Part shown: piece by piece, positions 1-64,000 of the stretch
How the letters are laid out: each line of letters opens with the position of its first letter
Numbering within the stretch: position 1 is the first letter of the stretch
Origin: Terriglobia bacterium
GTDB taxonomy: Bacteria; Acidobacteriota; Terriglobia; Terriglobales; Acidobacteriaceae
NCBI GenBank assembly: GCA_020073385.1
Contig: JAIQFH010000009.1
Span: 1 to 64,000, forward strand
DNA: 64,000 nt
Direction of reading: 5' to 3'
The notes under the pieces: model-generated
Database searches by the model: none
What the model was told of the DNA's origin: nothing
What the model saw: only the letters and a program-made list of their open reading frames with translations
Position numbers and translations under genes: made by a program

Positions 1-114
1 CGTCAACTGGCCAATCCGTTCGCTAAGCAGAGCGATCTGGACTTCTGGGCTTCCCGTGTCGCTTGCATGGGTTCCGTACTGGTCAATGAGGGATTTCTTT
101 TGCTCTCTGGCTAA
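1..114 (+). CDS. Possible C-terminal end of a gene cut by the window edge
   Basis: Frame 1 is open from the first base to a TAA at 112-114 and gives a 37-residue tail ending in LLLSG. The composition looks protein-like, but no family is recognised and a 38-codon open stretch can occur by chance at this GC content. The gene, if real, starts left of the window. Confidence 0.25.
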
Positions 115-215
115 CACTAAACTGGTGCACTCCTGTTCTTAATCGATTGTCTATGTGACGTTTATGAGAATATCACGGCAGATTGCGCACGGTAAAGGAT
201 GGCTTGTCCGACTCA

Positions 216-680
216 CTACTCCCGCCAGTCCTCGGGCGCGCTTTCAATTCCCCACACATTCCCGGACTCGTTCAGGGCCAGTCCCAGAAGCCAAAGGCGT
301 TCGAACTCTCCGAGAGAGATGCAGTTCACCACGCGTGCCGCGACCTCGATGCCGGTGGGCAGACCTTTGAGGTAAACGACAGTCCCCGGGGACACGGGAC
401 GTGGGGAACGCACGGCGCATCCGCCCAGATTAGCAAGGATGACCTGGCACGGCGCCGAGAAGGGATCGACAGGATCGAGGCTGGTGAGCGTCACGGGAAT
501 CTCGCATGGGATGCGAGTACCTCCCCGCGAAACCTTTTCAGGCCTTGAGCCCGGAGTTGCCAAGCCTAAGGTTCTCACAGAGTTTTGTCGGATCGACCGA
601 GGTACAAATTTCTGTTCGGAATTTGTAACAGACCATGTGCGTGTCAACAGGTTGTTCCCGACGGGTGGACGGTGGCCCAC
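216..680 (-). CDS. PilZ-domain-like protein
   Basis: The last ~105 residues resemble a PilZ domain: an Arg-containing opening (EKVSRGGTRIPCEIPV), a beta-strand core with NLGGCAV, a GTVVYL strand, a VAARVVNC strand, and the ending WGIESAPEDW seen in many acidobacterial PilZ proteins. PilZ domains bind cyclic di-GMP, but here the usual RxxxR and (D/N)xSxxG motifs are only partly kept, so binding is uncertain. The extent given uses the first ATG. That ATG lies inside a dispersed hairpin (671-708), so translation more likely begins further in, for example at the GTG at 578. No Shine-Dalgarno sequence decides between them. No operon partner is present. Confidence 0.6.
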   Translation of the reverse strand: MGHRPPVGNNLLTRTWSVTNSEQKFVPRSIRQNSVRTLGLATPGSRPEKVSRGGTRIPCEIPVTLTSLDPVDPFSAPCQVILANLGGCAVRSPRPVSPGTVVYLKGLPTGIEVAARVVNCISLGEFERLWLLGLALNESGNVWGIESAPEDWRE

Positions 681-708
681 TCAAGCCCGATTTTGGCTTG
701 AGTGGGGC
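671..708. repeat. Family D hairpin, copy 1
   Basis: A near-perfect inverted repeat: the arms CCCACTCAAGCC and GGCTTGAGTGGG flank a short CGATTTT loop, followed by CTCTTC. The same unit occurs at 1149-1188, 3878-3920 and 5025-5065, with variants at 3806-3847 and inside anmK. Confidence 0.85.
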
Positions 709-838
709 TCTTCGTCCCGCTCGTCCCCACATTTCTATCCCGCGTTTCTAGGGGTACGCTAGTTTACCTGGTAGGGGAACCTTAGCAGCGGAAGGGATTG
801 GCGTCCGACAATCGCTCCTGATGAGCTATCCTGATGGC

Positions 839-1102
839 ATGAACCATTTAGAAGTGCTTCGGGAAAAGATCGGCCGTCTCCGCGCCGAGATCGCGCAGAT
901 TCGAGAAATGAATGACCAGTATCGACGTGAAGGCCGAAATGAGACGCACGCTCAGGTTGCTCACGGCCAAAGGCATGAACGCTTACAAGCGATCCAGAGC
1001 GAGCTGGCAAAACTCTCGGACCTTGGCCGACGAGTTCGTTCCGTAGAACAGATGAAGGAACAGCATCGCGCCCGTCTGCATTTAGTCAAGAACGCGTCAT
1101 AG
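839..1102 (+). CDS. Small coiled-coil protein, unknown function
   Basis: An 87-residue charged protein beginning MNHLEVLREKIGRLRAEI. Leucine and isoleucine heptads run through most of its length and predict one or two long helices. It has no signal peptide, membrane segment or cysteine. An alternative in-frame ATG lies at 821, and neither start has a clear ribosome binding site. I chose 839 because the heptad pattern begins there. It stands alone between family D hairpins on both sides. No family is recognised; a role as a small cytosolic helical protein is all the sequence supports. Confidence 0.6.
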   Translation: MNHLEVLREKIGRLRAEIAQIREMNDQYRREGRNETHAQVAHGQRHERLQAIQSELAKLSDLGRRVRSVEQMKEQHRARLHLVKNAS

Positions 1103-1148
1103 AAAGCGCGAACGATTGTCTTCGCTGGACGCGTGTCGTCCCTCCCAC

Positions 1149-1188
1149 GGGTGGCCCTTTCAAGCCCGATTTTGGCTTGAGTGGGGCG
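1149..1188. repeat. Family D hairpin, copy 2, next to the ADOP stop
   Basis: The same stem (CAAGCC ... GGCTTGAGTGGGG) as copy 1, with CTTT replacing CACT in the left arm. It lies four bases beyond the stop codon of the minus-strand permease, where it would form a stem in the 3' end of that transcript. No T-run follows, so it is not a standard intrinsic terminator. Confidence 0.8.
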
Positions 1189-1192
1189 CCAA

Positions 1193-3712
1193 TTACTCAA
1201 ACCGCAACGCTGACATCGGATCGACCCTCGTCGCTTTTCTCGCTGGCACCCAGACCGCTACGAATGCCACGGCGCACAAGAAGATGGGCGTCAGAATAAA
1301 TGCCATCGGATCCCATGTCTTTACTCCAAACAAGAATCCCGTCAAAAACTTCGTCAGCCAGAATGCTCCGCCAATCCCGATGACGAGCCCAATCCCCGCC
1401 AGCAGCATTCCCTGGCGAATCACCATATTGCGAATATTAGAAGCCTGCGCTCCCAGTGCCATTCTCACGCCCAGTTCCTGTGTCCGCTGCTGTACCGAGT
1501 AAGCCATTAATCCATAGATGCCGATCGCCGCCATCAATAAAGCCGAAGCGCCGAAGGACGTGAGCAGCAGCATGTTGAAGCGTTCGCGCGATGTCGTGAG
1601 CACGACAATCTCATCCATACTGCGAATGTGCGCCACCGGCAGCCCGCCAGTAGCTTCGCGGATCGCGTTGGTCACGGCGGCCGTGAGTGTGTGGGGCTCC
1701 ATCCGCGTACGCACAATCCACTCCAGTGGCGCGATGCGCGAGTTAAGCTCCGTCACTTTGTCGGGCATCTGCGCAACCGGGATGTACATCGTCGGACCCG
1801 GGTCCTGATTCAGTCCGCCATCCCGCGTATCTCCTACAACGCCGATCACCTGCCGCGGTGGTTCGACAAAGACAGGCCCCATGCCCGCTCCAATCTCGAC
1901 GCGGTCGTTCAGCGGATCGCCCTTGGGCCAGAACTGTCGCGCCATCGCCTCGTTGATGATGACCACACCCGGCGCTGATCCGTTGTCCTGTTCGGTGAAA
2001 TTGCGCCCGCGGACAACCGGCACCTTGAATACATCAAAATAGCTCCATGAGACCGGGAAGTATCCCGCTCCGCCGGTATTGGGATTGTTGCCGTTCGCCC
2101 GCCCCACAATGTTGAACGGCAGCCCAAAGCCACCTTGCAGCGGCAGACAGCATGCGGCGGCAGCAGCCGTCACACCGGGAACCGCATTGAGCCGCTCGGT
2201 GCCGTCGTGAATGACCTGCGCCACACCGCTGGTCTTCAGAAACCGGTCGCCGCTGATCGACATGGCCATGGTGAGCACGTTGTGCGTGTCAAAGCCAGGA
2301 TCGACCGCCTGCAGCTTCATAAACGTGCGAATGAGCAGTGCCGCCCCGATGACCAGCACCAGAGCAAGAGCCATCTCACTGATCACCAGAACAGAACGCA
2401 CCTTGCCGCTGCGGAAGCCCACTCCAGCCCGGTTGCTGCTCTCGTTCAAAACTGCCGCAAGATTCTTACGGGAGGCGCTGATTGCAGGCATCAATCCAAA
2501 CAAAATTCCCGTCAGCAGCGAAACCCCAAGCGTAAACAAAAGCACATTCAAGTCGACCTTGACCGCCGATCCATCTTCGCCAATGCGCGGGATGCTCCCG
2601 GGATTGATGGCGAGCAACAACCGAACCCCAGCGAATCCCAGAATGAGTCCAAGCACTCCGCCGGCGAGCGATACCACCAGACTCTCCGTAAGCAACTGAC
2701 GAATGATGTGCCAGCGTCCAGCGCCAAGCGCAGAGCGCGTAGCGATCTCTCGTTTGCGCGCCGTGGCGCGAATCAGCAGCAGATTCGCAACATTGGCACA
2801 GGCAATCAACAGCACAAGTCCCACGGTCCCCAGCAACACATAAAGGGACGACCGCGCATCGCGGACCATCAATTCCTGCAACAAAATCACGCCGAAGCCG
2901 CCGTTTGGCCCCAGGGTCCCGGGATACGTCGTACGATACTGATCGGCGGCGAGCTTCAATTGCGCGTTGGCCATCGGCACAGTCACGCCCGGCTTCAACC
3001 GCGCCATCACGCCGAAGTAGTGCGCCTGGTCTTGCGAACTGAGTTCAAACTGAAAGGGCAGCCAGAGATCGGCCGGATTATCCGTAACAAAATCGCGCCC
3101 GATCACGCCCACCACCTGATACGCCTGTCCGTTAAGCTGAATATTGTTACCAACGACGCCCCGGTCTCCGCCAAATCGCCGCTTCCACAGACCGTAACTC
3201 AGCACCGCGAAATTTCCGCCGTGTGGGCTATCTTCCGCCGCGGTAAAAGTCCGACCGGCAATCACGGGCGCGCCTAGGACCGAAAAATAGTCGGCACTTA
3301 CATGCACGCCCTGCACCTGTTCCGGCTGATCGTTGCCGGTGAGGTTCAATCCGGCGCCGCCGCTGTCGTAGGCCGCAACTTGCTGAAAAATCCCCGTCTG
3401 CTGCCGCCAGATATTGAACTTGGGCACATTCGCGCCGGGAAAAGAACCTTGATCGCCGGTGTTCATCAGGTGCACCAGCGACTGTGGATCCGGATAAGTA
3501 AGCGGCTTGAGCAGAACGGTATTAATGACGGAGAAGACTGCGGTATTCGCGCCGATCCCAACCGCAATCACAAGAATCGCGACCACCGTGAATCCGGGCG
3601 CCTTCCGCAGCGATCGCACAGCAAAGAGAATGTCGCGCCAGATATATTCAGCGGACACAAACGAAGAGCCGACCAACACGCTCTGTCCGTTACCAGGCCT
3701 GTGCTGATTCAT
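1193..3712 (-). CDS. ADOP-family MacB/FtsX-like ABC permease
   Basis: The 839-residue protein has the layout of the acidobacterial duplicated orphan permeases: an N-terminal membrane helix (VVAILVIAVGIGANTAVFSVIN, about 40-62), a MacB-type periplasmic core, an FtsX block (LLIACANVANLLLIRATARKREIATRSALGAG, about 300-330), a second periplasmic core, and a second FtsX block near 715-830 with QQRTQELGVRMALGAQ. These proteins usually lack an adjacent ATPase, and none is encoded here. Substrate and partner are unknown; MacB relatives export peptides, lipids or drugs across the inner membrane. The start is supported by AGGAGG six bases upstream of the ATG. The gene is monocistronic, bracketed by family D repeats. 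Confidence 0.9.
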   Translation of the reverse strand: MNQHRPGNGQSVLVGSSFVSAEYIWRDILFAVRSLRKAPGFTVVAILVIAVGIGANTAVFSVINTVLLKPLTYPDPQSLVHLMNTGDQGSFPGANVPKFNIWRQQTGIFQQVAAYDSGGAGLNLTGNDQPEQVQGVHVSADYFSVLGAPVIAGRTFTAAEDSPHGGNFAVLSYGLWKRRFGGDRGVVGNNIQLNGQAYQVVGVIGRDFVTDNPADLWLPFQFELSSQDQAHYFGVMARLKPGVTVPMANAQLKLAADQYRTTYPGTLGPNGGFGVILLQELMVRDARSSLYVLLGTVGLVLLIACANVANLLLIRATARKREIATRSALGAGRWHIIRQLLTESLVVSLAGGVLGLILGFAGVRLLLAINPGSIPRIGEDGSAVKVDLNVLLFTLGVSLLTGILFGLMPAISASRKNLAAVLNESSNRAGVGFRSGKVRSVLVISEMALALVLVIGAALLIRTFMKLQAVDPGFDTHNVLTMAMSISGDRFLKTSGVAQVIHDGTERLNAVPGVTAAAAACCLPLQGGFGLPFNIVGRANGNNPNTGGAGYFPVSWSYFDVFKVPVVRGRNFTEQDNGSAPGVVIINEAMARQFWPKGDPLNDRVEIGAGMGPVFVEPPRQVIGVVGDTRDGGLNQDPGPTMYIPVAQMPDKVTELNSRIAPLEWIVRTRMEPHTLTAAVTNAIREATGGLPVAHIRSMDEIVVLTTSRERFNMLLLTSFGASALLMAAIGIYGLMAYSVQQRTQELGVRMALGAQASNIRNMVIRQGMLLAGIGLVIGIGGAFWLTKFLTGFLFGVKTWDPMAFILTPIFLCAVAFVAVWVPARKATRVDPMSALRFE

Positions 3713-3805
3713 GCCGCCTCCTGATGATTCAGAGAACTCTGCAGATTTAGAATGGACGCAACCGCTCCCCGAAAGTTAGCCCGACTTCCGCCCCAGCACA
3801 CCTAA

Positions 3806-3847
3806 GGGTGCCCCACTTCTGGCCGACTTTGCCAGAAGTGGGGATTT
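3806..3847. repeat. Family D hairpin, variant arms
   Basis: The outer arms GGGTGCCCCACTTCTGGC and GCCAGAAGTGGGG enclose CGACTTT. The right side runs into ATTTTAT. The outer sequence matches the reverse complement of the copy inside anmK. Confidence 0.8.
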
Positions 3848-3877
3848 TATCCGTTTAGGGCTGATTAGATAACCAAC

Positions 3878-3920
3878 GGGTGCCCCACTCAAGCCCGATT
3901 TTGGCTTGCGTGGGGCTCTT
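3878..3920. repeat. Family D hairpin, copy 3
   Basis: The GGGTGCCCCACTCAAGCC and GGCTTGCGTGGGG arms flank CGATTTT and are followed by CTCTTCC. It differs from copy 1 by an A to C change in the right arm that breaks one pair. Confidence 0.85.
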
Positions 3921-4082
3921 CCTCCCTCTTCAGCCGGAGGCGAGCGGAGCGAGGCGAAGTGAAGGATCCCACGTAGGCTGAGCCCGAGTGAAGCTTTCAC
4001 TCTGCCGCCGAACTAGGACAAGGTGACCCGCGTCACTGACGCAAAGCAAACGAACTTCGAAAATTATGCCGGAGACCAAACC

Positions 4083-4724
4083 ATGGCGAACATCATCGCG
4101 AGCGATAGCATCCAATCCCCCCAAGCCATCTACAACGCGAACAATTACGCCAGTGAGCGGAACTGTCCGTGGGTACAGATCGGGAACCTGTTCGTGTCCT
4201 TGACATTCACTGGGAACAAGTCCTGGAAACCGGTGGTAGAACACGAGCACGAGATGGGTTACCGCGAGTTCACCATTTTGTCAGGCAGGCATGGCGACCA
4301 ATATGGGCAACTCGTTCAGTTCAGCACCGGAGAGTTTGGTCCCGGCGTAGCCGAACCGACGCACTACACTCAGGACCTTGCTGAAAAAGACGATTTGGAC
4401 GAACGCCTGGACGATTTACACCTTCAGGTGATCGATGTCGGCCGTCCGCCATACAACACGTTGAAAGCTCTGAAGGCTCTTGCGCTGGCCGAACTCAGTG
4501 CGCGGCGCACAGTTATTTTTGCCTGGTGCTTTTCCATCTTCAGCATGATGGAACATCCCGAGAATCCCTACTTGCCCGTTCCCGACAAAGTCCTCCAGTC
4601 GTATATGCTGCGGGCATTCAATACGCCTGTGGCAGCGCTGGTAAAAGAGGGCTTCTCCTGGGTCCCCACGAAAAAGTGGCCAACCGTGCCGTCAGTTGCA
4701 GGTGCATTTCGCTCCGCCGGGTAG
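4083..4724 (+). CDS. Hypothetical protein, unrecognised
   Basis: A 213-residue protein with no family I recognise. It has no signal peptide or long membrane helix. The middle is acidic (LAEKDDLDERLDDLHLQ) and it contains one hydrophobic patch (VIFAWCFSIFSMM) followed by a proline-rich stretch. The start at 4083 (MANIIASDS) is preferred over an in-frame start at 4023 because GGAG lies nine bases upstream. Repeats flank the gene on both sides, and the next plus-strand gene (5461) is also unrecognised. The two share no visible sequence, so a joint role is only suggested by position. Confidence 0.65.
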   Translation: MANIIASDSIQSPQAIYNANNYASERNCPWVQIGNLFVSLTFTGNKSWKPVVEHEHEMGYREFTILSGRHGDQYGQLVQFSTGEFGPGVAEPTHYTQDLAEKDDLDERLDDLHLQVIDVGRPPYNTLKALKALALAELSARRTVIFAWCFSIFSMMEHPENPYLPVPDKVLQSYMLRAFNTPVAALVKEGFSWVPTKKWPTVPSVAGAFRSAG

Positions 4725-4758
4725 TGCGGTTCTACTGCATCGTCCAAACGACGGTGTG

Positions 4759-4865
4759 GAAGGTGGCCCACACAACGCGATGTTCGTTGTGTGGGTAACT
4801 GGAAGGATTCTTCACCGAGTTATTCCGACGTTGGCTCGACCATTCCTCTACATCCCGACTCAAGC
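4759..4865. repeat. 105-nt direct repeat, copy 1, with hairpin
   Basis: It begins GAAGGTGGCCCACACAACGC. The arms CCCACACAAC and GTTGTGTGGG form a ten-pair stem around GCGATGTTC, followed by GTAACTGGAAGGATTCTTCA and a conserved tail TATTCCGACGTTGGC. Copy 2 at 5162-5265 keeps the same order and length. Confidence 0.85.
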
Positions 4866-4920
4866 CACCAGCCTCGGGTGACTCGTGAAGCTTGCCCAGG
4901 ACAACTGCCGCCAACCGTAC

Positions 4921-4951
4921 CGTGGAAGAGCGGCGCTTCAGCGTCGCGTAA
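4921..4951 (-). repeat. Family A repeat, reversed variant
   Basis: Read on the minus strand it ends GCCGCTCTTCCACG like the other family A copies, but the stem is GACGCTGAAGCG rather than GGCCCTGAAGGGCC. Confidence 0.6.
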
Positions 4952-5024
4952 GATCCCGATAGCGACTGCGGCTTCAGCCGCTGAGGGCTAACGCCTCGTG
5001 TCCTCAGAGAAAACCTGTAACCGC

Positions 5025-5065
5025 GGTGGCCCACTCAAGCCCGGGTTTGGCTTGAGTGGGACTCT
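5025..5065. repeat. Family D hairpin, copy 4
   Basis: GGTGGCCCACTCAAGCC and GGCTTGAGTGGG flank CGGGTTT, and CTCTTCG follows. The arms are identical to copy 1. Confidence 0.85.
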
Positions 5066-5161
5066 TCGAGAGCGCCGGGCGTGTGCCCCTTCCTTTCGCA
5101 CTCGTTGTGCGCGCCGGAGTGTAAAGAATGTCTGGAGATAATGTGTGAAGGATGTCATGCA

Positions 5162-5265
5162 GAAGGTGGCCCACACGACGCGATGTTCGTCGTGTGGGTA
5201 ACTGGAAAGATTCTTCACACAGCTATTCCGACGTTGGCCTACCAACCCTCTACGTCCGACTCAAG
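5162..5265. repeat. 105-nt direct repeat, copy 2, with covarying stem
   Basis: The sequence matches 4759-4865 along its length. In the hairpin the A-T pair of copy 1 is a G-C pair (CCCACACGAC with GTCGTGTGGG), so both arms changed together. The downstream TATTCCGACGTTGGC tail is kept. Confidence 0.85.
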
Positions 5266-5460
5266 CGGAGAGCCAGCTGTTGTTGACAAGTGAACGTTAG
5301 TTAGCGTGAATTGACTCATATCCGATTGAGGTGTATTGTTCTGGCCGCATCAGGGCTGACTAGGGCCAGTTAGGGAAACAACGGCATTGTGCGATTTTTG
5401 CGATAGGACATCATTATTGTGCGTCGAAGGCCGCATTCGACGGCACTATTGGAGTGGCCG

Positions 5461-6405
5461 ATGGGGATCGTAGTGGATTTGGCCAATTCGGACGCTCATT
5501 TTGAAGCTCCGACGATACTCACCAGTAGCGATCTCGGCTTCAACCAGTTTGTATATGACATGCCATCATGGGCAGTAAGCTTCGCTATAAAGTTTGATCC
5601 AGACCCGAACAAGGGCATTGGAGGAGCACCCCAGGATTCGGAGCTTTGGGAGATCGGAATCGTACAGAATCTCCTCTTCGAGAGAATACTTTTTGAATAC
5701 TCGGGGGTTCCTGTTTTCAGCACCGAGTTCACCGCCCCGACCGTTGACATCCTGGATAACTCGTTCGACCGTCCGTTCTATTCGAGCCCCGAACTCGGTC
5801 CAAACAGGCGAAAGACACGGGCGGTTACGCACATTTGGTACTCTTCGCAAGGCTATGGCGAATTACTCGATCCTTCCAGTACCAGTGGAGTGCGGGTGAA
5901 TAATATGCCGAACTTGCTGGACATGTGGGATCAGCCATCGGGAGGAGTCCTCCTGCGAAGAAATGGGTCACTGCTCAACCGCGTAGAGAAAGTGCTCTGC
6001 TTTCAGACTTGGCTTGTCGCCAGAAAAAAGGGCCTGTTCTCGCTCCCAGCCGGCTCGAGTCAAATTAAAGCTTTGCGGGACGCATTCATTCCAGCACTGC
6101 TGCGACCCGCCGTGCAGAGCACGATTGTGCTCGCCCACGTTCCAGCCTTCACACTTACGTTCTGGCTCACTATCACCGGGCCAGGCAAAGGCTTTGTACC
6201 AACTCCAACTTTTGACTATGGGGTTTATGGCGAAAACGGCTTTCTCCCCAAAAAGCGAATAAACCATGCCTTCCAGACCATCATGGGGCCCTTGCCCTCG
6301 GTGAGTGCCAATTTGGGCGATGGCGGCAGGTTTCCAATCACGATAGGGCGAGCCTCCGCCGAACAGGCAAGAAACTGGCTTAGCGTAAACGGTCTGGCCG
6401 CTTAA
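5461..6405 (+). CDS. Hypothetical protein, unrecognised
   Basis: A 314-residue protein with no recognised domain. It has no signal peptide, and the hydrophobic stretches (AFTLTFWLTITG near 240) are too short and mixed for a firm membrane call. Composition is rich in Pro, Gly and aromatic residues, which suggests a beta-rich fold. The start at 5461 (MGIVVDLANSD) has TGGAG eight bases upstream. A GTG at 5419 would add 14 residues. It is the last gene before the 225-nt recurrent element at 6449. It and the 4083 gene are the two unrecognised genes of this repeat-rich stretch. Confidence 0.65.
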   Translation: MGIVVDLANSDAHFEAPTILTSSDLGFNQFVYDMPSWAVSFAIKFDPDPNKGIGGAPQDSELWEIGIVQNLLFERILFEYSGVPVFSTEFTAPTVDILDNSFDRPFYSSPELGPNRRKTRAVTHIWYSSQGYGELLDPSSTSGVRVNNMPNLLDMWDQPSGGVLLRRNGSLLNRVEKVLCFQTWLVARKKGLFSLPAGSSQIKALRDAFIPALLRPAVQSTIVLAHVPAFTLTFWLTITGPGKGFVPTPTFDYGVYGENGFLPKKRINHAFQTIMGPLPSVSANLGDGGRFPITIGRASAEQARNWLSVNGLAA

Positions 6406-6448
6406 TTCCACCATCTTTGCAACGAACGCATACACTTTTCCACACCCC

Positions 6449-6673
6449 GATGTGACATCTGACCTTGCGCTCCACAATCGAAATCCGCCATCATCATGGA
6501 GGCAGCAACAATGCGCGGAAGTCGCACTCCGTCCCGATTTGGGACAGCGTCAGCGATGCGCAGCCTGCAAGTTCTTTGACATCAAGATTTTGCCCGCAAG
6601 TGATTGTGCCGCAAGATTTTATTTTGCGATTCCCCACAATTCGATGATTCCAATACATCAGGGGGGAGGGGGG
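6449..6673 (+). repeat. Recurrent 225-nt element, copy 1
   Basis: It shares ordered conserved blocks with 28371-28594: a GATGTGACATCTGACCTTGC block at the left end, a GTCCCG...TTTGG block, AAGTTCTTTGA at offset 120, AAGATTTTGCC, TTTGCGATT, TCGATGATTCCA, and a G-rich tail. Between blocks the sequence has diverged but the length has not. One frame reads KFFDIKILPASDC and SMIP in this copy, so a decayed short reading frame is possible. It may also be a structured non-coding element. It fills most of the 345-bp gap before the dihydropyrimidinase 3' end. Confidence 0.7.
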
Positions 6674-6750
6674 ATACCCTCACGCGCCGTTCAGTTCCCT
6701 TTTCGGGAATTTCACGCCACGATAATTTCTTCGCGGCCGCTGCCTTGACC

Positions 6751-8148
6751 TCACCCGTTCACCTGAGCGTAGGTCGCGCGTCGCAAGAATTCCCCCTGTC
6801 CCGCTCGCCCTAGGAATTTGTCCCCATCGACCACGACCTTGCCCCGCGATAAGACGACGTCTGGCATTCCCGTAACCTGAATGCCCTCGAACATCGAGTA
6901 GTCGACGCGCATGTGGTGCGTTTTAGCGCTGATCGTGTGCTTTCGTCTGGGGTCGAAGATCACCAGGTCCGCATCGCTTCCGACGGCGATAGTCCCTTTG
7001 CGCGGATAGAGTCCAAACAGTTTCGCCGGCGCGGTTGCAACCAATTCCACAAAGCGGTTCGCGCTGAATCGTCCACTCGCAACGCCTCCGGAATAGATCA
7101 AGCTCATGCGGTGCTCGACACCAGGACCGCCATTGGGAATTTTGGTGAAGTCGTCGCGGCCCATTTCTTTCTGCTCTTTGAAACAGAATGGGCAATGATC
7201 GGTGGAAACTACCTGCAGGTGATCGCACTTCAAGCCATTCCATAGTTTCTCCTGATGCCATTTCTCGCGCAGCGGAGGCGTGAACACATACTTCGCTCCT
7301 TCGAAACCTGGCGCATCGAAGTTCTCAATCGACAGATACAGATACTGAGGACACGTCTCGGCATAAACTGGAAGCCCGCGGTCGCGGGCCTCGCGAACTT
7401 TCTCGAGAGCATCGTTGCAGCTCAGGTGCACGATATAGATCGGAGCCCCAGCCATCTCCGCGAGTGCAATAGCGCGAGCAGTAGCCTCGGCCTCTGCAGT
7501 CGTCGGGCGAGTGAGTGCGTGATATTTCGGCGCCCTCTTCCCTTCTGCGAGCGCCTGCTGCACGATCACATCGATCGCGCTTCCATTCTCGGCGTGCATG
7601 CAGACCATTCCGCCATTCTTCGCCGTGGTCTGCAGCGCTTTGAAGATGCTGCCATCGTCGAGCATAAAAACTCCGGGATAAGCCATGAACAGCTTGAAGC
7701 TGGTCACGCCTTCGTGAACCAGATCGTTCATCTCCGCGAGCTGCCCGCCGGAAACGTCCGTCACAATGCAGTGAAATGCATAATCGCAGACTGCCTTGTT
7801 GGAGGCTTTGCTCATCCATGTGTCGAAAGCCTGGCGCAAGGGCTGACCTTTGTATTGAATGGCGAAGTCGATCAGCGTGGTCGTGCCACCGAAGGCCGCG
7901 GCTCGCGTGCCCGTTTCGAAATCATCAGCGCTGGTCGTGCCTCCAAACGGCATGTCGAGGTGCGTGTGTACGTCAATGCCTCCAGGCAGCAAGAGCTTGC
8001 CACCCGCATCCAACACGTGAGAGGAGTTTTGCGTTGGCAGATCTTTGCCGATGGCGGCGATCTTTCCATTGGCGATGGCAATGTCTGCCGGATACGTATC
8101 GGTTGCGGTCACGACGGAACCATTTCGAATGATCGTGTCGAAGCTCAT
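6751..8148 (-). CDS. Dihydropyrimidinase / hydantoinase
   Basis: A 465-residue amidohydrolase that opens the ring of dihydrouracil, dihydrothymine or a hydantoin to give an N-carbamoyl amino acid. Metal ligands are visible: the HTH pair H61 and H63 (GIDVHTHLD), the carboxylated lysine K152 (TSFKLFMAYPG), H185 (MHAENG), H241 (IVHLSC) and the Asp of STDHCPF. Length is normal for the family. Translation starts at the ATG at 8148 with GGAGG five bases upstream; the TTG just before it is not needed. The neighbours are a luciferase-like oxidoreductase transcribed divergently, an NCS1 permease and a beta-ureidopropionase-like amidase, which together fit reductive pyrimidine degradation. Preference for hydantoin over dihydrouracil cannot be decided from sequence. 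Confidence 0.95.
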   Translation of the reverse strand: MSFDTIIRNGSVVTATDTYPADIAIANGKIAAIGKDLPTQNSSHVLDAGGKLLLPGGIDVHTHLDMPFGGTTSADDFETGTRAAAFGGTTTLIDFAIQYKGQPLRQAFDTWMSKASNKAVCDYAFHCIVTDVSGGQLAEMNDLVHEGVTSFKLFMAYPGVFMLDDGSIFKALQTTAKNGGMVCMHAENGSAIDVIVQQALAEGKRAPKYHALTRPTTAEAEATARAIALAEMAGAPIYIVHLSCNDALEKVREARDRGLPVYAETCPQYLYLSIENFDAPGFEGAKYVFTPPLREKWHQEKLWNGLKCDHLQVVSTDHCPFCFKEQKEMGRDDFTKIPNGGPGVEHRMSLIYSGGVASGRFSANRFVELVATAPAKLFGLYPRKGTIAVGSDADLVIFDPRRKHTISAKTHHMRVDYSMFEGIQVTGMPDVVLSRGKVVVDGDKFLGRAGQGEFLRRATYAQVNG

Positions 8149-8248
8149 CAAGGCCTCCAGCGGCGGAACGAGAAGGAAATTATGCTACACTGCGGCACTT
8201 TAGTTCTTCACAAACCTCTTCCGGACTGTGCATTGAAAGGGACCCGCC

Positions 8249-9253
8249 ATGCAATTCGGCATCACGCTCAAGCCTGACATCTCGATCGAGCGCATTGTGG
8301 GACTCACACGCAGAGCGGAAAACGCCGGATTCGAGTACGCCTGGATCTTCGATTCTCACGTGCTCTGGATGGAGCCATATCCGCTGCTTACGCTGATGGC
8401 AACCAACACGCAGCGCATGCGCCTGGGTACCTGCGTCACCAATCCCGCGACGCGCGACCTCACCGTGACTGCAAGTCTATTCGCCACACTCAACCTGATT
8501 TCTAGTGGACGTATGGAACTCGGCATCGGCCGCGGAGACAGCTCGCGGCGCGTCATGGGGAAGAAACCGGTGACTTGGTCGCAATTGGAAGCCGCGGTCC
8601 GGGAATTTCGTGATCTCACATCTGGAAAAGAGGTCCAGCACGATGGACAGCCGACCCGACTGACTTGGGCCAAAATCCCTCCACGCGTCTGGATCGCCGG
8701 TTATGGGCCCAAGGTGTTGCACATGGCAGGCCGGGTTGCCGATGGCATCATTCTCCAATTTGCCGACCCGGCATTGATCGACTGGTGCATGGGCTTTGTG
8801 CGAGAAGGCGCTCGCGCCGCAGGACGCGACGCGTCTCGAATTGAGGTGATGGCAGCCGCTCCCGTATGGGTTTCAGATGACTTGAATGTGGGACGCGAAC
8901 GCGTGCGATGGTTTCCGGCTCTAGTTTCCAATCATGTGATGGATTTGATCCGGCAGTACAAGCCTGAAGATCTGCCTGCAGCACTCACTTCGTATGTGCA
9001 GGATCGCGGACACTACGACTATCAGCACCATTGCGAGGTGGAAAGCGACAATGCCAACTTCGTTGCGGACGACGTCGTCGACCGGTTCTGTTTGCTCGGA
9101 ACAGCGAAAGCGCATCTAGAGAAATTGCGCGCTCTAGCGAAGGTCGGCGTCACGCAATTTAACATTTATCTGATGTGTGGCGAAGAGGAAGAAACGCTGG
9201 ACATCTATCAGAAAGATGTTCTGCCGGAGTTCCTGAAGGCGAAGAAATCGTAG
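8249..9253 (+). CDS. Luciferase-like (LLM) flavin/F420-dependent oxidoreductase
   Basis: A 334-residue TIM-barrel protein of the bacterial luciferase-like superfamily. Typical features are the N-terminal MQFGITL strand, GFEYAWIFDSH, the LGTCVTNPATRD segment, and GRMELGIGRGDSSR, which in relatives contributes to flavin or F420 binding. It resembles the subgroup of putative F420-dependent enzymes that often lie beside dihydropyrimidinases, as it does here. Its reaction is not known; oxidation or reduction of a pyrimidine-pathway intermediate is inference. It is divergent from the dihydropyrimidinase across a 100-bp gap and ends eight bases from the convergent permease. Confidence 0.85.
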   Translation: MQFGITLKPDISIERIVGLTRRAENAGFEYAWIFDSHVLWMEPYPLLTLMATNTQRMRLGTCVTNPATRDLTVTASLFATLNLISSGRMELGIGRGDSSRRVMGKKPVTWSQLEAAVREFRDLTSGKEVQHDGQPTRLTWAKIPPRVWIAGYGPKVLHMAGRVADGIILQFADPALIDWCMGFVREGARAAGRDASRIEVMAAAPVWVSDDLNVGRERVRWFPALVSNHVMDLIRQYKPEDLPAALTSYVQDRGHYDYQHHCEVESDNANFVADDVVDRFCLLGTAKAHLEKLRALAKVGVTQFNIYLMCGEEEETLDIYQKDVLPEFLKAKKS

Positions 9254-9260
9254 ACGATTG

Positions 9261-10691
9261 CTAGGCTGCCTCCTGTGGAGCAAGCACGCCCTGACGCTGA
9301 ATACGCATCATCACGTAATACGCCACAAAAGAAACCGCAAACCCGACAAACCAGGAATAGTCATACAGAACGCGGATCGATGGGAGCTCGAGCCCCGCGA
9401 GTGCCGTTCCTGCTCCCAATCCAAGAGCAACAATCGCGCGCCAGTTGAATCCGCGTGAATACTCGTAGAGCCCGCCTCTGAGATACAAGTCGTCGACCTG
9501 CAGCACCCGTCCGCGGATCAGGAAGTAATCGCAAATCATGATTCCCGCCACTGGCCCAAGAAACGCCGCGTAGCCGCCGAGCCATCCGAGGATGAACGTT
9601 TTGTAGTTGGCCAGCAATTTCCAGGGCATCATCGCGATTCCCATGAAACAGGTGATGACGCCTCCCGTGCGAAAACTGATTCGCCGGGGCCACAGGTTGG
9701 AAAAGTCATTGGCGGGCGAGACCACATTCGCACCGATATTTACGTTGAGGGTGGCCAAGAGAATGGCGACGAGTGATATCACCACCGCAATCGGCGAGTG
9801 GAAACGGCTCAGCAGTTGAACCGGATCCCAAATCGCAGTGCCATAGACGATCACGGTCGCCGAGGTCACCACGATTCCGATAAACGCGTACAGCGTCATG
9901 GTCGTGGGAAGAGCCAACGCTTGACCAATCACCTGCTCACGCTGGTTTCTAGCAAAGCGCGTAAAGTCAGGAATGTTCAAGGAAACTGTCGCCCAAAAAC
10001 CGACGGTACCGTTCAAGGCGGGAATCAGAAACTTCAGGAACTCGCGAAAGCTCGTGAAGCGCGAGGGCGCCGAAAGCATCGGGCCGAAACCGCCAGCGGC
10101 GTGATAGGCCCAGCCCAGGAGGAGCAATCCCACTCCGAGCAGAATGGGAGCGCTGATGCCTTGCAGCATTCGGATATACTCAATTCCCTTCAGAACCACG
10201 GCGAGGTTGATCAGCCAGAAAATGAAGAAACAAACCGCAGCGCCGTAGGGAAAGTTTCTCCATCCCGGAACCAGCGTTGCCAGCAAAGTGCTGATCGCCT
10301 CGCCACCGATCCATGCCTGGATGCCAAACCATCCGCACGCCACCAGCGCCCGCAAAACCGCGGCGACATTTGCGCCCAACACCCCGAACGATGCACGAGC
10401 CAGAACTGGAAACGGGATTCCGTACTTCGCGCCGGGATGCGAATTCAACAGCATCGGCGCCAGCACGATTGTGTTACCGAGAAAGATCGTCGCGATGGCC
10501 TGCTTCCAGTTCATGCCGCCCTGCACCAGACTTGCGGCCAGCATGTAGGTAAGGATGTTCACCGACATCGAAATCCAGAGCGCCGCGAAGTTGTACGTTC
10601 CCCAATGACGCTGCTCGGCACTCGTGGGCGCGAGGTCGCGGTTGTAGAGGGGGCTGGATTCGATTCGAGATCGGAGTTGCTGGGTCGTCAT
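9261..10691 (-). CDS. NCS1-family nucleobase/hydantoin:cation symporter
   Basis: A 476-residue inner-membrane transporter with about 12 hydrophobic segments. The N-terminus NRDLAPTSAEQRHWGTYNFAALWISMSVN matches the NCS1 family (Mhp1, PucI, CodB relatives), and LVACGWFGIQAWIGGEAI is the substrate-site helix region. It would import uracil, thymine, allantoin or a hydantoin with Na+ or H+. Position between the dihydropyrimidinase and the beta-ureidopropionase-like gene makes a pyrimidine or hydantoin the likely substrate. It lies 24 bp downstream of the amidase gene on the same strand, so the two are probably co-transcribed. Confidence 0.93.
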   Translation of the reverse strand: MTTQQLRSRIESSPLYNRDLAPTSAEQRHWGTYNFAALWISMSVNILTYMLAASLVQGGMNWKQAIATIFLGNTIVLAPMLLNSHPGAKYGIPFPVLARASFGVLGANVAAVLRALVACGWFGIQAWIGGEAISTLLATLVPGWRNFPYGAAVCFFIFWLINLAVVLKGIEYIRMLQGISAPILLGVGLLLLGWAYHAAGGFGPMLSAPSRFTSFREFLKFLIPALNGTVGFWATVSLNIPDFTRFARNQREQVIGQALALPTTMTLYAFIGIVVTSATVIVYGTAIWDPVQLLSRFHSPIAVVISLVAILLATLNVNIGANVVSPANDFSNLWPRRISFRTGGVITCFMGIAMMPWKLLANYKTFILGWLGGYAAFLGPVAGIMICDYFLIRGRVLQVDDLYLRGGLYEYSRGFNWRAIVALGLGAGTALAGLELPSIRVLYDYSWFVGFAVSFVAYYVMMRIQRQGVLAPQEAA

Positions 10692-10715
10692 CTTTTCGTG
10701 GTGCCACTCACTACT

Positions 10716-11609
10716 TCAATCGGCAGCCGCCGCGGCAACACTTTGCGCCGTGAGCGCTCCATAAGTCTCAGGACGGCGGTCGCGGAAGAACTGCCAAACC
10801 TTGCGCACTTCAGAGATCATGTCGAGATCTAAGTCCGCAACGACGACTTCATCCTTCTTACGGCTGGCCTGCGCGATGATCTTGCCCCGCGGATTACAGA
10901 AATAGCTCTTTCCGTAGAACTCGCCGATGCTCCATGGCTTTTCGGTTCCAACGCGGTTGATCGCTCCGACAAAATATCCATTGGCGACGGCGTGAGCAGG
11001 CTGTTCCAGCTCCCACAAGTATTCCGACAATCCCGCCACAGTCGCTGAAGGATTGAACACGATCTCAGCCCCATTCAAGCCCAGGATTCGCGCACCTTCG
11101 GGGAAATGGCGGTCATAGCAGATGTATACGCCCACCCGCGCGTACTTGGTTTCGAACACTGGATAGCCAAGATCTCCGGGAGTGAAGTAGAACTTCTCCC
11201 AGAATCCAGGATGGCAATGCGGAATGTGATGTTTGCGGTACTTCCCCAAATAACGCCCGTCGGCATCGATGACCGCGGCCGTGTTGAAATACACGCCCGG
11301 CATGTGTTCTTCATAAACCGAAACAACCATCACCATCTCGTGCTTCGCTGCAACCTTCTGCATGAGTTGAACCGTCGGCCCATCCGGCACGCGCTCTGTC
11401 AGCTCGTACCAGCGTGGGTTTTGCTCGGCGCAAAAATACGGGCCATAGAAAAGCTCCTGCAGGCACAGGATTTTCGCTTTCTTCCGCGCCGCTTGCTCGA
11501 TCAGTTTCAGGTGCTTGTCGATCATCGCCTTCCTGATCTGCTCCAGCGGGCGATCGGTGCTGAGTGCGTTGCTGGCTTGAATGAGAGCGCAGCGGACAAT
11601 CCGAGGCAT
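10716..11609 (-). CDS. Beta-ureidopropionase / N-carbamoyl amidase
   Basis: A 297-residue nitrilase-superfamily hydrolase. The Glu-Lys-Cys catalytic set is visible: E52 (LCLQELFYGPYF), K126 (GKYRKHHIP) and C164 (VYICYDRHFPEG). The best match in context is beta-ureidopropionase, which removes the carbamoyl group from N-carbamoyl-beta-alanine and releases CO2, ammonia and beta-alanine. N-carbamoylputrescine amidase is a near relative and cannot be excluded from motifs alone. The start is the ATG at 11609 with GGAGG five bases upstream. A TTG at 11621 overlaps that ribosome binding site and is unlikely. It heads a probable operon with the NCS1 permease. Confidence 0.9.
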   Translation of the reverse strand: MPRIVRCALIQASNALSTDRPLEQIRKAMIDKHLKLIEQAARKKAKILCLQELFYGPYFCAEQNPRWYELTERVPDGPTVQLMQKVAAKHEMVMVVSVYEEHMPGVYFNTAAVIDADGRYLGKYRKHHIPHCHPGFWEKFYFTPGDLGYPVFETKYARVGVYICYDRHFPEGARILGLNGAEIVFNPSATVAGLSEYLWELEQPAHAVANGYFVGAINRVGTEKPWSIGEFYGKSYFCNPRGKIIAQASRKKDEVVVADLDLDMISEVRKVWQFFRDRRPETYGALTAQSVAAAAAD

Positions 11610-11781
11610 GGGTCCCTCCAACTCAACGGTCGAGGAACGAAACTATAGCAGAAGCTGCGTGCGGCGGGTGGGGCAGGATCTTCTGTCGTCCGTGCGTGTG
11701 GCGAGTTCGTGCGGCCAGTCTTCCGAAATGCTCACTAGCACAAAGCGCAAACGGTGGGCCACCCAAACCCTGCGAGTTGTT

Positions 11782-12339
11782 TTATCTGAATTCCGTCCCA
11801 TACTTCAGGGCAATTTCCTTGACCTGCTCTCGAGTGAGTCGCTTGGGCGTTGCGCCCGGCGGACTGCAGATTTCACGGAAGAAGTCGTCCAGGCCGGAGG
11901 GTGTTACAACCCAGAGTAAAAGCAGTTCGTGATCGGGATTCTCGAATCCATGCCAGGTATTTTTCGGGATGAAGATCGTCGCGCCTTTTTCGAAAGGATG
12001 ACGAACGTCGTTCAGGGTGACTGTTCCGCTGCCGTCCAGAACGTAAAAAGCTTCGTCCATGTGGAAATGGCGATGGATCGGAATCCCGGAACCGGCCATT
12101 ACTTGCTGGGTCCCCAGCGCCAGATTTTCAGATCCTGTGGCCGAACCGAGTTTGATAAAGACATTGCCCTGGTCACGAAAATGAACGAGATGTTCGCCCT
12201 CGGAGGATGCCAGCACATATCCTTGCCCTCGCGGTGGTGTGGACTGAGTTCCGGGGAAGTGTCGCGGCACGATGGGGATGATACCAAGACTCCCCAAGCC
12301 GAAGAGAAAGGATCGGCGATTCTCGTCAAAAGCGCTCAT
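11782..12339 (-). CDS. Exported cupin-domain protein
   Basis: A 185-residue protein with a Tat-like N-terminus (ENRRSFLFGLGSLGIIP, twin Arg at 8-9) and one cupin barrel. The metal-binding motif is GSGIPIHRHFHMDEAFYVLDG, and the second cupin motif is IFIPKNTWHGFEN. It is probably a periplasmic metal-binding protein; enzyme activity is not predictable. GGAGAG lies five bases upstream of the ATG. It is alone on the minus strand, with a 98-bp gap holding a family G repeat before the DUF5996 gene's stop. Confidence 0.85.
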   Translation of the reverse strand: MSAFDENRRSFLFGLGSLGIIPIVPRHFPGTQSTPPRGQGYVLASSEGEHLVHFRDQGNVFIKLGSATGSENLALGTQQVMAGSGIPIHRHFHMDEAFYVLDGSGTVTLNDVRHPFEKGATIFIPKNTWHGFENPDHELLLLWVVTPSGLDDFFREICSPPGATPKRLTREQVKEIALKYGTEFR

Positions 12340-12400
12340 TCAAACTCTCCAGTAATACGGTCCTGTGCAGCCTGCGCGACTACACGCTCGCTCTGCTCGC

Positions 12401-12424
12401 GGGACGGACGAAGGCGTCCGTCCC
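12401..12424. repeat. Family G palindrome, copy 1
   Basis: GGGACGGACG and CGTCCGTCCC flank AAGG, followed by TACACA. Copy 2 is at 13558-13580. Confidence 0.8.
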
Positions 12425-12438
12425 TACACAGTCTATTT

Positions 12439-13374
12439 CTACTTTGCTTCGAGTGCTGCTCGGTCCCACTTCCCTGTCGTCGCGCCAACTGCATAGGTAC
12501 TCTCCAGAAAATCCAGCAGCGCTGCGCTGGGTGAGGGAGCGTTCCTCACCTGGTCGTACATCATCAAATATTCACCCATACCCGAGTGATAGAACGCGCC
12601 GTCGGGTCGGACTTTTTGTTCTGCGAATCCCGGGGCGGGGGGCGCGGCGTAGCAATAGAACGCAGCTTCCTTGATTTCGCCGCCGCCCGGCCACCATCCC
12701 GCACTGATCACCTCGTGCGAATACGCTTCCTGCATGATCTTGCGGAGGACCGGATCGGGGTCGTTGCGCTCGGGCGCACGTCGTCCGGAAAAACGCGTGA
12801 CCGCCAGATCGAAGCTGCCCCAGAAAAAATGCACCGGACTGGATTTCCCCACGAAACGCGAACGGAAGACCTGAAAGACCTCGTCCACCGACAGAAGAAT
12901 TCGCCAAAGGCGCCGGACGTATTCGGCATCGTAGGCAGCATGCACTTTGTCCTCGTCGAAAGGGATGGCATCCGCCACTTCCACCGGCATCTTCCAGATC
13001 TTCACCTCGATGCCGAGCGCGCGCAGCGTGGACATAACTTCGTGATAGAAATCGGCGACTGAACGTGGAGCGAGAGCGACTGACGCGGTCTTCGGGTCCG
13101 TGGTGCGAATGATCAGCTTGCTCTCGACAAAGTCGAACTCCATATCGAAGTGGCGATTTCCGTAAGGAATGATCGAAGTGCTGAGGCCGCGTGAAGTGAC
13201 ATAGAGTGGAACGTTCCACCAATGGTTCACCCTCGGGGTTAGCTCAAGACGAATCTTGCCGACGATCTGGGTCCACATGTGCAGGGTGGTGTAAGTGTCT
13301 TTCCAGTCAGTCAGCCGAAATGCAGGCCAGCATTCCGGCAATTCCGGGGAACGAGTAGGGTGTGCCTTGGTCAT
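12439..13374 (-). CDS. DUF5996 family protein
   Basis: A 311-residue cytosolic protein matching DUF5996: the start WPAFRLTDWKDTYTTLHMWTQIVGKIRLELTPRVNHWWNVPLYVTSRGLST, then HFFWGSFDLAVTRFSGRRAP, and the C-terminal GWWPGGGEIKEAAFYCYAAPPAPGF are hallmark segments. The function of the family is unknown. Many conserved Trp, His and Tyr residues suggest a ligand pocket. There is no signal peptide. Both flanks carry family G palindromes. Confidence 0.88.
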   Translation of the reverse strand: MTKAHPTRSPELPECWPAFRLTDWKDTYTTLHMWTQIVGKIRLELTPRVNHWWNVPLYVTSRGLSTSIIPYGNRHFDMEFDFVESKLIIRTTDPKTASVALAPRSVADFYHEVMSTLRALGIEVKIWKMPVEVADAIPFDEDKVHAAYDAEYVRRLWRILLSVDEVFQVFRSRFVGKSSPVHFFWGSFDLAVTRFSGRRAPERNDPDPVLRKIMQEAYSHEVISAGWWPGGGEIKEAAFYCYAAPPAPGFAEQKVRPDGAFYHSGMGEYLMMYDQVRNAPSPSAALLDFLESTYAVGATTGKWDRAALEAK

Positions 13375-13557
13375 CGAACGCTCCTAGGGATCATCCAGCA
13401 GTTTCTCACGGTTTCGAGCGTATCCCCATCCACGCGAAATTGTCATTTTGCAGCAATACCGAGTTGTGATTCCGAAGCTAACGAAGTTGTCATCCCGAAG
13501 GCGAAGCCGAGGAATCTGCTTGTCCTTGCCTTCGCAACAATTGTTGGTTGCGCGCGC

Positions 13558-13580
13558 GGGACGGACGAGGCGTCCGTCCC
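13558..13580. repeat. Family G palindrome, copy 2
   Basis: GGGACGGACG and CGTCCGTCCC flank AGG, followed by GACACGC. It lies in the 298-bp gap before the S9 peptidase, which also holds a GTCATCCCGAAGGCGAAGCC stretch (about 13489-13508) that recalls family H. Confidence 0.8.
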
Positions 13581-13672
13581 GACACGCTCCTGAGCAGCTT
13601 ATGGCACTTGGTTGTGAGCAGTTCCCTGCGGTACACTTCCCGCGATTTCCAACCCACTCCCCGGAGCCCGCC

Positions 13673-15763
13673 ATGCGTCTCAGTTCTCGATCGACTTTCG
13701 CCATCTTCATGCTGCTCGCGTGTGTCATTTCTTCCTTGGCTCAAGAAAAGAAAGAAGACAAGAGCCAGGAAAAGTCCGACCGGCTGACTGCGATGGACGT
13801 CTTCAATCTGCAGTACGCCGGCGATCCGCAGATTTCACCCGACGGTAAGCGCATCGTCTACGTGCGGCAGTTCAGCGACCTGATGAATGACAAGCGAGAA
13901 TCGAACCTGTGGATGATCAGCGCTGATGGCAGCGAGAATCGGGCGCTGACCAACGGGAACTACGGCGACAGTTCGCCGCGCTGGTCACCGGACGGAACGC
14001 GCATCGCGTACATCTCGGATCGCGACGGCAAGCCGCAGATCTACGTGCGCTGGATGGACAATGGGCAAACGGCGGAATTGACGAACCTGGAGAACGGCCC
14101 GTCGGAACTCGTGTGGTCGCCTGACGGCAAGTTGATTTCGTTTTCCATGCTGGTCCCGTCGGAGCCCGCCAAGGTTGCGAATCTCCCGAAGGCGCCGGAG
14201 GGCGCGAAATGGGCTGATCCGCCGAAGGCATACGACCGCCTCATCTACCGCTTCAATGGCCGCGGATACTTGAAGGCTGGCTTCATGCAGCGCTTCGTCG
14301 TGTCAGCCGACGGTGGCGCACCACGTCAGTTGACCAGCGGCAACTTTCCTTACGGCGGCTTTGAAGGAGCCTTTGGAGGTGGTCGCGCAGCCTGGACGCC
14401 AGATGGCAAGTATCTGATCTTTTCCGCGAATCTGCACCCGGATTACGAATACGATCCGCTGAACAGCGAGATTTACGAACTGTCTCTGGCGGATGGCCAG
14501 GTCAAACCGTTGACCAGTCGCAAGGGCCCGGACAACTCTCCCGCGGTATCGCCGGATGGAAAGACCATCGCGTACGTGGGTTTCGATGATCGCTACCAGG
14601 GTCATCAGACGACTCATCTTTATTTGATGAACCGGGACGGCAGCAATCCGCACGTGGCGACGCCGCAACTGGATCGCGACGTGGAAGAACCGCGGTGGGC
14701 GCCGGACGGCAGCGGCATCTACTTCATGTACGACGACCAAGGCGACACCAGGCTGGCCTTCTATTCTCTCGAAGGGAAGGTCAAAGATCTCACGACACAC
14801 GTGGGCAGCGGAGGTTCGAGCTACTCGGGCGGCGCTTCGTTCACGGTGGCAAAGAATGGGGCGTTCGCAGCGTCTTACGACACGCCCACGGACGCCGGGG
14901 ATATCTCCGTTGGATCCATTGCGGATTCCAAGACGCGGGTGCTTACCGCGATGAACCAGCAACTGTTCATGCAAAAGAAGCTGGGCGCGGTGGAGGAATT
15001 CTGGTTCGAATCATCGGTCGACAAGCGCAAGGTGCAAGGGTGGATCGTGAAGCCCCCGGACTTTGATGCCGCGAAGAAGTATCCGTTGCTTCTGGAAATT
15101 CATGGCGGCCCCTTCGCCAACTACGGAGACCGCTTCGATACCAACAAGCAGATCTGGGCGGCCAAAGGCTTCGTGGTGGTGTACATCAATCCGCGGGGCA
15201 GCACGAGTTACGGGGAGGAGTTCGCGAACCTGATTCACCACGCGTATCCCGGCGACGACTTCTTCGATTTGAACTCCGGTGTGGACGCTGTGATCGCGAA
15301 GGGTTATATCGACCCAGACAACTTGTTCGTCACCGGCGGCTCGGGAGGCGGCGTGCTCACTTGTTGGATGATCGATCGCACGACGCGCTTCCGTGCGGCG
15401 GCGAGCTTGTATCCGGTCATCAACTGGTACAGTTGGGCGCTGACTTCGGATCTGCCGTCGTTCGGGACACTCTATTGGTTTTCGGGCCCACCGTGGGAGA
15501 AGTCGGATGAGTATGTGAAGCGGTCGGTGCTCTCCTACGTCGACAAGGTTACGACGCCAACGCTGCTGGCGACCGGTGAAGACGATTTTCGCACGCCGAT
15601 CTCGGAGGCAGAGCAGTATTACGCCGCGTTGAAGCTGCGCAAAGTCGAGTCTGTGCTTGTCCGATTTCCAGGCGAACCGCACGGCCTAAGCGCAAGACCG
15701 AGTCACCAGATTGCCAAGATCCTTTACGTTTCGGACTGGTTCGATCAGCACAAGAAGAAGTAG
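13673..15763 (+). CDS. Secreted S9-family peptidase (prolyl oligopeptidase-like)
   Basis: A 696-residue protein with a signal peptide (STFAIFMLLACVISSLAQ), a TolB/DPP-like beta-propeller (repeats such as SPDGKRIVYVR, SPDGTRIAYISD and SPDGKTIAYVG), and a C-terminal alpha/beta hydrolase domain. The catalytic triad is S557 (GGSGGG), D638 (GEDDFRTP) and H670 (GEPHGLS). It probably cleaves oligopeptides in the periplasm or outside the cell, like acylaminoacyl or dipeptidyl peptidases. The ATG at 13673 has GGAG six bases upstream. An open frame extending back to 13448 crosses repeats and is not used. Confidence 0.93.
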   Translation: MRLSSRSTFAIFMLLACVISSLAQEKKEDKSQEKSDRLTAMDVFNLQYAGDPQISPDGKRIVYVRQFSDLMNDKRESNLWMISADGSENRALTNGNYGDSSPRWSPDGTRIAYISDRDGKPQIYVRWMDNGQTAELTNLENGPSELVWSPDGKLISFSMLVPSEPAKVANLPKAPEGAKWADPPKAYDRLIYRFNGRGYLKAGFMQRFVVSADGGAPRQLTSGNFPYGGFEGAFGGGRAAWTPDGKYLIFSANLHPDYEYDPLNSEIYELSLADGQVKPLTSRKGPDNSPAVSPDGKTIAYVGFDDRYQGHQTTHLYLMNRDGSNPHVATPQLDRDVEEPRWAPDGSGIYFMYDDQGDTRLAFYSLEGKVKDLTTHVGSGGSSYSGGASFTVAKNGAFAASYDTPTDAGDISVGSIADSKTRVLTAMNQQLFMQKKLGAVEEFWFESSVDKRKVQGWIVKPPDFDAAKKYPLLLEIHGGPFANYGDRFDTNKQIWAAKGFVVVYINPRGSTSYGEEFANLIHHAYPGDDFFDLNSGVDAVIAKGYIDPDNLFVTGGSGGGVLTCWMIDRTTRFRAAASLYPVINWYSWALTSDLPSFGTLYWFSGPPWEKSDEYVKRSVLSYVDKVTTPTLLATGEDDFRTPISEAEQYYAALKLRKVESVLVRFPGEPHGLSARPSHQIAKILYVSDWFDQHKKK

Positions 15764-15844
15764 GCAGCCGGCACGCCATTTATTTCTGTCGTCGCACTCA
15801 AGCCTTGACTTACGGCGCCGATAGATAGCGTTGGGGAGAATGTT

Positions 15845-16981
15845 ATGCCTCGACGCACGCTTCTGATGTTCCTGCTTGTTCTGTGTGCCGGCCGTCTGGC
15901 GGCCCAGGATCTGGGCAACCTGCAGATTCACGGATTTGCCACGCAAGGCTTCCTATACAGTTCGGCCAATAACTATCTGACGATGCCGTCAAGCCACGGG
16001 AGCCTGCAGTGGACCGAAGGCGCGATCAGTGTGAACGATTCGCTAAGCGACAGCCTGCGGGTGGGCATGCAGATCCACATGTATCAGATGGGGCAGATTG
16101 GCGGTCCACGTATTGCGGTAGATTGGGCGTCGGGCGATTACCGGCTGAACGACCAGCTGGGATTTCGCGCGGGGAAGATCAAGCTACCGATGGGTCTGTA
16201 TAACGATGCGCAGGACGTGGACTCGCTGTTTCTATGGACGCTCCTGCCGCAGGGGATCTATCCGGTAGACAACCGCGACTATGACCTGGCGTTGCTGGGA
16301 GTCGAGGCTTATGGCGAGCGGAGCCTGGGCGCACGCGGCGGGCGGGTGCAGTACAGCGCTTACTACGGCGAGAGCACGCTCGACCCCGACGGCGGGTATC
16401 TCCTGCAGCTATCCGAGTATGGAGCAACGTTTCCGCATCCTCCCAGCGGGAGGGATTTCGGCGGGGACCTGCGCTGGGTGACTCCGCTGTGGGGCTTGAT
16501 GGTGGGGGCGAGCGCGCAGAGCCAGGCAATGGACGGCGCGGGACCAGAGGGGAGCCTGCACATGGCTCCCGTGTTCCTGCCCGCATATTACGCGGAGTGG
16601 AAGAAGGGGAAGGCGAGTTTCGAAGCGGAATACTGGCGGAGCCCCATGTGTCCCGTCCTGACGTTGGGGCCGGAAGTTTTTGCGGCAGCATTCGACCAGC
16701 GAGCGTTGTATGGCATGGCCAGTTACCAGGTTACGCAGAAGCTTCAGGTGGGCGCGTACTACAGCCACAACGTCAACAAGGCTGCGGACACTTCGCTGGC
16801 GGAAAATTACTCGAAGGACTGGGTGGTCTCGGGGCGTTACAACTTCAATCAGTATTTCTACGGGAAAGTAGAGGGACACTTTCTACGCGGAACAGGCTTG
16901 GGGTACTACACGAGCACCAATCCGAACGGCCTGCAGCCCAACGCGAATATGTTGGCTGCGAGGATCGGATTCACCTTTTAG
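15845..16981 (+). CDS. Outer-membrane porin-like beta-barrel protein
   Basis: A 378-residue protein with a signal peptide (MPRRTLLMFLLVLCAGRLAAQ). The mature part begins LGNLQIHGFATQGFLYSS, alternates polar and aromatic residues through its length, and ends AARIGFTF with the terminal Phe of outer-membrane barrels. RAGKIKLPMGLYND resembles a segment seen in porin-like proteins next to small phosphate-binding proteins. The substrate is unknown. It is followed after seven bases by a small periplasmic binding-protein gene on the same strand, so the two form an operon. Confidence 0.8.
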   Translation: MPRRTLLMFLLVLCAGRLAAQDLGNLQIHGFATQGFLYSSANNYLTMPSSHGSLQWTEGAISVNDSLSDSLRVGMQIHMYQMGQIGGPRIAVDWASGDYRLNDQLGFRAGKIKLPMGLYNDAQDVDSLFLWTLLPQGIYPVDNRDYDLALLGVEAYGERSLGARGGRVQYSAYYGESTLDPDGGYLLQLSEYGATFPHPPSGRDFGGDLRWVTPLWGLMVGASAQSQAMDGAGPEGSLHMAPVFLPAYYAEWKKGKASFEAEYWRSPMCPVLTLGPEVFAAAFDQRALYGMASYQVTQKLQVGAYYSHNVNKAADTSLAENYSKDWVVSGRYNFNQYFYGKVEGHFLRGTGLGYYTSTNPNGLQPNANMLAARIGFTF

Positions 16982-16988
16982 GCAGGGG

Positions 16989-17429
16989 ATGGCAATGACC
17001 GGGAAGCGGAAAACTCAGCTTTGGATGGCGGTGATGGGAATAGCGTTCGCGTGTGTGGCGGCCAGAGCCCAGGACGTGGTGATTGTCGCCAATCGGAGCG
17101 TGGTCGCTTCCCAGATCAGCGAGGCACAACTGCGCGAGATCTTCACCGGAGTTCGATCGCGGTTAAATGACGGGACGCGGACGGTCCCGGTTCTGTTGAA
17201 GGGCGGGGCGGTTCATGAAGTCTTCCTGCACCACTATGTCCGCGATAACCCGGAGGAGTTCCGCACCCGGTGGCACAAGGCGGTTTTCACCGGACAGGGT
17301 TCGATGCCGAAGGAATTCGGCTCAGAAGCAGAACTGCTGAACTACGTGGAAGCGACACCCGGGGCGATCGGGTACGTAAGCCGGGTCAACGAAAAGAATT
17401 CCGTGAAGGTGCTGAGAGTCTTACAGTGA
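16989..17429 (+). CDS. Small PstS-like periplasmic binding protein
   Basis: A 146-residue protein with a signal peptide ending CVAARAQ and one short PBP-like domain: VVIVANRSVVASQISEAQLREIFTG, then a RTVPVLL strand, then TPGAIGYVSRVN. This matches the short single-lobe proteins annotated as phosphate ABC transporter substrate-binding, about half the length of true PstS. AGGGG precedes the ATG closely; a second ATG lies at 16995. Pairing with a porin-like gene suggests uptake or sensing at the outer membrane. Phosphate as ligand is inference from the family. Confidence 0.8.
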   Translation: MAMTGKRKTQLWMAVMGIAFACVAARAQDVVIVANRSVVASQISEAQLREIFTGVRSRLNDGTRTVPVLLKGGAVHEVFLHHYVRDNPEEFRTRWHKAVFTGQGSMPKEFGSEAELLNYVEATPGAIGYVSRVNEKNSVKVLRVLQ

Positions 17430-17461
17430 CAGATTAGCCTGACGGAAACTCCTGGGGGCCT

Positions 17462-18343
17462 CTAATGGCTGACGGGTGCAATGGCTTGCACAATGGCGGT
17501 GACCAGGCCAGGGATGTTGAACTCCCTGGCCGCGATGTCCACCGGAAGGCCTAGTTCGCGGAGCGTGGCGGATGTGACGGGACCAATGGATGCAGTCTTC
17601 ACACCATCGAGCAGCTTTAACTTGCGCCGCGTGCCAAGCAGTTCCACGAAATTCTTCACTGTCGAAGAACTGGTGAAGGTCACTACATTGGGGCGCTGGT
17701 TCGGATTCTTCAGTGCAGCCTGCAGGCGGCGGCGCGAACTTGTGGGGACTACAGTTTCGTAGGCTTCGACGACATCGACGTGAGCTCCGGCTTTGCGCAG
17801 TTCGCGGGGGATCACGTCACGAGCGACTTTGGCACGGACCAACAGAACGCGTTTCCCTTTCACCTTCCCTTTTAAACTGCGAACCACGGATTCGGCGACG
17901 TATTCTTTAGGCATGACGTCGACTTTCAAGCCGCGTTGTTCGATGGCTTTCTTCGTCGCGGGACCGATGGCGGCGACGCGCAAACCACGGGCTAAGACCC
18001 AGGAACTCTTTCTGCGCGAGCGCGGGCCTGAAGGGCCGCTCTTCCACGCTGATTCGGGCCTGGTTGATCTCTGCATCGCCTTTTCGATCCGATTCCACAT
18101 CGCTTCGACACCGTTGACGCTGGTCAGGATCAGCCAGTCGTAGGTCTCGAGATTCTTCAGAGCCGAATCGAGGGCATGAAACGAGCGGGGCTTGCGGATC
18201 TCAATGAAGGGAATTTCGAGCACTTGCGCACCGCGCTTGCGGAGTTCGGCGGAGAGGGATCCGGCTTGATGGCGGGCCCGGCCTACGAGTACGCGCACAC
18301 CTCTTAGCGGCTGGTTCGATGATTTCTTGCGTTTCTTGCTCAT
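17462..18343 (-). CDS. hemD: Uroporphyrinogen-III synthase with repeat-derived insert
   Basis: A 293-residue HemD with two Rossmann-like halves: LRGVRVLVGRAR, LILTSVNGVEAMW, VAAIGPATKKAIEQRGL, VLLVRAKVARDVIPREL, VTFTSSSTVKNFVELL, and SIGPVTSATLRELGLPVDIAA. It cyclises hydroxymethylbilane to uroporphyrinogen III. It is the last gene of the hem cluster. Residues about 90-112, between the MWNRIEKAM helix and LARGLRVAAIGP, are an extra basic segment. Their DNA (18021-18048) is a family A palindromic repeat also found between genes at 25281 and 55925. The ATG at 18343 is used; the GTG at 18379 lies in a small palindrome (GCGGGCAGGACTGCCCGC). Confidence 0.9.
   Translation of the reverse strand: MSKKRKKSSNQPLRGVRVLVGRARHQAGSLSAELRKRGAQVLEIPFIEIRKPRSFHALDSALKNLETYDWLILTSVNGVEAMWNRIEKAMQRSTRPESAWKSGPSGPRSRRKSSWVLARGLRVAAIGPATKKAIEQRGLKVDVMPKEYVAESVVRSLKGKVKGKRVLLVRAKVARDVIPRELRKAGAHVDVVEAYETVVPTSSRRRLQAALKNPNQRPNVVTFTSSSTVKNFVELLGTRRKLKLLDGVKTASIGPVTSATLRELGLPVDIAAREFNIPGLVTAIVQAIAPVSH
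18021..18048. repeat. Family A repeat inside hemD
   Basis: CGCGGGCCTGAAGGGCC followed by GCTCTTCCACG, in frame within hemD. It is identical to the intergenic copy at 25281-25308 except for one base. Confidence 0.85.
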
Positions 18344-18386
18344 GCCTAGCTTTCGCGGGCAGGACTGCCCGCACCACACTGCAGGC

Positions 18387-19040
18387 TCAGGGTCTTTCTT
18401 TCTTCAGGCCCAGTCCATGTTCGCACATCAGGCTGGCGGTGCCGGAAACCGCTGTGTCGGAGGCGCTGCTCAGGGAATCGATGATGTGTTGTTGCTCGTT
18501 TCTGGTTCGGTTCTGGCTGAGCTTGAGCTTCGCTTCGAGCTTGGTGATGGCGATCTCAAAACCGACGATGTGGCTAAGCATGCGCTGGCGGTACGGCTCG
18601 CTTAGGCTGGCCCACTGTTCTTCATACGCGGCTTCGAACGTGGGAATCAGATCGTGGAGCATGTTCAGCAATTGGTTCGGTTCGGCGTAGGTTGTCGCGT
18701 TGCCGTAGATGTGCACCGCAGCATAATTCCACGTTGGCACAACGTCGCGGGTGTCGTAGTTTGACGGCGAGATGTAGGCGTGCGGACCGTGAAAGATCAT
18801 CAGGCACGTCGGATCATTTTGCAGATATCGCCAGTGCGGATTGGCCTTGGCGACGTGGCCGCGGATCACCAGTTGATCGGACAATTCTCGGATGACCACG
18901 GGAACATGGGTGGCAAACGGACCTTCGTTGGTATTCGAGATGAGGATGACAAATGGATTAGCGCGCATGAATGCCAGCGCGGTGGCGCGATCTTGGTTGC
19001 GGAAGTGTTCGGGAATGTACACCGTTTCTTCTTGCCTCAC
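18387..19040 (-). CDS. PaiB-family FMN-binding negative regulator
   Basis: A 217-residue split-barrel flavin-binding protein. Family hallmarks are the start YIPEHFRNQDRATALAFMRANPF, ATHVPVVI, the GHVAKANPHWR motif, FHGPHAYISPSNY, and VPTWNYAAVHIYG. PaiB of Bacillus represses sporulation and protease genes, but most relatives have no tested function, and an oxidoreductase role is equally possible. It lies in the hem cluster between the DUF4442 gene and hemD. The C-terminal 30 residues are poorly conserved. Confidence 0.88.
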   Translation of the reverse strand: MRQEETVYIPEHFRNQDRATALAFMRANPFVILISNTNEGPFATHVPVVIRELSDQLVIRGHVAKANPHWRYLQNDPTCLMIFHGPHAYISPSNYDTRDVVPTWNYAAVHIYGNATTYAEPNQLLNMLHDLIPTFEAAYEEQWASLSEPYRQRMLSHIVGFEIAITKLEAKLKLSQNRTRNEQQHIIDSLSSASDTAVSGTASLMCEHGLGLKKERP

Positions 19041-19054
19041 GATGCGAAACTATC

Positions 19055-19114
19055 ACCACAGAGGGCACAGAGGTTCACAGAGGCTCGTCTGTGCGCCTCT
19101 GTGCCCTCGCTGGT
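19055..19114. repeat. Family E palindromic repeat
   Basis: ACCACAGAGGGCACAGAGG and its near-inverse CCTCTGTGCCCTCGCTGGT surround TTCACAGAGGCTCGTCTGTG. It sits between the DUF4442 and paiB-like genes. Related copies lie at 25729, 27581 and 36987. Confidence 0.8.
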
Positions 19115-19139
19115 GAAGATGTTTTGATGCCCGGACGAG

Positions 19140-19628
19140 CTACACCGGTTCTTTCTTGCGCACATTCAACAGCTTCTCTACTTCGGCGATCACGGTTCCC
19201 TGCTCGTCTTTCACTTCTACTTTGAAGGTTGGTTCGTATTTCGGCAAGCTCTTCAACTTATTGCGAAGGTCGTCAAGCTGGACGTCAGTGAGGCGGAATT
19301 CGGCGCGGACCGTGCCCTTTCCCGGCCTGCGATAGCGGATGCTCGCAGCTTTGTCCCACACGACGTAGTCACGGCCCAGGTTTGCCATCAGCATGAGCAT
19401 ATAGAAGGGGTCGGTCATGGCGAAGAGCGATCCGCCGAAGTGGGTGCCGACATAGTTGGCGTTCCACCAGCGGAGTTTCATCTCGACGTCGATGGCTTTC
19501 ATATCGGGCGCGATGTGCTTGACGCGAATTCCGGCACCGAGGAACGGCGGCCAGAAATTCACGGCCCGGCGAAGTGCGTGGGAATTGTTGTAGCCGCCTA
19601 GAAGTTTGAGGAGGACGTTACGAGTCAT
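19140..19628 (-). CDS. DUF4442 hot-dog-fold protein
   Basis: A 162-residue protein of the DUF4442 family, related to PaaI-type thioesterases. Matching segments are the FWPPFLGAGIRVKHIAPD start, RWWNANYVGTHFGGSLFAMTDPFYMLMLM, and DKAASIRYRRPGKG. The GTHFGGSLFAMTD stretch corresponds to the active-site helix of hot-dog proteins. A thioesterase or acyl-binding role is likely but the substrate is unknown. It lies between hemC and the paiB-like gene on the same strand. Confidence 0.87.
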   Translation of the reverse strand: MTRNVLLKLLGGYNNSHALRRAVNFWPPFLGAGIRVKHIAPDMKAIDVEMKLRWWNANYVGTHFGGSLFAMTDPFYMLMLMANLGRDYVVWDKAASIRYRRPGKGTVRAEFRLTDVQLDDLRNKLKSLPKYEPTFKVEVKDEQGTVIAEVEKLLNVRKKEPV

Positions 19629-19640
19629 ACCCTTCGTGAA

Positions 19641-19670
19641 CCTTCGCCTGCCCTGAGCTTAGCCGAAGGG
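19641..19670 (-). repeat. Family B repeat
   Basis: On the minus strand it reads CCCTTCGGCTAAGCTCAGGG followed by CAGGCGAAGG. The CTCAGGGCAGGC core recurs in mutS (34898-34920) and at 43276-43299. Confidence 0.75.
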
Positions 19671-19710
19671 TGCCCTTTGTGGTTCATGACTTTCACAGTT
19701 CTAGATGAGA

Positions 19711-20664
19711 TCAAGGCTGCGGAGGAACCGCCAGGCCGCGGCCGTAAACAGCTTCGAGGATGGCATCGCCACCCCGTTTCAGCAGGGACGCCCCGGCTTC
19801 GTTGCCAAGCTTTTCGGGATCGTCTCCGTCGCGGGAGTCGCGGAGCAACTTTGAACCGTCGGGGTCGGCAACGATCGACTCCAGGTGCAACGTGCCATTT
19901 TTCATCTCGGCGAAGGCGCCGATGGGGACCTGGCAGCCTCCGCCGAGGCTGTTGAGCAGAGCGCGTTCGCAGGTAGTGGCGGCTCGGGCGTTGGAATCAT
20001 TCAGGAAGCTGAGGAGTTCGCGCGTCTTCGCGTCGCCTTCGCGGATTTCGATGCCTAGCGCTCCCTGTCCGGCGGCAGGACACATGATTTCGGCCGGGAT
20101 GATCTGCTTGATCAGTTCCGTTTTGCCGAGGCGCTTCAGGCCGGCCGCAGCGAGTATGACGGCGTCGTAGTCTCCTTGTTCGAGCTTGCGCAGGCGTGTA
20201 TCGACGTTGCCACGCAGGGGATGAATATCGAGATCGGGGCGGATGGCTTTGAGTTGCGCCTGGCGCCGCAGGCTGGAGGTGCCGACGCGCGCGCCTTTCG
20301 GCAGGTCCTCGATTCTTGAATAGAGGCGCGAGCAGAAGGCGTCGCGCGGATCTTGTCTTTCAGTGATGGCGGCGATCTCGAATCCCTTGGGGAGTTCCGT
20401 CGGCAGATCTTTCAGCGAGTGGACGGCGAGGTCGACCTTGCCAGCGGCGAGGGCTTCCTCGATTTCTTTGGTGAACATACCCTTGGTGCCGACCTTGGCG
20501 AGGGCAACGTCGGTGATCTTGTCGCCGGTGGTGTGAATGATTTCAATCTCGACCTCGTGTCCGCGGGCGCGGAGAAGGGCGGAAATGTGGTTGGCCTGCC
20601 AGAGGGCAAGCTGGGAGCCGCGGGAGCCGATGCGGAGTTTGGTGGGATTGCCGTTAGAGGTCAT
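19711..20664 (-). CDS. hemC: Hydroxymethylbilane synthase (porphobilinogen deaminase)
   Basis: A 317-residue enzyme that joins four porphobilinogens into hydroxymethylbilane. Key signs are [16 protein letters not shown], the KDLPTELP loop with K85 and D86 in the active site, [11 protein letters not shown] for substrate binding, and C244 in [10 protein letters not shown], which carries the dipyrromethane cofactor. Length is normal. It follows hemA after a 313-bp gap filled with repeats, so it may have its own promoter. Confidence 0.97.
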
Positions 20665-20977
20665 TGTTTTGTCGTAAAGGGCGCGAGCGTAACGTCCCTC
20701 CGGGACTCATCCCTTCTTGTGGAGCGCACCCGGCACTTCCGTACCGGGCCTTCACATGCCGCCGCTTCGCGGCTAGGGACGCGTAGGTGCTGGATCTGGT
20801 GCTCATCGAAGATGGAGATTACGACACGGAAATTCCTCGCATCGCCGAGGGTTATGCCTAACTGATAGGGATCCTTCGACTGCGTCTGGTAGTTCGCTTC
20901 GCTCACCGCCAGACTCCGCTCAGGATGACAAGGGGCTGGGATGCGATTCCAGTCGAGAAGACTGCACGGCGCCGACA
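20665..20977. other. Repeat-rich gap between hemA and hemC
   Basis: It contains GCCGCCGCTTCGCGGC (about 20758-20773) and a family H unit (20869-20930). A 106-codon minus-strand frame runs across it but is built largely from these repeats, so I do not call a gene. A short LGITLGDARNFRVVISIFDE stretch in that frame looks protein-like and could be a remnant. Confidence 0.6.
20869..20930. repeat. Family H repeat
   Basis: GGATCCTTCGACTGCGTCTG at the left and CCGCTCAGGATGACAAGG at the right, with inner arms TCTGG and CCAGA. Short relatives lie at 27337-27373 and 30678-30718. Confidence 0.7.
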
Positions 20978-22294
20978 TCACTGCCGCGTCCCCACTTCGG
21001 CTTTCTTGTCTGCAGGCTCGGCGTGAGTTTCTTTCGGCTTTACCTGCAAATTGAACAAGCGCCGCACCACATCCACTACCGTCGTTGCTTCCGATTCTTT
21101 GGCTGCCGTCTTCAGCGTCGTGATCGGGGTATGCATCACTTTGTTGATGATGCCGCGCGTCAGGGCTTCGACTGCCATTTCCTGCTCTGGGGTCAGTTGT
21201 CCCATGCGGCCGCGGACGCGGTCAATTTCCGCCTGCCGGATAGTTTCCAGATGATCCTGCAGGCTCACGATCGTCGGCACAACGTCAAGCGTGCTCTGGC
21301 GGGCTTCGAATTTTTCAACTTCGCTGGCGATGATCGCTTCGGCGCGCTCGGCTTCTTTGCGGCGGTCGGCGACGTGGCTCGACACGGCCTGCTGCAGGTC
21401 GTCGATGTCATAGGCGAAAATGCCGTCGAGCTTGCCCATTTCCGGCGATACGTCGCGGGGCACCGCGATATCGATGAAGAACATCGGACGATTTTTGCGG
21501 CGGGCGAGGAACTGTTCGCCATGCTCGCGCCGGAAGATGGCGTGTGGCGCGCCCGTTGAAGTAATGACGATATCCGCACGGTCGCACGTCGAGTAGAGAT
21601 CCTCGAACTTGATGGCCTGTCCGTCGAACTTCTGCGCTAGTCCAATAGCGCGGTCGTAAGTGCGGTTAGCCACGAAGATCGAGGCGCAGCCGTGGGCCAT
21701 CAGGTGGCGGGCAGCGAGTTCGCTCATCTTGCCGGCACCGACGATGAAGACTTTCTTTCCCTGCAGCGTTCCGAAAATCTTTTTCGCCAATTCAACCGCG
21801 ACCGACGCGATCGAGACCGACGACGAACCGACCGCGGTTTCGCTGCGCACGCGCTTGGCTACGGCGAAGGCACGGCTGAAGAGCTGGTCGAGTTGTCCGC
21901 GGACCGCGCCCACAGCGCGAGCGGTGGCATATGCCTCTTTTACCTGGCCCAGTATCTGAGCCTCGCCCACCACCATGGAATCGAGACTCGACGCGACGCG
22001 GAACAGGTGCCGCACGGCGTCTTTCTCGCGGAATTCGTACAAGTGAGCGTCCAGGTCTTCGGGTTTCAGGTGGAAGTGGTCGTGGAGGAATCCGCGCAGA
22101 TCGGCGTGACCGTTCACCGTGTGGGTAACGATCTCGACGCGATTGCAGGTCGAGATCACCATACCCTCTTCAATTCCCGGATAGGCGGTGAGGTCGCGGC
22201 AGGTATCAGGCAGGCGCGATTCGGGGATCGCCAGCCGCTCGCGGACTTCGAGCGGCGCGCTCTTGTGATTCAAGCCGATGAGCTGGTATCTCAT
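20978..22294 (-). CDS. hemA: Glutamyl-tRNA reductase
   Basis: A 438-residue HemA that reduces glutamyl-tRNA to glutamate-1-semialdehyde, the first step of the C5 haem pathway. The start MRYQLIGLNHKSAPLEVRE, the catalytic C50 in ISTCNRVEI, the NADPH-binding GAGKMSELAARHL, and the C-terminal dimerisation helix are all present. Its ATG overlaps the stop of the upstream hemX-like gene (ATGA), which suggests coupled translation. An open frame reaching back to 22444 overlaps hemX and is not used. Confidence 0.96.
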   Translation of the reverse strand: MRYQLIGLNHKSAPLEVRERLAIPESRLPDTCRDLTAYPGIEEGMVISTCNRVEIVTHTVNGHADLRGFLHDHFHLKPEDLDAHLYEFREKDAVRHLFRVASSLDSMVVGEAQILGQVKEAYATARAVGAVRGQLDQLFSRAFAVAKRVRSETAVGSSSVSIASVAVELAKKIFGTLQGKKVFIVGAGKMSELAARHLMAHGCASIFVANRTYDRAIGLAQKFDGQAIKFEDLYSTCDRADIVITSTGAPHAIFRREHGEQFLARRKNRPMFFIDIAVPRDVSPEMGKLDGIFAYDIDDLQQAVSSHVADRRKEAERAEAIIASEVEKFEARQSTLDVVPTIVSLQDHLETIRQAEIDRVRGRMGQLTPEQEMAVEALTRGIINKVMHTPITTLKTAAKESEATTVVDVVRRLFNLQVKPKETHAEPADKKAEVGTRQ

Positions 22295-23109
22295 GAGGTC
22301 CCGAACCTGTGCATCGCTGAGAAGTAGTTTGCCGCCCACGCGGCCAGCGCGGCCACGAAGGCGAACGTTGCCAGAAATGCGGCGCGGCGCCCGCGCCATC
22401 CCGAGTTCCAGCGGGTGAACACCATCACCATGTACACGGCCCACATCAGCACAGAAAGCAGAATCTTGGGGTCGAGAAAGTCAACGCGTCCGATTGTCGG
22501 CGCGGTAATGGCGACGACCGAACCGGTGATCAGGCCCAGCGTCATGAACGGAAAGCCCAGCAGCAGCGAGCGATAGCCGATCTGATCGATGACTTCGAGC
22601 GCCGGGAGGAAGGCGATCAGGCTCGTCGACTTCTTGGCTTTGAGGCGGCGTTCCTGCAGCAGATAGAGCAGGCTCGCGCCGAAGCTCACCAGCAGTGCCG
22701 CATAGCCGGTGAAGATCAGCATGATGTGAGCGATGAGCCATCCCTTATGCGAGACGAATTGCGTGAGCAAGACCGGCTGCTCGTCCAGCGCCGCCACAAA
22801 CGTCAGGAAGAACACCACAGGAAATACAACGACTCCAGGGGAAGTGGTTTTATAAATCGCGTAGATGACCAGGAAGAAAATCATCGACAAGAAGGCCAGG
22901 AGCGATTCGCTGTTATGAACCGAGGCCCACACGATTTGCCCGGACAGGAAGAGTTCGGTCAGGGAAACGAAGTGGAAGACCATGCCCATGGTGGCGGCGT
23001 GCAGGGCGATGCGGCTGAAGAGATCGCTGGTGCGAGTCAGCGCCACGAAGGCGTAGACCAAGCCCACGAAATAGCACCCCAGCGCGAAACGCAGCCAAAG
23101 CAGTGACAT
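22291..23109 (-). CDS. HemX/CcsA-like cytochrome c assembly membrane protein
   Basis: A 272-residue inner-membrane protein with about eight hydrophobic segments, starting MSLLWLRFALGCYFVGLVYAFVAL. The segment WLIAHIMLIFTGYAALLVSFGASLLYLLQERRLK matches the cytochrome C assembly family, with conserved His near 90 and in WLIAHIML. The tryptophan-rich WWD motif of true CcsA is not evident, so it is closer to HemX, which modulates HemA. As in Bacillus, it sits with hemA, here upstream and overlapping it by four bases. Confidence 0.85.
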   Translation of the reverse strand: MSLLWLRFALGCYFVGLVYAFVALTRTSDLFSRIALHAATMGMVFHFVSLTELFLSGQIVWASVHNSESLLAFLSMIFFLVIYAIYKTTSPGVVVFPVVFFLTFVAALDEQPVLLTQFVSHKGWLIAHIMLIFTGYAALLVSFGASLLYLLQERRLKAKKSTSLIAFLPALEVIDQIGYRSLLLGFPFMTLGLITGSVVAITAPTIGRVDFLDPKILLSVLMWAVYMVMVFTRWNSGWRGRRAAFLATFAFVAALAAWAANYFSAMHRFGTS

Positions 23110-23393
23110 GCAGTTCTCAGTTCTCAATTCCCAGTTCTCAGCAACCCCTCGCCGGACAACCTGGGCACGGAAGCTCAAGAAAAAACGGAGTTTCTTGAGT
23201 TTACCGCAAATCCACAGAGGTTCTGTACTCCTCTGGTACTACGATGCCATTGTCCGGCTGGATTGGTCTAAGGCCAAGAAAGATAGTCACTTAAGTGTGT
23301 GATTAGAATCACAGACTGAAACTGAGAAGCCTCAGGGTTCCTTCGTGTACCTTCGTGCCCTTTGCGGTTAATGCAGTCTCTCCGAGTCCGCTG
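23110..23393. other. Intergenic region with tandem CAGTTCTCA and family E half
   Basis: CAGTTCTCA and close variants occur three times from 23111 to 23141. A family E half-element (TTCCTTCGTGTACCTTCGTG onward) lies at 23337-23371. I see no clear promoter for the hem cluster. Confidence 0.55.
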
Positions 23394-23888
23394 CTATTTC
23401 GACTTCGGCAATGCGTGGGGGTTGGGCATGCCCTGCGGGATCGCGGTGTGACCAGCGCCCATGGAGCCCATATCGCCGGGAGCGAAGCATGTCACGCGTC
23501 CACTGGAAGCCAGACGCAGTTCCGACGGGCAGGCGCCGCTGCTGACCCCTCCACCTTCCGAGCGCGCGGTGAACAGTTTGCCTTCCGCGTTGCCCGCGAC
23601 GCCGACAACCATGCCGGGCATGTCGTAGCTGACATAGAACGGATGTTTTGCCTTGCTGGCCTGCAGCGCACAATCGGCGGCTCCCTTCGACTGTGCTTCC
23701 GGGGCGTGGACATCCAGCCGTCCGCAATTCGTGGCGGAATTTCCGCCGTATTCCTGCAACTTGAGTTGCACGGCGTCGGGCGCCTTGGAAGGAGCGGCAC
23801 TCGGGGACGACGAGGTCTGCGGGGCGTTCGACTTGCTGCAAGCTGCCAATACAAGGAGCGTGGAGAGGAGGAGGAGGAGGTTTTTCAT
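23394..23888 (-). CDS. Lipoprotein of unknown function
   Basis: A 164-residue protein with a lipoprotein signal: MKNLLLLLSTLLVLAACS, with the lipobox LAAC at the cleavage site. A Ser/Pro-rich linker follows (about 22-38), then a compact domain with four further Cys residues (NCGRLD, ADCALQ, GACPSE, VTCFAP) that could form two disulphides. No named family is recognised. The frame continues far upstream, but the signal sequence fixes the start at 23888. Confidence 0.8.
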   Translation of the reverse strand: MKNLLLLLSTLLVLAACSKSNAPQTSSSPSAAPSKAPDAVQLKLQEYGGNSATNCGRLDVHAPEAQSKGAADCALQASKAKHPFYVSYDMPGMVVGVAGNAEGKLFTARSEGGGVSSGACPSELRLASSGRVTCFAPGDMGSMGAGHTAIPQGMPNPHALPKSK

Positions 23889-24000
23889 AGAAATTGAATT
23901 GTAAATCCTGGTGCACTCGGGGGAAGGTTGCGGAAGTGCCATTTGTTGTAAACCGACTAGCCAGAAATAGCCACTACCCATTTTGATGGGATCCCTTCTC

Positions 24001-24055
24001 CAAGCCGCTCGGCCTCGCCTTTGCGGGACAGCCGAAGGCGGCTGTTCCCACATGG
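24001..24055. repeat. Family C repeat, complete intergenic copy
   Basis: AAGCCGCTCGGCCTCGCC followed by the hairpin GGGACAGCCG / CGGCTGTTCCC and CACATG. The same two-part layout, with a family B insert in the middle, is found inside mutS at 34879-34954. Shorter hairpin-only copies lie at 33151 and 42371. Confidence 0.85.
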
Positions 24056-24073
24056 GCTGTAGTGACTCACTCC

Positions 24074-25198
24074 TTAATTCTTCCCCGTCAGTTTTCGGAT
24101 CAGGTCGGCTTCCGCCTGGCGGTACGGAGTGCCATCGGGGTGAAGGACCTCGTGGAACCAGACTGGAGGCTGGTGTTTCACGTAGGGATGATCCCACGAC
24201 TCCCACGGATAGTATGTCTGCGTCTTTCCGGCAACGAATCCCCAGTTAATGGCGCCGACTTTTTCTTCCTTCGCGATCGGCAGGATCGTGTCGAACGTGC
24301 TACCCACCGAGCGCGCCATGAATTCGGTACAGATGATGGGGCGATGGAATTGTCTGAGCCAGGTGATCTCGGCTTTGAAGGACTCGGGCCAGTTGTAGTT
24401 GTGGAAGGTGATGACATCTGACTCGCGGAGTTGGATGCGATCGATCTCGTGCTGTGCGTTTTCGTCTTTGGAGATGTCCACGTCCCACACGCCACTGGTG
24501 AGAGGCTGGGAAGGATTGACTTCGCGGGCCCAGGCAAAAACCTGCGGCAGCAGCACAGCCACGCGGCCTCTCTTTTCCGTTGGCTTCAGTTCTGTGTTGG
24601 CGTAGTCGCCACCGCCGGAGTTGTCAGGCTCATTCCAGACGTCCCATCCGAGAATGCGGTCGTCTTTGGCGAAGGCTCCGACCACGCCCTGCACATAGGC
24701 TTTTAGGCGCGCAACCTGGGCGGGATCGGCGAGGGCCTTGGCGCCCGGGCTCTGCACCCATCCAGAGTTATGCACTCCTGGAATGGGATCGTGCTGCTTG
24801 CCCAGGCGCGGTGCAGGATCCCAGCAGGAATCGAACAGCACGAGCAGCGGCCGGACGTGATGGCGCGAAGAGATTGTCAGAAACTGATCGAGGCGCTTCT
24901 GGAAACCGGCGGCGTCCTGCTGCCAGAGCAGGTCGTGGAAGAAGACGCGCATGGTGTTCATGCCGAGAGATTCGGCCCAGCCAAGTTCTTTGTCGATCTG
25001 TGTCGGATCGAAGGTGTCCTCCTGCCACATCTCAAGTTCGTTAATGGCGGACTTGGGGACATAGTTGCTGCCGACCAGCCAGGGCTGCTGAGCATACCAG
25101 TCATTCGCTTTTTGCTCGGACCAGCGAGAAGTTTGGGCCCAGACAAAGCAAGAGGAAAATAGAAATGCAACGATGACGGCGGATTTGAGATTTTTCAT
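24074..25198 (-). CDS. Secreted GH5-like glycoside hydrolase
   Basis: A 374-residue protein with a signal peptide (MKNLKSAVIVAFLFSSCFVWAQ) and a clan GH-A TIM barrel. The likely acid/base is E190 in ILGWDVWNEPDN, and the nucleophile E292 in IICTEFMAR. NTMRVFFHDLLWQQD near the N-terminus is the usual strand-two motif. It probably acts on plant or microbial beta-glycans. The substrate cannot be read from the sequence; automatic labels of cellulase or xylanase would be guesses. GGAG lies eight bases upstream of the ATG. Confidence 0.88.
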   Translation of the reverse strand: MKNLKSAVIVAFLFSSCFVWAQTSRWSEQKANDWYAQQPWLVGSNYVPKSAINELEMWQEDTFDPTQIDKELGWAESLGMNTMRVFFHDLLWQQDAAGFQKRLDQFLTISSRHHVRPLLVLFDSCWDPAPRLGKQHDPIPGVHNSGWVQSPGAKALADPAQVARLKAYVQGVVGAFAKDDRILGWDVWNEPDNSGGGDYANTELKPTEKRGRVAVLLPQVFAWAREVNPSQPLTSGVWDVDISKDENAQHEIDRIQLRESDVITFHNYNWPESFKAEITWLRQFHRPIICTEFMARSVGSTFDTILPIAKEEKVGAINWGFVAGKTQTYYPWESWDHPYVKHQPPVWFHEVLHPDGTPYRQAEADLIRKLTGKN

Positions 25199-25280
25199 GG
25201 GGATCTCCGCCAGAAGTTATATCACCAGCGTCAGTGCGATCGGGAGCACTGGGCTAAAGTCCATGTCAAACCGGGTCTAA

Positions 25281-25308
25281 CGCGGCCCTGAAGGGCCGCT
25301 CTTCCACG
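25281..25308. repeat. Family A repeat, intergenic copy
   Basis: CGCGGCCCTGAAGGGCC followed by GCTCTTCCACG, preceded by GGGCTAAAGTCC (25252-25263) and CCGGGTCTAA. The longer unit is repeated at 55892-55953. Confidence 0.85.
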
Positions 25309-25311
25309 TGC

Positions 25312-25674
25312 TCACTCCACACCCAAGCTCGACAACGCTTCTTCAAGCAAGGCGGCGTCGATGCGCAAGCGGCGTCCGTCGGCCTTGACGTCCTCGAGTT
25401 CATCGAACCCGCGGAACAGGCGCAGCTTGACGGCGGCGTATTGCTCGGCGTCATTCAAGTCGCGGCCATGATTCTGACTCCACTCTGCTAATGGGCCCTG
25501 CGGCAAAAAGACGCTGACGGAATATGTCAGCTTGCGGTCGGAGGTCACATCGAAGATGAACTCCGTAGCGGGAGCTTCGGCATCATCGGGCAGGGCCGCG
25601 CGCTTGCCCACAAAATAGTACTGGTACACGTAGCCCTGCGCACCGGTATAGGTCTTCAGTCGGCGGACCGTCAT
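25312..25674 (-). CDS. Small conserved-looking hypothetical protein
   Basis: A 120-residue protein starting MTVRRLKTYTGAQGYVYQYYFVGKRAAL. It shows alternating strand-like segments (EFIFDVTSDRKLTYSVSVFLP) and a C-terminal acidic helix ending LLEEALSSLGVE. There is no signal peptide. No family is named with confidence. An upstream ATG at 25725 would add 17 residues that overlap a family E repeat, so I use 25674. No Shine-Dalgarno sequence is visible. Confidence 0.65.
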   Translation of the reverse strand: MTVRRLKTYTGAQGYVYQYYFVGKRAALPDDAEAPATEFIFDVTSDRKLTYSVSVFLPQGPLAEWSQNHGRDLNDAEQYAAVKLRLFRGFDELEDVKADGRRLRIDAALLEEALSSLGVE

Positions 25675-25728
25675 CCGGACATTATGGAGCTTTGGCCGCT
25701 TCTTTGTCGCGGGCAACAAAAGCATTTA

Positions 25729-25804
25729 CCACGAAGGGCACTAAGGTTCACGAAGCAACCCCCACGCTCAATTCCCTTCGTGGAACTTCGTGTCCTGCGT
25801 GGTG
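25729..25804. repeat. Family E palindromic repeat
   Basis: ACCACGAAGGGCACTAAGG, TTCACGAAG, then an inverse arm CTTCGTGGAACTTCGTGTCC and TGCGTGGT. It is a long imperfect inverted repeat between two genes. Confidence 0.8.
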
Positions 25805-25818
25805 ATCTCAGTCTCTCC

Positions 25819-25847
25819 GAGACAAATCTCGCAAAGAAGAATATTGT
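25819..25847 (+). promoter_or_regulatory. Possible sigma-70-like promoter for the Gfo/Idh/MocA gene
   Basis: GAGACA and TATTGT are separated by 17 bases, 41 bp before the ATG at 25888. Each hexamer matches the consensus at four of six positions. This is weak evidence. Confidence 0.3.
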
Positions 25848-25887
25848 GTGAGGCGCACGTCCATTTCCACGCGGGAGAAATGTACTT

Positions 25888-27234
25888 ATGCTGAATCGAA
25901 GAAACTTCCTGAAAGTTGCAGGCTCGGCTACTGCCGCTACCGCCCTCGGAGTCAAGACGCACGCACTCAAGGTGCTGCCGCTGAATCCCGCCGCGCCGAT
26001 CGCCGCCAACGACCACATCCAGCTCGCCCTGATCGGAGCAGGCATTCAGGGCCAGGGAGACACCAAGACCGCCGTTCAGGTCCCGGGCGTGAAGCTCGTC
26101 GCCGTGGCCGACTGTTACAACGGCCGTCTCGAACACAGCAAGGAGCTTTGGGGCAACGACATTTTCACCACGCGCGACTACAAGGAAATTCTGGCGCGCA
26201 AAGATGTTGACGCGGCGATCATCGGCACGCCCGATCATTGGCACAAGCAGATTGCCGTCGACGCCATGAAAGCCGGCAAGGACGTCTACTGCGAGAAGCC
26301 GATGATCCACGCTCATTCCGAAGGGCCCGAGATGATCGAGACTGCTAAATCAACGAACCGCATCCTGCAGATCGGAAGCCAGCGAGTCAGCTCCATTGTT
26401 TACGCCAAGGCCAAAGAGCTGCTCGCTTCCGGCGCGATCGGCCAGCTCAACATGGTCAGCGCGCACTGGGACCGCAACTCATCCATGGGCGCATGGAACT
26501 ACACGGTTCCTCTCGATGCCTCGCCCGAAACCTGCGATTGGGACCGCTTCCTCGGCACCGCGCCCAGAGTTCCCTTCAACTCCGAGCACTTCTTCCAGTG
26601 GCGAAAATGGAAAGCCTACGGCACTGGGGTCGCAGGTGATCTCTTCGTGCACCTGTTTAGCGGGACGCATTTCATCACCGGCAGCAACGGCCCCACGCGC
26701 GCCATGGCTACCGGCGGGCTGCGCTTCTGGAAAGACGGCCGCGACGCCAACGACGTGCTGATGGGACTGTTCGACTATCCGCAAGGCTTCAACCTGAGCC
26801 TGCGGGTCAACTTTGTCGATGGAGGCGAAGAGAGCGAGGGCCTGGTCTTCACTGGTTCAGAGGGCACGATGGAGATCGGTTACAACTTCGTCAGCGTCAG
26901 CCGAACGCCGCGCGAAAAAGAACCGGGCCTGATGATCGGGACCTACACCGAGGCCATGCAGAAACGGATTCGCGACGCTTATCACGAGAGGTATCCCGCA
27001 TCCCATCCTTCCGGTCCGCCTGCGGTCGCCGTCGAGAAGTATGCAGCTCCCGAGGGATATCGCGACAGCTACGACCACTTCACCAATTTTTTCAGCGCCG
27101 TTCGCTCACGCCAGCCGGTGGTCGAAGATGCTGTGTTTGGGTATCGCGCCGCCGGAGCAGCGTTGCTCAGCAATCTAAGTATCGACCACGGGATGGTGGT
27201 GAAGTGGGATCCAGAGACGATGAAACTGGTGTGA
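25888..27234 (+). CDS. Tat-exported Gfo/Idh/MocA-family oxidoreductase
   Basis: A 448-residue protein with a twin-arginine signal (NRRNFLKVAGSATAATALG), a Rossmann fold (LALIGAGIQGQGDTK) and the family EKP motif at E136-K137-P138 (DVYCEKPM). DHWHKQIAVDAMKAG precedes it as usual. Such proteins oxidise or reduce sugar derivatives using tightly bound NAD(P); export by Tat means the cofactor is loaded in the cytoplasm. The substrate is unknown. The gene stands alone, with GGGAG ten bases before the ATG. Confidence 0.93.
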   Translation: MLNRRNFLKVAGSATAATALGVKTHALKVLPLNPAAPIAANDHIQLALIGAGIQGQGDTKTAVQVPGVKLVAVADCYNGRLEHSKELWGNDIFTTRDYKEILARKDVDAAIIGTPDHWHKQIAVDAMKAGKDVYCEKPMIHAHSEGPEMIETAKSTNRILQIGSQRVSSIVYAKAKELLASGAIGQLNMVSAHWDRNSSMGAWNYTVPLDASPETCDWDRFLGTAPRVPFNSEHFFQWRKWKAYGTGVAGDLFVHLFSGTHFITGSNGPTRAMATGGLRFWKDGRDANDVLMGLFDYPQGFNLSLRVNFVDGGEESEGLVFTGSEGTMEIGYNFVSVSRTPREKEPGLMIGTYTEAMQKRIRDAYHERYPASHPSGPPAVAVEKYAAPEGYRDSYDHFTNFFSAVRSRQPVVEDAVFGYRAAGAALLSNLSIDHGMVVKWDPETMKLV

Positions 27235-27680
27235 GAACTCCGTTGCTCGCTGTCGCGTGCGAAACATTCGTACCGCGGAGTTCGCAACGTCACACGTTCG
27301 CCATTGTCGTTCTTTCGCGATGTCACGCTCTCGCGATTGTCATCCTGAGGAGGGCGATAGCCCTCCGAAGGACCGTACGAAGCGCGTAAGGCCGCAGTGT
27401 GCTGGCCAAGATCCCGCACCCTGCATGCGCCTTGGGCATCCGCATCCACCACATCAAAGCTCGCTGGCTAATACGATCCCTCACGGCGCCTTCGTCGCCG
27501 TTCAGGATGACAAGATCACACCGCGTCTTTGCAGTTTCCGTCAGCGAAATTGGCGACCGCCACACCAGCGAAGAGCGTCAACCACGAAGGACGCTAAGGT
27601 TCACAAAGGCCCCTGAAAGATTCCTCCGTGTTCCTTCGTGTCCTCTGTGGTTCTTGCCTTTTGGCCCTTTACGCGGTTGA
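27235..27680. other. Repeat-rich intergenic region
   Basis: It holds two family H pieces (27337-27373, with the hairpin GGAGGGCGATAGCCCTCC, and about 27480-27515 with TTCAGGATGACAAG) and a family E unit (27581-27653). No gene is supported here. Confidence 0.65.
27581..27653. repeat. Family E palindromic repeat
   Basis: ACCACGAAGGACGCTAAGG, TTCACAAAGG, then TTCCTTCGTGTCCTCTGTGG. The arms are imperfect inverses. Confidence 0.8.
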
Positions 27681-28022
27681 TCAATGGCTCTTGATCAGTA
27701 TCAATACGAACTGGTAGGCAATGAACGACGCAATTATCATCCCGACACAAGAAATCGTCACGCTTGGAATCCAGAAGAAAACGACCCGCAATATTTGGTT
27801 GCCGGATCGGCTGGCCATGAAGAACAGCGCAAACAAGAGGACGGCGAAGATCCAGAAGAGAGGCGAAACAACAGCCCTCCAGAGGTAAATCCCGACCCCG
27901 AACATATCCGTTGCCATTCCTGGTGTGTCTTGAGTGAACCTAAACAGTGACCGAAGACCCGTCACTAATTCGGCGAAGATGATCGCGGCCAATCCGCTGA
28001 GAATGCCCTTGAAGTAAGCCAT
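27681..28022 (-). CDS. Small membrane protein, unknown function
   Basis: A 113-residue protein with three clear hydrophobic segments: ILSGLAAIIFAELVTG (about 6-21), LFWIFAVLLFALFFMA (about 55-70), and IPSVTISCVGMIIASFIAYQFVLIL (about 84-108). It starts MAYFKG and ends LIKSH. No family is recognised. It is monocistronic, between a family E repeat and a dense hairpin cluster. Confidence 0.7.
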   Translation of the reverse strand: MAYFKGILSGLAAIIFAELVTGLRSLFRFTQDTPGMATDMFGVGIYLWRAVVSPLFWIFAVLLFALFFMASRSGNQILRVVFFWIPSVTISCVGMIIASFIAYQFVLILIKSH

Positions 28023-28140
28023 ACCGCATCACTTAGACGGGAGGATTATACCCACGATCGGCAAATAGAATCTGCGATTTTCCGCGCCTCCGGGGCGCAT
28101 GGAGGGGACAACCGGGGACAGGAACGTTTTCTGCTTTCTC

Positions 28141-28332
28141 CGTCCCGGAGGGACGAATGAAAATAGCCCGCCAGTTCCGCTGGCGGGAATGGCCCATGGA
28201 TTGTGGCCGTGCCGTAGGCACGACTGAAAGATTGTGATAGCGGTTCAAGCGTTCCTTCAGGACGCGGGTTCCATACCTCAACGTCCCCGGCGCTGAAAGC
28301 GCCGGGCTATTCTCGGACGTCCTTCCAGGACG
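28141..28332. repeat. Cluster of six short perfect hairpins
   Basis: Six perfect or near-perfect palindromes lie within 192 bp: CGTCCCGGAGGGACG (28141), CCCGCCAG/CTGGCGGG (28167-28187), GTGCCGTAGGCAC (28209), GCGTTCCTTCAGGACGC (28249), CCCGGCGCT/AGCGCCGGG (28286-28306) and CGTCCTTCCAGGACG (28318). Similar arrays are common between genes in acidobacteria, planctomycetes and others. Confidence 0.85.
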
Positions 28333-28370
28333 AGAGTCGCGGACTCAGATTGTGCTCATTTCCACAGCGT

Positions 28371-28594
28371 GATGTGACATCTGACCTTGCGTCCACAGGC
28401 GCGTCCGCGCAATCATCGTCGAGGCCGTGACGGTGTGCCGAAGCGTAGAGCGTCCCGTTTTGGAACTCTGTTCTGCAATACACGGTACTAAGTTCTTTGA
28501 AATTAAGATTTTGCCTCTAAGCGATTGCTCTTCAAGAATTAATTTGCGATTTCCCGCTAAGTCGATGATTCCAGTAGACCAGGGGGAGAGGGGG
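28371..28594 (+). repeat. Recurrent 225-nt element, copy 2
   Basis: The same ordered blocks as 6449-6673: the first 20 bases are identical, AAGTTCTTTGA falls at offset 119 and the G-rich tail ends at 224. One frame reads KFFEIKILPLSDC and SMIPVDQG. Here that frame is shifted by one base relative to the left block, so the element is not one intact reading frame. It lies about 205 bp upstream of the PAS-GGDEF-EAL start codon. Confidence 0.7.
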
Positions 28595-28798
28595 TATTCC
28601 CGGACGATGAGGCCTGCGTCCCGTTTTGGGAAACTCGACCGACAACATTCTTCGAAGATTCCGTGGCTTCCGAATTTTCCTGCTCGTCGCGAACTCTCTC
28701 ATCCGTTCAACGCTTTGGCTCTCGATTTCTCCCCGCCAACAACCTCCATTTATCCTGCTCACGCTTTTGCCGATAGCTTTTCTCAGGGAGTGCTATCG

Positions 28799-30631
28799 AT
28801 GCCCTTGTGGGTTTGGATTGCGCTGGGAGCGCTGGCCGTCCTTGTGATCTGCGAAGAGCTGCGGATCTTCAAGGTCGATCGCGAGTGCCGCAAAAAGGAC
28901 GAGATATTCCAGGCGGTCACTGAGAACGCGGCCGACATGATTGCGTTGGTCGACGTCAAGGGACATCGCTTGTACAACAGTCCGTCGTACAAACGAGTGC
29001 TCGGCTACTCTCCCGCGGAGTTGAGCGAGACGTCGTCGTTCGAGCAGATTCATCCCGACGACCGCATGCGAGTCCTGGAGGCGGCGCGGGAAGCGCGCGA
29101 GAGCGGTGTCGGCAAGCGGCTCGAGTACCGCATCAAGCACAAAGACGGAAGCTGGCGCGTCCTGGAATCGGTAGCCAGCACGATTCGCGATGGGAGAGGC
29201 GACGTGGCCAAGCTGGTCATCGTGAACCGCGACATCACCGAGCGCAAGCGCGCCGAACAGCAACTGGAGTACAACCTGTTCCACGATCTGCTCACGGGTT
29301 TGCCCAACCGACGCATGTTCATGGACCGCTTGCAGAGCGCGTTCGCACGCGTGCGCCGCGAGACGGGACGAAGTTATGCCCTGCTGCTGGCGAATGTGGA
29401 TCACTTCAAGGTCTTCAACGAAGCGATGGGGACCAAAGCCGGCGATCACATCCTGACCGAGATTGCGCGCCGGCTTTCGGCGGAGATGCGGCAGGATGAT
29501 GGGGCTGCGCGAGATCGCGGCGCAGCCAGCGACGCATCGCTTTTCCGTCTGGGCGCCGATGAGTTCACGATCCTGCTGGAAACCGTGGGCGATCCGAGCG
29601 ACGCCATGCGCATTGCCCGCCGGCTGCAGGAAGCGGTCGCTGCGCCCTTCCCGATCGAATCGCGCGAGGTACGAGCCTCGGTCAGCGTGGGCATTGCGCT
29701 CACCACGGCCGCGCACGTGCGACCGGAAGACATCTTGAAAGACGCCGATGTGGCCATGCGCCGCGCGAAGGCGATGGGCGGTTCGCGCTGTGAAGTGTTC
29801 GACGAGGCCATGCACACGCGCGCGGTCGGGCGGTTGAAGCTGGAGTCCGACCTGCGCATGGCGCTGACGGAGCGGCAGTTCCGCATCCACTACCAGCCCG
29901 TTCTGCAACTCGACACGCGCCGGATCATGAGCTTTGAGGCGCTGCTGCGCTGGGAGCATCCGACGCAGGGATTGATCTCGCCGTACCGGTTTATCGACGC
30001 GGCAGAAGATACCGGCATTCTGGTATCGATCGGGCATTGGCTGATGGTGCAGGCGTGCCACCAATTGCGCGAGTGGGAGGTCAACGACCGCTCCGGATCA
30101 CCGATGAATGTGACCGTGAATGTCTCGGCACGGCAGTTTGCCGATGCGCGGCTGGCAAACGATATTCAGGATGCGCTGCAGCAAACCGGGATCGATCCAT
30201 CCCGCCTGCAACTGGAGATGACGGAGAAGATCGCGTCGGCCGATCCCAAGCTGACGGTGACCGTGCTGTCGCATCTGAAACATTTCGGGATCGGCACGGT
30301 GCTGGATGATTTCGGCACGGGATCGACTTCGCTGGTCGGGCTGACGCAGTTTCCCGTGGATGCGCTGAAGATCGACCGGTCACTGATTCGCGAGATGCAG
30401 ACCGACCGCAGTGCGTCGGACATAGTGGAGTTGATCATCCTGCTGGCACACAAGATGAATCTGAAGGTGATCGCCGAAGGCATCGAGACAGCGCGGCAAC
30501 TGGAGCGGCTGATCGAGTTGGGATGCGAGTACGGGCAGGGATATTTCTTCTCGCAGCCCATGGAGGCGAAGGCGGCACTGATCTTCATGCGGCAGCAGTT
30601 CGTGTCGAGGAAGAGCGCGGGCACGAGTTAA
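28799..30631 (+). CDS. PAS-GGDEF-EAL protein, degenerate cyclase and intact phosphodiesterase
   Basis: A 610-residue protein: one N-terminal membrane helix (LWVWIALGALAVLVICEEL), a PAS domain (about 38-150), a GGDEF domain (about 160-320) and an EAL domain (about 340-600). The GGDEF site reads G252-A-D-E-F, and the first metal Asp of the DxD motif is N199 (NVDHFK), so cyclase activity is probably lost. The EAL site is intact: E380-A-L, the EMTE glutamate, and DDFGTG. It should therefore break down cyclic di-GMP, with GGDEF perhaps sensing GTP. GGGAG lies eight bases before the ATG. The frame opens earlier, at 28427, but that part is the recurrent element. Confidence 0.92.
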   Translation: MPLWVWIALGALAVLVICEELRIFKVDRECRKKDEIFQAVTENAADMIALVDVKGHRLYNSPSYKRVLGYSPAELSETSSFEQIHPDDRMRVLEAAREARESGVGKRLEYRIKHKDGSWRVLESVASTIRDGRGDVAKLVIVNRDITERKRAEQQLEYNLFHDLLTGLPNRRMFMDRLQSAFARVRRETGRSYALLLANVDHFKVFNEAMGTKAGDHILTEIARRLSAEMRQDDGAARDRGAASDASLFRLGADEFTILLETVGDPSDAMRIARRLQEAVAAPFPIESREVRASVSVGIALTTAAHVRPEDILKDADVAMRRAKAMGGSRCEVFDEAMHTRAVGRLKLESDLRMALTERQFRIHYQPVLQLDTRRIMSFEALLRWEHPTQGLISPYRFIDAAEDTGILVSIGHWLMVQACHQLREWEVNDRSGSPMNVTVNVSARQFADARLANDIQDALQQTGIDPSRLQLEMTEKIASADPKLTVTVLSHLKHFGIGTVLDDFGTGSTSLVGLTQFPVDALKIDRSLIREMQTDRSASDIVELIILLAHKMNLKVIAEGIETARQLERLIELGCEYGQGYFFSQPMEAKAALIFMRQQFVSRKSAGTS

Positions 30632-30677
30632 CGGGCTTGATCGCTCTTAACACGATTACGCTTCGAGCGGGTTGCAT

Positions 30678-30718
30678 GGATCCTACGCGCGCAAAACAGC
30701 GCGCTCAGGATGACAAGG
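30678..30718. repeat. Family H hairpin
   Basis: GGATCCTACGCGCGCAAAAC then AGCGCGCTCAGGATGACAAG. The inner arms GCGCGC are perfect. It lies at the junction of two convergent genes and could fold in both transcripts. Confidence 0.7.
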
Positions 30719-31633
30719 CTACCTCGTACCGTTTCCGGGAGAGACTACGCGGCCGTATTCGGTCGCGCGGCTTAGGCGGTCGAACATGCGCCAGGTTTCG
30801 AGGGAAACTTTCGTGATGGCTTCTTCACCGTCGCGTTCGTTGCGCAGAAAACCTGTCATCACGCAGATCACGTAGGGACGGCCTTCAACAAAGACGATGC
30901 CGGAATCGTTGCGGACTGCTTCGAGTTCGCCCGGCTTATTGGCCACCTTGAGATCAGGCGGGAGGTCGCGCGGGATGAATGACTGCTTGTTCGTGCTGAG
31001 CATCTTGAAAAAATCGCCGGTCGACTCTTTGTTCAGCAGCTTGCCGTGGTAGATGGCGTCGAGCAATGTCATCATCTCGCGCGGTGTGGAGATGTTTTCT
31101 CGGCCTTGCTTGGCGGCTTCCAGGTCCATCATTTTGCGCCGGAGGCGCGTATGCGACAGGCCGAGTCCGTCGAGCATGGCATTGACGTTCTGCATGCCGA
31201 CACGATCGATCAGGACATTGGTAGCGGAGTTGTCGCTGACGGCGACCATCATGGTGGCGAGATCGCGCAGCGTGATACGCGTGACGCCCGGTGTGAGGCC
31301 GTTCACGATGTCGCTGTCCGGAACCAGGTCGGAAGTCTGCACAGTGTAGAGATCGGTCAGCTTGAGCTTGCCCTGCTGGGCCTGCAAATAGAGGTTGGCG
31401 AGAACCGTGATCTTGATCGAGCTGGCCTGGGCAAAGACCTCGTCTTCGCGCAGGAAGTAATGATCACCCGTGGTCAAGTCCTCGATTGCGACTCCCATGA
31501 CGCCGTCGAGGTTCCGGTCAACCTGTTCGATCTTTGATTCCAGTTTCTGCCAGAGAACCTTTTGTTTGGCCGAGGGAGCGCTCTGGGCGAGGCATGTCGA
31601 GAGAAGTAAGAAAAAGCAAAGAAGACGTTGCAT
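30719..31633 (-). CDS. Secreted class A beta-lactamase-like serine hydrolase
   Basis: A 304-residue protein with a signal peptide (MQRLLCFFLLLSTCLAQ). The penicillin-binding fold motifs are S71-S-I-K74 (SxxK) and S133-D-N (SDN). The third motif reads K233-P-G in place of KTG. A Glu in DLEAAKQGRENISTPREMMTLL (E172 or E179) lies in the omega-loop region. This fits the beta-lactamase2 family; hydrolysis of beta-lactams is possible but not established from sequence. It is convergent with the PAS-GGDEF-EAL gene, and the next plus-strand gene is an EAL-HDOD protein. Confidence 0.87.
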   Translation of the reverse strand: MQRLLCFFLLLSTCLAQSAPSAKQKVLWQKLESKIEQVDRNLDGVMGVAIEDLTTGDHYFLREDEVFAQASSIKITVLANLYLQAQQGKLKLTDLYTVQTSDLVPDSDIVNGLTPGVTRITLRDLATMMVAVSDNSATNVLIDRVGMQNVNAMLDGLGLSHTRLRRKMMDLEAAKQGRENISTPREMMTLLDAIYHGKLLNKESTGDFFKMLSTNKQSFIPRDLPPDLKVANKPGELEAVRNDSGIVFVEGRPYVICVMTGFLRNERDGEEAITKVSLETWRMFDRLSRATEYGRVVSPGNGTR

Positions 31634-31808
31634 GGCAGCGGTTTCCGAGAGCAGACGATTGTAGCAGGGGGAAGTCAGGGATCGGAGCCGGTGCGATAGG
31701 TGATCTGGGTCTCGATTTGGAGGAGTCCAAGGTTTCCGCACCGCGTCAGAATTTGTGCCCCCTTCCTAACATTTCTGGCCTACTTGCCGATGAGAAAACT
31801 GAGCAACC

Positions 31809-33071
31809 ATGAATGCCTCCGTCAAAACCGCTCCGGCCGAGAAACCAGGCTCCTGCCTGGCGCGACAACCGATTCTGAACAAGGACGAAAAGGTGCTGGG
31901 TTACGAACTTTTGTTCCGGGAAAGCCTCGAGGAGAACCAATTCAACTCCGACTTTGAAGGAGGCACCCGCAGCATCATCGACACGCTCAACGTCATGGGC
32001 CTGGATGTGGTGTGTGATGGACGGCTGGCATTCATCAACTGCACGCACGAGATGTTGTTGAAGGAATTTTTCCTGTTGCTGCCGGCAGAAAAGACGGTGA
32101 TCGAGATCCAGGAGAGTGTTCCGGCCGACGACGGTTTGGTCGCGGCGTGCGACCGGCTCAAGCTCGCGGGCTACCAGATTGCGCTCGACAACTTTGTGCC
32201 CGGGGATCCGCGGGAAGTTCTGCTTCCCTACGCCGACTATCTCAAGGTCGATATCCGGCGGGCCACGCAGCAGCAGTGCGCGGCTCTCGCGCGGCATGTG
32301 GGCAAGGTCTGCCTGTTGGCGGAGAAGGTGGAGACCCGTCTGCAGTTCATTACGGCGCTGAAAGACGGGTTCACCCTGTTTCAAGGGTACTTTTTCCGGC
32401 ATCCCGAACGGATGCGGGCGCGGCACATTCCTGCGAACCAGGCTAGCCAGTTGCGGCTGCTGAAGGCCGTCTCGGCTCCGGAAGTTGATCTGGACGCGGT
32501 GGAAGAGCTGATCAAGCAGGATGCCTCTCTGTGCTACCGGCTGCTGCGCTACTTGAACTCGCCGATGCTGGGAATTTCGAATACGGTGCAATCCGTCCGC
32601 CACGGCATTACTCTGCTGGGACAGCGCGAACTGGTCCGATGGATACGGATGGCGACCACGCTGATTATGGGGCAGGAAAAATGCTCCGACCTGGTTCTGG
32701 CGTCGCTGGTGCGGGCGCGCTTCTGCGAGCTTATTGCGCCCAAGGTGAATCACGGTTCCTGCGACCTTTTCCTGATCGGAATGTTCTCTCTAATGGACGC
32801 GATCCTGGAAGTCCCGATGGGCGTAGTGATCGAAGGTCTCGCCTTCGATGCCGAGACCAGAACCGAGTTGCTGGGAATGAAGACGGGGAAAGACACTCCG
32901 CTCTCTCCTATTTACGAACTGATGGTGTCGCGCGAGATGGGAGAGTGGGACGTCGTGGCGAGGCACGCGAAGAAGCTCAATGTGTCATTGCCTTTTGTGA
33001 ACAGGGCGTTTAACGAAGCGGTCAGTTGGGCTCACCAGATGACGACTGCGGCTCCGAGCGAGAAACAGTAG
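31809..33071 (+). CDS. EAL-HDOD signalling protein with degenerate EAL
   Basis: A 420-residue cytosolic protein with an N-terminal EAL-like domain (about 15-210) and a C-terminal HDOD domain (about 215-400). The EAL motif is E33-L-L in GYELLFRES, and the DDFGTG loop is reduced to DNFVPGD, so key metal ligands are lost and c-di-GMP hydrolysis is unlikely. HDOD segments include LIKQDASLCYRLLRYLNSPMLG and HGITLLGQRELVRWI. Relatives (YuxH, CdgJ) regulate motility or phosphodiesterases. It is monocistronic. Confidence 0.9.
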   Translation: MNASVKTAPAEKPGSCLARQPILNKDEKVLGYELLFRESLEENQFNSDFEGGTRSIIDTLNVMGLDVVCDGRLAFINCTHEMLLKEFFLLLPAEKTVIEIQESVPADDGLVAACDRLKLAGYQIALDNFVPGDPREVLLPYADYLKVDIRRATQQQCAALARHVGKVCLLAEKVETRLQFITALKDGFTLFQGYFFRHPERMRARHIPANQASQLRLLKAVSAPEVDLDAVEELIKQDASLCYRLLRYLNSPMLGISNTVQSVRHGITLLGQRELVRWIRMATTLIMGQEKCSDLVLASLVRARFCELIAPKVNHGSCDLFLIGMFSLMDAILEVPMGVVIEGLAFDAETRTELLGMKTGKDTPLSPIYELMVSREMGEWDVVARHAKKLNVSLPFVNRAFNEAVSWAHQMTTAAPSEKQ

Positions 33072-33150
33072 CGAATGTCTCGTGACGACTTCGTGGCTGG
33101 CATGGACTTTGGCTCCTGCTCGTATCCCTATTGCTCGCTTCGCTCGCTCA

Positions 33151-33176
33151 GGGGACAGCCGAGGCGGCTGTCCCTA
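33151..33176. repeat. Family C hairpin
   Basis: GGGGACAGCCG and CGGCTGTCCC flank AGG, followed by TACAAA. It separates the EAL-HDOD and galT-like 3' ends, which converge. Confidence 0.8.
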
Positions 33177-33186
33177 CAAACACCAC

Positions 33187-34176
33187 TTAGCCTTCGATTT
33201 TGGCTTCGCGCAATTGCCTCACCGCGGTCTCAGAGGTGACGGGAGAGTAATACACCTCTTTAAAGGTGTACGACTTTGCCTTGGAGGGCACCACGGGCAT
33301 GATCTCGATGTGCCAGTGGTAGTCGTCGTCGATGGTCTTCCAGTATCCCAGATTCTTCGAAGGATGCAGGGTGCTGGGCGAGGAGTGCAGGACGAGGTGG
33401 AAATCTTCAGTGACGGTGCGAACTCGCTGCAAAGTCCGCCGAAGGAGAGCGGCCAGATTCATTCGCAGACCCGGTTTGTTCAAGCCCGTACGCTCGAAAG
33501 AAGAGTCGTGGTTGCGCGGCAGGATCCAGGTTTCGTAGGGAACGCGTGGGGCGTAGGGACCTAAGGCCAGGTAGTCGCCGCGGACCTCAATAACGCGCAG
33601 GGCCTGGCGCTCTTCCTGCTGGATGATGTCGCAGAACACGCAGCGCTCTTTGCCGACGAAGTATTCGCGTCCGGCGCGGAGTTCGTAGAGAACACGCCGC
33701 GGAACGAACAGCGTTGCCGTGAGCTGTGAGGTGGGGTGACTGAACTCCTGTCCCGCATTCTTGCCGTAATCCTTGAAGAGGCTGACGTACTTGATGCGCG
33801 GGTCGCGCTTGAGGTCGAGGATGCGTTCGGCGGCGAGACGTAGGAAGTGGGCGATTTCCTCGTCGCTGGCATTCCAGAGGTGGCGGTCATGATTCGGATT
33901 CTCCACCAGCACTTCATGTGCCCCCACTGAGTGCATGCGATCGTAGAGGCCGTCCCCGCGGCGACCAGGCTCGCCTTCGATATGGTAGAGAGGCTTGGGG
34001 TGGACCACGGAACGCGCCGACCACGCAGCGCCCGGGGCACTCGGAGTTTTGGCGATGACGTGCAGGTGGGAATCGGAACAGAAAGGGCAAGGCGCGTCGG
34101 GACGCGATCCGGCATCGCCCGGATCGTCCCCGGTCATAACCCAGGACCGCGTGATGGGATCTTTACGAAGTTCCAT
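33187..34176 (-). CDS. GalT-like nucleotidyltransferase lacking the nucleophilic His
   Basis: A 329-residue member of the galactose-1-phosphate uridylyltransferase family. The start MELRKDPITRSWVM fits the family. C30-x-x-C33 is the first metal pair, FKDYGKNAGQEFSHPTSQ the active-site loop, C179-x-x-C182 a second pair, and H287-W-H the C-terminal motif in YHWHIEIMP. In typical GalT the loop is HPHxQ with the second His as nucleophile; here it is H147-P-T149-S-Q. The enzyme may be inactive or do a related phosphorylase reaction. No other Leloir-pathway gene is nearby. The frame opens at 34518, and 34224 is another possible start. It is divergent from mutS. Confidence 0.82.
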   Translation of the reverse strand: MELRKDPITRSWVMTGDDPGDAGSRPDAPCPFCSDSHLHVIAKTPSAPGAAWSARSVVHPKPLYHIEGEPGRRGDGLYDRMHSVGAHEVLVENPNHDRHLWNASDEEIAHFLRLAAERILDLKRDPRIKYVSLFKDYGKNAGQEFSHPTSQLTATLFVPRRVLYELRAGREYFVGKERCVFCDIIQQEERQALRVIEVRGDYLALGPYAPRVPYETWILPRNHDSSFERTGLNKPGLRMNLAALLRRTLQRVRTVTEDFHLVLHSSPSTLHPSKNLGYWKTIDDDYHWHIEIMPVVPSKAKSYTFKEVYYSPVTSETAVRQLREAKIEG

Positions 34177-34284
34177 GTGAACAGGCAAGGAGAACACCGA
34201 GGGAGAAGGGTCGTCAACTGCCATTTGGTGCGGAAATTTGCGAGGGACGGATGGGAAATCGGACAGAGAAGAGGAATAGACGTT

Positions 34285-34293
34285 TGTTATAAT
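34285..34293 (+). promoter_or_regulatory. Extended -10 promoter element for mutS
   Basis: TGTTATAAT is an extended -10 (TG, one base, then TATAAT) 18 bases before the mutS ATG. No good -35 is present, as is common with extended -10 sites. Confidence 0.45.
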
Positions 34294-34311
34294 CCGCCGA
34301 AGCCCGCTTAG

Positions 34312-36987
34312 ATGACCGAGCCGTCCACTCCGCTGATGCGGCAGTATGCTGCCGTCAAGAAAGAACATCCCACTGCGCTTCTGTTCTTCCGCCTGGGAGA
34401 CTTCTACGAACTGTTTTTTGATGACGCGATCGTGGCGTCGAAAGAACTGCAGATCACGCTGACTTCCCGCAACAAAGAAAAAGGAATCGCGGTGCCAATG
34501 TGCGGCGTGCCCTATCACGCGGCGGAGGGGTATATCGGGAAATTGATCCGGCGTGGATTCAAGGTCGCAATCTGCGAGCAGATGGAGGACCCGCGGCTGG
34601 CGAAGAAGTTAGTGCGGCGGGAGGTGACGCGAGTTGTCACGCCGGGGACGGCGGCGGATTCGTCGCTGGGATCTGAAGAGAACAACTTTTTGGCCGCGCT
34701 GGCGCAGGTAGGAGACTGCGTGGGGTTTGCGGCGTTGGATTTGTCGACTGGGGAGTTTCGGGCTACGGAGTTTTCCGGGGAAGGAGCGATGCGGCGGGTG
34801 CAGGAAGAACTGGAGCAACTGCGGCCGAAGGAATTGCTGTTTGGGTCGGCGGCACCTTTGTTCGAGAACGCCGGGGCTAAGCCGCTTGGCTTCGCCCCTT
34901 CGACCGCACTCAGGGCAGGCGTCACGGGAAAGCCGAGCCGGCTGTCGCTACATAGTTTGTCATTCACTGAAACTCCTCTTGAGGATTGGATTTTTTCGCC
35001 CGACCACGCGCTGCCTTTGCTCGAGAATCATTTTGGCGTGTTGTCATTGGAAGGCTTTGGGCTGGCTGGACGAACTGCGGCGGCGGCGGCGGCAGGGGCC
35101 ATCCTTTATTACGTGCGCTCGACGCAGCGGGGGTCGCTGGATCACGTTGACCGTATTGGCTGGTACGAGCGGCAGAACTGCCTGGTGCTCGATGCGGTGA
35201 CCGTGCGCAATCTCGAATTGATCGAACCGCTTTTTGCCGGGACCGATGCGGGTGTGACTCTGTTCCGCTCGATCGACGCGGCCGTAACACCGATGGGAAA
35301 GCGATTGCTTCGGGCCTGGCTGCTGCGGCCGTCACTGGACTTGGCGGAGATCAATGCCCGGCTGGATGCGGTTGAGGCGGGAGTCAAGGACATCATTGCG
35401 CGCGAGGAATTGCGTCGGGCTTTGGATGGTGTACTGGATCTGGAGCGACTGCTGAGCCGCGTCACGCTGGAGACGGCGAATCCGCGGGACGTGCTGGCTC
35501 TGGCCGCGTCGCTGCGGAAGATTCCTGCGATCAAAGGAGCGGTAGCGCGTCTGACGGCGGCGCGGTTGCAGGCGCTGCATAAGGCGCTCGATGAATTGAG
35601 CGATCTCCGCGAGCGCATTGAGAAGACGATTGTGGCAGAGCCGCCGTTGAGTTTTGCCGACGGGGGCGTGATCGCCGCGGGAATCGATGGCGATCTCGAT
35701 GAACTGCGAGAACTCTCGCGCAACAGCAAGGCCGTGCTGGCGCAGATCGAGCAGCGGGAACGCGGGCGGACGGGAATTTCCTCGCTGAAGGTGAAATTTA
35801 ATTCTGTCTTCGGATACTACATCGAGGTATCGAAGGCGAATTTGCATCTGGTGCCGCAGGACTATGACCGGAAGCAGACGCTGGTCGGGGCAGAGCGGTT
35901 TACTACTCCTGAGTTGAAGGGGTATGAAGCGAAGATTCTCGACGCACAGGAGAAGATCGTCGAGATCGAGCGGCGGCTCTTTACCGAGTTGCGGACGGCG
36001 ATTGCGGCGGAGGCAAAGCGGATCCGGCAAACAGCATTGGCACTGGCTGAGGTGGATGTGCTCGGGTCATTAGCGCATGTTGCGGCGCTGCGGAGTTACT
36101 GCCGGCCGCAGTTTGCCGAGAAGTCCGGCGAGTTGGAGATTATCGAGGGCCGGCATCCGGTAATAGAGCAGCAGGAACTTGCCGGTGGTAGTGAGCGGTT
36201 TGTGCCCAATGATCTCTACCTGAATGACACAACTCACAATATTCTGTTGCTGACCGGGCCGAATATGGGTGGTAAGTCGACTTATTTGCGGCAGACCGCG
36301 TTGATTGTCATTCTGGCGCAGATGGGATCGTTTGTTCCGGCGCGGTCGGCGAAGCTCAGTATTGTCGACCGAGTGTTTACCCGCATTGGCGCGAGCGACA
36401 ACCTGGCTCGCGGGCGCTCGACGTTCATGGTCGAGATGACGGAGACAGCGGCGATTCTGCATACGGCGACGGCTCGGTCGCTTATCCTGCTCGATGAGGT
36501 GGGGCGCGGTACCTCAACTTATGATGGACTGGCGATTGCGTGGGCGGCGGTGGAGCATCTGCATGGGCGGGTGCGGGCGAAGACTTTGTTTGCCACGCAT
36601 TATTTCGAGTTGACCGAACTGGCCGAGCAGTTGGAGGGCGTGAAGAATTATCACGTATCAGTAAAGGAGACGGGTGGCGGGATCGTCTTCCTCAGGAAGG
36701 TTGAGCCGGGGGCGGCGGATCGCAGTTATGGAATTGAAGTCGCAAAGCTGGCTGGCTTGCCGAATGAAGTCGTCGAACGGGCGCGCGAGGTACTGGTGCA
36801 GCATGAGTTCGCCGAGCAGCAGGCAACGGCACATCTGTCGCCGGGGGCGAGTCATCCGGCGGCGCAGCTGACGATTTTTACACCCCTCTCGCAGCCGGTG
36901 CTGGAGAAATTGCGGGATGTGGATTTGAATCGGCTGACGCCTCTGGAGGCGCTGAATTTGCTGGCTGAGTTGAAGAAAGAGATCTAA
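34312..36987 (+). CDS. mutS: DNA mismatch repair protein MutS with repeat-derived insert
   Basis: An 891-residue MutS. The mismatch-binding [11 protein letters not shown] segment (Phe-x-Glu) is near residue 30. The Walker [10 protein letters not shown] is at 649-657, followed by [20 protein letters not shown] (Walker B) and the FATHYFEL switch. Residues about 190-214, after the [13 protein letters not shown] strand and before [12 protein letters not shown], are extra. Their DNA (34879-34954) is a family C repeat with a family B core nested in it. The insert keeps the frame, and all catalytic motifs are downstream and intact, so the protein is probably functional. Confidence 0.97.
34879..34954. 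repeat. Composite family C and B repeat inside mutS
   Basis: AAGCCGCTTGGCTTCGCC, then the family B core CCTTCGACCGCACTCAGGGC and AGGC, then AAAGCCGAGCCGGCTGTCGC and TACATA. Without the B core it aligns with the intergenic family C copy at 24001-24055. Confidence 0.82.
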
Positions 36988-37017
36988 CCACAGAGGACAC
37001 AGAGGTTCACAGGGGGG
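36987..37017. repeat. Family E half-element between mutS and nagZ
   Basis: ACCACAGAGGACACAGAGG then TTCACAGG. It begins on the last base of the mutS stop codon and ends in a G-run, close to where the next gene should start. Confidence 0.8.
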
Positions 37018-37044
37018 CTTCTGGCACTAAATATTGGACAATTG

Positions 37045-38124
37045 ATGATTGTCGGGTTCGATGGCACGGAGGTCACGCCGCCGCTTGCTTCTCTGCTGAA
37101 GCGACTGCAGCCGGCCGGCGTCATCCTCTTCGCCCGCAACATCAAGAGTGCTGAGCAGACCTGGCAGCTTTTGCGCGAGTGCCAGAAGTGTGTTGAGTCG
37201 CCGCTGTTTACCTGCATTGATCTTGAAGGCGGAACTGTGGATCGGCTTCGCGATGCGTTGGGGCCTGCTCCTTCGGCGGCAGAGGTGTTTGCCGTGGATG
37301 ATCCCAAGCTGTTTCGCAGGCACGGGCGGATCATCGGAGAGAACTGCCGGGCACTCGGCTTCAATGTCGATTTTGCTCCGGTGCTTGATTTGGCGTTTGA
37401 AACATCGCGACCGGTCATGGGCTCGCGGGTGGTTTCGGCGGATCCGGATGCGAGCGTGGCATATGCGCGCGAGTTTCTTGCTGGGCTGAAGGCCGCGAAG
37501 GTGCTTGGATGCGGCAAGCATTTCCCGGGACTCGGCGAGGGCCAACTGGACAGTCATCATGAATTGCCGGTGATCGAGAAATCGTTGAAGCAGCTCTGGG
37601 CCGAGGATCTCGTTCCTTACAGTGTGCTGCGGCGCCAACTTCCCTTTGTGATGGTGTCTCACGCGGCGTATCCACAAGTCACGAAGACCAGAATTCCGGC
37701 GTCGCTCTCGAAGATATGGATCACCGACATTCTGAAGAAGCGCATCGGATACCGCGGGTTGGTGGTGTCGGACGATCTGGAGATGGGCGGAGTCTTGTCG
37801 GCGGCGCCTGTGGGTGAGGCGGCGGTCGAGTTCATTCGGGCGGGCGGCGATCTGTGCCTGATCTGCCATCGCGAGGATCGCATTCTTGAGGCACATGAGG
37901 CCTTGCTCATAGCGGCCAAGCGTGACAGGAAGTTCGCCACGCGCATGGCGGAATCTTCGCGACGTGTGCTTGGTTTCAAGAGGAAGTGCGGGCCGCTGCT
38001 AAAGCTTGGGAAGGCACCTTCGGCGGCAACGATCGAGAAGTTGACGCGGAACCTCTGGGAATTTGGCGAACAGGTGCGGCTGGGCCCCTTGAGCCGCAGA
38101 GAAGATCGGCGGCGGAGGGGATGA
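37045..38124 (+). CDS. GH3 beta-N-acetylhexosaminidase (NagZ-like)
   Basis: A 359-residue single-domain GH3 enzyme. The NagZ loop reads KHFPGLGEGQLDSHHELP with the D169-S-H171 acid/base dyad; the usual KHFPGHG has Leu for its last His. The nucleophile is D243 in GLVVSDDLEMGG. It should release GlcNAc from muropeptides in the cytoplasm. The frame upstream of the ATG reads LNIGQL, a family-typical N-terminus, but has no ATG, GTG or TTG before a TTG at 37042. The true start may have been lost to the family E half-element. anmK follows with a four-base overlap, so the two form a muropeptide recycling operon. Confidence 0.88.
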   Translation: MIVGFDGTEVTPPLASLLKRLQPAGVILFARNIKSAEQTWQLLRECQKCVESPLFTCIDLEGGTVDRLRDALGPAPSAAEVFAVDDPKLFRRHGRIIGENCRALGFNVDFAPVLDLAFETSRPVMGSRVVSADPDASVAYAREFLAGLKAAKVLGCGKHFPGLGEGQLDSHHELPVIEKSLKQLWAEDLVPYSVLRRQLPFVMVSHAAYPQVTKTRIPASLSKIWITDILKKRIGYRGLVVSDDLEMGGVLSAAPVGEAAVEFIRAGGDLCLICHREDRILEAHEALLIAAKRDRKFATRMAESSRRVLGFKRKCGPLLKLGKAPSAATIEKLTRNLWEFGEQVRLGPLSRREDRRRRG

Positions 38125-39344
38125 GCAAGAACGGAATGATCGTAGCCGGGGTGATGAGTGGGACTTCCGCGGATGGGATCGATGTGGCGCTTGTCCAGAT
38201 CACCAAATCTAAACCGCACGCGCGGGTCGGCCGTGCCCACGCCATCAAGTTTCTTGGTCACATGCAGTTTCCCTATCCTGCAAAAGTTCGTGCCAGCATA
38301 CTCGGCGCGATGAATGCGCGCACCGCTAGCGTCGCCGATCTCGCGCGGCTCAACTTTCTGCTCGGGGAACTGTATGCGGACGCAGTTTTGGACACGCAGC
38401 GGCGATTCCGAGCGCAAGCGGATCTCGTCGGATGCCACGGACAGACTCTCTATCATCAGGGAGAGGCGCAGAGTTTTCTGGGGCACAAGGTAGCGACGAC
38501 CTGGCAGACCGGCGAAGGGGCGATGATTGCGGCGCGAGTGGGAGTGCCGGTGGTGTCGGATTTCCGTCCCGCCGATATGGCGGCGGGGGGCAAGGGTGCA
38601 CCTCTGGTTCCGTTCCTTGATTACATGTGGTTTCGCGATGCACGGGTTGGTCGGATTGTGCAGAACATCGGCGGGATCGCGAATCTGACGGCGATTCCAG
38701 CGGGAGCGCGTCCCGAACATGTTCTTGCGTTCGATACTGGACCTGGGAACATGGTGATCGATGCTGTCACGCAGGAGCTGTTCCGTAAAGCGTTCGATCG
38801 TGATGGGAAGATTGCGGCCTTCGGAGAATTGATAGAGCCCGTACTCAGGCGAATTCTGAGTGGCGCATTCTTCCGGGCGAAACCTCCGAAGACCGCGGGA
38901 CGGGAAGAATTTGGGCGCGAGTTTGTGGTGGAGTTCTTGCGACTCTGTCGCGGAACGCGCAAGCAGGATGTGGTCGCGACGGCGACCGCCTTATCTGCGC
39001 GGTCGATTGCAGATGCCATCCGCCGATTTGTGATTCAAGGAAGACCCACTTCTCCCAAAACCGGGGAGAAGTGGGGCACCCAAAACGGGGCGGGTCTTCG
39101 CGAGATTATTCTTTCTGGTGGCGGGGCGCGGAATGCCACGCTCGTCGGGATGCTTGCGGAACTGCTGGCACCTCTGGGCATTGTGGTGCGGTTCTCGGAC
39201 GAGTTTGGGCTGCCTTCTGACGCGAAGGAAGCGGTGGCGTTTGCAGTGCTGGCTTATGAGACATGGAATCGGCGGACTTCCAATGTGCCGTCGGCTACCG
39301 GGGCGAAACGGGGGGCTGTGTTAGGGAAGATTTCGTATGCGTGA
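38121..39344 (+). CDS. anmK: Anhydro-N-acetylmuramic acid kinase with repeat-derived insert
   Basis: A 407-residue AnmK that phosphorylates and opens 1,6-anhydroMurNAc. Visible are AGVMSGTSADGIDVALVQ, CHGQTLYHQG, PVVSDFRPADMAAGGKGAPLVPFLD, QNIGGIANLT, FDTGPGNMVID, and LSGGGARNATL. The ATG overlaps the nagZ stop and GGAGG lies just before it. Residues 308-324 (within GRPTSPKTGEKWGTQNG) are an extra loop encoded by a family D hairpin in reverse orientation, between IRRFVIQ and LREIILSGGG. The length is otherwise normal. Confidence 0.95.
   Translation: MSKNGMIVAGVMSGTSADGIDVALVQITKSKPHARVGRAHAIKFLGHMQFPYPAKVRASILGAMNARTASVADLARLNFLLGELYADAVLDTQRRFRAQADLVGCHGQTLYHQGEAQSFLGHKVATTWQTGEGAMIAARVGVPVVSDFRPADMAAGGKGAPLVPFLDYMWFRDARVGRIVQNIGGIANLTAIPAGARPEHVLAFDTGPGNMVIDAVTQELFRKAFDRDGKIAAFGELIEPVLRRILSGAFFRAKPPKTAGREEFGREFVVEFLRLCRGTRKQDVVATATALSARSIADAIRRFVIQGRPTSPKTGEKWGTQNGAGLREIILSGGGARNATLVGMLAELLAPLGIVVRFSDEFGLPSDAKEAVAFAVLAYETWNRRTSNVPSATGAKRGAVLGKISYA
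39042..39084 (-). repeat. Family D hairpin inside anmK
   Basis: CCCACTTCTCCC and GGGGAGAAGTGGG form a perfect stem around AAAACC, with GCACCC on the right. The reverse complement begins GGGTGCCCCACTTCT and ends TCTTCC, matching the outer arms and trailing motif of the intergenic copies. Confidence 0.85.
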
Positions 39345-40923
39345 AATCGCTGACCTCGGACGTCGGACCTCAGACGTCGGGAGCCGAGACCCGAGGTCTA
39401 AGGTCCGATGGCTTCTCGCGGTTGTGTTCTGTTGCCTCCTCTTCCCTGTTCTCTCCTGCTCTTCCAAGCCTGATGCAAGCACGCTGGTCATGCTCATTGA
39501 GTCGAGTCCAACGAATCTGGACCCGCGCGTGGGCATCGATGGGCAATCGGAGAACATCGACAATCTGATCTTTGACGATCTCCTGACCAAAGGCGACGAC
39601 TTGAATGTCGCGCCTGGCTTGGCGGAGCGCTGGGATATCCCCGATCCGCTGACCTATGTGTTTCATTTGCACGCCGGGGTGAAGTTTCACGATGGGCGTC
39701 CTCTGACCTCGCGCGATGTGAAGTGGACATTTGATTCGCTGCTGCAGGGCAAGATTCGCAGTACTAAGGCGGCCGTCTACAAGTATGTCGATCGAATCGA
39801 GGCGCCGGACGAAAGCACCGTCACCTTCCACATGAAAGAGCCGGACGCGACGTTGCTCTGGAATCTTTCCGACGGGGCGATGGGCATCGTGCCCTATGGG
39901 AGCGGCGACGAGATCACACTTCATCCGATTGGCTCGGGGCCATTCAAGTTCGTCAGCGCCGAAACGGATCGAGAAGTAACCGTTGAGCGAAACGATGAGT
40001 ACTGGGGAGGTCCGCCGAAGCTGGCGCGAGTGCGCTTTGCGGTTGTGCCGGACGAGACGACCGAGGCGCTGGAATTGCGCAAGGGGAGCGGGGACATCGC
40101 CATCAACGCGCTCACGCCCGATACGGTCGTCACCCTTCAAAAGAACTCCAACCTGAGTGTGGAGCACGGTGGCGGCACGCGGCTGGCTTACCTGGGCTTC
40201 AATCTTCGTGATCCGATTCTGAAAGATGTCCGTGTGCGGCAAGCAATTGCCTATGCGCTCGACCGGCGGCCCATGATCGAGTACCTGTGGCGCGGTCTAG
40301 CGCAACCGGCGCGCAGCATTTTGCCGGCGCAGAGCTGGGCTTACAACGGAGACGTACCGGCGTACGAGCATGATCCCGAGAAGGCGAAACGAATTCTCGA
40401 TGCAGCGGGATATCCGGCGGTAAATGGCGTGCGGTTTCACATCACCATGAAGACTTCAACCGATGCGAACACCCGGCTGATGGTGGCGGTCATGCAGCAG
40501 CAGTTACGCGACGTCGGAATTCAACTCGACATTCGCAGCTTCGAGTTCGCGACGTTCTTTTCCGACGTGCAGCATGGCGCGTTTCAGATGTATGGGCTGC
40601 GCTGGATCGGCGGGAACGAAGATCCGGACATCTTTGAATATGCGTTTCACTCTTCGAAGTTTCCGCCGAATGGGGCAAATCGCAATTACTATTCCAACCC
40701 GAAGGTCGATGCGCTGATCGACAAGGCACGGCGGGAAATCGATCCGAAGGCGCGGAAGCCGCTATACGCCGAGGTGCAGAGCATTCTGGCGCAGGATCTG
40801 CCTTACATCAATTTGTGGTATCTCGACAATGTCATGGTGCACACCAACCGGGTGCGGAACCTGCGGCTGAATCCGGCGGGGAATTTCGATTTCCTTCGCA
40901 CCGCGGAACTCATTGCCCCTTAA
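39337..40923 (+). CDS. Extracellular solute-binding lipoprotein, family 5 (peptide-type)
   Basis: A 528-residue ABC-type binding protein (SBP_bac_5). After the lipoprotein signal WLLAVVFCCLLFPVLSC (Cys 41), hallmarks are LDPRVGIDGQSENIDNLIFDDLLT, LAERWDIPDPLTYVFHLHAGVKFHDGRPLTSRDVKWTFD, and the C-terminal DLPYINLWYLDN. It probably binds oligopeptides, perhaps muropeptides given the nagZ-anmK neighbours. It starts eight bases inside anmK. Residues about 7-22 (ADLGRRTSDVGSRDPRSK) are encoded by a family F repeat, so the signal peptide has an added basic N-region. No permease gene is adjacent. Confidence 0.92.
   Translation: MREIADLGRRTSDVGSRDPRSKVRWLLAVVFCCLLFPVLSCSSKPDASTLVMLIESSPTNLDPRVGIDGQSENIDNLIFDDLLTKGDDLNVAPGLAERWDIPDPLTYVFHLHAGVKFHDGRPLTSRDVKWTFDSLLQGKIRSTKAAVYKYVDRIEAPDESTVTFHMKEPDATLLWNLSDGAMGIVPYGSGDEITLHPIGSGPFKFVSAETDREVTVERNDEYWGGPPKLARVRFAVVPDETTEALELRKGSGDIAINALTPDTVVTLQKNSNLSVEHGGGTRLAYLGFNLRDPILKDVRVRQAIAYALDRRPMIEYLWRGLAQPARSILPAQSWAYNGDVPAYEHDPEKAKRILDAAGYPAVNGVRFHITMKTSTDANTRLMVAVMQQQLRDVGIQLDIRSFEFATFFSDVQHGAFQMYGLRWIGGNEDPDIFEYAFHSSKFPPNGANRNYYSNPKVDALIDKARREIDPKARKPLYAEVQSILAQDLPYINLWYLDNVMVHTNRVRNLRLNPAGNFDFLRTAELIAP
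39351..39410. repeat. Family F repeat at the start of the binding-protein gene
   Basis: TGACCTCGGACGTCGGACCT then CAGACGTCGGGAGCCGAGAC and CCGAGGTCTAAGGTCCGA, an imperfect inverted repeat. A related unit lies at 45341-45415. Confidence 0.7.
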
Positions 40924-41040
40924 GCAAGTGCGCAGTTCCGAAATCGAACCACAGTAATGGTCTGCCCACAACATTTTGCTTCCGACGGTTCGCAAAAGGA
41001 GCATAATGCGATTCAGGAGCCGTGCTCCTCGAGGTATGCC

Positions 41041-42198
41041 GTGAAAGACGCCGGAGCCTGGCGATCAAGGTTCCATCTTTCGGTTTGCGTTTGTTGCTTA
41101 TGGGCCCTGACGGCTGTGGCTCAGATTTCCAGTACTCCTGAAGTTCCCTCCCAATTCAAGCTCGACATGGAGACAGCGGCACGGCTGAAGCCCGAGTTGA
41201 TGGCGCAGAGCGTAGCTGCTGCCGGGCACTATGCGACGGGACGGCTCGTGTTCGAGCGGCTGATCCAGCAGGTGCAACCTGCGTCCAGCGTCAAGGTCAC
41301 GTGGCAGCTGCGAATCGTCGAAAACGATGGACTCAACGCGTATTCGTCGCCCGATGGAACCGTCTACCTGGAGAATGGGCTGGCGACGATGGTGGGACCG
41401 AGCGCCGGACTCTGGGCTGCGATCCTGTCCCACGAGATCGCGCACGTCGTGCGCCGCGATTGGGCACGGCGATACTTGTATCAGAAGGTCCTGGAAACCA
41501 GCGGCAGCCAGAATATTGTGCTGGGTGATCCCGGAGTGCCTCAGGCTAGCTGGAGTAGTTCGGAAAAGGCTTCCGCCGACTTGGGACGATTTTGCCGGCA
41601 GATGGAACTGGAGGCCGACCATGAAGGGCTGATGCTGATGGCGCGGGCCGGGTACCATCCAGATTTCGTACCCGCCCTGCACCATCTTCTGCACGCGCAC
41701 AGCAGCGGGCCTAAGACTGCATCGTTGTACGCGATGCATCCGTGCTGGGAGGAACGAGATCACGAATTGGGCGGAGCATACACGAAAGCCAGCATCGAAT
41801 TTGAGCACCGATGGCGCGAGTGGTATGCATCGCCGGGAGGAAATCCGCCAGTCGTCGTGTTCGCCGATTCACCGTTAGTCAAGAAGCATGGCTCCAAGGA
41901 GTGGGAGATCCAGATACCGATGCACTGCCAGAATCTGGCGGGGGCGGTGGAAGTGGTTGTGCGCGCCGATCCGGGGCGGAAAGAAATCATGCGACTTGGA
42001 GAACTCTCGGATACGGAAGATCGCGAGTATGAAGTCCGGCAGCTGACCGGATGTACCTCTCCTCGAACCACCGTCGTATTCGAGCTTGCGGACCTGGTGG
42101 CCAAGCAAAAGCCTGGGACCCAGTGGACTGATGTGTACGTGATCGACGGCTGGGGCTCGGTGCTGGCACGTGCGGACTTGCCGAAGTTGCCTCAGTAG
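41041..42198 (+). CDS. Exported M48-family metallopeptidase
   Basis: A 385-residue protein with a signal peptide (RFHLSVCVCCLWALTAVAQ) and an M48 domain. Zinc ligands are H131-E-x-x-H135 (LSHEIAHVV) and E191 (ELEADHEGL). NAYSSPDGTVYLENGLATMV precedes the helix as in BepA- and Oma1-like proteases. It may degrade misfolded envelope proteins. The last 120 residues have no named domain. The start is uncertain: GTG at 41041 has GAGG 11 bases upstream, while an ATG at 40957 would add 28 residues ahead of the signal peptide. Confidence 0.88.
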   Translation: MKDAGAWRSRFHLSVCVCCLWALTAVAQISSTPEVPSQFKLDMETAARLKPELMAQSVAAAGHYATGRLVFERLIQQVQPASSVKVTWQLRIVENDGLNAYSSPDGTVYLENGLATMVGPSAGLWAAILSHEIAHVVRRDWARRYLYQKVLETSGSQNIVLGDPGVPQASWSSSEKASADLGRFCRQMELEADHEGLMLMARAGYHPDFVPALHHLLHAHSSGPKTASLYAMHPCWEERDHELGGAYTKASIEFEHRWREWYASPGGNPPVVVFADSPLVKKHGSKEWEIQIPMHCQNLAGAVEVVVRADPGRKEIMRLGELSDTEDREYEVRQLTGCTSPRTTVVFELADLVAKQKPGTQWTDVYVIDGWGSVLARADLPKLPQ

Positions 42199-42249
42199 CA
42201 GACTAGAGTTCGTGTATAGATCGGGTGTCTGGACCAAAGCGATACCTTC

Positions 42250-42303
42250 GGGGGCCAAAGCCCGCATCATCTCTGTCGGTGGACCGCGCGGCTTAAGCCG
42301 CGC
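42250..42303. repeat. Family A-like composite palindrome
   Basis: GGGGGCCAAAGCCC (42250) and then GCGCGGCTTAAGCCGCGC (42286-42303), a perfect palindrome. The order resembles the GGGGCTAAAGCCC plus GCGGCCCTTAAAGGGCCGC pair at 55892-55943. Confidence 0.65.
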
Positions 42304-42370
42304 CCTTTCAAAACCACTCATTACATAGCTTTCATGCCGTCGAAGAAAAACTTGTCGAGCTGCGCTTGAC

Positions 42371-42396
42371 GGACAGCCGATGGCGGCTGTCCCCAC
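42371..42396. repeat. Family C hairpin
   Basis: GGACAGCCG and CGGCTGTCC flank ATGG, followed by CCACAT. It lies 33 bp before the ymdB start. Confidence 0.8.
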
Positions 42397-42428
42397 ATTC
42401 TCTGTTACTATCGAATTTTGGGCATCTT

Positions 42429-43220
42429 ATGCGCATTCTTTTCATTGGGGACATTTTTGGACGGCCGGGACGCACGATCGTGAAAGACCGTCTGCCGGAG
42501 ATCGTACGTTCGCGCCACATCGATCTGATCATCGCGAATGGGGAAAACTCGGCAGCAGGTTTTGGCATCACTCCGGCACTTGCCGAGGAATTGTTCGAAC
42601 TGAATATCGACGTCATCACCACCGGGAATCACATCTGGGACAAACGTGAGATCGTCGACTACTTCCAGATGGTCGAAGGAAACGGGCACGGGCCGGCGCG
42701 GCGCGTGTTGCGGCCAGCGAATTATCCCGCCGATATGCCCGGATCTGGCCTATATGAAGGCATGAAGGGCAAAGTTCCTTACGCGGTGATCAACCTGCAA
42801 GGGCGCGTGTTTATGGCATCGAACGATGATCCTTTTCGCGTTGCGGATCAACTTTTGCAGAAGATCAAGGCCAAGGTGATTCTCGTGGACATGCACGCGG
42901 AGGCAACTTCGGAAAAGATTTCACTCGGCTGGTACCTGGATGGGAGAGTCACAGCGGTGGTGGGCACGCACACCCACGTGCCCACGGCGGATGAACGAGT
43001 GCTGCCGAACGGAACGGCGTACATCACCGACGTCGGAATGAGCGGGCCTTATGATGGCGTGATCGGGGTTAAGAAGGAGTTGGTCGTGGGCAAGTTCCTG
43101 AATGGAATGCCGGTGCGGTTTGAGCCCGCGACCGGCGATGTGCGGCTGTGCGCTGTGGTCATTGAGTGTGACGAGACGACTGGCAAGTCGCAGAAGATCG
43201 AACGGTTGATGTTGACTTAG
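42429..43220 (+). CDS. ymdB: YmdB-family metallophosphoesterase
   Basis: A 263-residue calcineurin-like phosphoesterase of the YmdB (TIGR00282) family. Metal-binding motifs are GDIFGRPGR, IIANGENSAAGFGI, TTGNHIWDK, VDMHAEATSEK and VGTHTHVPTADE. The Bacillus protein hydrolyses 2',3'-cyclic AMP and affects biofilm formation; a role here is inference. The ATG at 42429 begins MRILFIGDIFG exactly as in the family. It stands alone. Confidence 0.93.
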   Translation: MRILFIGDIFGRPGRTIVKDRLPEIVRSRHIDLIIANGENSAAGFGITPALAEELFELNIDVITTGNHIWDKREIVDYFQMVEGNGHGPARRVLRPANYPADMPGSGLYEGMKGKVPYAVINLQGRVFMASNDDPFRVADQLLQKIKAKVILVDMHAEATSEKISLGWYLDGRVTAVVGTHTHVPTADERVLPNGTAYITDVGMSGPYDGVIGVKKELVVGKFLNGMPVRFEPATGDVRLCAVVIECDETTGKSQKIERLMLT

Positions 43221-43245
43221 GTTGCCTGATCTTTCACCAACGCTG

Positions 43246-43345
43246 ACCGACTTTAGTAAAGTCAAAATCCCCGTCCCTTCGACTTCGCTCAGGGCAGGCT
43301 CTGTCGCACAAAACGCGACAAGAATGGGGCACCCTCAGATTTTCT
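43246..43345 (-). repeat. Composite repeat: family B core within D-like arms
   Basis: On the minus strand it reads GGGTGCCCCATTCTTGTCGC, a small GTCGC/GCGAC stem, GCCTGCCCTGAGCGAAGTCG and AAGG (family B core, 43276-43299), then GGGGATTTTGAC. The outer ends match the 3806-3847 family D variant. Confidence 0.7.
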
Positions 43346-43475
43346 CCTACAACTAGCAAGTATTCATTCCACCGCGCAAGATCGAGCTTTTTTGGCGTTC
43401 TTGGGTTGTGACCAGAGGTACTACGGACTACCGGTCACTCATCAACGGAACAAAAGCACGATAAAATCAGAAACA

Positions 43476-45335
43476 ATGTCCTTTAAGTTGCCCATCTTGG
43501 CGGCAGGATTACTGGCTGCAACGATTGGGGTTTCGTTCGCGCTGGCCAACGAACCTTCGCCAGCGCCTCCCGCTACCTGCAGTAATGGAGTTCCGGGCGG
43601 AGTCAGTTGCATCACAACCAAGAAAGACCTCAAGAATGCGCAGGAAGCCTTCAAGCGAGGTATCAAACTTCATAAGAGTCAGAGATTTGAAGATGCCTTG
43701 GCTCAGTTTGACGAGGCGACGCGGCTGGTTCCACAAAGCCGGGAGTATCTGACCGCGCGCGAAGTGCTCCGATCGAAGCTGGCGTTTGATCACATTCAAC
43801 GTGGGAATGCCCTGTTACTGGAAGAGGCGCGAATACGGGCTGCTACTGAATTTCGCGCGGCGCTCGCTCTGGATCCGGAGAATCAGTTTGCGCAGGAACG
43901 GTTGCAGGAGGCTACACAGCAGTTTTCGCCGATCCTCCAGACAAAGGTGCCTGGGCACTGGGAAGAATCCGAGGAGATCCATCTCGAACCAACCAATGAT
44001 TTAGCGACGTTTCATTTCAGCGGCGACGTGAAGTCGCTGTTCAGCGAACTGGCTGCCGCTTACAAGATCACGGTGCAGTTTGACGATTCCTTGCAGACAC
44101 GCCAAGTACGTTTCAATGTTGACAATGTCGATTTCTTCACGGCGCTGAACCTGGCAAGCAAGGTGAGCAAGACTATGTGGGCGGCTCTTGATGCCCACCA
44201 GATGCTGATTCTTGCCAACAACGCAGAGAACCACAGGCAATACGATCGCATGTCACTGCGGAGATTCATTCTGCCGCCGCATTCGACGCCTCAAGAAGCG
44301 ACCGAGATCGTGAATACGATGCGGCAGATTTTTGATCTGCGCAACTTGAGTTCAGGGCAAACCGCCGACACGGTAGAAGTACGCGGACCGCAGCGGGCGG
44401 TCGAGGCCTGCGCCCGGCTGCTGGGCCAACTCGGCAATCCCAAGCCGCAGGTGATGATCGATGTGCGCGTCTACCAGATCAGTCACATGCTCACCCGGAA
44501 TATCGGAGTGCACATTCCGTACACGTTCAACATGTACAACATTCCGGCAGGGGCGCTGGCAGCGCTGGGCGGACAAAACATACAGGACTTGATTAACCAG
44601 TTAATTGCTTCGGGTGGAATCAACCAGGCAGGCAGCACTTCGCTCGCAGGTTTGCTCTCGCAGCTCACCGGGCAACAGAATTCGATCTTCAGCCAGCCGC
44701 TGGCGACGTTCGGAGGCGGCCTAACGTTCATGGGGCTGAGCCTCGATAAGTTCGCGGCACAATTGTCGGTCAACGAATCGTGGGTACGTAGTCTCGACGA
44801 TGTATCGTTGCGCGCCGGCCAGGGAACGGATGCAAACTTCCATCTAGGGCAGCGGTATCCGATTTTGAATGCGAGCTATGCGCCCATCTTCAATTCGCCG
44901 CAGATTTCCCAGGTGCTGGGGAACCAAAGTTATATTCCGCCGATTCCTTCGATTAGCTACGAGGACCTTGGACTGAATCTGAAAGCGAAGCCCACCGTTC
45001 ATGCTGATGGCACAGTCAGCCTGCAGCTTGAATTGCAGGTGCGCTCGCTGACTGGACAATCCGACAACGGCGTGCCGGTAATCTCGAACCGCGAGTACAA
45101 AGCGAGCATCAATCTGAACGACGGTGAGCCTGCTTTCGTGGCGGGTGAGGTCTCCAATAGCGACGTAAAGTCCATGAGCGGGCTTCCGGGGCTCGGGTTC
45201 ATTCCCGGGCTGAACATGGCCATGACCAATAACACCAAGCAGATCGATTACGACGAACTAATGATCGCCATAACGCCGCATGTGATTTCCAACTTCGACC
45301 GCAGCACGAACGAGATCTGGCTGAGCGAGAAGTAG
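43476..45335 (+). CDS. Orphan secretin with N-terminal TPR-like repeats
   Basis: A 619-residue outer-membrane protein. It has a signal peptide (LPILAAGLLAATIGVSFALA), a helical TPR-like region (NAQEAFKRGIKLHKSQRFEDALAQFDEATRL and a second unit, about 45-145), a secretin/TonB N-terminal short domain (DLATFHFSGDVKSLFSELAAAYKI), an N1-like domain, and the secretin barrel. Its C-terminus reads AGEVSNSDVKSMSGLPGLGFIPGL and DELMIAITPHVI. No pilus or type II secretion gene is nearby. It probably forms an export or pilus pore with partners elsewhere. The ATG at 43476 precedes the signal peptide directly. Confidence 0.88.
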   Translation: MSFKLPILAAGLLAATIGVSFALANEPSPAPPATCSNGVPGGVSCITTKKDLKNAQEAFKRGIKLHKSQRFEDALAQFDEATRLVPQSREYLTAREVLRSKLAFDHIQRGNALLLEEARIRAATEFRAALALDPENQFAQERLQEATQQFSPILQTKVPGHWEESEEIHLEPTNDLATFHFSGDVKSLFSELAAAYKITVQFDDSLQTRQVRFNVDNVDFFTALNLASKVSKTMWAALDAHQMLILANNAENHRQYDRMSLRRFILPPHSTPQEATEIVNTMRQIFDLRNLSSGQTADTVEVRGPQRAVEACARLLGQLGNPKPQVMIDVRVYQISHMLTRNIGVHIPYTFNMYNIPAGALAALGGQNIQDLINQLIASGGINQAGSTSLAGLLSQLTGQQNSIFSQPLATFGGGLTFMGLSLDKFAAQLSVNESWVRSLDDVSLRAGQGTDANFHLGQRYPILNASYAPIFNSPQISQVLGNQSYIPPIPSISYEDLGLNLKAKPTVHADGTVSLQLELQVRSLTGQSDNGVPVISNREYKASINLNDGEPAFVAGEVSNSDVKSMSGLPGLGFIPGLNMAMTNNTKQIDYDELMIAITPHVISNFDRSTNEIWLSEK

Positions 45336-45340
45336 CAAAA

Positions 45341-45415
45341 CCGGCGTCGGACGTGAGGCGTCGGGCTTCATAGGCGACTTCGACTAGCGATCCCCGATCT
45401 GCCGGACGCCAGACT
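45341..45415. repeat. Family F repeat, intergenic copy
   Basis: CCGGCGTCGGACGTGAGGCG and TCGGGC at the left, CCGGACGCCAGAC at the right. It lies between the convergent secretin and DsbA-like genes. Confidence 0.6.
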
Positions 45416-45420
45416 CCTCT

Positions 45421-46335
45421 CTACTTCGCTTCTTTTGCGGCGAAATCCACCAGGCTCTTGTAAACCTCGGACAGGCGATTATCAAAGCTGCCGATCTTGC
45501 GGCCGTTGACGTAGAGCGTGGGCGTGCCACTCACGTCGACTTTCTTGCCCAGAGCGATGGAGGCATCAACGCGCGCTTTCGTTTCCGGTTGCGTGGCGCA
45601 AGCGGCGATCTCAGAACCCTTGACGCCCGCGCCATCAGCCAGCGCGGTGAGTTTTTCGTCGGCGTTCTCGGCGGTAATTTCCGCTTGGGTCTCATAGGTT
45701 TTCGAAATGAATTTCCAGAAAGCGTCGTTCGATGCGCGGCCGACGCAGTCGGAGTAGGCGGCGCCCTTGGCGGCCCAGTTGTGCATCTCCAGCGGGAAGT
45801 TCTGAAAGACGAACCGCGCCTGCGGCTCGGCGGCTACGAGTGCTTCGATTGTGGGCTGCGCGGCTTTGCATGCCGGGCACTGCAGATCCCCGAACTCCAC
45901 GATGGTCACGGCCGCGTCTTTGGGTCCGCGAGAGGGGCCGGTGATTCCCTTCTCGAGGACCTTCTTGGCGGGATCGAAGGGCTTGGCTCCGAAAGGAATG
46001 ATGTCGCCAACCAGGGCGCGCTCACCATCCGGCGACACGTAAAACCGTGACACCTGCTGGCCTTGCTGGCTGGCAAGCACGACTGTGACCTCAGCGAGTC
46101 CCTGAATCGGAGAAGGCCGTATGCTGGAGATCTTCCACGTCATGTCGGATTGATATCCGAACTGCTCGTGAAGGAACGACTCTACCGTCGCTTCCGAGGG
46201 AAGATCGGCAGTGGCGTGGGTTCCGAGCTTCTCGGCAGGCTTGGATGCGGGTGTAGTCTTCTGCGAAGCCTGGCCAAGAAGGAGGCTGCCGGTGAGCAGA
46301 AGAAGAATGGAGGTCGTGTTAAGCAGAACGCGCAT
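45421..46335 (-). CDS. DsbA-like periplasmic thiol oxidoreductase
   Basis: A 304-residue protein with a signal peptide (MRVLLNTTSILLLLTGSLLLGQA), an N-terminal domain of unknown role (about 40-130), and a thioredoxin-fold domain with the active site CPAC in FGDLQCPACKAAQP. VSGTPTLYVNGRKIGS contains the cis-proline loop. It probably introduces or isomerises disulphides in exported proteins. AGGA lies five bases before the ATG at 46335, so the upstream ATG at 46353 is less likely. Confidence 0.92.
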   Translation of the reverse strand: MRVLLNTTSILLLLTGSLLLGQASQKTTPASKPAEKLGTHATADLPSEATVESFLHEQFGYQSDMTWKISSIRPSPIQGLAEVTVVLASQQGQQVSRFYVSPDGERALVGDIIPFGAKPFDPAKKVLEKGITGPSRGPKDAAVTIVEFGDLQCPACKAAQPTIEALVAAEPQARFVFQNFPLEMHNWAAKGAAYSDCVGRASNDAFWKFISKTYETQAEITAENADEKLTALADGAGVKGSEIAACATQPETKARVDASIALGKKVDVSGTPTLYVNGRKIGSFDNRLSEVYKSLVDFAAKEAK

Positions 46336-46413
46336 GGATTCCTTTCGTGTCATAAGTGCATGGATCTCGGGAAACTCGGTTACAACTTACCTAGGATACG
46401 TCAGATTCGCAGC

Positions 46414-48054
46414 TCATATTTCCGACTTGGCGGCAATGGGAATGCGGCGGCCGTAGCCAAAGGCCTTGGGAGAAATTTTGAGGCCAGGGGCGGCCTGTTG
46501 TCGCTTGTACTCAGCGCGATCGACCATCCGGATCACGCGGCGAACGGTCTCAACGTCGATGCCGCGGTCGGCGGCGATGCGCTCGGCAGCGTGCGAATCT
46601 TCCACATAATCTTCTAACACGGGATCGAGAACCTCGTAGGGCGGTAGCGAATCGCTATCTTTTTGGTCGGGCCGCAACTCTGCTGAGGGCGGCTTTTCAA
46701 TGGAGGCCCGCGGAATCACGGGACGCCGCGAATTCACGTATTCAGCCAAGCCGTAGACCAGGGTTTTCGGGACGTCGGAGATGACCGCCAGACCGCCGAC
46801 CATGTCGCCGTACAGTGTGCAGTATCCGACACCGAGTTCGCTCTTATTGCCGGTCGAAAGCACGATGGCGCCGAGCTTGTTGGAGAGCGCCATCAATAAA
46901 GTGCCGCGAGCGCGGGACTGAATGTTCTCTTCCGTGACGTCTTCTTTGAATCCGGAGAACACATCCTGCAGCGTCTGGCGGTAAGCCTCGTAGGCTGGAT
47001 TGATCGTAAGCAGTTCGAAGCGGATGCCGAGATTTTTGGCCAGCGTACGGGCGTCGTCGATGGAACCCTGAGACGAGTAGGGCCCGGGCATACCGACGCC
47101 GATGACGTTCTCGGGACCGACGGCATCGGCGGCAATGACAGCCGTCAGCGCGGAATCAATGCCGCCGCTGAGGCCGATGATGGCTTTCTGAAATCCGCAC
47201 TTGCGGATGTAATCGCGCGTGCCCAACACCAGGGCGGAATAGGCGCTGCCTTCATCCCCTGGGATCTGTTCGTGCATCTCGCCGGTGAGATCCTGGGAAT
47301 CGAAATAGATCAGGTCTTCTTCGAACGAACGCCCCTGCGCGATCACCTTGCCTTCGCCATTGAGCACCAGGCTTGAGCCGTCAAAGACCAGACTGTCGTT
47401 GCCCCCGACTTGATTCACCAGAGCAACGGGAACCTTGTGCTGGCGGGCGATGCTGGCCAGCAGGTCACGGCGGAATTCGCGTTTGCCGATCCAAAAAGGC
47501 GAGGCGGAGATATTGAGCACAAAAGTTCCGCCTTCGTGAATGAGCGATTCGACGGGATCAATCGTGTAGAGACGCTTGGACCAGAATTGTTTGTCGTTCC
47601 AGGCATCCTCGCAAATGGTCAGCGCCATGCGGTTGCCGCAGAAGGGGAAGAGTTGCTGGCTTTTCGCGGGCGCGAAGTTGCGCATCTCGTCGAAAACGTC
47701 GTAGGTGGGCAGGAGCATTTTCGACTGCAGGAACGCGATCTTGCCGTCCATCAACAGGGCGGCGGAGTTCATCACTGACTTGCCGGTGTCGGAATCAGCG
47801 GGTGTCACCAGACCGCAGATGACGGCGATGCCGGTGGTGGCAGCGGCGATGCGGTTTGCCGATTCCCGATTGCGTGCGACAAATGCGGGGCGCTCGACCA
47901 GGTCGCGGGGAGGATAGCCACACACTGACAATTCCGGAAACAGAATCAGTCCGGCGCCGGCGGTCCTGGCCCTTTGCGCGAAATCGATGATCTTGCCGGC
48001 GTTGCCGGAGAAATCCCCGACCGTGGGATTGATCTGTCCAAGCGCGATCTTCAC
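46414..48054 (-). CDS. nadE: Glutamine-dependent NAD+ synthetase
   Basis: A 546-residue two-domain enzyme that makes NAD from deamido-NAD. The N-terminal nitrilase-type glutaminase has E41 (LFPELSVCGYPPRDL) and the Cys of LTICEDAWN. The C-terminal synthetase has the ATP-loop GLSGGIDSALTAVIAADA, then STGNKSELGVGYCTLYGDMVGG. Translation probably starts at a GTG, since MKIALGQINPTVGDF is the normal N-terminus. It is separated by 60 bp from the downstream DsbA-like gene on the same strand. Confidence 0.97.
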   Translation of the reverse strand: MKIALGQINPTVGDFSGNAGKIIDFAQRARTAGAGLILFPELSVCGYPPRDLVERPAFVARNRESANRIAAATTGIAVICGLVTPADSDTGKSVMNSAALLMDGKIAFLQSKMLLPTYDVFDEMRNFAPAKSQQLFPFCGNRMALTICEDAWNDKQFWSKRLYTIDPVESLIHEGGTFVLNISASPFWIGKREFRRDLLASIARQHKVPVALVNQVGGNDSLVFDGSSLVLNGEGKVIAQGRSFEEDLIYFDSQDLTGEMHEQIPGDEGSAYSALVLGTRDYIRKCGFQKAIIGLSGGIDSALTAVIAADAVGPENVIGVGMPGPYSSQGSIDDARTLAKNLGIRFELLTINPAYEAYRQTLQDVFSGFKEDVTEENIQSRARGTLLMALSNKLGAIVLSTGNKSELGVGYCTLYGDMVGGLAVISDVPKTLVYGLAEYVNSRRPVIPRASIEKPPSAELRPDQKDSDSLPPYEVLDPVLEDYVEDSHAAERIAADRGIDVETVRRVIRMVDRAEYKRQQAAPGLKISPKAFGYGRRIPIAAKSEI

Positions 48055-48181
48055 AAATTAAGTGTAAAGCCTCTCGCCATGGGCTTGCGAACCTCGGATT
48101 TCGAACGCAGATTCATCTTTTACCAGGAAGACTTGCGAAACCTGCTACAATATCGATTTTGTACAATCCGGAGGTAGTTTG

Positions 48182-50425
48182 ATGCCCCTGCTAAGGCCGT
48201 CCCAGAAGTTGTGCCTTGTACTTTTCTGTTCTCTACTCCTGACCCCTTCACTCATATCTATCGCTTCCGCTCAGTCCGACGGCAAGTCCCATGCGTGGAT
48301 GAATACTGGTTTCTCCCCTGACGAGCGTGCGTCGATGGTTGTCAAAGAGATGACCCTCGACGAGAAAATCCAGATGATGCATGGGACTGGTATGGTTGGG
48401 TTAAGCCCCATGAGCCCGCTGGCGGTGCATTCGAACGGGGGCGCGGGTTACGTGGTCGAGATTCCGCGGCTGGGGATTCCGGCGATCCAGATGTCGGACG
48501 CGGCCTACGGCGTGCGTATGAGTGGCGAAAATGGGCGCTACTCGACAGCGCTACCCTCGTGCGTCGCGGGCGCTGCCAGTTGGGATTTGCAGGGCGGATT
48601 CGAATACGGCGCGTTGATCGGGCGCGAACTGCGCGCGCAGGGGTACAACATGTCGCTGGGCGGAGGCGTAAACCTGACCCGGGAGCCGCGCAACGGCCGC
48701 ACCTTTGAGTACATGGGCGAGGACCCGGTGCTGGCCGGCAAGATGGTGGCGTCGGTGATCAGGGGGATTCAGGCGCAGCATGTGCTTGGCGACATCAAGC
48801 ACTATGCCCTGAACGATCAAGAGAGTGGACGCAATGCGGTGAACATCACCATCGACAAGCGCGCGGCGCGGGAGAGCGACCTGCTGGCTTTCGAGATTGG
48901 AATTGAGGAATCCGATCCCGCCGGTGTGATGTGTTCGTACAACCGCGTTTATGGCGACTACGCCTGCGAAAACAAATATCTGCTGACCGAGGTTCTCAAG
49001 AAGGATTGGAACTTCAAGGGATTCGTCCTCAGCGACTGGGGCGGCGCACACAGCGTCGAAAAGGCCTCGGCGGCAGGCATGGATCACGAGCAGCCTGGGT
49101 GGATTTTCTACGGAGACGATCTGAAGAAGGCTGTCGAATCCGGCAAAGTGCCGCAAGCCGAACTTGATGATCACGTGCATCGGATTTTGCGGGCGATGTT
49201 TGCCACGGGCCTGATGGACGACCCGGTGCAAAGGAGTGTGCCGGACGTATTAGGCGGGTTGGAAGTGGCGCGCAAACTAGAGGAGCAGAGCATCGTTCTA
49301 TTAAAAAACGAGAAGTCGCAGCTTCCGCTGGATGCGGCGAAGGTTCATAGCATCGCCGTGATCGGACCTCATGCAGATGTAGGGATGATTTCGGGCGGAG
49401 GTTCGGCGCAGGTTGATCCTCCGGTGGGAAACGCCATTCTGCCGCCGGGCAAGGGGCAGACGAGATGGCTGGAGCCGGTCTGGTTTCCGACATCGCCGTT
49501 GAAATCAATTCGGGCGAAGGCGGCTGGGGCGAAGGTGCAGTTTGATTCGGGCGCCGATCCGTCAGCGGCTGCGGCTCTCGCCAAGAACTCCGATGTGGCC
49601 ATCATTTTTGCGTACCAGTGGGAAAGCGAGGGCATGGACTTGCCAAGTCTGGCGCTTCCCGAGCATCAGGACGATCTGATTGCGAAGGTTGCCGCGGCGA
49701 ACCCGCACACGGTAGTCGTGGTGGAGAGCGGTGGACCGGTGACCATGCCGTGGGCCGATAAAGTTAGCGCGATTCTGGAAGCGTGGTTTGCGGGTAGCAG
49801 CGGATCGGACGCAGTGGCGAACGTATTGTTCGGAGATGTCAATCCCAGCGCGAAGCTCCCGTTGACGTTCCCACGGAGTGAGGCCGATCTGCCACATCCG
49901 AAAGTTGTGCAGCCTCCACCGGAGTCGATTCCGAATGACACACAGCCCGAGGTGTGGAAACAGATTGCGGCTGGGTTGGCTCCCTTCCAGGTCACCTATG
50001 ATGAAGGAGTAAAGGTCGGCTACAAGTGGTATGACGCGGAGAAGAAAGCGGTGCTCTTCCCCTTCGGGCATGGACTCTCTTATACGACGTATTCCTACTC
50101 TGGCCTGAAAGTCACGCCCGGGAAGAATCCTAAGGTCACGTTCACGGTGAAGAACACGGGCAAACGAGACGGTGCAGAAGTTGCTCAGATCTATGCAGCA
50201 CTGCCTGCGGCGGCGACGGAGCCTCCGAAACGGTTGGTAGGCTTCAACAAAGTTTGGCTCAAGGCCGGCGAGAGCAAGGAAGTGACGGTGGAGGTCAATC
50301 CGAAATACCTCTCGATCTTCAACGTCGAACAGAACGGTTGGCAATTGCTCCCGGGAGAGTACGGGTTAATGGTGGGCGGGTCTTCGGAAAATTTACCCCT
50401 AAAGCAGACCGTTACTTTGAACTGA
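48182..50425 (+). CDS. Secreted GH3 beta-glucosidase
   Basis: A 747-residue protein with a signal peptide (LCLVLFCSLLLTPSLISIASAQ), the GH3 barrel, the C-terminal alpha/beta domain and a fibronectin III-like domain (about 640-745). The nucleophile is D285 in GFVLSDWGG. IKHYALNDQESGR and NLTREPRNGRTFEYMGEDPVLAG are substrate-site segments. It probably releases glucose or xylose from plant oligosaccharides in the periplasm. GGAGG lies seven bases before the ATG. It is monocistronic. Confidence 0.95.
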   Translation: MPLLRPSQKLCLVLFCSLLLTPSLISIASAQSDGKSHAWMNTGFSPDERASMVVKEMTLDEKIQMMHGTGMVGLSPMSPLAVHSNGGAGYVVEIPRLGIPAIQMSDAAYGVRMSGENGRYSTALPSCVAGAASWDLQGGFEYGALIGRELRAQGYNMSLGGGVNLTREPRNGRTFEYMGEDPVLAGKMVASVIRGIQAQHVLGDIKHYALNDQESGRNAVNITIDKRAARESDLLAFEIGIEESDPAGVMCSYNRVYGDYACENKYLLTEVLKKDWNFKGFVLSDWGGAHSVEKASAAGMDHEQPGWIFYGDDLKKAVESGKVPQAELDDHVHRILRAMFATGLMDDPVQRSVPDVLGGLEVARKLEEQSIVLLKNEKSQLPLDAAKVHSIAVIGPHADVGMISGGGSAQVDPPVGNAILPPGKGQTRWLEPVWFPTSPLKSIRAKAAGAKVQFDSGADPSAAAALAKNSDVAIIFAYQWESEGMDLPSLALPEHQDDLIAKVAAANPHTVVVVESGGPVTMPWADKVSAILEAWFAGSSGSDAVANVLFGDVNPSAKLPLTFPRSEADLPHPKVVQPPPESIPNDTQPEVWKQIAAGLAPFQVTYDEGVKVGYKWYDAEKKAVLFPFGHGLSYTTYSYSGLKVTPGKNPKVTFTVKNTGKRDGAEVAQIYAALPAAATEPPKRLVGFNKVWLKAGESKEVTVEVNPKYLSIFNVEQNGWQLLPGEYGLMVGGSSENLPLKQTVTLN

Positions 50426-50448
50426 GAAGTGAACGAGTTAGCCGCAGT

Positions 50449-51489
50449 CTACCGCATTGCTGCGGCTGACTCGAACGCCCGCTTGCGGGTTATAAGGAAG
50501 TAGATGGGTACAGCCAGAAAGACAATTCCCACTGTCCCGCCGAGGAAGAGTGCTGGCATCATGTCAAACTGCAGTTCTGGTCGACTCTGCCAGAGTCGCA
50601 TCCACGGAAACATCGTTGACTGAAGATCGAGCAATGCCCTCATGCGACCGTGACTGCCAGGGGCAAGATAGAAGATACCTGCGTTGACTAGAAGGAACAC
50701 GAAGTAGGCAATCCCAACCTCACGTGCGAGCGGTTTGAAGCGCAACAGTCCAATCCCTACATACAGACTTAGCGCGGTCATCGCGATGTAGTACAGCCCC
50801 GCCGACCAGCCGGTCAGGAATTTCGTCAGGAAAATTGCGGGAAAATGCAATGCCAGATTCAAAGGCATAAACAGACACCCTATCAATAAGAACCAGGCAA
50901 TGACGGTGAAACTCACAGGACGACGAGGTGCGCTCCGAATTGCGGGCAGAACTGAGGATTGTGAAGAACTGCTAGCAAACATCTCCGGCGTTGGCGGGCT
51001 GGGTGGCGGACCGGCCGGCTCGAATTGTTGCTTCACCGCCGCACGCGTGAAGAAAACTAACCACCATATCCCGACACCTAGCAACGTGAGCAAAAAAAGT
51101 CCCATGACTGCGCGAATCGAAGACATCATCGCCGGATTCACCGCAGAGTGTGATGGCGGGGCGGGTATCACGAGCGACATCAGACCAGAGAATCCGCTCA
51201 TTAGAATCAACAGTACAGAGAAGACAATAATTGAGATGCGTGCCCAGTTCGACAGCCGAAACAAGCCAATGCTGGTAGCGATGCCCCAAATTGCTGGCAG
51301 GATATACATCATGGCGGCGAAGACGAGGATAAGTTTGAAAACTGTCGGCGACACTGGGAATTCACCTGCCTGAGGAGGAGGAGGCGCAAATGCTAAAACC
51401 GCAAGCATCGCAACACCCATGAAAAGAACAAGAATCGACCCGATTAGTGAAAGCACCGCTATAACAGTCACACCGACAGAGCGCTTCAT
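50449..51489 (-). CDS. Multi-pass membrane protein, unknown function
   Basis: A 346-residue protein with two hydrophobic halves of about four helices each, joined by a Pro/Ser-rich cytosolic or periplasmic linker (EPAGPPPSPPTPEMFASSSS, about 160-185). The first helix is VGVTVIAVLSLIGSILVLFMGVAML and the last is GGTVGIVFLAVPIYFLIT. No family is named. GGAG precedes the ATG at 51489 at a normal distance. It is convergent with the GH3 gene, whose stop lies 24 bp away. Confidence 0.8.
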   Translation of the reverse strand: MKRSVGVTVIAVLSLIGSILVLFMGVAMLAVLAFAPPPPQAGEFPVSPTVFKLILVFAAMMYILPAIWGIATSIGLFRLSNWARISIIVFSVLLILMSGFSGLMSLVIPAPPSHSAVNPAMMSSIRAVMGLFLLTLLGVGIWWLVFFTRAAVKQQFEPAGPPPSPPTPEMFASSSSQSSVLPAIRSAPRRPVSFTVIAWFLLIGCLFMPLNLALHFPAIFLTKFLTGWSAGLYYIAMTALSLYVGIGLLRFKPLAREVGIAYFVFLLVNAGIFYLAPGSHGRMRALLDLQSTMFPWMRLWQSRPELQFDMMPALFLGGTVGIVFLAVPIYFLITRKRAFESAAAMR

Positions 51490-51579
51490 ACCATTCTCCA
51501 ACGCCTCGATCAATTCATGCGGACGAGCATAGTTCTCGCTCTAGGGAAGTACTGTGCGCACCATCACAAGCCATCGACC

Positions 51580-53013
51580 TTAAGTCCGACACTGTCCTTT
51601 TAGGGCGGACGCCTCCTTTCCCGCTTGCAGCACCTCAGGGACGATGGCGTCGATGTCAGAGTCCCTCGTGCGATGGTTGACGATACACGCCCTCACGCAG
51701 AACTTCCCCGCCAGCGTGGCATTGGAGAGATAGACGCGGCCGCGTTTCTGGGTACGCTTCAGGATCGAGGCGTTTAGCTCATTGAGTGAGGCCTCGGAAG
51801 TTCCTATTGCTCCACGATAACGAAAACAAACCGCGCTCAGTTCCCCGCGCCCCATCAACTCCAGTTGAGGTTCGGTCTTGATCGCGTCAGCGAGGCGGCG
51901 GGCGTGCGCCAGGTCCTTTCGGATCGACTCGCGAAACGCCGCCAGGCCATGATAGCGCAGCGAAAGCCACAGCTTCAGAGCGCGAAATCTACGCGACAGT
52001 TCCATAGACTCTTCAAAGAAGGCAAATCCTTCGATGGGATCTGCGCTCAACGCACGCGTGTAGTCGCCGCTATGGGAGAAGGCTTTCTGCGCTGCTTCTG
52101 AGGAGCGGTAGAGCAGGCAGCCGCAATCCAGCGGCTGATAGAGCCACTTGTGCGGGTCAAGAGAAATTGAGTCGGCAAGTTCCAGGCCATCGAACTTGCT
52201 GCGCTCGGCAATCGCGGCGAGAGCGCCATACGCACCGTCGATGTGGAACCATGCGCCATTCCGGTGCGCGATCTCGGCGATCTTTGCGAGCGGATCGATG
52301 GCACCGGTGTTAACGGTTCCGGCAGAGGCCACTACCGCGAGGGGAATTCTTCCGGCGCCTTTGTCGTTTGCGATCTGGCGCTCGAGCTGGGCGGTGTCCA
52401 TGCGCAGCGATGAATCCGTAGGAATCAATCGCAGATTGTCGCGTCCGATGCCGAGCAGGGCCACGCTCTTCGGAATGGACATGTGAACTTCCTGGGAAGC
52501 ATAGACCACAGAGCCCGCCGTGACTCCTCGTTCATTGGCGGGCGAGAGGGCCTCGCGCGCCATCGCCAGTCCCATAAAATTCGCGGCCGATCCGCCGCCC
52601 GTGAGATAGCCTCGAAAGCCCGGACAGCCGATTGCCTGCGACAGCCAGTTGATCACGGTCTTTTCGATCGTGACGGCGGCAGGACCCGAGCGCCATGCGG
52701 TCACGTTCTGGTTCAGGACGCTGGCCATGAGATCGGCAGTCGCGGCTACGGGCTCGCCTGAGCCGAGAACATAGCCGAAGAAGCGCCCATTTTGCGCACG
52801 TGACGCGCGCAGCACTTCGGGTAGATCGTCAAATGCAGCTTCACCGATTCCCTGCTCCGGCAGGATCGTCTCGAAAAGGCGAACGGAGTTCTCGCCTGAT
52901 AAGGCGGGTGCTATGGGCATGGCATCCACATGCTCGAGATAGTCTGCAGCCAGTTGAGAGACGCGTTCGGCAAGTCGGCGAAACTGGCTCGATGAAATTT
53001 CCAGTGGATTCAT
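51580..53013 (-). CDS. PLP-dependent group II amino-acid decarboxylase
   Basis: A 477-residue enzyme. The fold-type I PLP site is clear: GCPGFRGYLTGGGSAANFMGLAMAR for phosphate binding, HIDGAYGA for the Asp that pairs with the pyridine nitrogen, and the Schiff-base lysine K289 in SLDPHKWLYQPLDCGCLLYR. It resembles aromatic-amino-acid, glutamate and 2,4-diaminobutyrate decarboxylases; the substrate cannot be fixed. It lies four bases downstream of the YncE-phosphoesterase stop on the same strand order, so the two are adjacent but read in series. Confidence 0.92.
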   Translation of the reverse strand: MNPLEISSSQFRRLAERVSQLAADYLEHVDAMPIAPALSGENSVRLFETILPEQGIGEAAFDDLPEVLRASRAQNGRFFGYVLGSGEPVAATADLMASVLNQNVTAWRSGPAAVTIEKTVINWLSQAIGCPGFRGYLTGGGSAANFMGLAMAREALSPANERGVTAGSVVYASQEVHMSIPKSVALLGIGRDNLRLIPTDSSLRMDTAQLERQIANDKGAGRIPLAVVASAGTVNTGAIDPLAKIAEIAHRNGAWFHIDGAYGALAAIAERSKFDGLELADSISLDPHKWLYQPLDCGCLLYRSSEAAQKAFSHSGDYTRALSADPIEGFAFFEESMELSRRFRALKLWLSLRYHGLAAFRESIRKDLAHARRLADAIKTEPQLELMGRGELSAVCFRYRGAIGTSEASLNELNASILKRTQKRGRVYLSNATLAGKFCVRACIVNHRTRDSDIDAIVPEVLQAGKEASALKGQCRT

Positions 53014-53017
53014 GAGA

Positions 53018-55831
53018 TCACTCGCCGCCCACTGGTATCACCTTATGCTTTGGCGCGGGAACGGGCGTTGATCCTTTGCGGTCTTGCCATAAAACACGAT
53101 TGAGGCGCGCGGCACCGGCGGCGTCGGGGCGGGAGAAATCCATTTTCGAGGAAACTTTCGCGCCTGGCGAGTCGCGCTTGTTTGTTTCGTAAATCAGTCC
53201 GTTCTTCAAGTTGCGATCGTCGGCTTTGTATGGGGGCTGATCACCTTGCCCGCTGAACAACCCGCTCATCACCGGCGCATAGGCATCGTTCTGATTCATG
53301 GGCGGAAGCTCCAGCAGCATCTCCATGGTGTGAATCATGTTGACCGTGGTGTAGAAGCGATGCTCGACGTAAGGCTTTGCGGCCGATCCCGGGGAGTACT
53401 TGCTCACGACGAATGCGATGGAACGATGCGCATCGACGTGGTCGGCGCCATCCTGCGCGTCGTCTTCGAGGACGAAGATGGCGGTGTCATCCCAGTACGG
53501 GCTGTGCGAGACGGCATCGACCACGCGGCCGAGCGCCAGGTCGTTGTCCGCTACGTTGGCTGCCGGGCGCGCGCGGTCGGGGCGCGTGCCTCCGGTATGG
53601 TCGTCTGGGAGATAGAGCAGGATGAATGATGGCAGTTCGAGATCAGCACCCTCGTGCGACTCGCGTGCGCGGACGTATGCGCCGAATTCGTTCAGAAACT
53701 CATCGGCGCGGAGTTGGTCAGGATAGTCGGTATTGAAGTCGGGAAACAGTGGGTCGAAGTGATCGCGGAGCGCGGCCTTGGTTGGCTTGACTCCGCTGAA
53801 AACCGGGACGGGCCATGGCCATGGGCTGAGGCCTCCGTGCGGGCTTCCCACGTTCGGCGGCAGCGTGCCACCTTGCTGCACCGCGGTGCGCGGGCATTTT
53901 GCCTCCTGTCCCGAAGGAGTTCCCTGCTTCGGGCTCGCCGCCTTCTGCTTCTCGTTGCACCACAAGGCATTCACGAATTCGCCATAGATGCGGAAGCTCA
54001 CGTGGTGGGTTGCGAGATTGTCCCAGATGAATCCGGTGGAAGGATCGTCGACATCCGGCAGGTTGTGATCGAGCGGAAACTCATCGGCATTCTGTCCCTG
54101 GTAATCATAGGTGCGCTCTTTGCCGCGATAAGCGATCTGCCAGGTCTTTTCGTTGTAGTCGGAGGTGATGGCCGCGGTGGACCAGACATGACCGTCGCCG
54201 GAGACTTCGCCGCTGTCGTAGAAATTGTCGAGCACGCCGAACTGCAACGCGAGCTTGTGCTCGTTGGGAGTGATGTCTTCGCCGTACATGGTGAGCGAAG
54301 GATCGGCGTCCCCGACTTTCAGGTCGCCGAGGATCTGGTCGAAGGTGCGGTTCTCTTTGAGAACGTAGATGACGTGCTTGATGGGATTCTGGCCGCTCGC
54401 GAAGGTGATGGTTCCGGGATCGCTGTGGAAAAGGTTGTCGTGCTCCACCATCTGCGTGTATTGCGGTAGCCTTTCGAGGGTCGCAGGGATGTTCAGGCGG
54501 GCGATCGATCCTTTGAGCAGCGTGGCGATGTAAGGATGCTCTTTGTGTTTGGTCTCGTAGACTGTCTTGCCCATGTCTTTGTTGGCGCGCGTGCCTTCGC
54601 CTTTGGCGGTTGCGATGAGGAGATCATCGCTGTGGACGGCGAGAGCCGAGGGGTACCAGTCGGTGGGGATGAAACCGAGCAGTGGCCGGGTTCCGGCGAG
54701 ATCCTTCCACGAATCAAGTTGCTGGGAGGTATCGAAAACGGCAACCGCGTCGAGCGAAGAGTCCGCCACAAACAAGCGGCGGCCGTCCCGAGAAACAGCA
54801 AGTGCAGTAGGATTGCTTCCACCCTGTTCATGTGCCGGAACGCTGGTGGATAAGCGAACCTCGGGCGGCACAGACGTCGTCGACACGGCGGCTACCAGAT
54901 CAGCATTCGACAATGCGATGTACAAAGTCTTCTCGTCCGGACTTAGAACCATGGCCGTAGGATGCGATCCTGGCGCGATCCGATCATCCCGCTCGATGAG
55001 GGTGATCCAACGCGCAACCGCGCCGCTCGTCAGTTCCAACTCGGCCACCTCAGAAGCGTTCCACAAGCTGCACCAAGCGCGATGGCCGTCACGCGTGACA
55101 ACGCATGTATACGGATACGATGCCGGAACGAGACTGTTTGTGCTCAGGTCAAAGGTCTGCAGGACCTTCCCGCTTGCGGGATCGAGCAGTACGGCATTAT
55201 CGGAGAGGTTGTTCGCGATCAGGAGTTTGTCGTGGCTGCCGTCTGCGATCAGCGCCATGCCTGCCGGATATGGAATCGACATATGGGGCGGGGCCGTCAA
55301 ACCGACCGCCAGTTTCTTCCCGTTGGACAAGGGCTGCAGCGGGATGGGAATGAATCGTTCTGGCGCAACCTTCCCTGTAGAAAAGCTGTAGACCGTGATG
55401 CCATTTCCGAGATCTCCTGGTTTGGCGCCTGTGGGATCCGTCAGCGAGCCGACCGAGGCGTAGAGATGCTTTCCGTCAGAACTGAATGCCAGCCCAATGA
55501 AATAACTCTGGTGGGATTCGTCAGTGAATCGCGCATCTGGAAACTCGGCAATCTGATTCGTATCGAGATTCAGAACGGAGATGGATTGACGCGCGAGCGT
55601 CTCTTGAGTGCCGTAGCCGTCATTCAGCAGGGCGGCGTAGTGGCCATCCGGGCTGAGCACCATCGTGGCGGGAAAGCTGTTGGTGCTGCCGATGCGGCCG
55701 GGCGACGGGACGGTCAGCATCTTGCTCGTGGGGAGCATGATGGGCGGACGATCGTTGCCGGAAGTTTGTGCGTGCGTGACGGCGGTTATGAGGCAGACGA
55801 CAACAAGGGCACGAATAAGGTCAGGAATCAC
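53018..55831 (-). CDS. YncE-like beta-propeller fused to a phosphoesterase domain
   Basis: A 937-residue exported protein. A signal peptide (IPDLIRALVVVCLITAVTHAQ) is followed by a seven-bladed propeller (about 50-450, with PTAMVLSPDEKTLYIALSNAD and PTALAVSRDGRRLFVADSS) and a PF04185-type phosphoesterase domain (about 520-910, with HVIYVLKENRTFDQILGDL and AIFVLEDDAQDGADHVDAHR). The pair is often called bifunctional YncE/alkaline phosphatase. It may release phosphate or cleave lipids outside the cytoplasm. A GTG start at 55831 has GGAGG four bases upstream. The longer frame to 56002 crosses a family A repeat. Confidence 0.9.
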   Translation of the reverse strand: MIPDLIRALVVVCLITAVTHAQTSGNDRPPIMLPTSKMLTVPSPGRIGSTNSFPATMVLSPDGHYAALLNDGYGTQETLARQSISVLNLDTNQIAEFPDARFTDESHQSYFIGLAFSSDGKHLYASVGSLTDPTGAKPGDLGNGITVYSFSTGKVAPERFIPIPLQPLSNGKKLAVGLTAPPHMSIPYPAGMALIADGSHDKLLIANNLSDNAVLLDPASGKVLQTFDLSTNSLVPASYPYTCVVTRDGHRAWCSLWNASEVAELELTSGAVARWITLIERDDRIAPGSHPTAMVLSPDEKTLYIALSNADLVAAVSTTSVPPEVRLSTSVPAHEQGGSNPTALAVSRDGRRLFVADSSLDAVAVFDTSQQLDSWKDLAGTRPLLGFIPTDWYPSALAVHSDDLLIATAKGEGTRANKDMGKTVYETKHKEHPYIATLLKGSIARLNIPATLERLPQYTQMVEHDNLFHSDPGTITFASGQNPIKHVIYVLKENRTFDQILGDLKVGDADPSLTMYGEDITPNEHKLALQFGVLDNFYDSGEVSGDGHVWSTAAITSDYNEKTWQIAYRGKERTYDYQGQNADEFPLDHNLPDVDDPSTGFIWDNLATHHVSFRIYGEFVNALWCNEKQKAASPKQGTPSGQEAKCPRTAVQQGGTLPPNVGSPHGGLSPWPWPVPVFSGVKPTKAALRDHFDPLFPDFNTDYPDQLRADEFLNEFGAYVRARESHEGADLELPSFILLYLPDDHTGGTRPDRARPAANVADNDLALGRVVDAVSHSPYWDDTAIFVLEDDAQDGADHVDAHRSIAFVVSKYSPGSAAKPYVEHRFYTTVNMIHTMEMLLELPPMNQNDAYAPVMSGLFSGQGDQPPYKADDRNLKNGLIYETNKRDSPGAKVSSKMDFSRPDAAGAARLNRVLWQDRKGSTPVPAPKHKVIPVGGE

Positions 55832-55891
55832 AGGTCCTCCGCGATGGCGTTCAGGATAATGCGAAGAGGACGAAGAAGGAAGCGAAACACA

Positions 55892-55953
55892 GGGGCTAAA
55901 GCCCAATCGAACTACACCGGCTAACGCGGCCCTTAAAGGGCCGCTCTTCCACG
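55892..55953. repeat. Family A repeat, long intergenic copy
   Basis: GGGGCTAAAGCCC, then CCGGCTAACGCGGCCCTTAA and AGGGCCGCTCTTCCACG. It is the fullest copy of the family. Confidence 0.85.
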
Positions 55954-56037
55954 GTGACACCAAGATCATCGCTCGCGTCGGTAGCATGGCAGAGGCGGGC
56001 ACCGTCGCTCGCGGGGAATCTTGTTTGGGCGTCGCCG

Positions 56038-56751
56038 CTACAATCCCGAGGCGCGCGAGGTGGGCTGAACAGAGTCTGCCGGCGTTGATTCTTCCGGGTG
56101 GACGTTGTGGCGAACGTCCGAGCCCTGCACCCAGAAGATGACGTCTTCGGCGATGTTGGTGGCGTGGTCGGCGACGCGCTCGAGATTGCGGGCGACTAGC
56201 AACGCATCGAGCGCCTGACGCACGACGTCGGGACGCTCGTTCATCGTCTTGACCAACTGGATGAAAGCATCATCGCGCATGCGGTCGATGACGTTGTCCA
56301 TTTCTAGGACGGCCTGGGCGAGTTCAACCTTTCCTTCAATGAAAGACTCCAGGGCGCGCCGAACCATCGCGCTAACTGCCGTTCCCATGCGCGCGATGTC
56401 CACTGGCAGGTCGGCGGGCGGCAAATCAACCATGTCCATGACGCGCTCGGCGATGTTGACCGCCTGATCGCCCACGCGCTCGAGATCGGAATTGATCTTG
56501 GTGACCGCCAGGATGAAGCGGAGATCCACCGCCATTGGCTGCTGCATGGCCAGGAGGTCGAAAGCCTCTTCGTCAATCTCGCGTTCCATGGTATTGATCT
56601 GGCTCTCGCCTTCGAGCACCATCTGGCAGCGGGTGAGGTCGCGCTCGACGTAGGCTTGGCGAGCGCGGTCGACGGCCTGCTCCGCCAGTCCTCCCATGCG
56701 AAGCAACCGTTCCCGCAGATCGTCGAGCCCTTGCTGAAATCGCGTGCGCAT
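56038..56751 (-). CDS. phoU: Phosphate signalling protein PhoU
   Basis: A 237-residue all-helical protein with two PhoU repeats: MRTRFQQGLDDLRERLLRMGGLAEQAVDRA, DLRFILAVTKINSDLERVGDQAVNIAERV, and the second LLVARNLERVADHATNIAEDVIFWVQG. The ExxD metal-binding pattern (DLERVGDQAVNI and LERVADHATNI) is kept in both. It is the last gene of the pst operon and links transporter state to the phosphate two-component system. It is 25 bp from pstB. Confidence 0.97.
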   Translation of the reverse strand: MRTRFQQGLDDLRERLLRMGGLAEQAVDRARQAYVERDLTRCQMVLEGESQINTMEREIDEEAFDLLAMQQPMAVDLRFILAVTKINSDLERVGDQAVNIAERVMDMVDLPPADLPVDIARMGTAVSAMVRRALESFIEGKVELAQAVLEMDNVIDRMRDDAFIQLVKTMNERPDVVRQALDALLVARNLERVADHATNIAEDVIFWVQGSDVRHNVHPEESTPADSVQPTSRASGL

Positions 56752-56776
56752 TTATCAAACCCCTTGTCCGAACTTC

Positions 56777-57535
<759 letters not shown>

Positions 57536-57538
57536 AGA

Positions 57539-58423
57539 TTATGCCGTTCCGAACGAGCCTCGGCGAACTACGTAGCGCACCGCCGCGACCGATGACACGA
57601 TCAGGACAATCAGTACGAGCGAACCGGCCCACGCCTGCCGATGCCAGTCGTCATACGGAGAATTCGCGTACACATAGATCTGCAGAGGCAGGGCGGCAGT
57701 CGGCTGGTTGTAGTGCAAATTCCAAAAACTGTTGCCCAGGGCAGTGAAAAGCAGTGGAGCGGTTTCGCCCGCGATACGCGCGAAAGCCAGCATGATTCCA
57801 GTGATTACGCCGGAGGTTGCGGTGCGCAAGACGATGGATAGGGTTGTGCGCCAGCGCGGAACACCGAGCCCATAAGCGGCTTCGCGTAAGGCCTGTGGCA
57901 CGAGCAGCAGCATCTCCTCGGTGGTGCGGCTGATGGTTGGGACCATCATGATGGCCAGCGCCAGTCCGCCGGCGAGGGCCGAAAATCCCCGCTCACGAAC
58001 CAGGATTGACCAGGCAACAATGCCGATCACAATGGACGGCACTCCGTTCAACACATCCGCCGTGAAACGAATCGCGCTCCCGAAACGATTCCGGCCAAAC
58101 TCGGCCAGATAGATACCCGCACCGATTCCGAACGGGACGCCAACGATGCTGGCAATTCCAAGAATCAACGCCGATCCCACAATCGCATTGGCCATGCCAC
58201 CGCCAGCTTCACCCACGGGTTTGGGAGTTTGGGTAAGGAAGGCCCAGTTAATGGCCCCAATGCCGCGGTATACAACGTAGGCAAAGATGGCAACCAGCGG
58301 AGCCAACACGATCAGCACCGTCAGAACAGCCGCGCCCGTCATGACTTTGTCGGTTATGCGACGGCGCAGACTGATCGGCGTTACCGGAGCTTGGGAGAAC
58401 GTGTTGGTCATGGCCTCAGACAT
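57539..58423 (-). CDS. pstA: Phosphate ABC transporter permease PstA
   Basis: A 294-residue inner-membrane protein with about six helices. GGGMANAIVGSALILGIASIVGVPFGIGAGIYLAEFG and the coupling-helix region EAAYGLGVPRWRTTLSIVLRTATSGVITG identify it as PstA. The start at 58423 overlaps the pstC stop by eight bases and has GAGGG upstream. A second ATG at 58411 is too close to its GAGG. Confidence 0.95.
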   Translation of the reverse strand: MSEAMTNTFSQAPVTPISLRRRITDKVMTGAAVLTVLIVLAPLVAIFAYVVYRGIGAINWAFLTQTPKPVGEAGGGMANAIVGSALILGIASIVGVPFGIGAGIYLAEFGRNRFGSAIRFTADVLNGVPSIVIGIVAWSILVRERGFSALAGGLALAIMMVPTISRTTEEMLLLVPQALREAAYGLGVPRWRTTLSIVLRTATSGVITGIMLAFARIAGETAPLLFTALGNSFWNLHYNQPTAALPLQIYVYANSPYDDWHRQAWAGSLVLIVLIVSSVAAVRYVVRRGSFGTA

Positions 58424-59447
58424 TCGCCCTCGCAGGCTGGCCACGGGTTACGGTCCATACCAGCAACTGGGCCAGAGCATTCACGATAATCGTGACCAGA
58501 AACAGAGCTAGACCAATCTCCACCAGGGCAGAAAGGTACACGTCGCCGGTAGCCTCGCTGAACTCATTGGCGAGGACGCTGGCCATGGTGTAGCCGGGCG
58601 CGAATAAGGACTTCGCGATCTCCGGCCGGTTTCCGATCACCATGGTGACCGCGATGGTTTCTCCAAGCGCGCGGCCAAGTCCAAGAATGATCCCACCCAC
58701 AATCCCGGCACGGGCATTGCGAAGCACCCCAACCCGAATCATCTCCCAGCGCGTTGCTCCCAGAGCCAAAACTCCCTCGCGCTGATGCTGCGGCACGACT
58801 GTGAGCACCTCGCGGCTGATCGAGGAAATGATGGGAATAATCATGATCGACAAAATGATCCCGGCGGCGAGCATTCCGATGCCGTAGGGAGGGCCTTCGA
58901 AGAGTCCCGTCCATCCCAACGTCTTTGCCAGGAATGGTTGCACATAACCGCTCAAGAGGGGCACGAGCACAAACATGGCCCATAGTCCGTAAATGACGCT
59001 CGGAATCGCGGCCAGCAATTCCACGAAGAACGAAAGCGGCCCGCGCAAGGATTTCGGACACATCTCAGTGGTGAAAACCGCGACGCCGATGGAAAGGGGG
59101 ACTGCGATAACCAACGCTACCAGAGAGGAAACCAGGGTGCCGTAGACAAAAGGCAACGCGCCGAATTGCTCGCTAACCGGGTCCCAGTCGCTGCCAACAA
59201 AGAACTTTAAGCCAAAAGCGTGCCAAGACAAGCGCGAGCTGGTCACTAGTTCATAAACGATCAGGGCGAGCACGCCCAAGACCGCGAGACCACAGGCCGT
59301 GATCGCGGAACGAAAGATACGATCCGTGGCCTCGCCGCCCGAGCTCTGCAGCAGCGGCGTGGACTGCACCGCGTCGGCATTAACTTTCGCTGCTGCAACG
59401 GGTTGCGGACCGGGCATATCAGGCCGTGGGAATGCGGGATTGGCCAT
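58416..59447 (-). CDS. pstC: Phosphate ABC transporter permease PstC
   Basis: A 343-residue inner-membrane protein with about six helices. DRIFRSAITACGLAVLGVLALIVYELV is the first. Later segments include PLSFFVELLAAIPSVIYGLWAMFVLVPLL and GVLALGATRWEMIRVGVLRNARAGIVGGIILGLGRALGETIAVTMVIG. No full-length pstS is adjacent, although pstC usually follows it. The first 45 residues before DRIFR are Pro/Ala-rich and poorly conserved; a start at 59417 is possible. Confidence 0.95.
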   Translation of the reverse strand: MANPAFPRPDMPGPQPVAAAKVNADAVQSTPLLQSSGGEATDRIFRSAITACGLAVLGVLALIVYELVTSSRLSWHAFGLKFFVGSDWDPVSEQFGALPFVYGTLVSSLVALVIAVPLSIGVAVFTTEMCPKSLRGPLSFFVELLAAIPSVIYGLWAMFVLVPLLSGYVQPFLAKTLGWTGLFEGPPYGIGMLAAGIILSIMIIPIISSISREVLTVVPQHQREGVLALGATRWEMIRVGVLRNARAGIVGGIILGLGRALGETIAVTMVIGNRPEIAKSLFAPGYTMASVLANEFSEATGDVYLSALVEIGLALFLVTIIVNALAQLLVWTVTRGQPARANV

Positions 59448-59466
59448 CGACGTTACCCTAGCAGAC

Positions 59467-59488
59467 GGTTGTTACAAAGGTGTTAAAA
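59467..59488 (-). promoter_or_regulatory. Possible PHO box between pstC and the CHAD gene
   Basis: On the minus strand, TTTAACA and TGTAACA lie 11 bases apart, the spacing of PhoB direct repeats (7-mer, 4-bp gap, 7-mer). The site is only about 20 bp before the pstC ATG, so the promoter geometry is tight. It could also act on the divergent CHAD gene 90 bp away. Confidence 0.4.
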
Positions 59489-59578
59489 TAGGCGACGCTT
59501 TTTCTGCGTGCCCGGCGCGTTCCGAGTGGGTTTCGATCCGCTCCGGATGCGCTCAATTCTTACTCTCTCACTTCGGCT

Positions 59579-60439
59579 ATGGCGATTTCCGCGGAGCGTG
59601 GCAAGTCTATCTTCAGAAAGACGGAGAAAGAACTCGTCCGGCTGTCTTCGGGCCGCCGAGCCGAAGCGGTACATGGTTTCCGCACGGCCGCGCGGCGCTT
59701 ACAGACCCTTCTGGAACAACTTGTCACGGACAACCATCGCAAGCATAAAAAGCTACTGAAAACGTTGAACCGGATCCGCAAATCTGCGGGCAAGGTGCGC
59801 GACGTTGACGTGCAACTCGAGGCTCTGCGCAGTTTGAAAGTCCCACAGGAACCTCGGCGCAAGACTCAGTTGGTGCAGGCCCTCATTGAAGTTCGCGCGC
59901 AACACGAGAAAAATCTTAATAAACTACTGAAAAAGCAGGATATTAAGGACGTACGCAAGCGTCTGAGAAGGACCGAGGGATCAGTAATCTTCGACTCGAA
60001 CCGTGATCCACTATTGGTCGCCAGGCAGATGCTCGACAGCGTAACCATTCCGCAGGGAACGGTCGATGAAGAAACGCTTCATCGATACCGCCTGACGGTA
60101 AAGCGTGCGCGCTACGCTGCGGAGTTCGCACCGAAATCGGCGGAGTCCACAAGATTCCTGGCAGAACTGAAGCGGTTGCAGGACGCTCTGGGCAGTTGGC
60201 ATGACTGGCTCACGCTGACTCATACCGCGATGGAGCGGCTGGGCGATGTCAGCCAGTCCTCACTTGTAGCTGTGCTTCACAACGTAACCCGGGGAAAGTT
60301 TCGGCATGCGGTCAGCGCGGTTACAGCGGCGAAGACGGAATCCCACGCCGTTCAACCAAGTGGTGGAGAACTCCGGGCGGCTCGAAAAACTGCCGGGAGA
60401 AACGCCGCGATAGAGCGGGACACTGGCGCAGCGGCATAG
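59579..60439 (+). CDS. CHAD-domain protein (polyphosphate-binding type)
   Basis: A 286-residue, strongly basic helical protein. CHAD signs are the conserved His in AVHGFRTAARRLQTLLE, RIRKSAGKVRDVDVQLEAL, LHRYRLTVKRARYAAEF, and LKRLQDALGSWHDWLTL. CHAD domains bind polyphosphate; the position next to ppx, ppk and pst agrees. The last 45 residues are low-complexity and basic. There is no clear ribosome binding site. ppx follows after 76 bp on the same strand. Confidence 0.92.
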   Translation: MAISAERGKSIFRKTEKELVRLSSGRRAEAVHGFRTAARRLQTLLEQLVTDNHRKHKKLLKTLNRIRKSAGKVRDVDVQLEALRSLKVPQEPRRKTQLVQALIEVRAQHEKNLNKLLKKQDIKDVRKRLRRTEGSVIFDSNRDPLLVARQMLDSVTIPQGTVDEETLHRYRLTVKRARYAAEFAPKSAESTRFLAELKRLQDALGSWHDWLTLTHTAMERLGDVSQSSLVAVLHNVTRGKFRHAVSAVTAAKTESHAVQPSGGELRAARKTAGRNAAIERDTGAAA

Positions 60440-60515
60440 GGCGCGAATTTCCGCTGGGGCTTCCGCAAAGTCCTGTTTCTCAGTTCCCTCCAGCATGTAA
60501 ACTGTGGGGCTTCCC

Positions 60516-62045
60516 ATGCCCACGTTCGCCGCAGTCGACATAGGCTCAAATTCTGTCCGGCTGAAGATCGCGCGGCTGCAGGCGGGCCGCTTGCGAGCCT
60601 TACACGAGGACCGCGAAGTCACCCGTCTTGGCGAGGGAGTCTTCAGTTCGGGATTTCTGACACCGGAGTCGATGGCCGAGACGGTGAAAGTTCTCCGCCG
60701 TTTTCATCGCACCACGCAACAGATCGTCACCGACAATGTGCGGGTGGTCGCCACCAGTGCGCTGCGCGACGCGCGCAATTCCCAGGCATTCCTAGAATGG
60801 GTCCGCTCGGCGACGGGATGGAAAGTAGAAATCGTCTCCGGCGTGGAAGAAGCGCGGCTGATTCACCTGGGGCTGGTTTCCGGTTCGCCGGTGGACCGCG
60901 TTCCGACGCTGATGATGGATCTGGGTGGCGGCAGTTGTGAACTGACCGTCTCGCATCGCGGGCACATTCGTGATGCCGTCAGCCTTCCCTTGGGCGCGGT
61001 TCGCCTGACCAATGAATTCCTGCCTCACGATCCGGCCCGGAAGGGGGAACTCAAGCGCCTGCGTGGCTTTGTGACCCGCGAAGTCAACCGCATCGTCATG
61101 CGCATAGGAGCGGCACGCGTGGGGAATGTCATTGCGACCTCAGGCACGGCTGCGGCACTGGCGGCGGTGGCGAGTCACCTGCGGCAAGGCAGGAACCGGC
61201 AGAGAATGATGGTCTCACGGGCGGAGATGAGCCGTATCGCCCAGCGGCTATCGCGGCTTCCCGTGACCGAACGCCGCAAGATCGCGGGCATTGGTCCGAG
61301 ACGGGCCGAGATCGTGATTGCCGGAGCGATCGTCTACCACGAACTGCTCGACCGTCTGCGCCTGAAAGGATTTCGCTATTCGCCGCTTGGCTTGCGGGAT
61401 GGAGTTCTGGCCCAGATGGCGGCCGACTATGACCGCAGCACGCGCTCGGGCAAGCAGATTAAGTCGGAGCGCTGGGAATCGATTCTAAAGGCCGTCGATC
61501 ACTATCACATCGACCGCAAGCACGCGATGGCGGTGCGCGATGCCGCCACTTCCCTGTTTCTTGCGCTGCGGTCTGTCCATCGCTTGGCCCCGGAATATGA
61601 GGAATGGCTTTCGGCGGCGGCCATGTTGTATGAAGTTGGTGATTACCTGAATCGAAGCGGCCATCATCGGCACACGTACTACATCATCTCGAATTCGGAA
61701 ATTCTGGGTTACACGCCGCAACAACGGCGCATCATCGCGGCCATTGCCCGTTATTTGGGCAAGTCGCGGCCGGTGGTCGAGGATGTGCCCATGAAAGTTA
61801 TCGACAGCGTCGAGCGGCCGAACGTACAAAAGGCGATCGTGTTGTTGCGCATGGCGCGTGCCCTCAACCTGAGCCGGAGCCGTGCCGTGGAGAATGTCCG
61901 CGTCCGCGTGCGCGCCGCTGAAGTGAAACTGGCGCTGGTACCGCGTCGGCGCATGGGAATGGACCTGGAACTGTGGGCACTCGAAAAAGAGCGGGATTAT
62001 TTCCGGGAAGTATTCGGACGGGAGCTTTCCACGGCGGCGTCGTAG
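60516..62045 (+). CDS. ppx: Exopolyphosphatase / GppA family
   Basis: A 509-residue protein of the Ppx/GppA family. The ASKHA ATPase core has AAVDIGSNSVRLKIA, VVATSALRDARNS, SGVEEARLIHLGL and MMDLGGGSCELTV. The C-terminal part is an HD-like helical domain. It removes terminal phosphate from polyphosphate, or hydrolyses pppGpp; the family alone does not separate these. The last 49 bases overlap the end of the convergent sixA gene. Confidence 0.93.
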   Translation: MPTFAAVDIGSNSVRLKIARLQAGRLRALHEDREVTRLGEGVFSSGFLTPESMAETVKVLRRFHRTTQQIVTDNVRVVATSALRDARNSQAFLEWVRSATGWKVEIVSGVEEARLIHLGLVSGSPVDRVPTLMMDLGGGSCELTVSHRGHIRDAVSLPLGAVRLTNEFLPHDPARKGELKRLRGFVTREVNRIVMRIGAARVGNVIATSGTAAALAAVASHLRQGRNRQRMMVSRAEMSRIAQRLSRLPVTERRKIAGIGPRRAEIVIAGAIVYHELLDRLRLKGFRYSPLGLRDGVLAQMAADYDRSTRSGKQIKSERWESILKAVDHYHIDRKHAMAVRDAATSLFLALRSVHRLAPEYEEWLSAAAMLYEVGDYLNRSGHHRHTYYIISNSEILGYTPQQRRIIAAIARYLGKSRPVVEDVPMKVIDSVERPNVQKAIVLLRMARALNLSRSRAVENVRVRVRAAEVKLALVPRRRMGMDLELWALEKERDYFREVFGRELSTAAS

Positions 62046-62527
62046 AGAGCGCGCAAGACTTTCGGCGTCAGGCACCACTGCAGCGTCCCGAAACTGCGCC
62101 GCATTTCGACCTTCGCCACTGCGCCTTTCTTCAGTTCCACCGACGCTTCGCACCCTGAGTCGCTGATCACCGATCCAAGAAACTGGCTCAAGTTTGGATT
62201 GTGACCCACAACCATGACCGCTTCTTGCCGCGAGTACTTTTCGAGGATTTTGCGGAAGTCGGCGAGGCCCGCCTCCGGGCGCAGTCCGGGATCCGTTTGC
62301 AGCTTGCCTTCGTATCCTAACTCGTTTCCGACCAGTGCCGCGGTCTGCGTGCACCGTTTCAGCGGACTGGAGATGATTACATCCACCTGGACGTCGAGCG
62401 CCGCCAACGCGCGGCCGATGTAACCGCACTGCTCGATGCCCTCCTTGTCGAGGGCACGCTTCTCATCTTTTTTCGGATTGGTTAAATGCTCGCCGGCGCT
62501 CGCGTGGCGAAAAAAATAGAGGATCAT
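61997..62527 (-). CDS. sixA: Phosphohistidine phosphatase SixA-like
   Basis: A 176-residue histidine-phosphatase-superfamily protein. The catalytic R7-H8 is in YFFRHASAG, and the second His is in VVGHNPNLSQFL. ISSPLKRCTQTAALV holds the second conserved Arg. SixA removes phosphate from histidine of phosphorelay or PTS proteins. It lies six bases downstream of ppk on the same strand, so they are co-transcribed, and its 3' end overlaps ppx. Confidence 0.9.
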   Translation of the reverse strand: MILYFFRHASAGEHLTNPKKDEKRALDKEGIEQCGYIGRALAALDVQVDVIISSPLKRCTQTAALVGNELGYEGKLQTDPGLRPEAGLADFRKILEKYSRQEAVMVVGHNPNLSQFLGSVISDSGCEASVELKKGAVAKVEMRRSFGTLQWCLTPKVLRALYDAAVESSRPNTSRK

Positions 62528-62533
62528 ATTGGG

Positions 62534-64000
62534 TTATCGTACTCTTCCCGTCAGGGCCTTGCGTTTGTTGGGTGCATCCAGCGCGGGAAACGCGGCCGGA
62601 GCTTTACCCTCCGCGACGGTCATCAGAAAATCTTGTGCGCTGAACGCTGCGGCTCCGGTAGGCTGGCGCCGATTTCGCTTACCCCGAACCGGCTGCCAGG
62701 CACGGATGTAGCTGGCATCCGGGAGCAGAATTCGCGCCTTGCGGTTGTCCGCGAGGTAGGCGTCAAGTATTTCGTGCTGCACGCGGTTGCGAAGCATCTC
62801 ATCGCGCAGCGGCACCAGCACTTCCACGCGTTCGTATAGATTGCGGGGCATCCAGTCGGCACTGCCGATGTAAATCTCTTCTTCGCCCCCATTCGCGAAG
62901 TAATAAATCCGGCTGTGCTCGAGGAAGCGTCCGACGATGCTGCGCACGCGGATATTCTCGCTCACACCGCGTACGCCGGGACGTAGCGCACAAATACCGC
63001 GCACGATCAGATCAATCTGAACTCCCGCCTGCGAAGCGCGATACAGGGCCTGCACAACGTTCTTGTCGAGCAGCGCATTCATCTTGGCGATGATGCGGGC
63101 CGGGGTTCCCTGCCGCGCGTGCTCGGCCTCACGGTCGATCAGAGCGATGGTCTTCTCCGCCAGATCGAGGGGAGAAACCAGCAGCGGCTCATAGCTGGGA
63201 TTCTCCGCGTAGGCGGTCAGGAAACTGAAGACATCGTGCACGGATCGCGTGATTTCCGGGTTGGCAGTGAACAAACTCAGATCGGTATAGATTCTCGCGG
63301 TGGTCGCGTTGTAGTTTCCGGTGCCGATATGGCAATAGCTGCGCGTCACTCCATCAGGATCCCGCCGTACGAGCAGCGATAGCTTGCAGTGCGTTTTCAG
63401 TCCGACCAGGCCATGGAAGACCTGCACTCCGGCATCCTCCAGATCGCGCGCCCAGCGGATATTCGAGGCTTCATCGAATCGCGCTTTCAATTCGATGACC
63501 GCGGTCACTTCCTTCCGCGACGCGGCTTCGATGAGCGCGGGGACAATCAGGGAGTGCTCGCTGGTGCGATAGAGTGTCTGCTTGATCGAGAGAACGTTTT
63601 CGTCTTCGGCCGCCGATTCGATGAAAGAAACCACTGCATCATACGAGTCGAACGGGTGATGTAGAAGGATGTCGTGCCCACGCAGCTCTTCGAAGAGATC
63701 CTTTGATTTCGAGGTCAAGCGGAGTTCGCGGGGCGAGAAGCTGCGGTATTTCAGATCGGCCCGCTTCACTTGCTCGTAAACATTAAACAGGCGGACGAGA
63801 TTCACGGGTCCGTTGACCGGAAAGACTTGCCAGGGATCGAGTTCAAAAACGGTGCGCAACCGCTCGATGATCTCGGGGTCAGCGTCAGCTTCAATTTCCA
63901 TGCGAACGGCGTCGCCCTTGCGGCGATTATGAAGTTCAGTGCGGACGGATTCCAGCAGGCTGCGTGCTTCTTCTTCGGCCAAATACAAGTTGCTGTTGCG
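62534..64000 (-). CDS. ppk: Polyphosphate kinase, N-terminus beyond the window
   Basis: The visible 488 codons are the C-terminal two thirds of PPK1. LRTVFELDPWQVFPVNGPVNL, LHHPFDSYDAVVSFIESAAED, and the two PLD-like domains follow. The phosphorylated catalytic His is in GLKTHCKLSLLVRRD, with IYIGSADWMPRNLYERVEVLVP in the second domain. It makes polyphosphate from ATP. A TTG near 63988 opens the frame but is internal; the gene continues past 64000. The last ~50 residues are family-specific and end RKALTGRVR. Confidence 0.96.
   Translation of the reverse strand, partial: RNSNLYLAEEEARSLLESVRTELHNRRKGDAVRMEIEADADPEIIERLRTVFELDPWQVFPVNGPVNLVRLFNVYEQVKRADLKYRSFSPRELRLTSKSKDLFEELRGHDILLHHPFDSYDAVVSFIESAAEDENVLSIKQTLYRTSEHSLIVPALIEAASRKEVTAVIELKARFDEASNIRWARDLEDAGVQVFHGLVGLKTHCKLSLLVRRDPDGVTRSYCHIGTGNYNATTARIYTDLSLFTANPEITRSVHDVFSFLTAYAENPSYEPLLVSPLDLAEKTIALIDREAEHARQGTPARIIAKMNALLDKNVVQALYRASQAGVQIDLIVRGICALRPGVRGVSENIRVRSIVGRFLEHSRIYYFANGGEEEIYIGSADWMPRNLYERVEVLVPLRDEMLRNRVQHEILDAYLADNRKARILLPDASYIRAWQPVRGKRNRRQPTGAAAFSAQDFLMTVAEGKAPAAFPALDAPNKRKALTGRVR

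Follow-up and report, generated by a model that had tools for sequence, protein, structure and literature searches.

In the mutS gene of a soil Acidobacteriota genome (8.23-Mb assembly), residues ~190-214 of the protein (190-215 for the DNA at 34879-34954) are encoded by a family B REP, i.e. a palindrome with a GT[AG]G foot, together with a 24-nt element, family C, which is nested in it. The gene lies in the 64,000-nt stretch of DNA analyzed here (C33:1-64000, hereafter referred to as the window). We consider it quite likely that the REP with its nested element fills a loop in the connector domain of MutS, both in open frame, and that it owes its presence there to REP-type transposition or hairpin copying. 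The features of the gene are:

34312..36987 (+), mutS, 891 aa, with MutS domains I-V
34879..34896 (+), first half of family B, AAGCCGCTTGGCTTCGCC, in frame in mutS; 90% over 78 nt to C13:177570-177647
34897..34920 (+), family C, 24 nt, CCTTCGACCGCACTCAGGGCAGGC, nested in B; profile score 15.7 bits
34921..34953 (+), second half of family B, GTCACGGGAAAGCCGAGCCGGCTGTCGCTACAT, with the hairpin AGCCG/CGGCT and the CTAC foot; profile score 24.5 bits at 34919-34954

The preliminary description had taken the DNA for these residues to be a repeat, and this is borne out by the many copies in the genome and by a second full B+C composite on contig C13, the only other one found by the genome search. A B copy similar to that of mutS (0.90 identical) but without C is present at locus L003. 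The foot of the mutS copy reads GTAG on the minus strand (34951-34948) and its stem is partly broken or decayed; the copy had been kept out of the B profile that scored it. The frame is open through the repeat, as had been stated, and the conserved motifs are intact, including the F-x-E motif (F31, E33). The segment had also been described as a composite: B and C are indeed both there, but the arrangement is one of nesting, C inside B, and it recurs elsewhere in the genome.

Family B is a multicopy REP of the GTAG REP superfamily, and inverted B copies enclose one REP-type transposase gene. The genome-wide search with the B core (up to 3 mismatches) yielded 59+50 matches, palindromic double counts included, against 0+2 for the reversed control. 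At up to 2 mismatches, this short imperfect palindrome, with a stem of 8-9 bp as judged by eye, is found at 76 places (counted by hand from the genome listing), of which 75 lay in the fetched DNA and were examined; 68 of these 75 copies exhibit GT[AG]G at the hairpin foot on the other strand (43 GTAG, 25 GTGG). The genome encodes seven Y1_Tnp proteins, five of which match REP-associated tyrosine transposases best and two IS200. Four of the five score above the cut-off, while the fifth, from locus L147, falls just below it (NF047646, E-value 2.4e-22, 79.4 bits, NCBIfam cut-off 80) and is the one bracketed by B:

1327-1827 (-) of L147, transposase ORF, bracketed by inverted B pairs at 1145 (-), 1272 (+), 1837 (-) and 2001 (+)

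Other Y1_Tnp genes have different repeats at their flanks, A-type at L144 and CGTGGAAGAGCGGC-type at L145; C was found at none of the seven loci, apart from one 4-mismatch match in L146. GT[AG]G feet and bracketed transposases of this kind are described in PMC6006769 and PMC3733652.

The remaining repeats of these families in the window are distributed as follows:

19646..19669 (-), C nested in an E-type repeat, aaccacaaagggcac-C-gaaggttcacgaagg; profile and context
24004..24054 (+), B copy; profile score 34.2 bits
33135..33178 (+), B copy upstream of mutS, common to the sister genome G034; profile and G034 comparison
39042..39080 (-), A-type hairpin, in frame inside the ORF 37986-39344 (+); profile score 18.9 bits
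42355..42398 (+), B copy, common to G034; profile and G034 comparison
43276..43299 (+), C nested in an A-type hairpin, whose orthologous hairpin in G034 is without C (empty site); profile and context

The B copy at 24004..24054 confirms the earlier alignment of the mutS segment with a repeat at 24001-24055, and the two C copies agree with the second core placed near 19641 and at 43276; what had been missed is that these two C copies are themselves nested in other repeats. The ORF 37986-39344 presumably encodes an AnmK-like protein, and G034 carries, at the same place in this ORF, an A-type hairpin whose stem differs. A further palindrome family, CGTGGAAGAGCGGC, has copies at 4921-4956, 18021-18048, 25273-25308 and 55926-55953; copies of it border the REP-type transposase gene of L145 as well, and it was seen by eye in the recN loops of L329, L337 and L344.

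Family C could not be told from chance by its 12-nt core alone (6 found at up to 2 mismatches, 7.16 expected), whereas the 22-nt form is clearly in excess (3 found, 0.02 expected), corresponding to the three copies in the window (34897-34920 and 43276-43299 on the plus strand, 19646-19669 on the minus strand). Genome-wide, 41+35 matches with up to 3 mismatches were found, compared with 1+1 for the reversed control, so that the genome search proposed in the preliminary description turned up numerous further copies of both families. For the 74 of these 76 matches that lay in the fetched DNA, the contexts were examined, and C was seen inside B (ggacagcc-C-..ggctgtcc), E (aaccacaaagggcac-C-taagg) and A hairpins (aatccccac-C-tctgtcgc...ggggcaccc). 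Since the folding of the joined flanks is only a weak test of nesting (28 of 74 below the 5% control level), profiles of the host repeats were adopted instead. Once the 24 nt are taken out, 36 of the 74 copies yield a rebuilt host repeat that spans the junction, as opposed to 0 of 222 control removals; the rebuilt hosts are B in 15 cases, E in 10 and A in 11, with a gain in score upon removal in 14, 9 and 11, respectively. The strand of C in its host is always the same for B and for E, and divided 9 to 2 for A. The three host models leave 38 of the 74 copies unexplained. A crude sorting of the hosts by regular expressions placed 48 of the 74 and was not relied on. Pairs of empty and filled sites were identified as well: the recN loops of G017 and G004 (147 and 171 nt) lack and possess C, respectively, and the A hairpin at 43276, which has C in the window and none in G034, differs by 25 nt (hand count). 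In the genome of the window, C is thus often a second-order insertion in B, A and E repeats.

The C core pattern extends beyond the genus: of 297 genomes sampled from the phylum, 43 have it. Nesting was gauged by the presence of a perfect stem of at least 7 across the junction. By this measure the genome of the window shows 21 of 74 copies (control: 6/444), G202 2 of 7 (7 matches; control: 0/42), G180 2 of 12 (25 matches; control: 1/72) and G226, from another family of the phylum, 0 of 11 examined copies (28 matches; control: 0/66). The G226 loci L350-L376 contain C-like 20-mers with no surrounding palindrome, and C may have another life outside the genus. Contigs C20, C23 and C27 of G180 each carry two C copies 46 bases apart, no more than 110 bases from the contig start, and are possibly assembly breaks at a repeat that holds C twice.

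The mutS site is a repeatedly refilled loop rather than the scene of a one-off insertion. We compared 30 mutS genes, 29 of the genus (that of the window included) together with the named L063, taking as the loop what lies between PLF and TETPLDDW, and extracted the loops of purL and recN as well; the first 30 loci per search gave 30/30 mutS, 24/30 purL and 27/30 recN loops, the 9 misses being dropped before counting. The mutS loop varies from 54 to 159 nt. Eight of the 30 are short (54-57 nt) and free of the repeat (L046-L049, L051, L053-L055) and 12 carry B and/or C by profile, so that the orthologue comparison proposed in the earlier description supports its reading. Some of the loops have B in a different frame (SFARPDSRGRLSPHG), L035 has C in a B-like hairpin, L040 has B with C reversed, and L033 has B plus an insertion that resembles an A-type hairpin by eye, with no A match of at least 12 bits there. 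Across species, the mutS loop holds different repeats, in different frames. On a quick mutS tree with 9 open forks, the fewest changes amount to 3 for C and to 6 for the presence of a repeat (a profile match or none), the latter number hinging on the 12-bit threshold.

The profiles, applied at this threshold, rest on 66 copies of B and 63 of C, once the 20 in-gene copies described below had been omitted, and on 7 A copies, the A set without gene screening. Matches of any family were found in 28 of the 81 loops (mutS 12/30, purL 8/24, recN 8/27), B in 18, C in 11 and A in 1, in keeping with the earlier idea that several palindromic families invade proteins. Could a GC-rich variable loop simply resemble the repeats by chance? 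The loop is hypervariable, its structure is predicted with low confidence, and 53 of the 81 loops have no match of at least 12 bits. Nevertheless, the 9.9 kb of loops contain 30 such matches and the remaining 177 kb of the same genes none, which makes chance resemblance barely credible in general, and for the copy in the window it is refuted by the 78-nt match on contig C13. Folding energy is less telling: measured against the rest of the gene, it lies below the 5% level in no more than 9/30 mutS, 9/24 purL and 7/27 recN loops. The purL and recN orthologues follow the same pattern as those of mutS. Four purL loops are as short as 42 nt; reversed B, A-type and GGAAGAGCGGCCCTTCAGGGCCGC repeats were seen by eye, and left unscored, in further purL and recN loops.

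The sister genome G034, whose MutS is 95% identical to that of the window, also has B at the mutS site, yet of another kind. The B of the window's mutS is 0.90 identical to a genomic copy but only 0.78 identical to its counterpart in the sister's mutS (rank 29 of 103), while the latter and the mutS B of another species, G027, are 0.96 identical. The mutS site thus turns over, and since the window's repeat is nearer to copies from its own genome than to the sister's, judging from these identities it has most likely been replaced or converted rather than inherited unchanged. In the lineage of the window, an older mutS REP would have given way to, or been converted to, the GCCGCTTGGCTTCGCC...GCTACAT kind found elsewhere in the genome, with C aboard.

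How did the repeats reach mutS? We infer transposition, in which B would be delivered by REP-type single-strand transposition, or else copying at hairpins, and the inserts would persist where the frame is kept and the landing site is a loop. No target-site rule or duplication was found at the insertions. According to another explanation, which we regard as rather unlikely, the repeats are brought to mutS not by a transposase but by homologous recombination or template switching between hairpins, i.e. by gene conversion among the copies. This would agree with the closer resemblance of the window's mutS B to genomic copies than to orthologous mutS copies, with the presence of B at the mutS site of relatives, as conversion requires, and with the lack of a visible insertion boundary or duplication; it does not, however, explain the first filling of the empty mutS and purL loops, and a REP-type transposase gene bracketed by B does exist. 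A wider picture may tentatively be drawn, though we would not be surprised to see it fail: C could be a 24-nt second-order parasite of palindromic repeats in the genus, entering unrelated REP families at a few preferred points, its length of 8 codons letting it ride REPs through conserved proteins without a frameshift, and the MutS, RecN and PurL loops could serve as landing pads throughout the genus, with peptides that are renewed as one repeat replaces another.

The presence of B and C in genes is not restricted to these loops. A codon-usage score, for which 40 ORFs of the window served as the training set, was applied to 75 B and 74 C copies, and a copy was called in-gene when both flanks had a coding score; 20 of the 149 copies (9 B, 11 C) lie in frame in coding ORFs, in 19 proteins, 11 marginal C copies being excluded from the 20 and retained in the C profile. 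The proteins are MutS, PurL, SelD, a UbiD-type decarboxylase, NrdJ, LipB, an MsbA-like ABC protein, a cysteine desulfurase-like protein, a Dpp5-like peptidase, RecN, WecB, and RNase H-like, HGSNAT-like, M28 peptidase, DsbH-type, FAD oxidase, PIG-L, FtsX/MacB-type and molybdopterin-binding proteins. In our own tally, the element is located within one family match in 10 proteins, between matches in 7 (with a weak neighbor in two, and the second stretch of the molybdopterin protein not displayed) and past the last match in 2 (RNase H-like and PIG-L). The NrdJ-type ribonucleotide reductase (L247, ORF 4450-7557, minus strand) has, by eye, a second B-like peptide, VATDASSVSRGEASG, beside the counted one. 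With ~88% of the DNA coding (estimated from the window), the 20 of 149 copies fall far short of the number expected, a strong deficit that fits the loss of most in-gene insertions. The reading phase is non-random, sense C being in one phase in 6/6 cases and antisense B in 6/7. B is open in 5.07 of 6 frames compared with 4.23 in control DNA, an excess that C does not share (4.99, control 5.03). With B rich in open frames and C 8 codons long, neither needs to break the gene that it enters.

Solved MutS chains (7ou2) align on either side of the segment but not across it, which leaves it in a gap (query 179-226). An AlphaFold2 model, which was built from 27 rows (mean pLDDT 79.7) and matches E. 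coli MutS (1wb9; Z-score 44.8, 720 residues, 3.3 A), has pLDDT below 50 at residues 185-215, between the strands 174-178 and 219-223. Disorder of this loop is suggested at most, as the alignment has 27 rows and four other stretches also fall below 50, three of them exceeding 9 residues (694-703, 782-816, 841-859). From the model, the repeat most likely forms a tolerated floppy loop, and its effect on MutS is most likely neutral. Or perhaps the repeats in mutS and recN alter repair and yield mutator variants, as speculated for other repair genes in PMC3733652? Both genes bear repeats in the genome of the window and in its congeners, and many repair genes are listed in that paper; yet of the 19 proteins with a B or C copy just two, MutS and RecN, have the name of a repair protein, and the insert sits in a low-confidence loop outside the conserved motifs, hence we find an adaptive role very improbable.

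REPs are called 'extragenic', yet about 1 in 7 of the screened copies lies inside a protein gene, and the same loops are refilled genus-wide, with a second, tiny repeat traveling inside the REPs. In mutS, recN and purL, nature offers alleles that are empty, filled or nested. These make it possible to study the choice of sites by REPs, the movement of a 24-nt element that has no gene, and the way in which new protein segments of repair enzymes arise from mobile DNA.

Rickettsia palindromic elements had been named as the precedent. Like the repeats described here, they are palindromes inside many protein genes; they belong to another phylum, and the present case is one of a REP with a bracketed transposase gene. 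A closer precedent is given by the intragenic GTAG REPs of PMC3733652 (where the Rickettsia elements are cited as well), which lie in frame in several repair genes, in two recB genes at about the same site, and share with B the GTAG foot (with a stem of 5-13 bp) and the repeat-flanked transposase genes. The subclass 2.4 REPs inside tnpA-REP genes, described in PMC6006769, likewise keep the frame and have the GT[AG]G foot, but they reside in the transposase's own gene and not in housekeeping genes. The insertion sequences IS1397 and IS621, which target REPs according to PMC1525189, resemble C as a second element landing in a REP, although C is 24 nt long and carries no transposase gene. Among the matches listed, which cover few subscription papers, we recognized no report that places REPs in mutS or a 24-nt repeat inside REPs. 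In-frame REPs, also in repair genes, are known from PMC3733652, in which the word mutS does not occur. Within the literature searched, the recurrent refilling of one loop by several families, genus-wide and in three genes, together with the 24-nt element nested in a REP, seems to be new.
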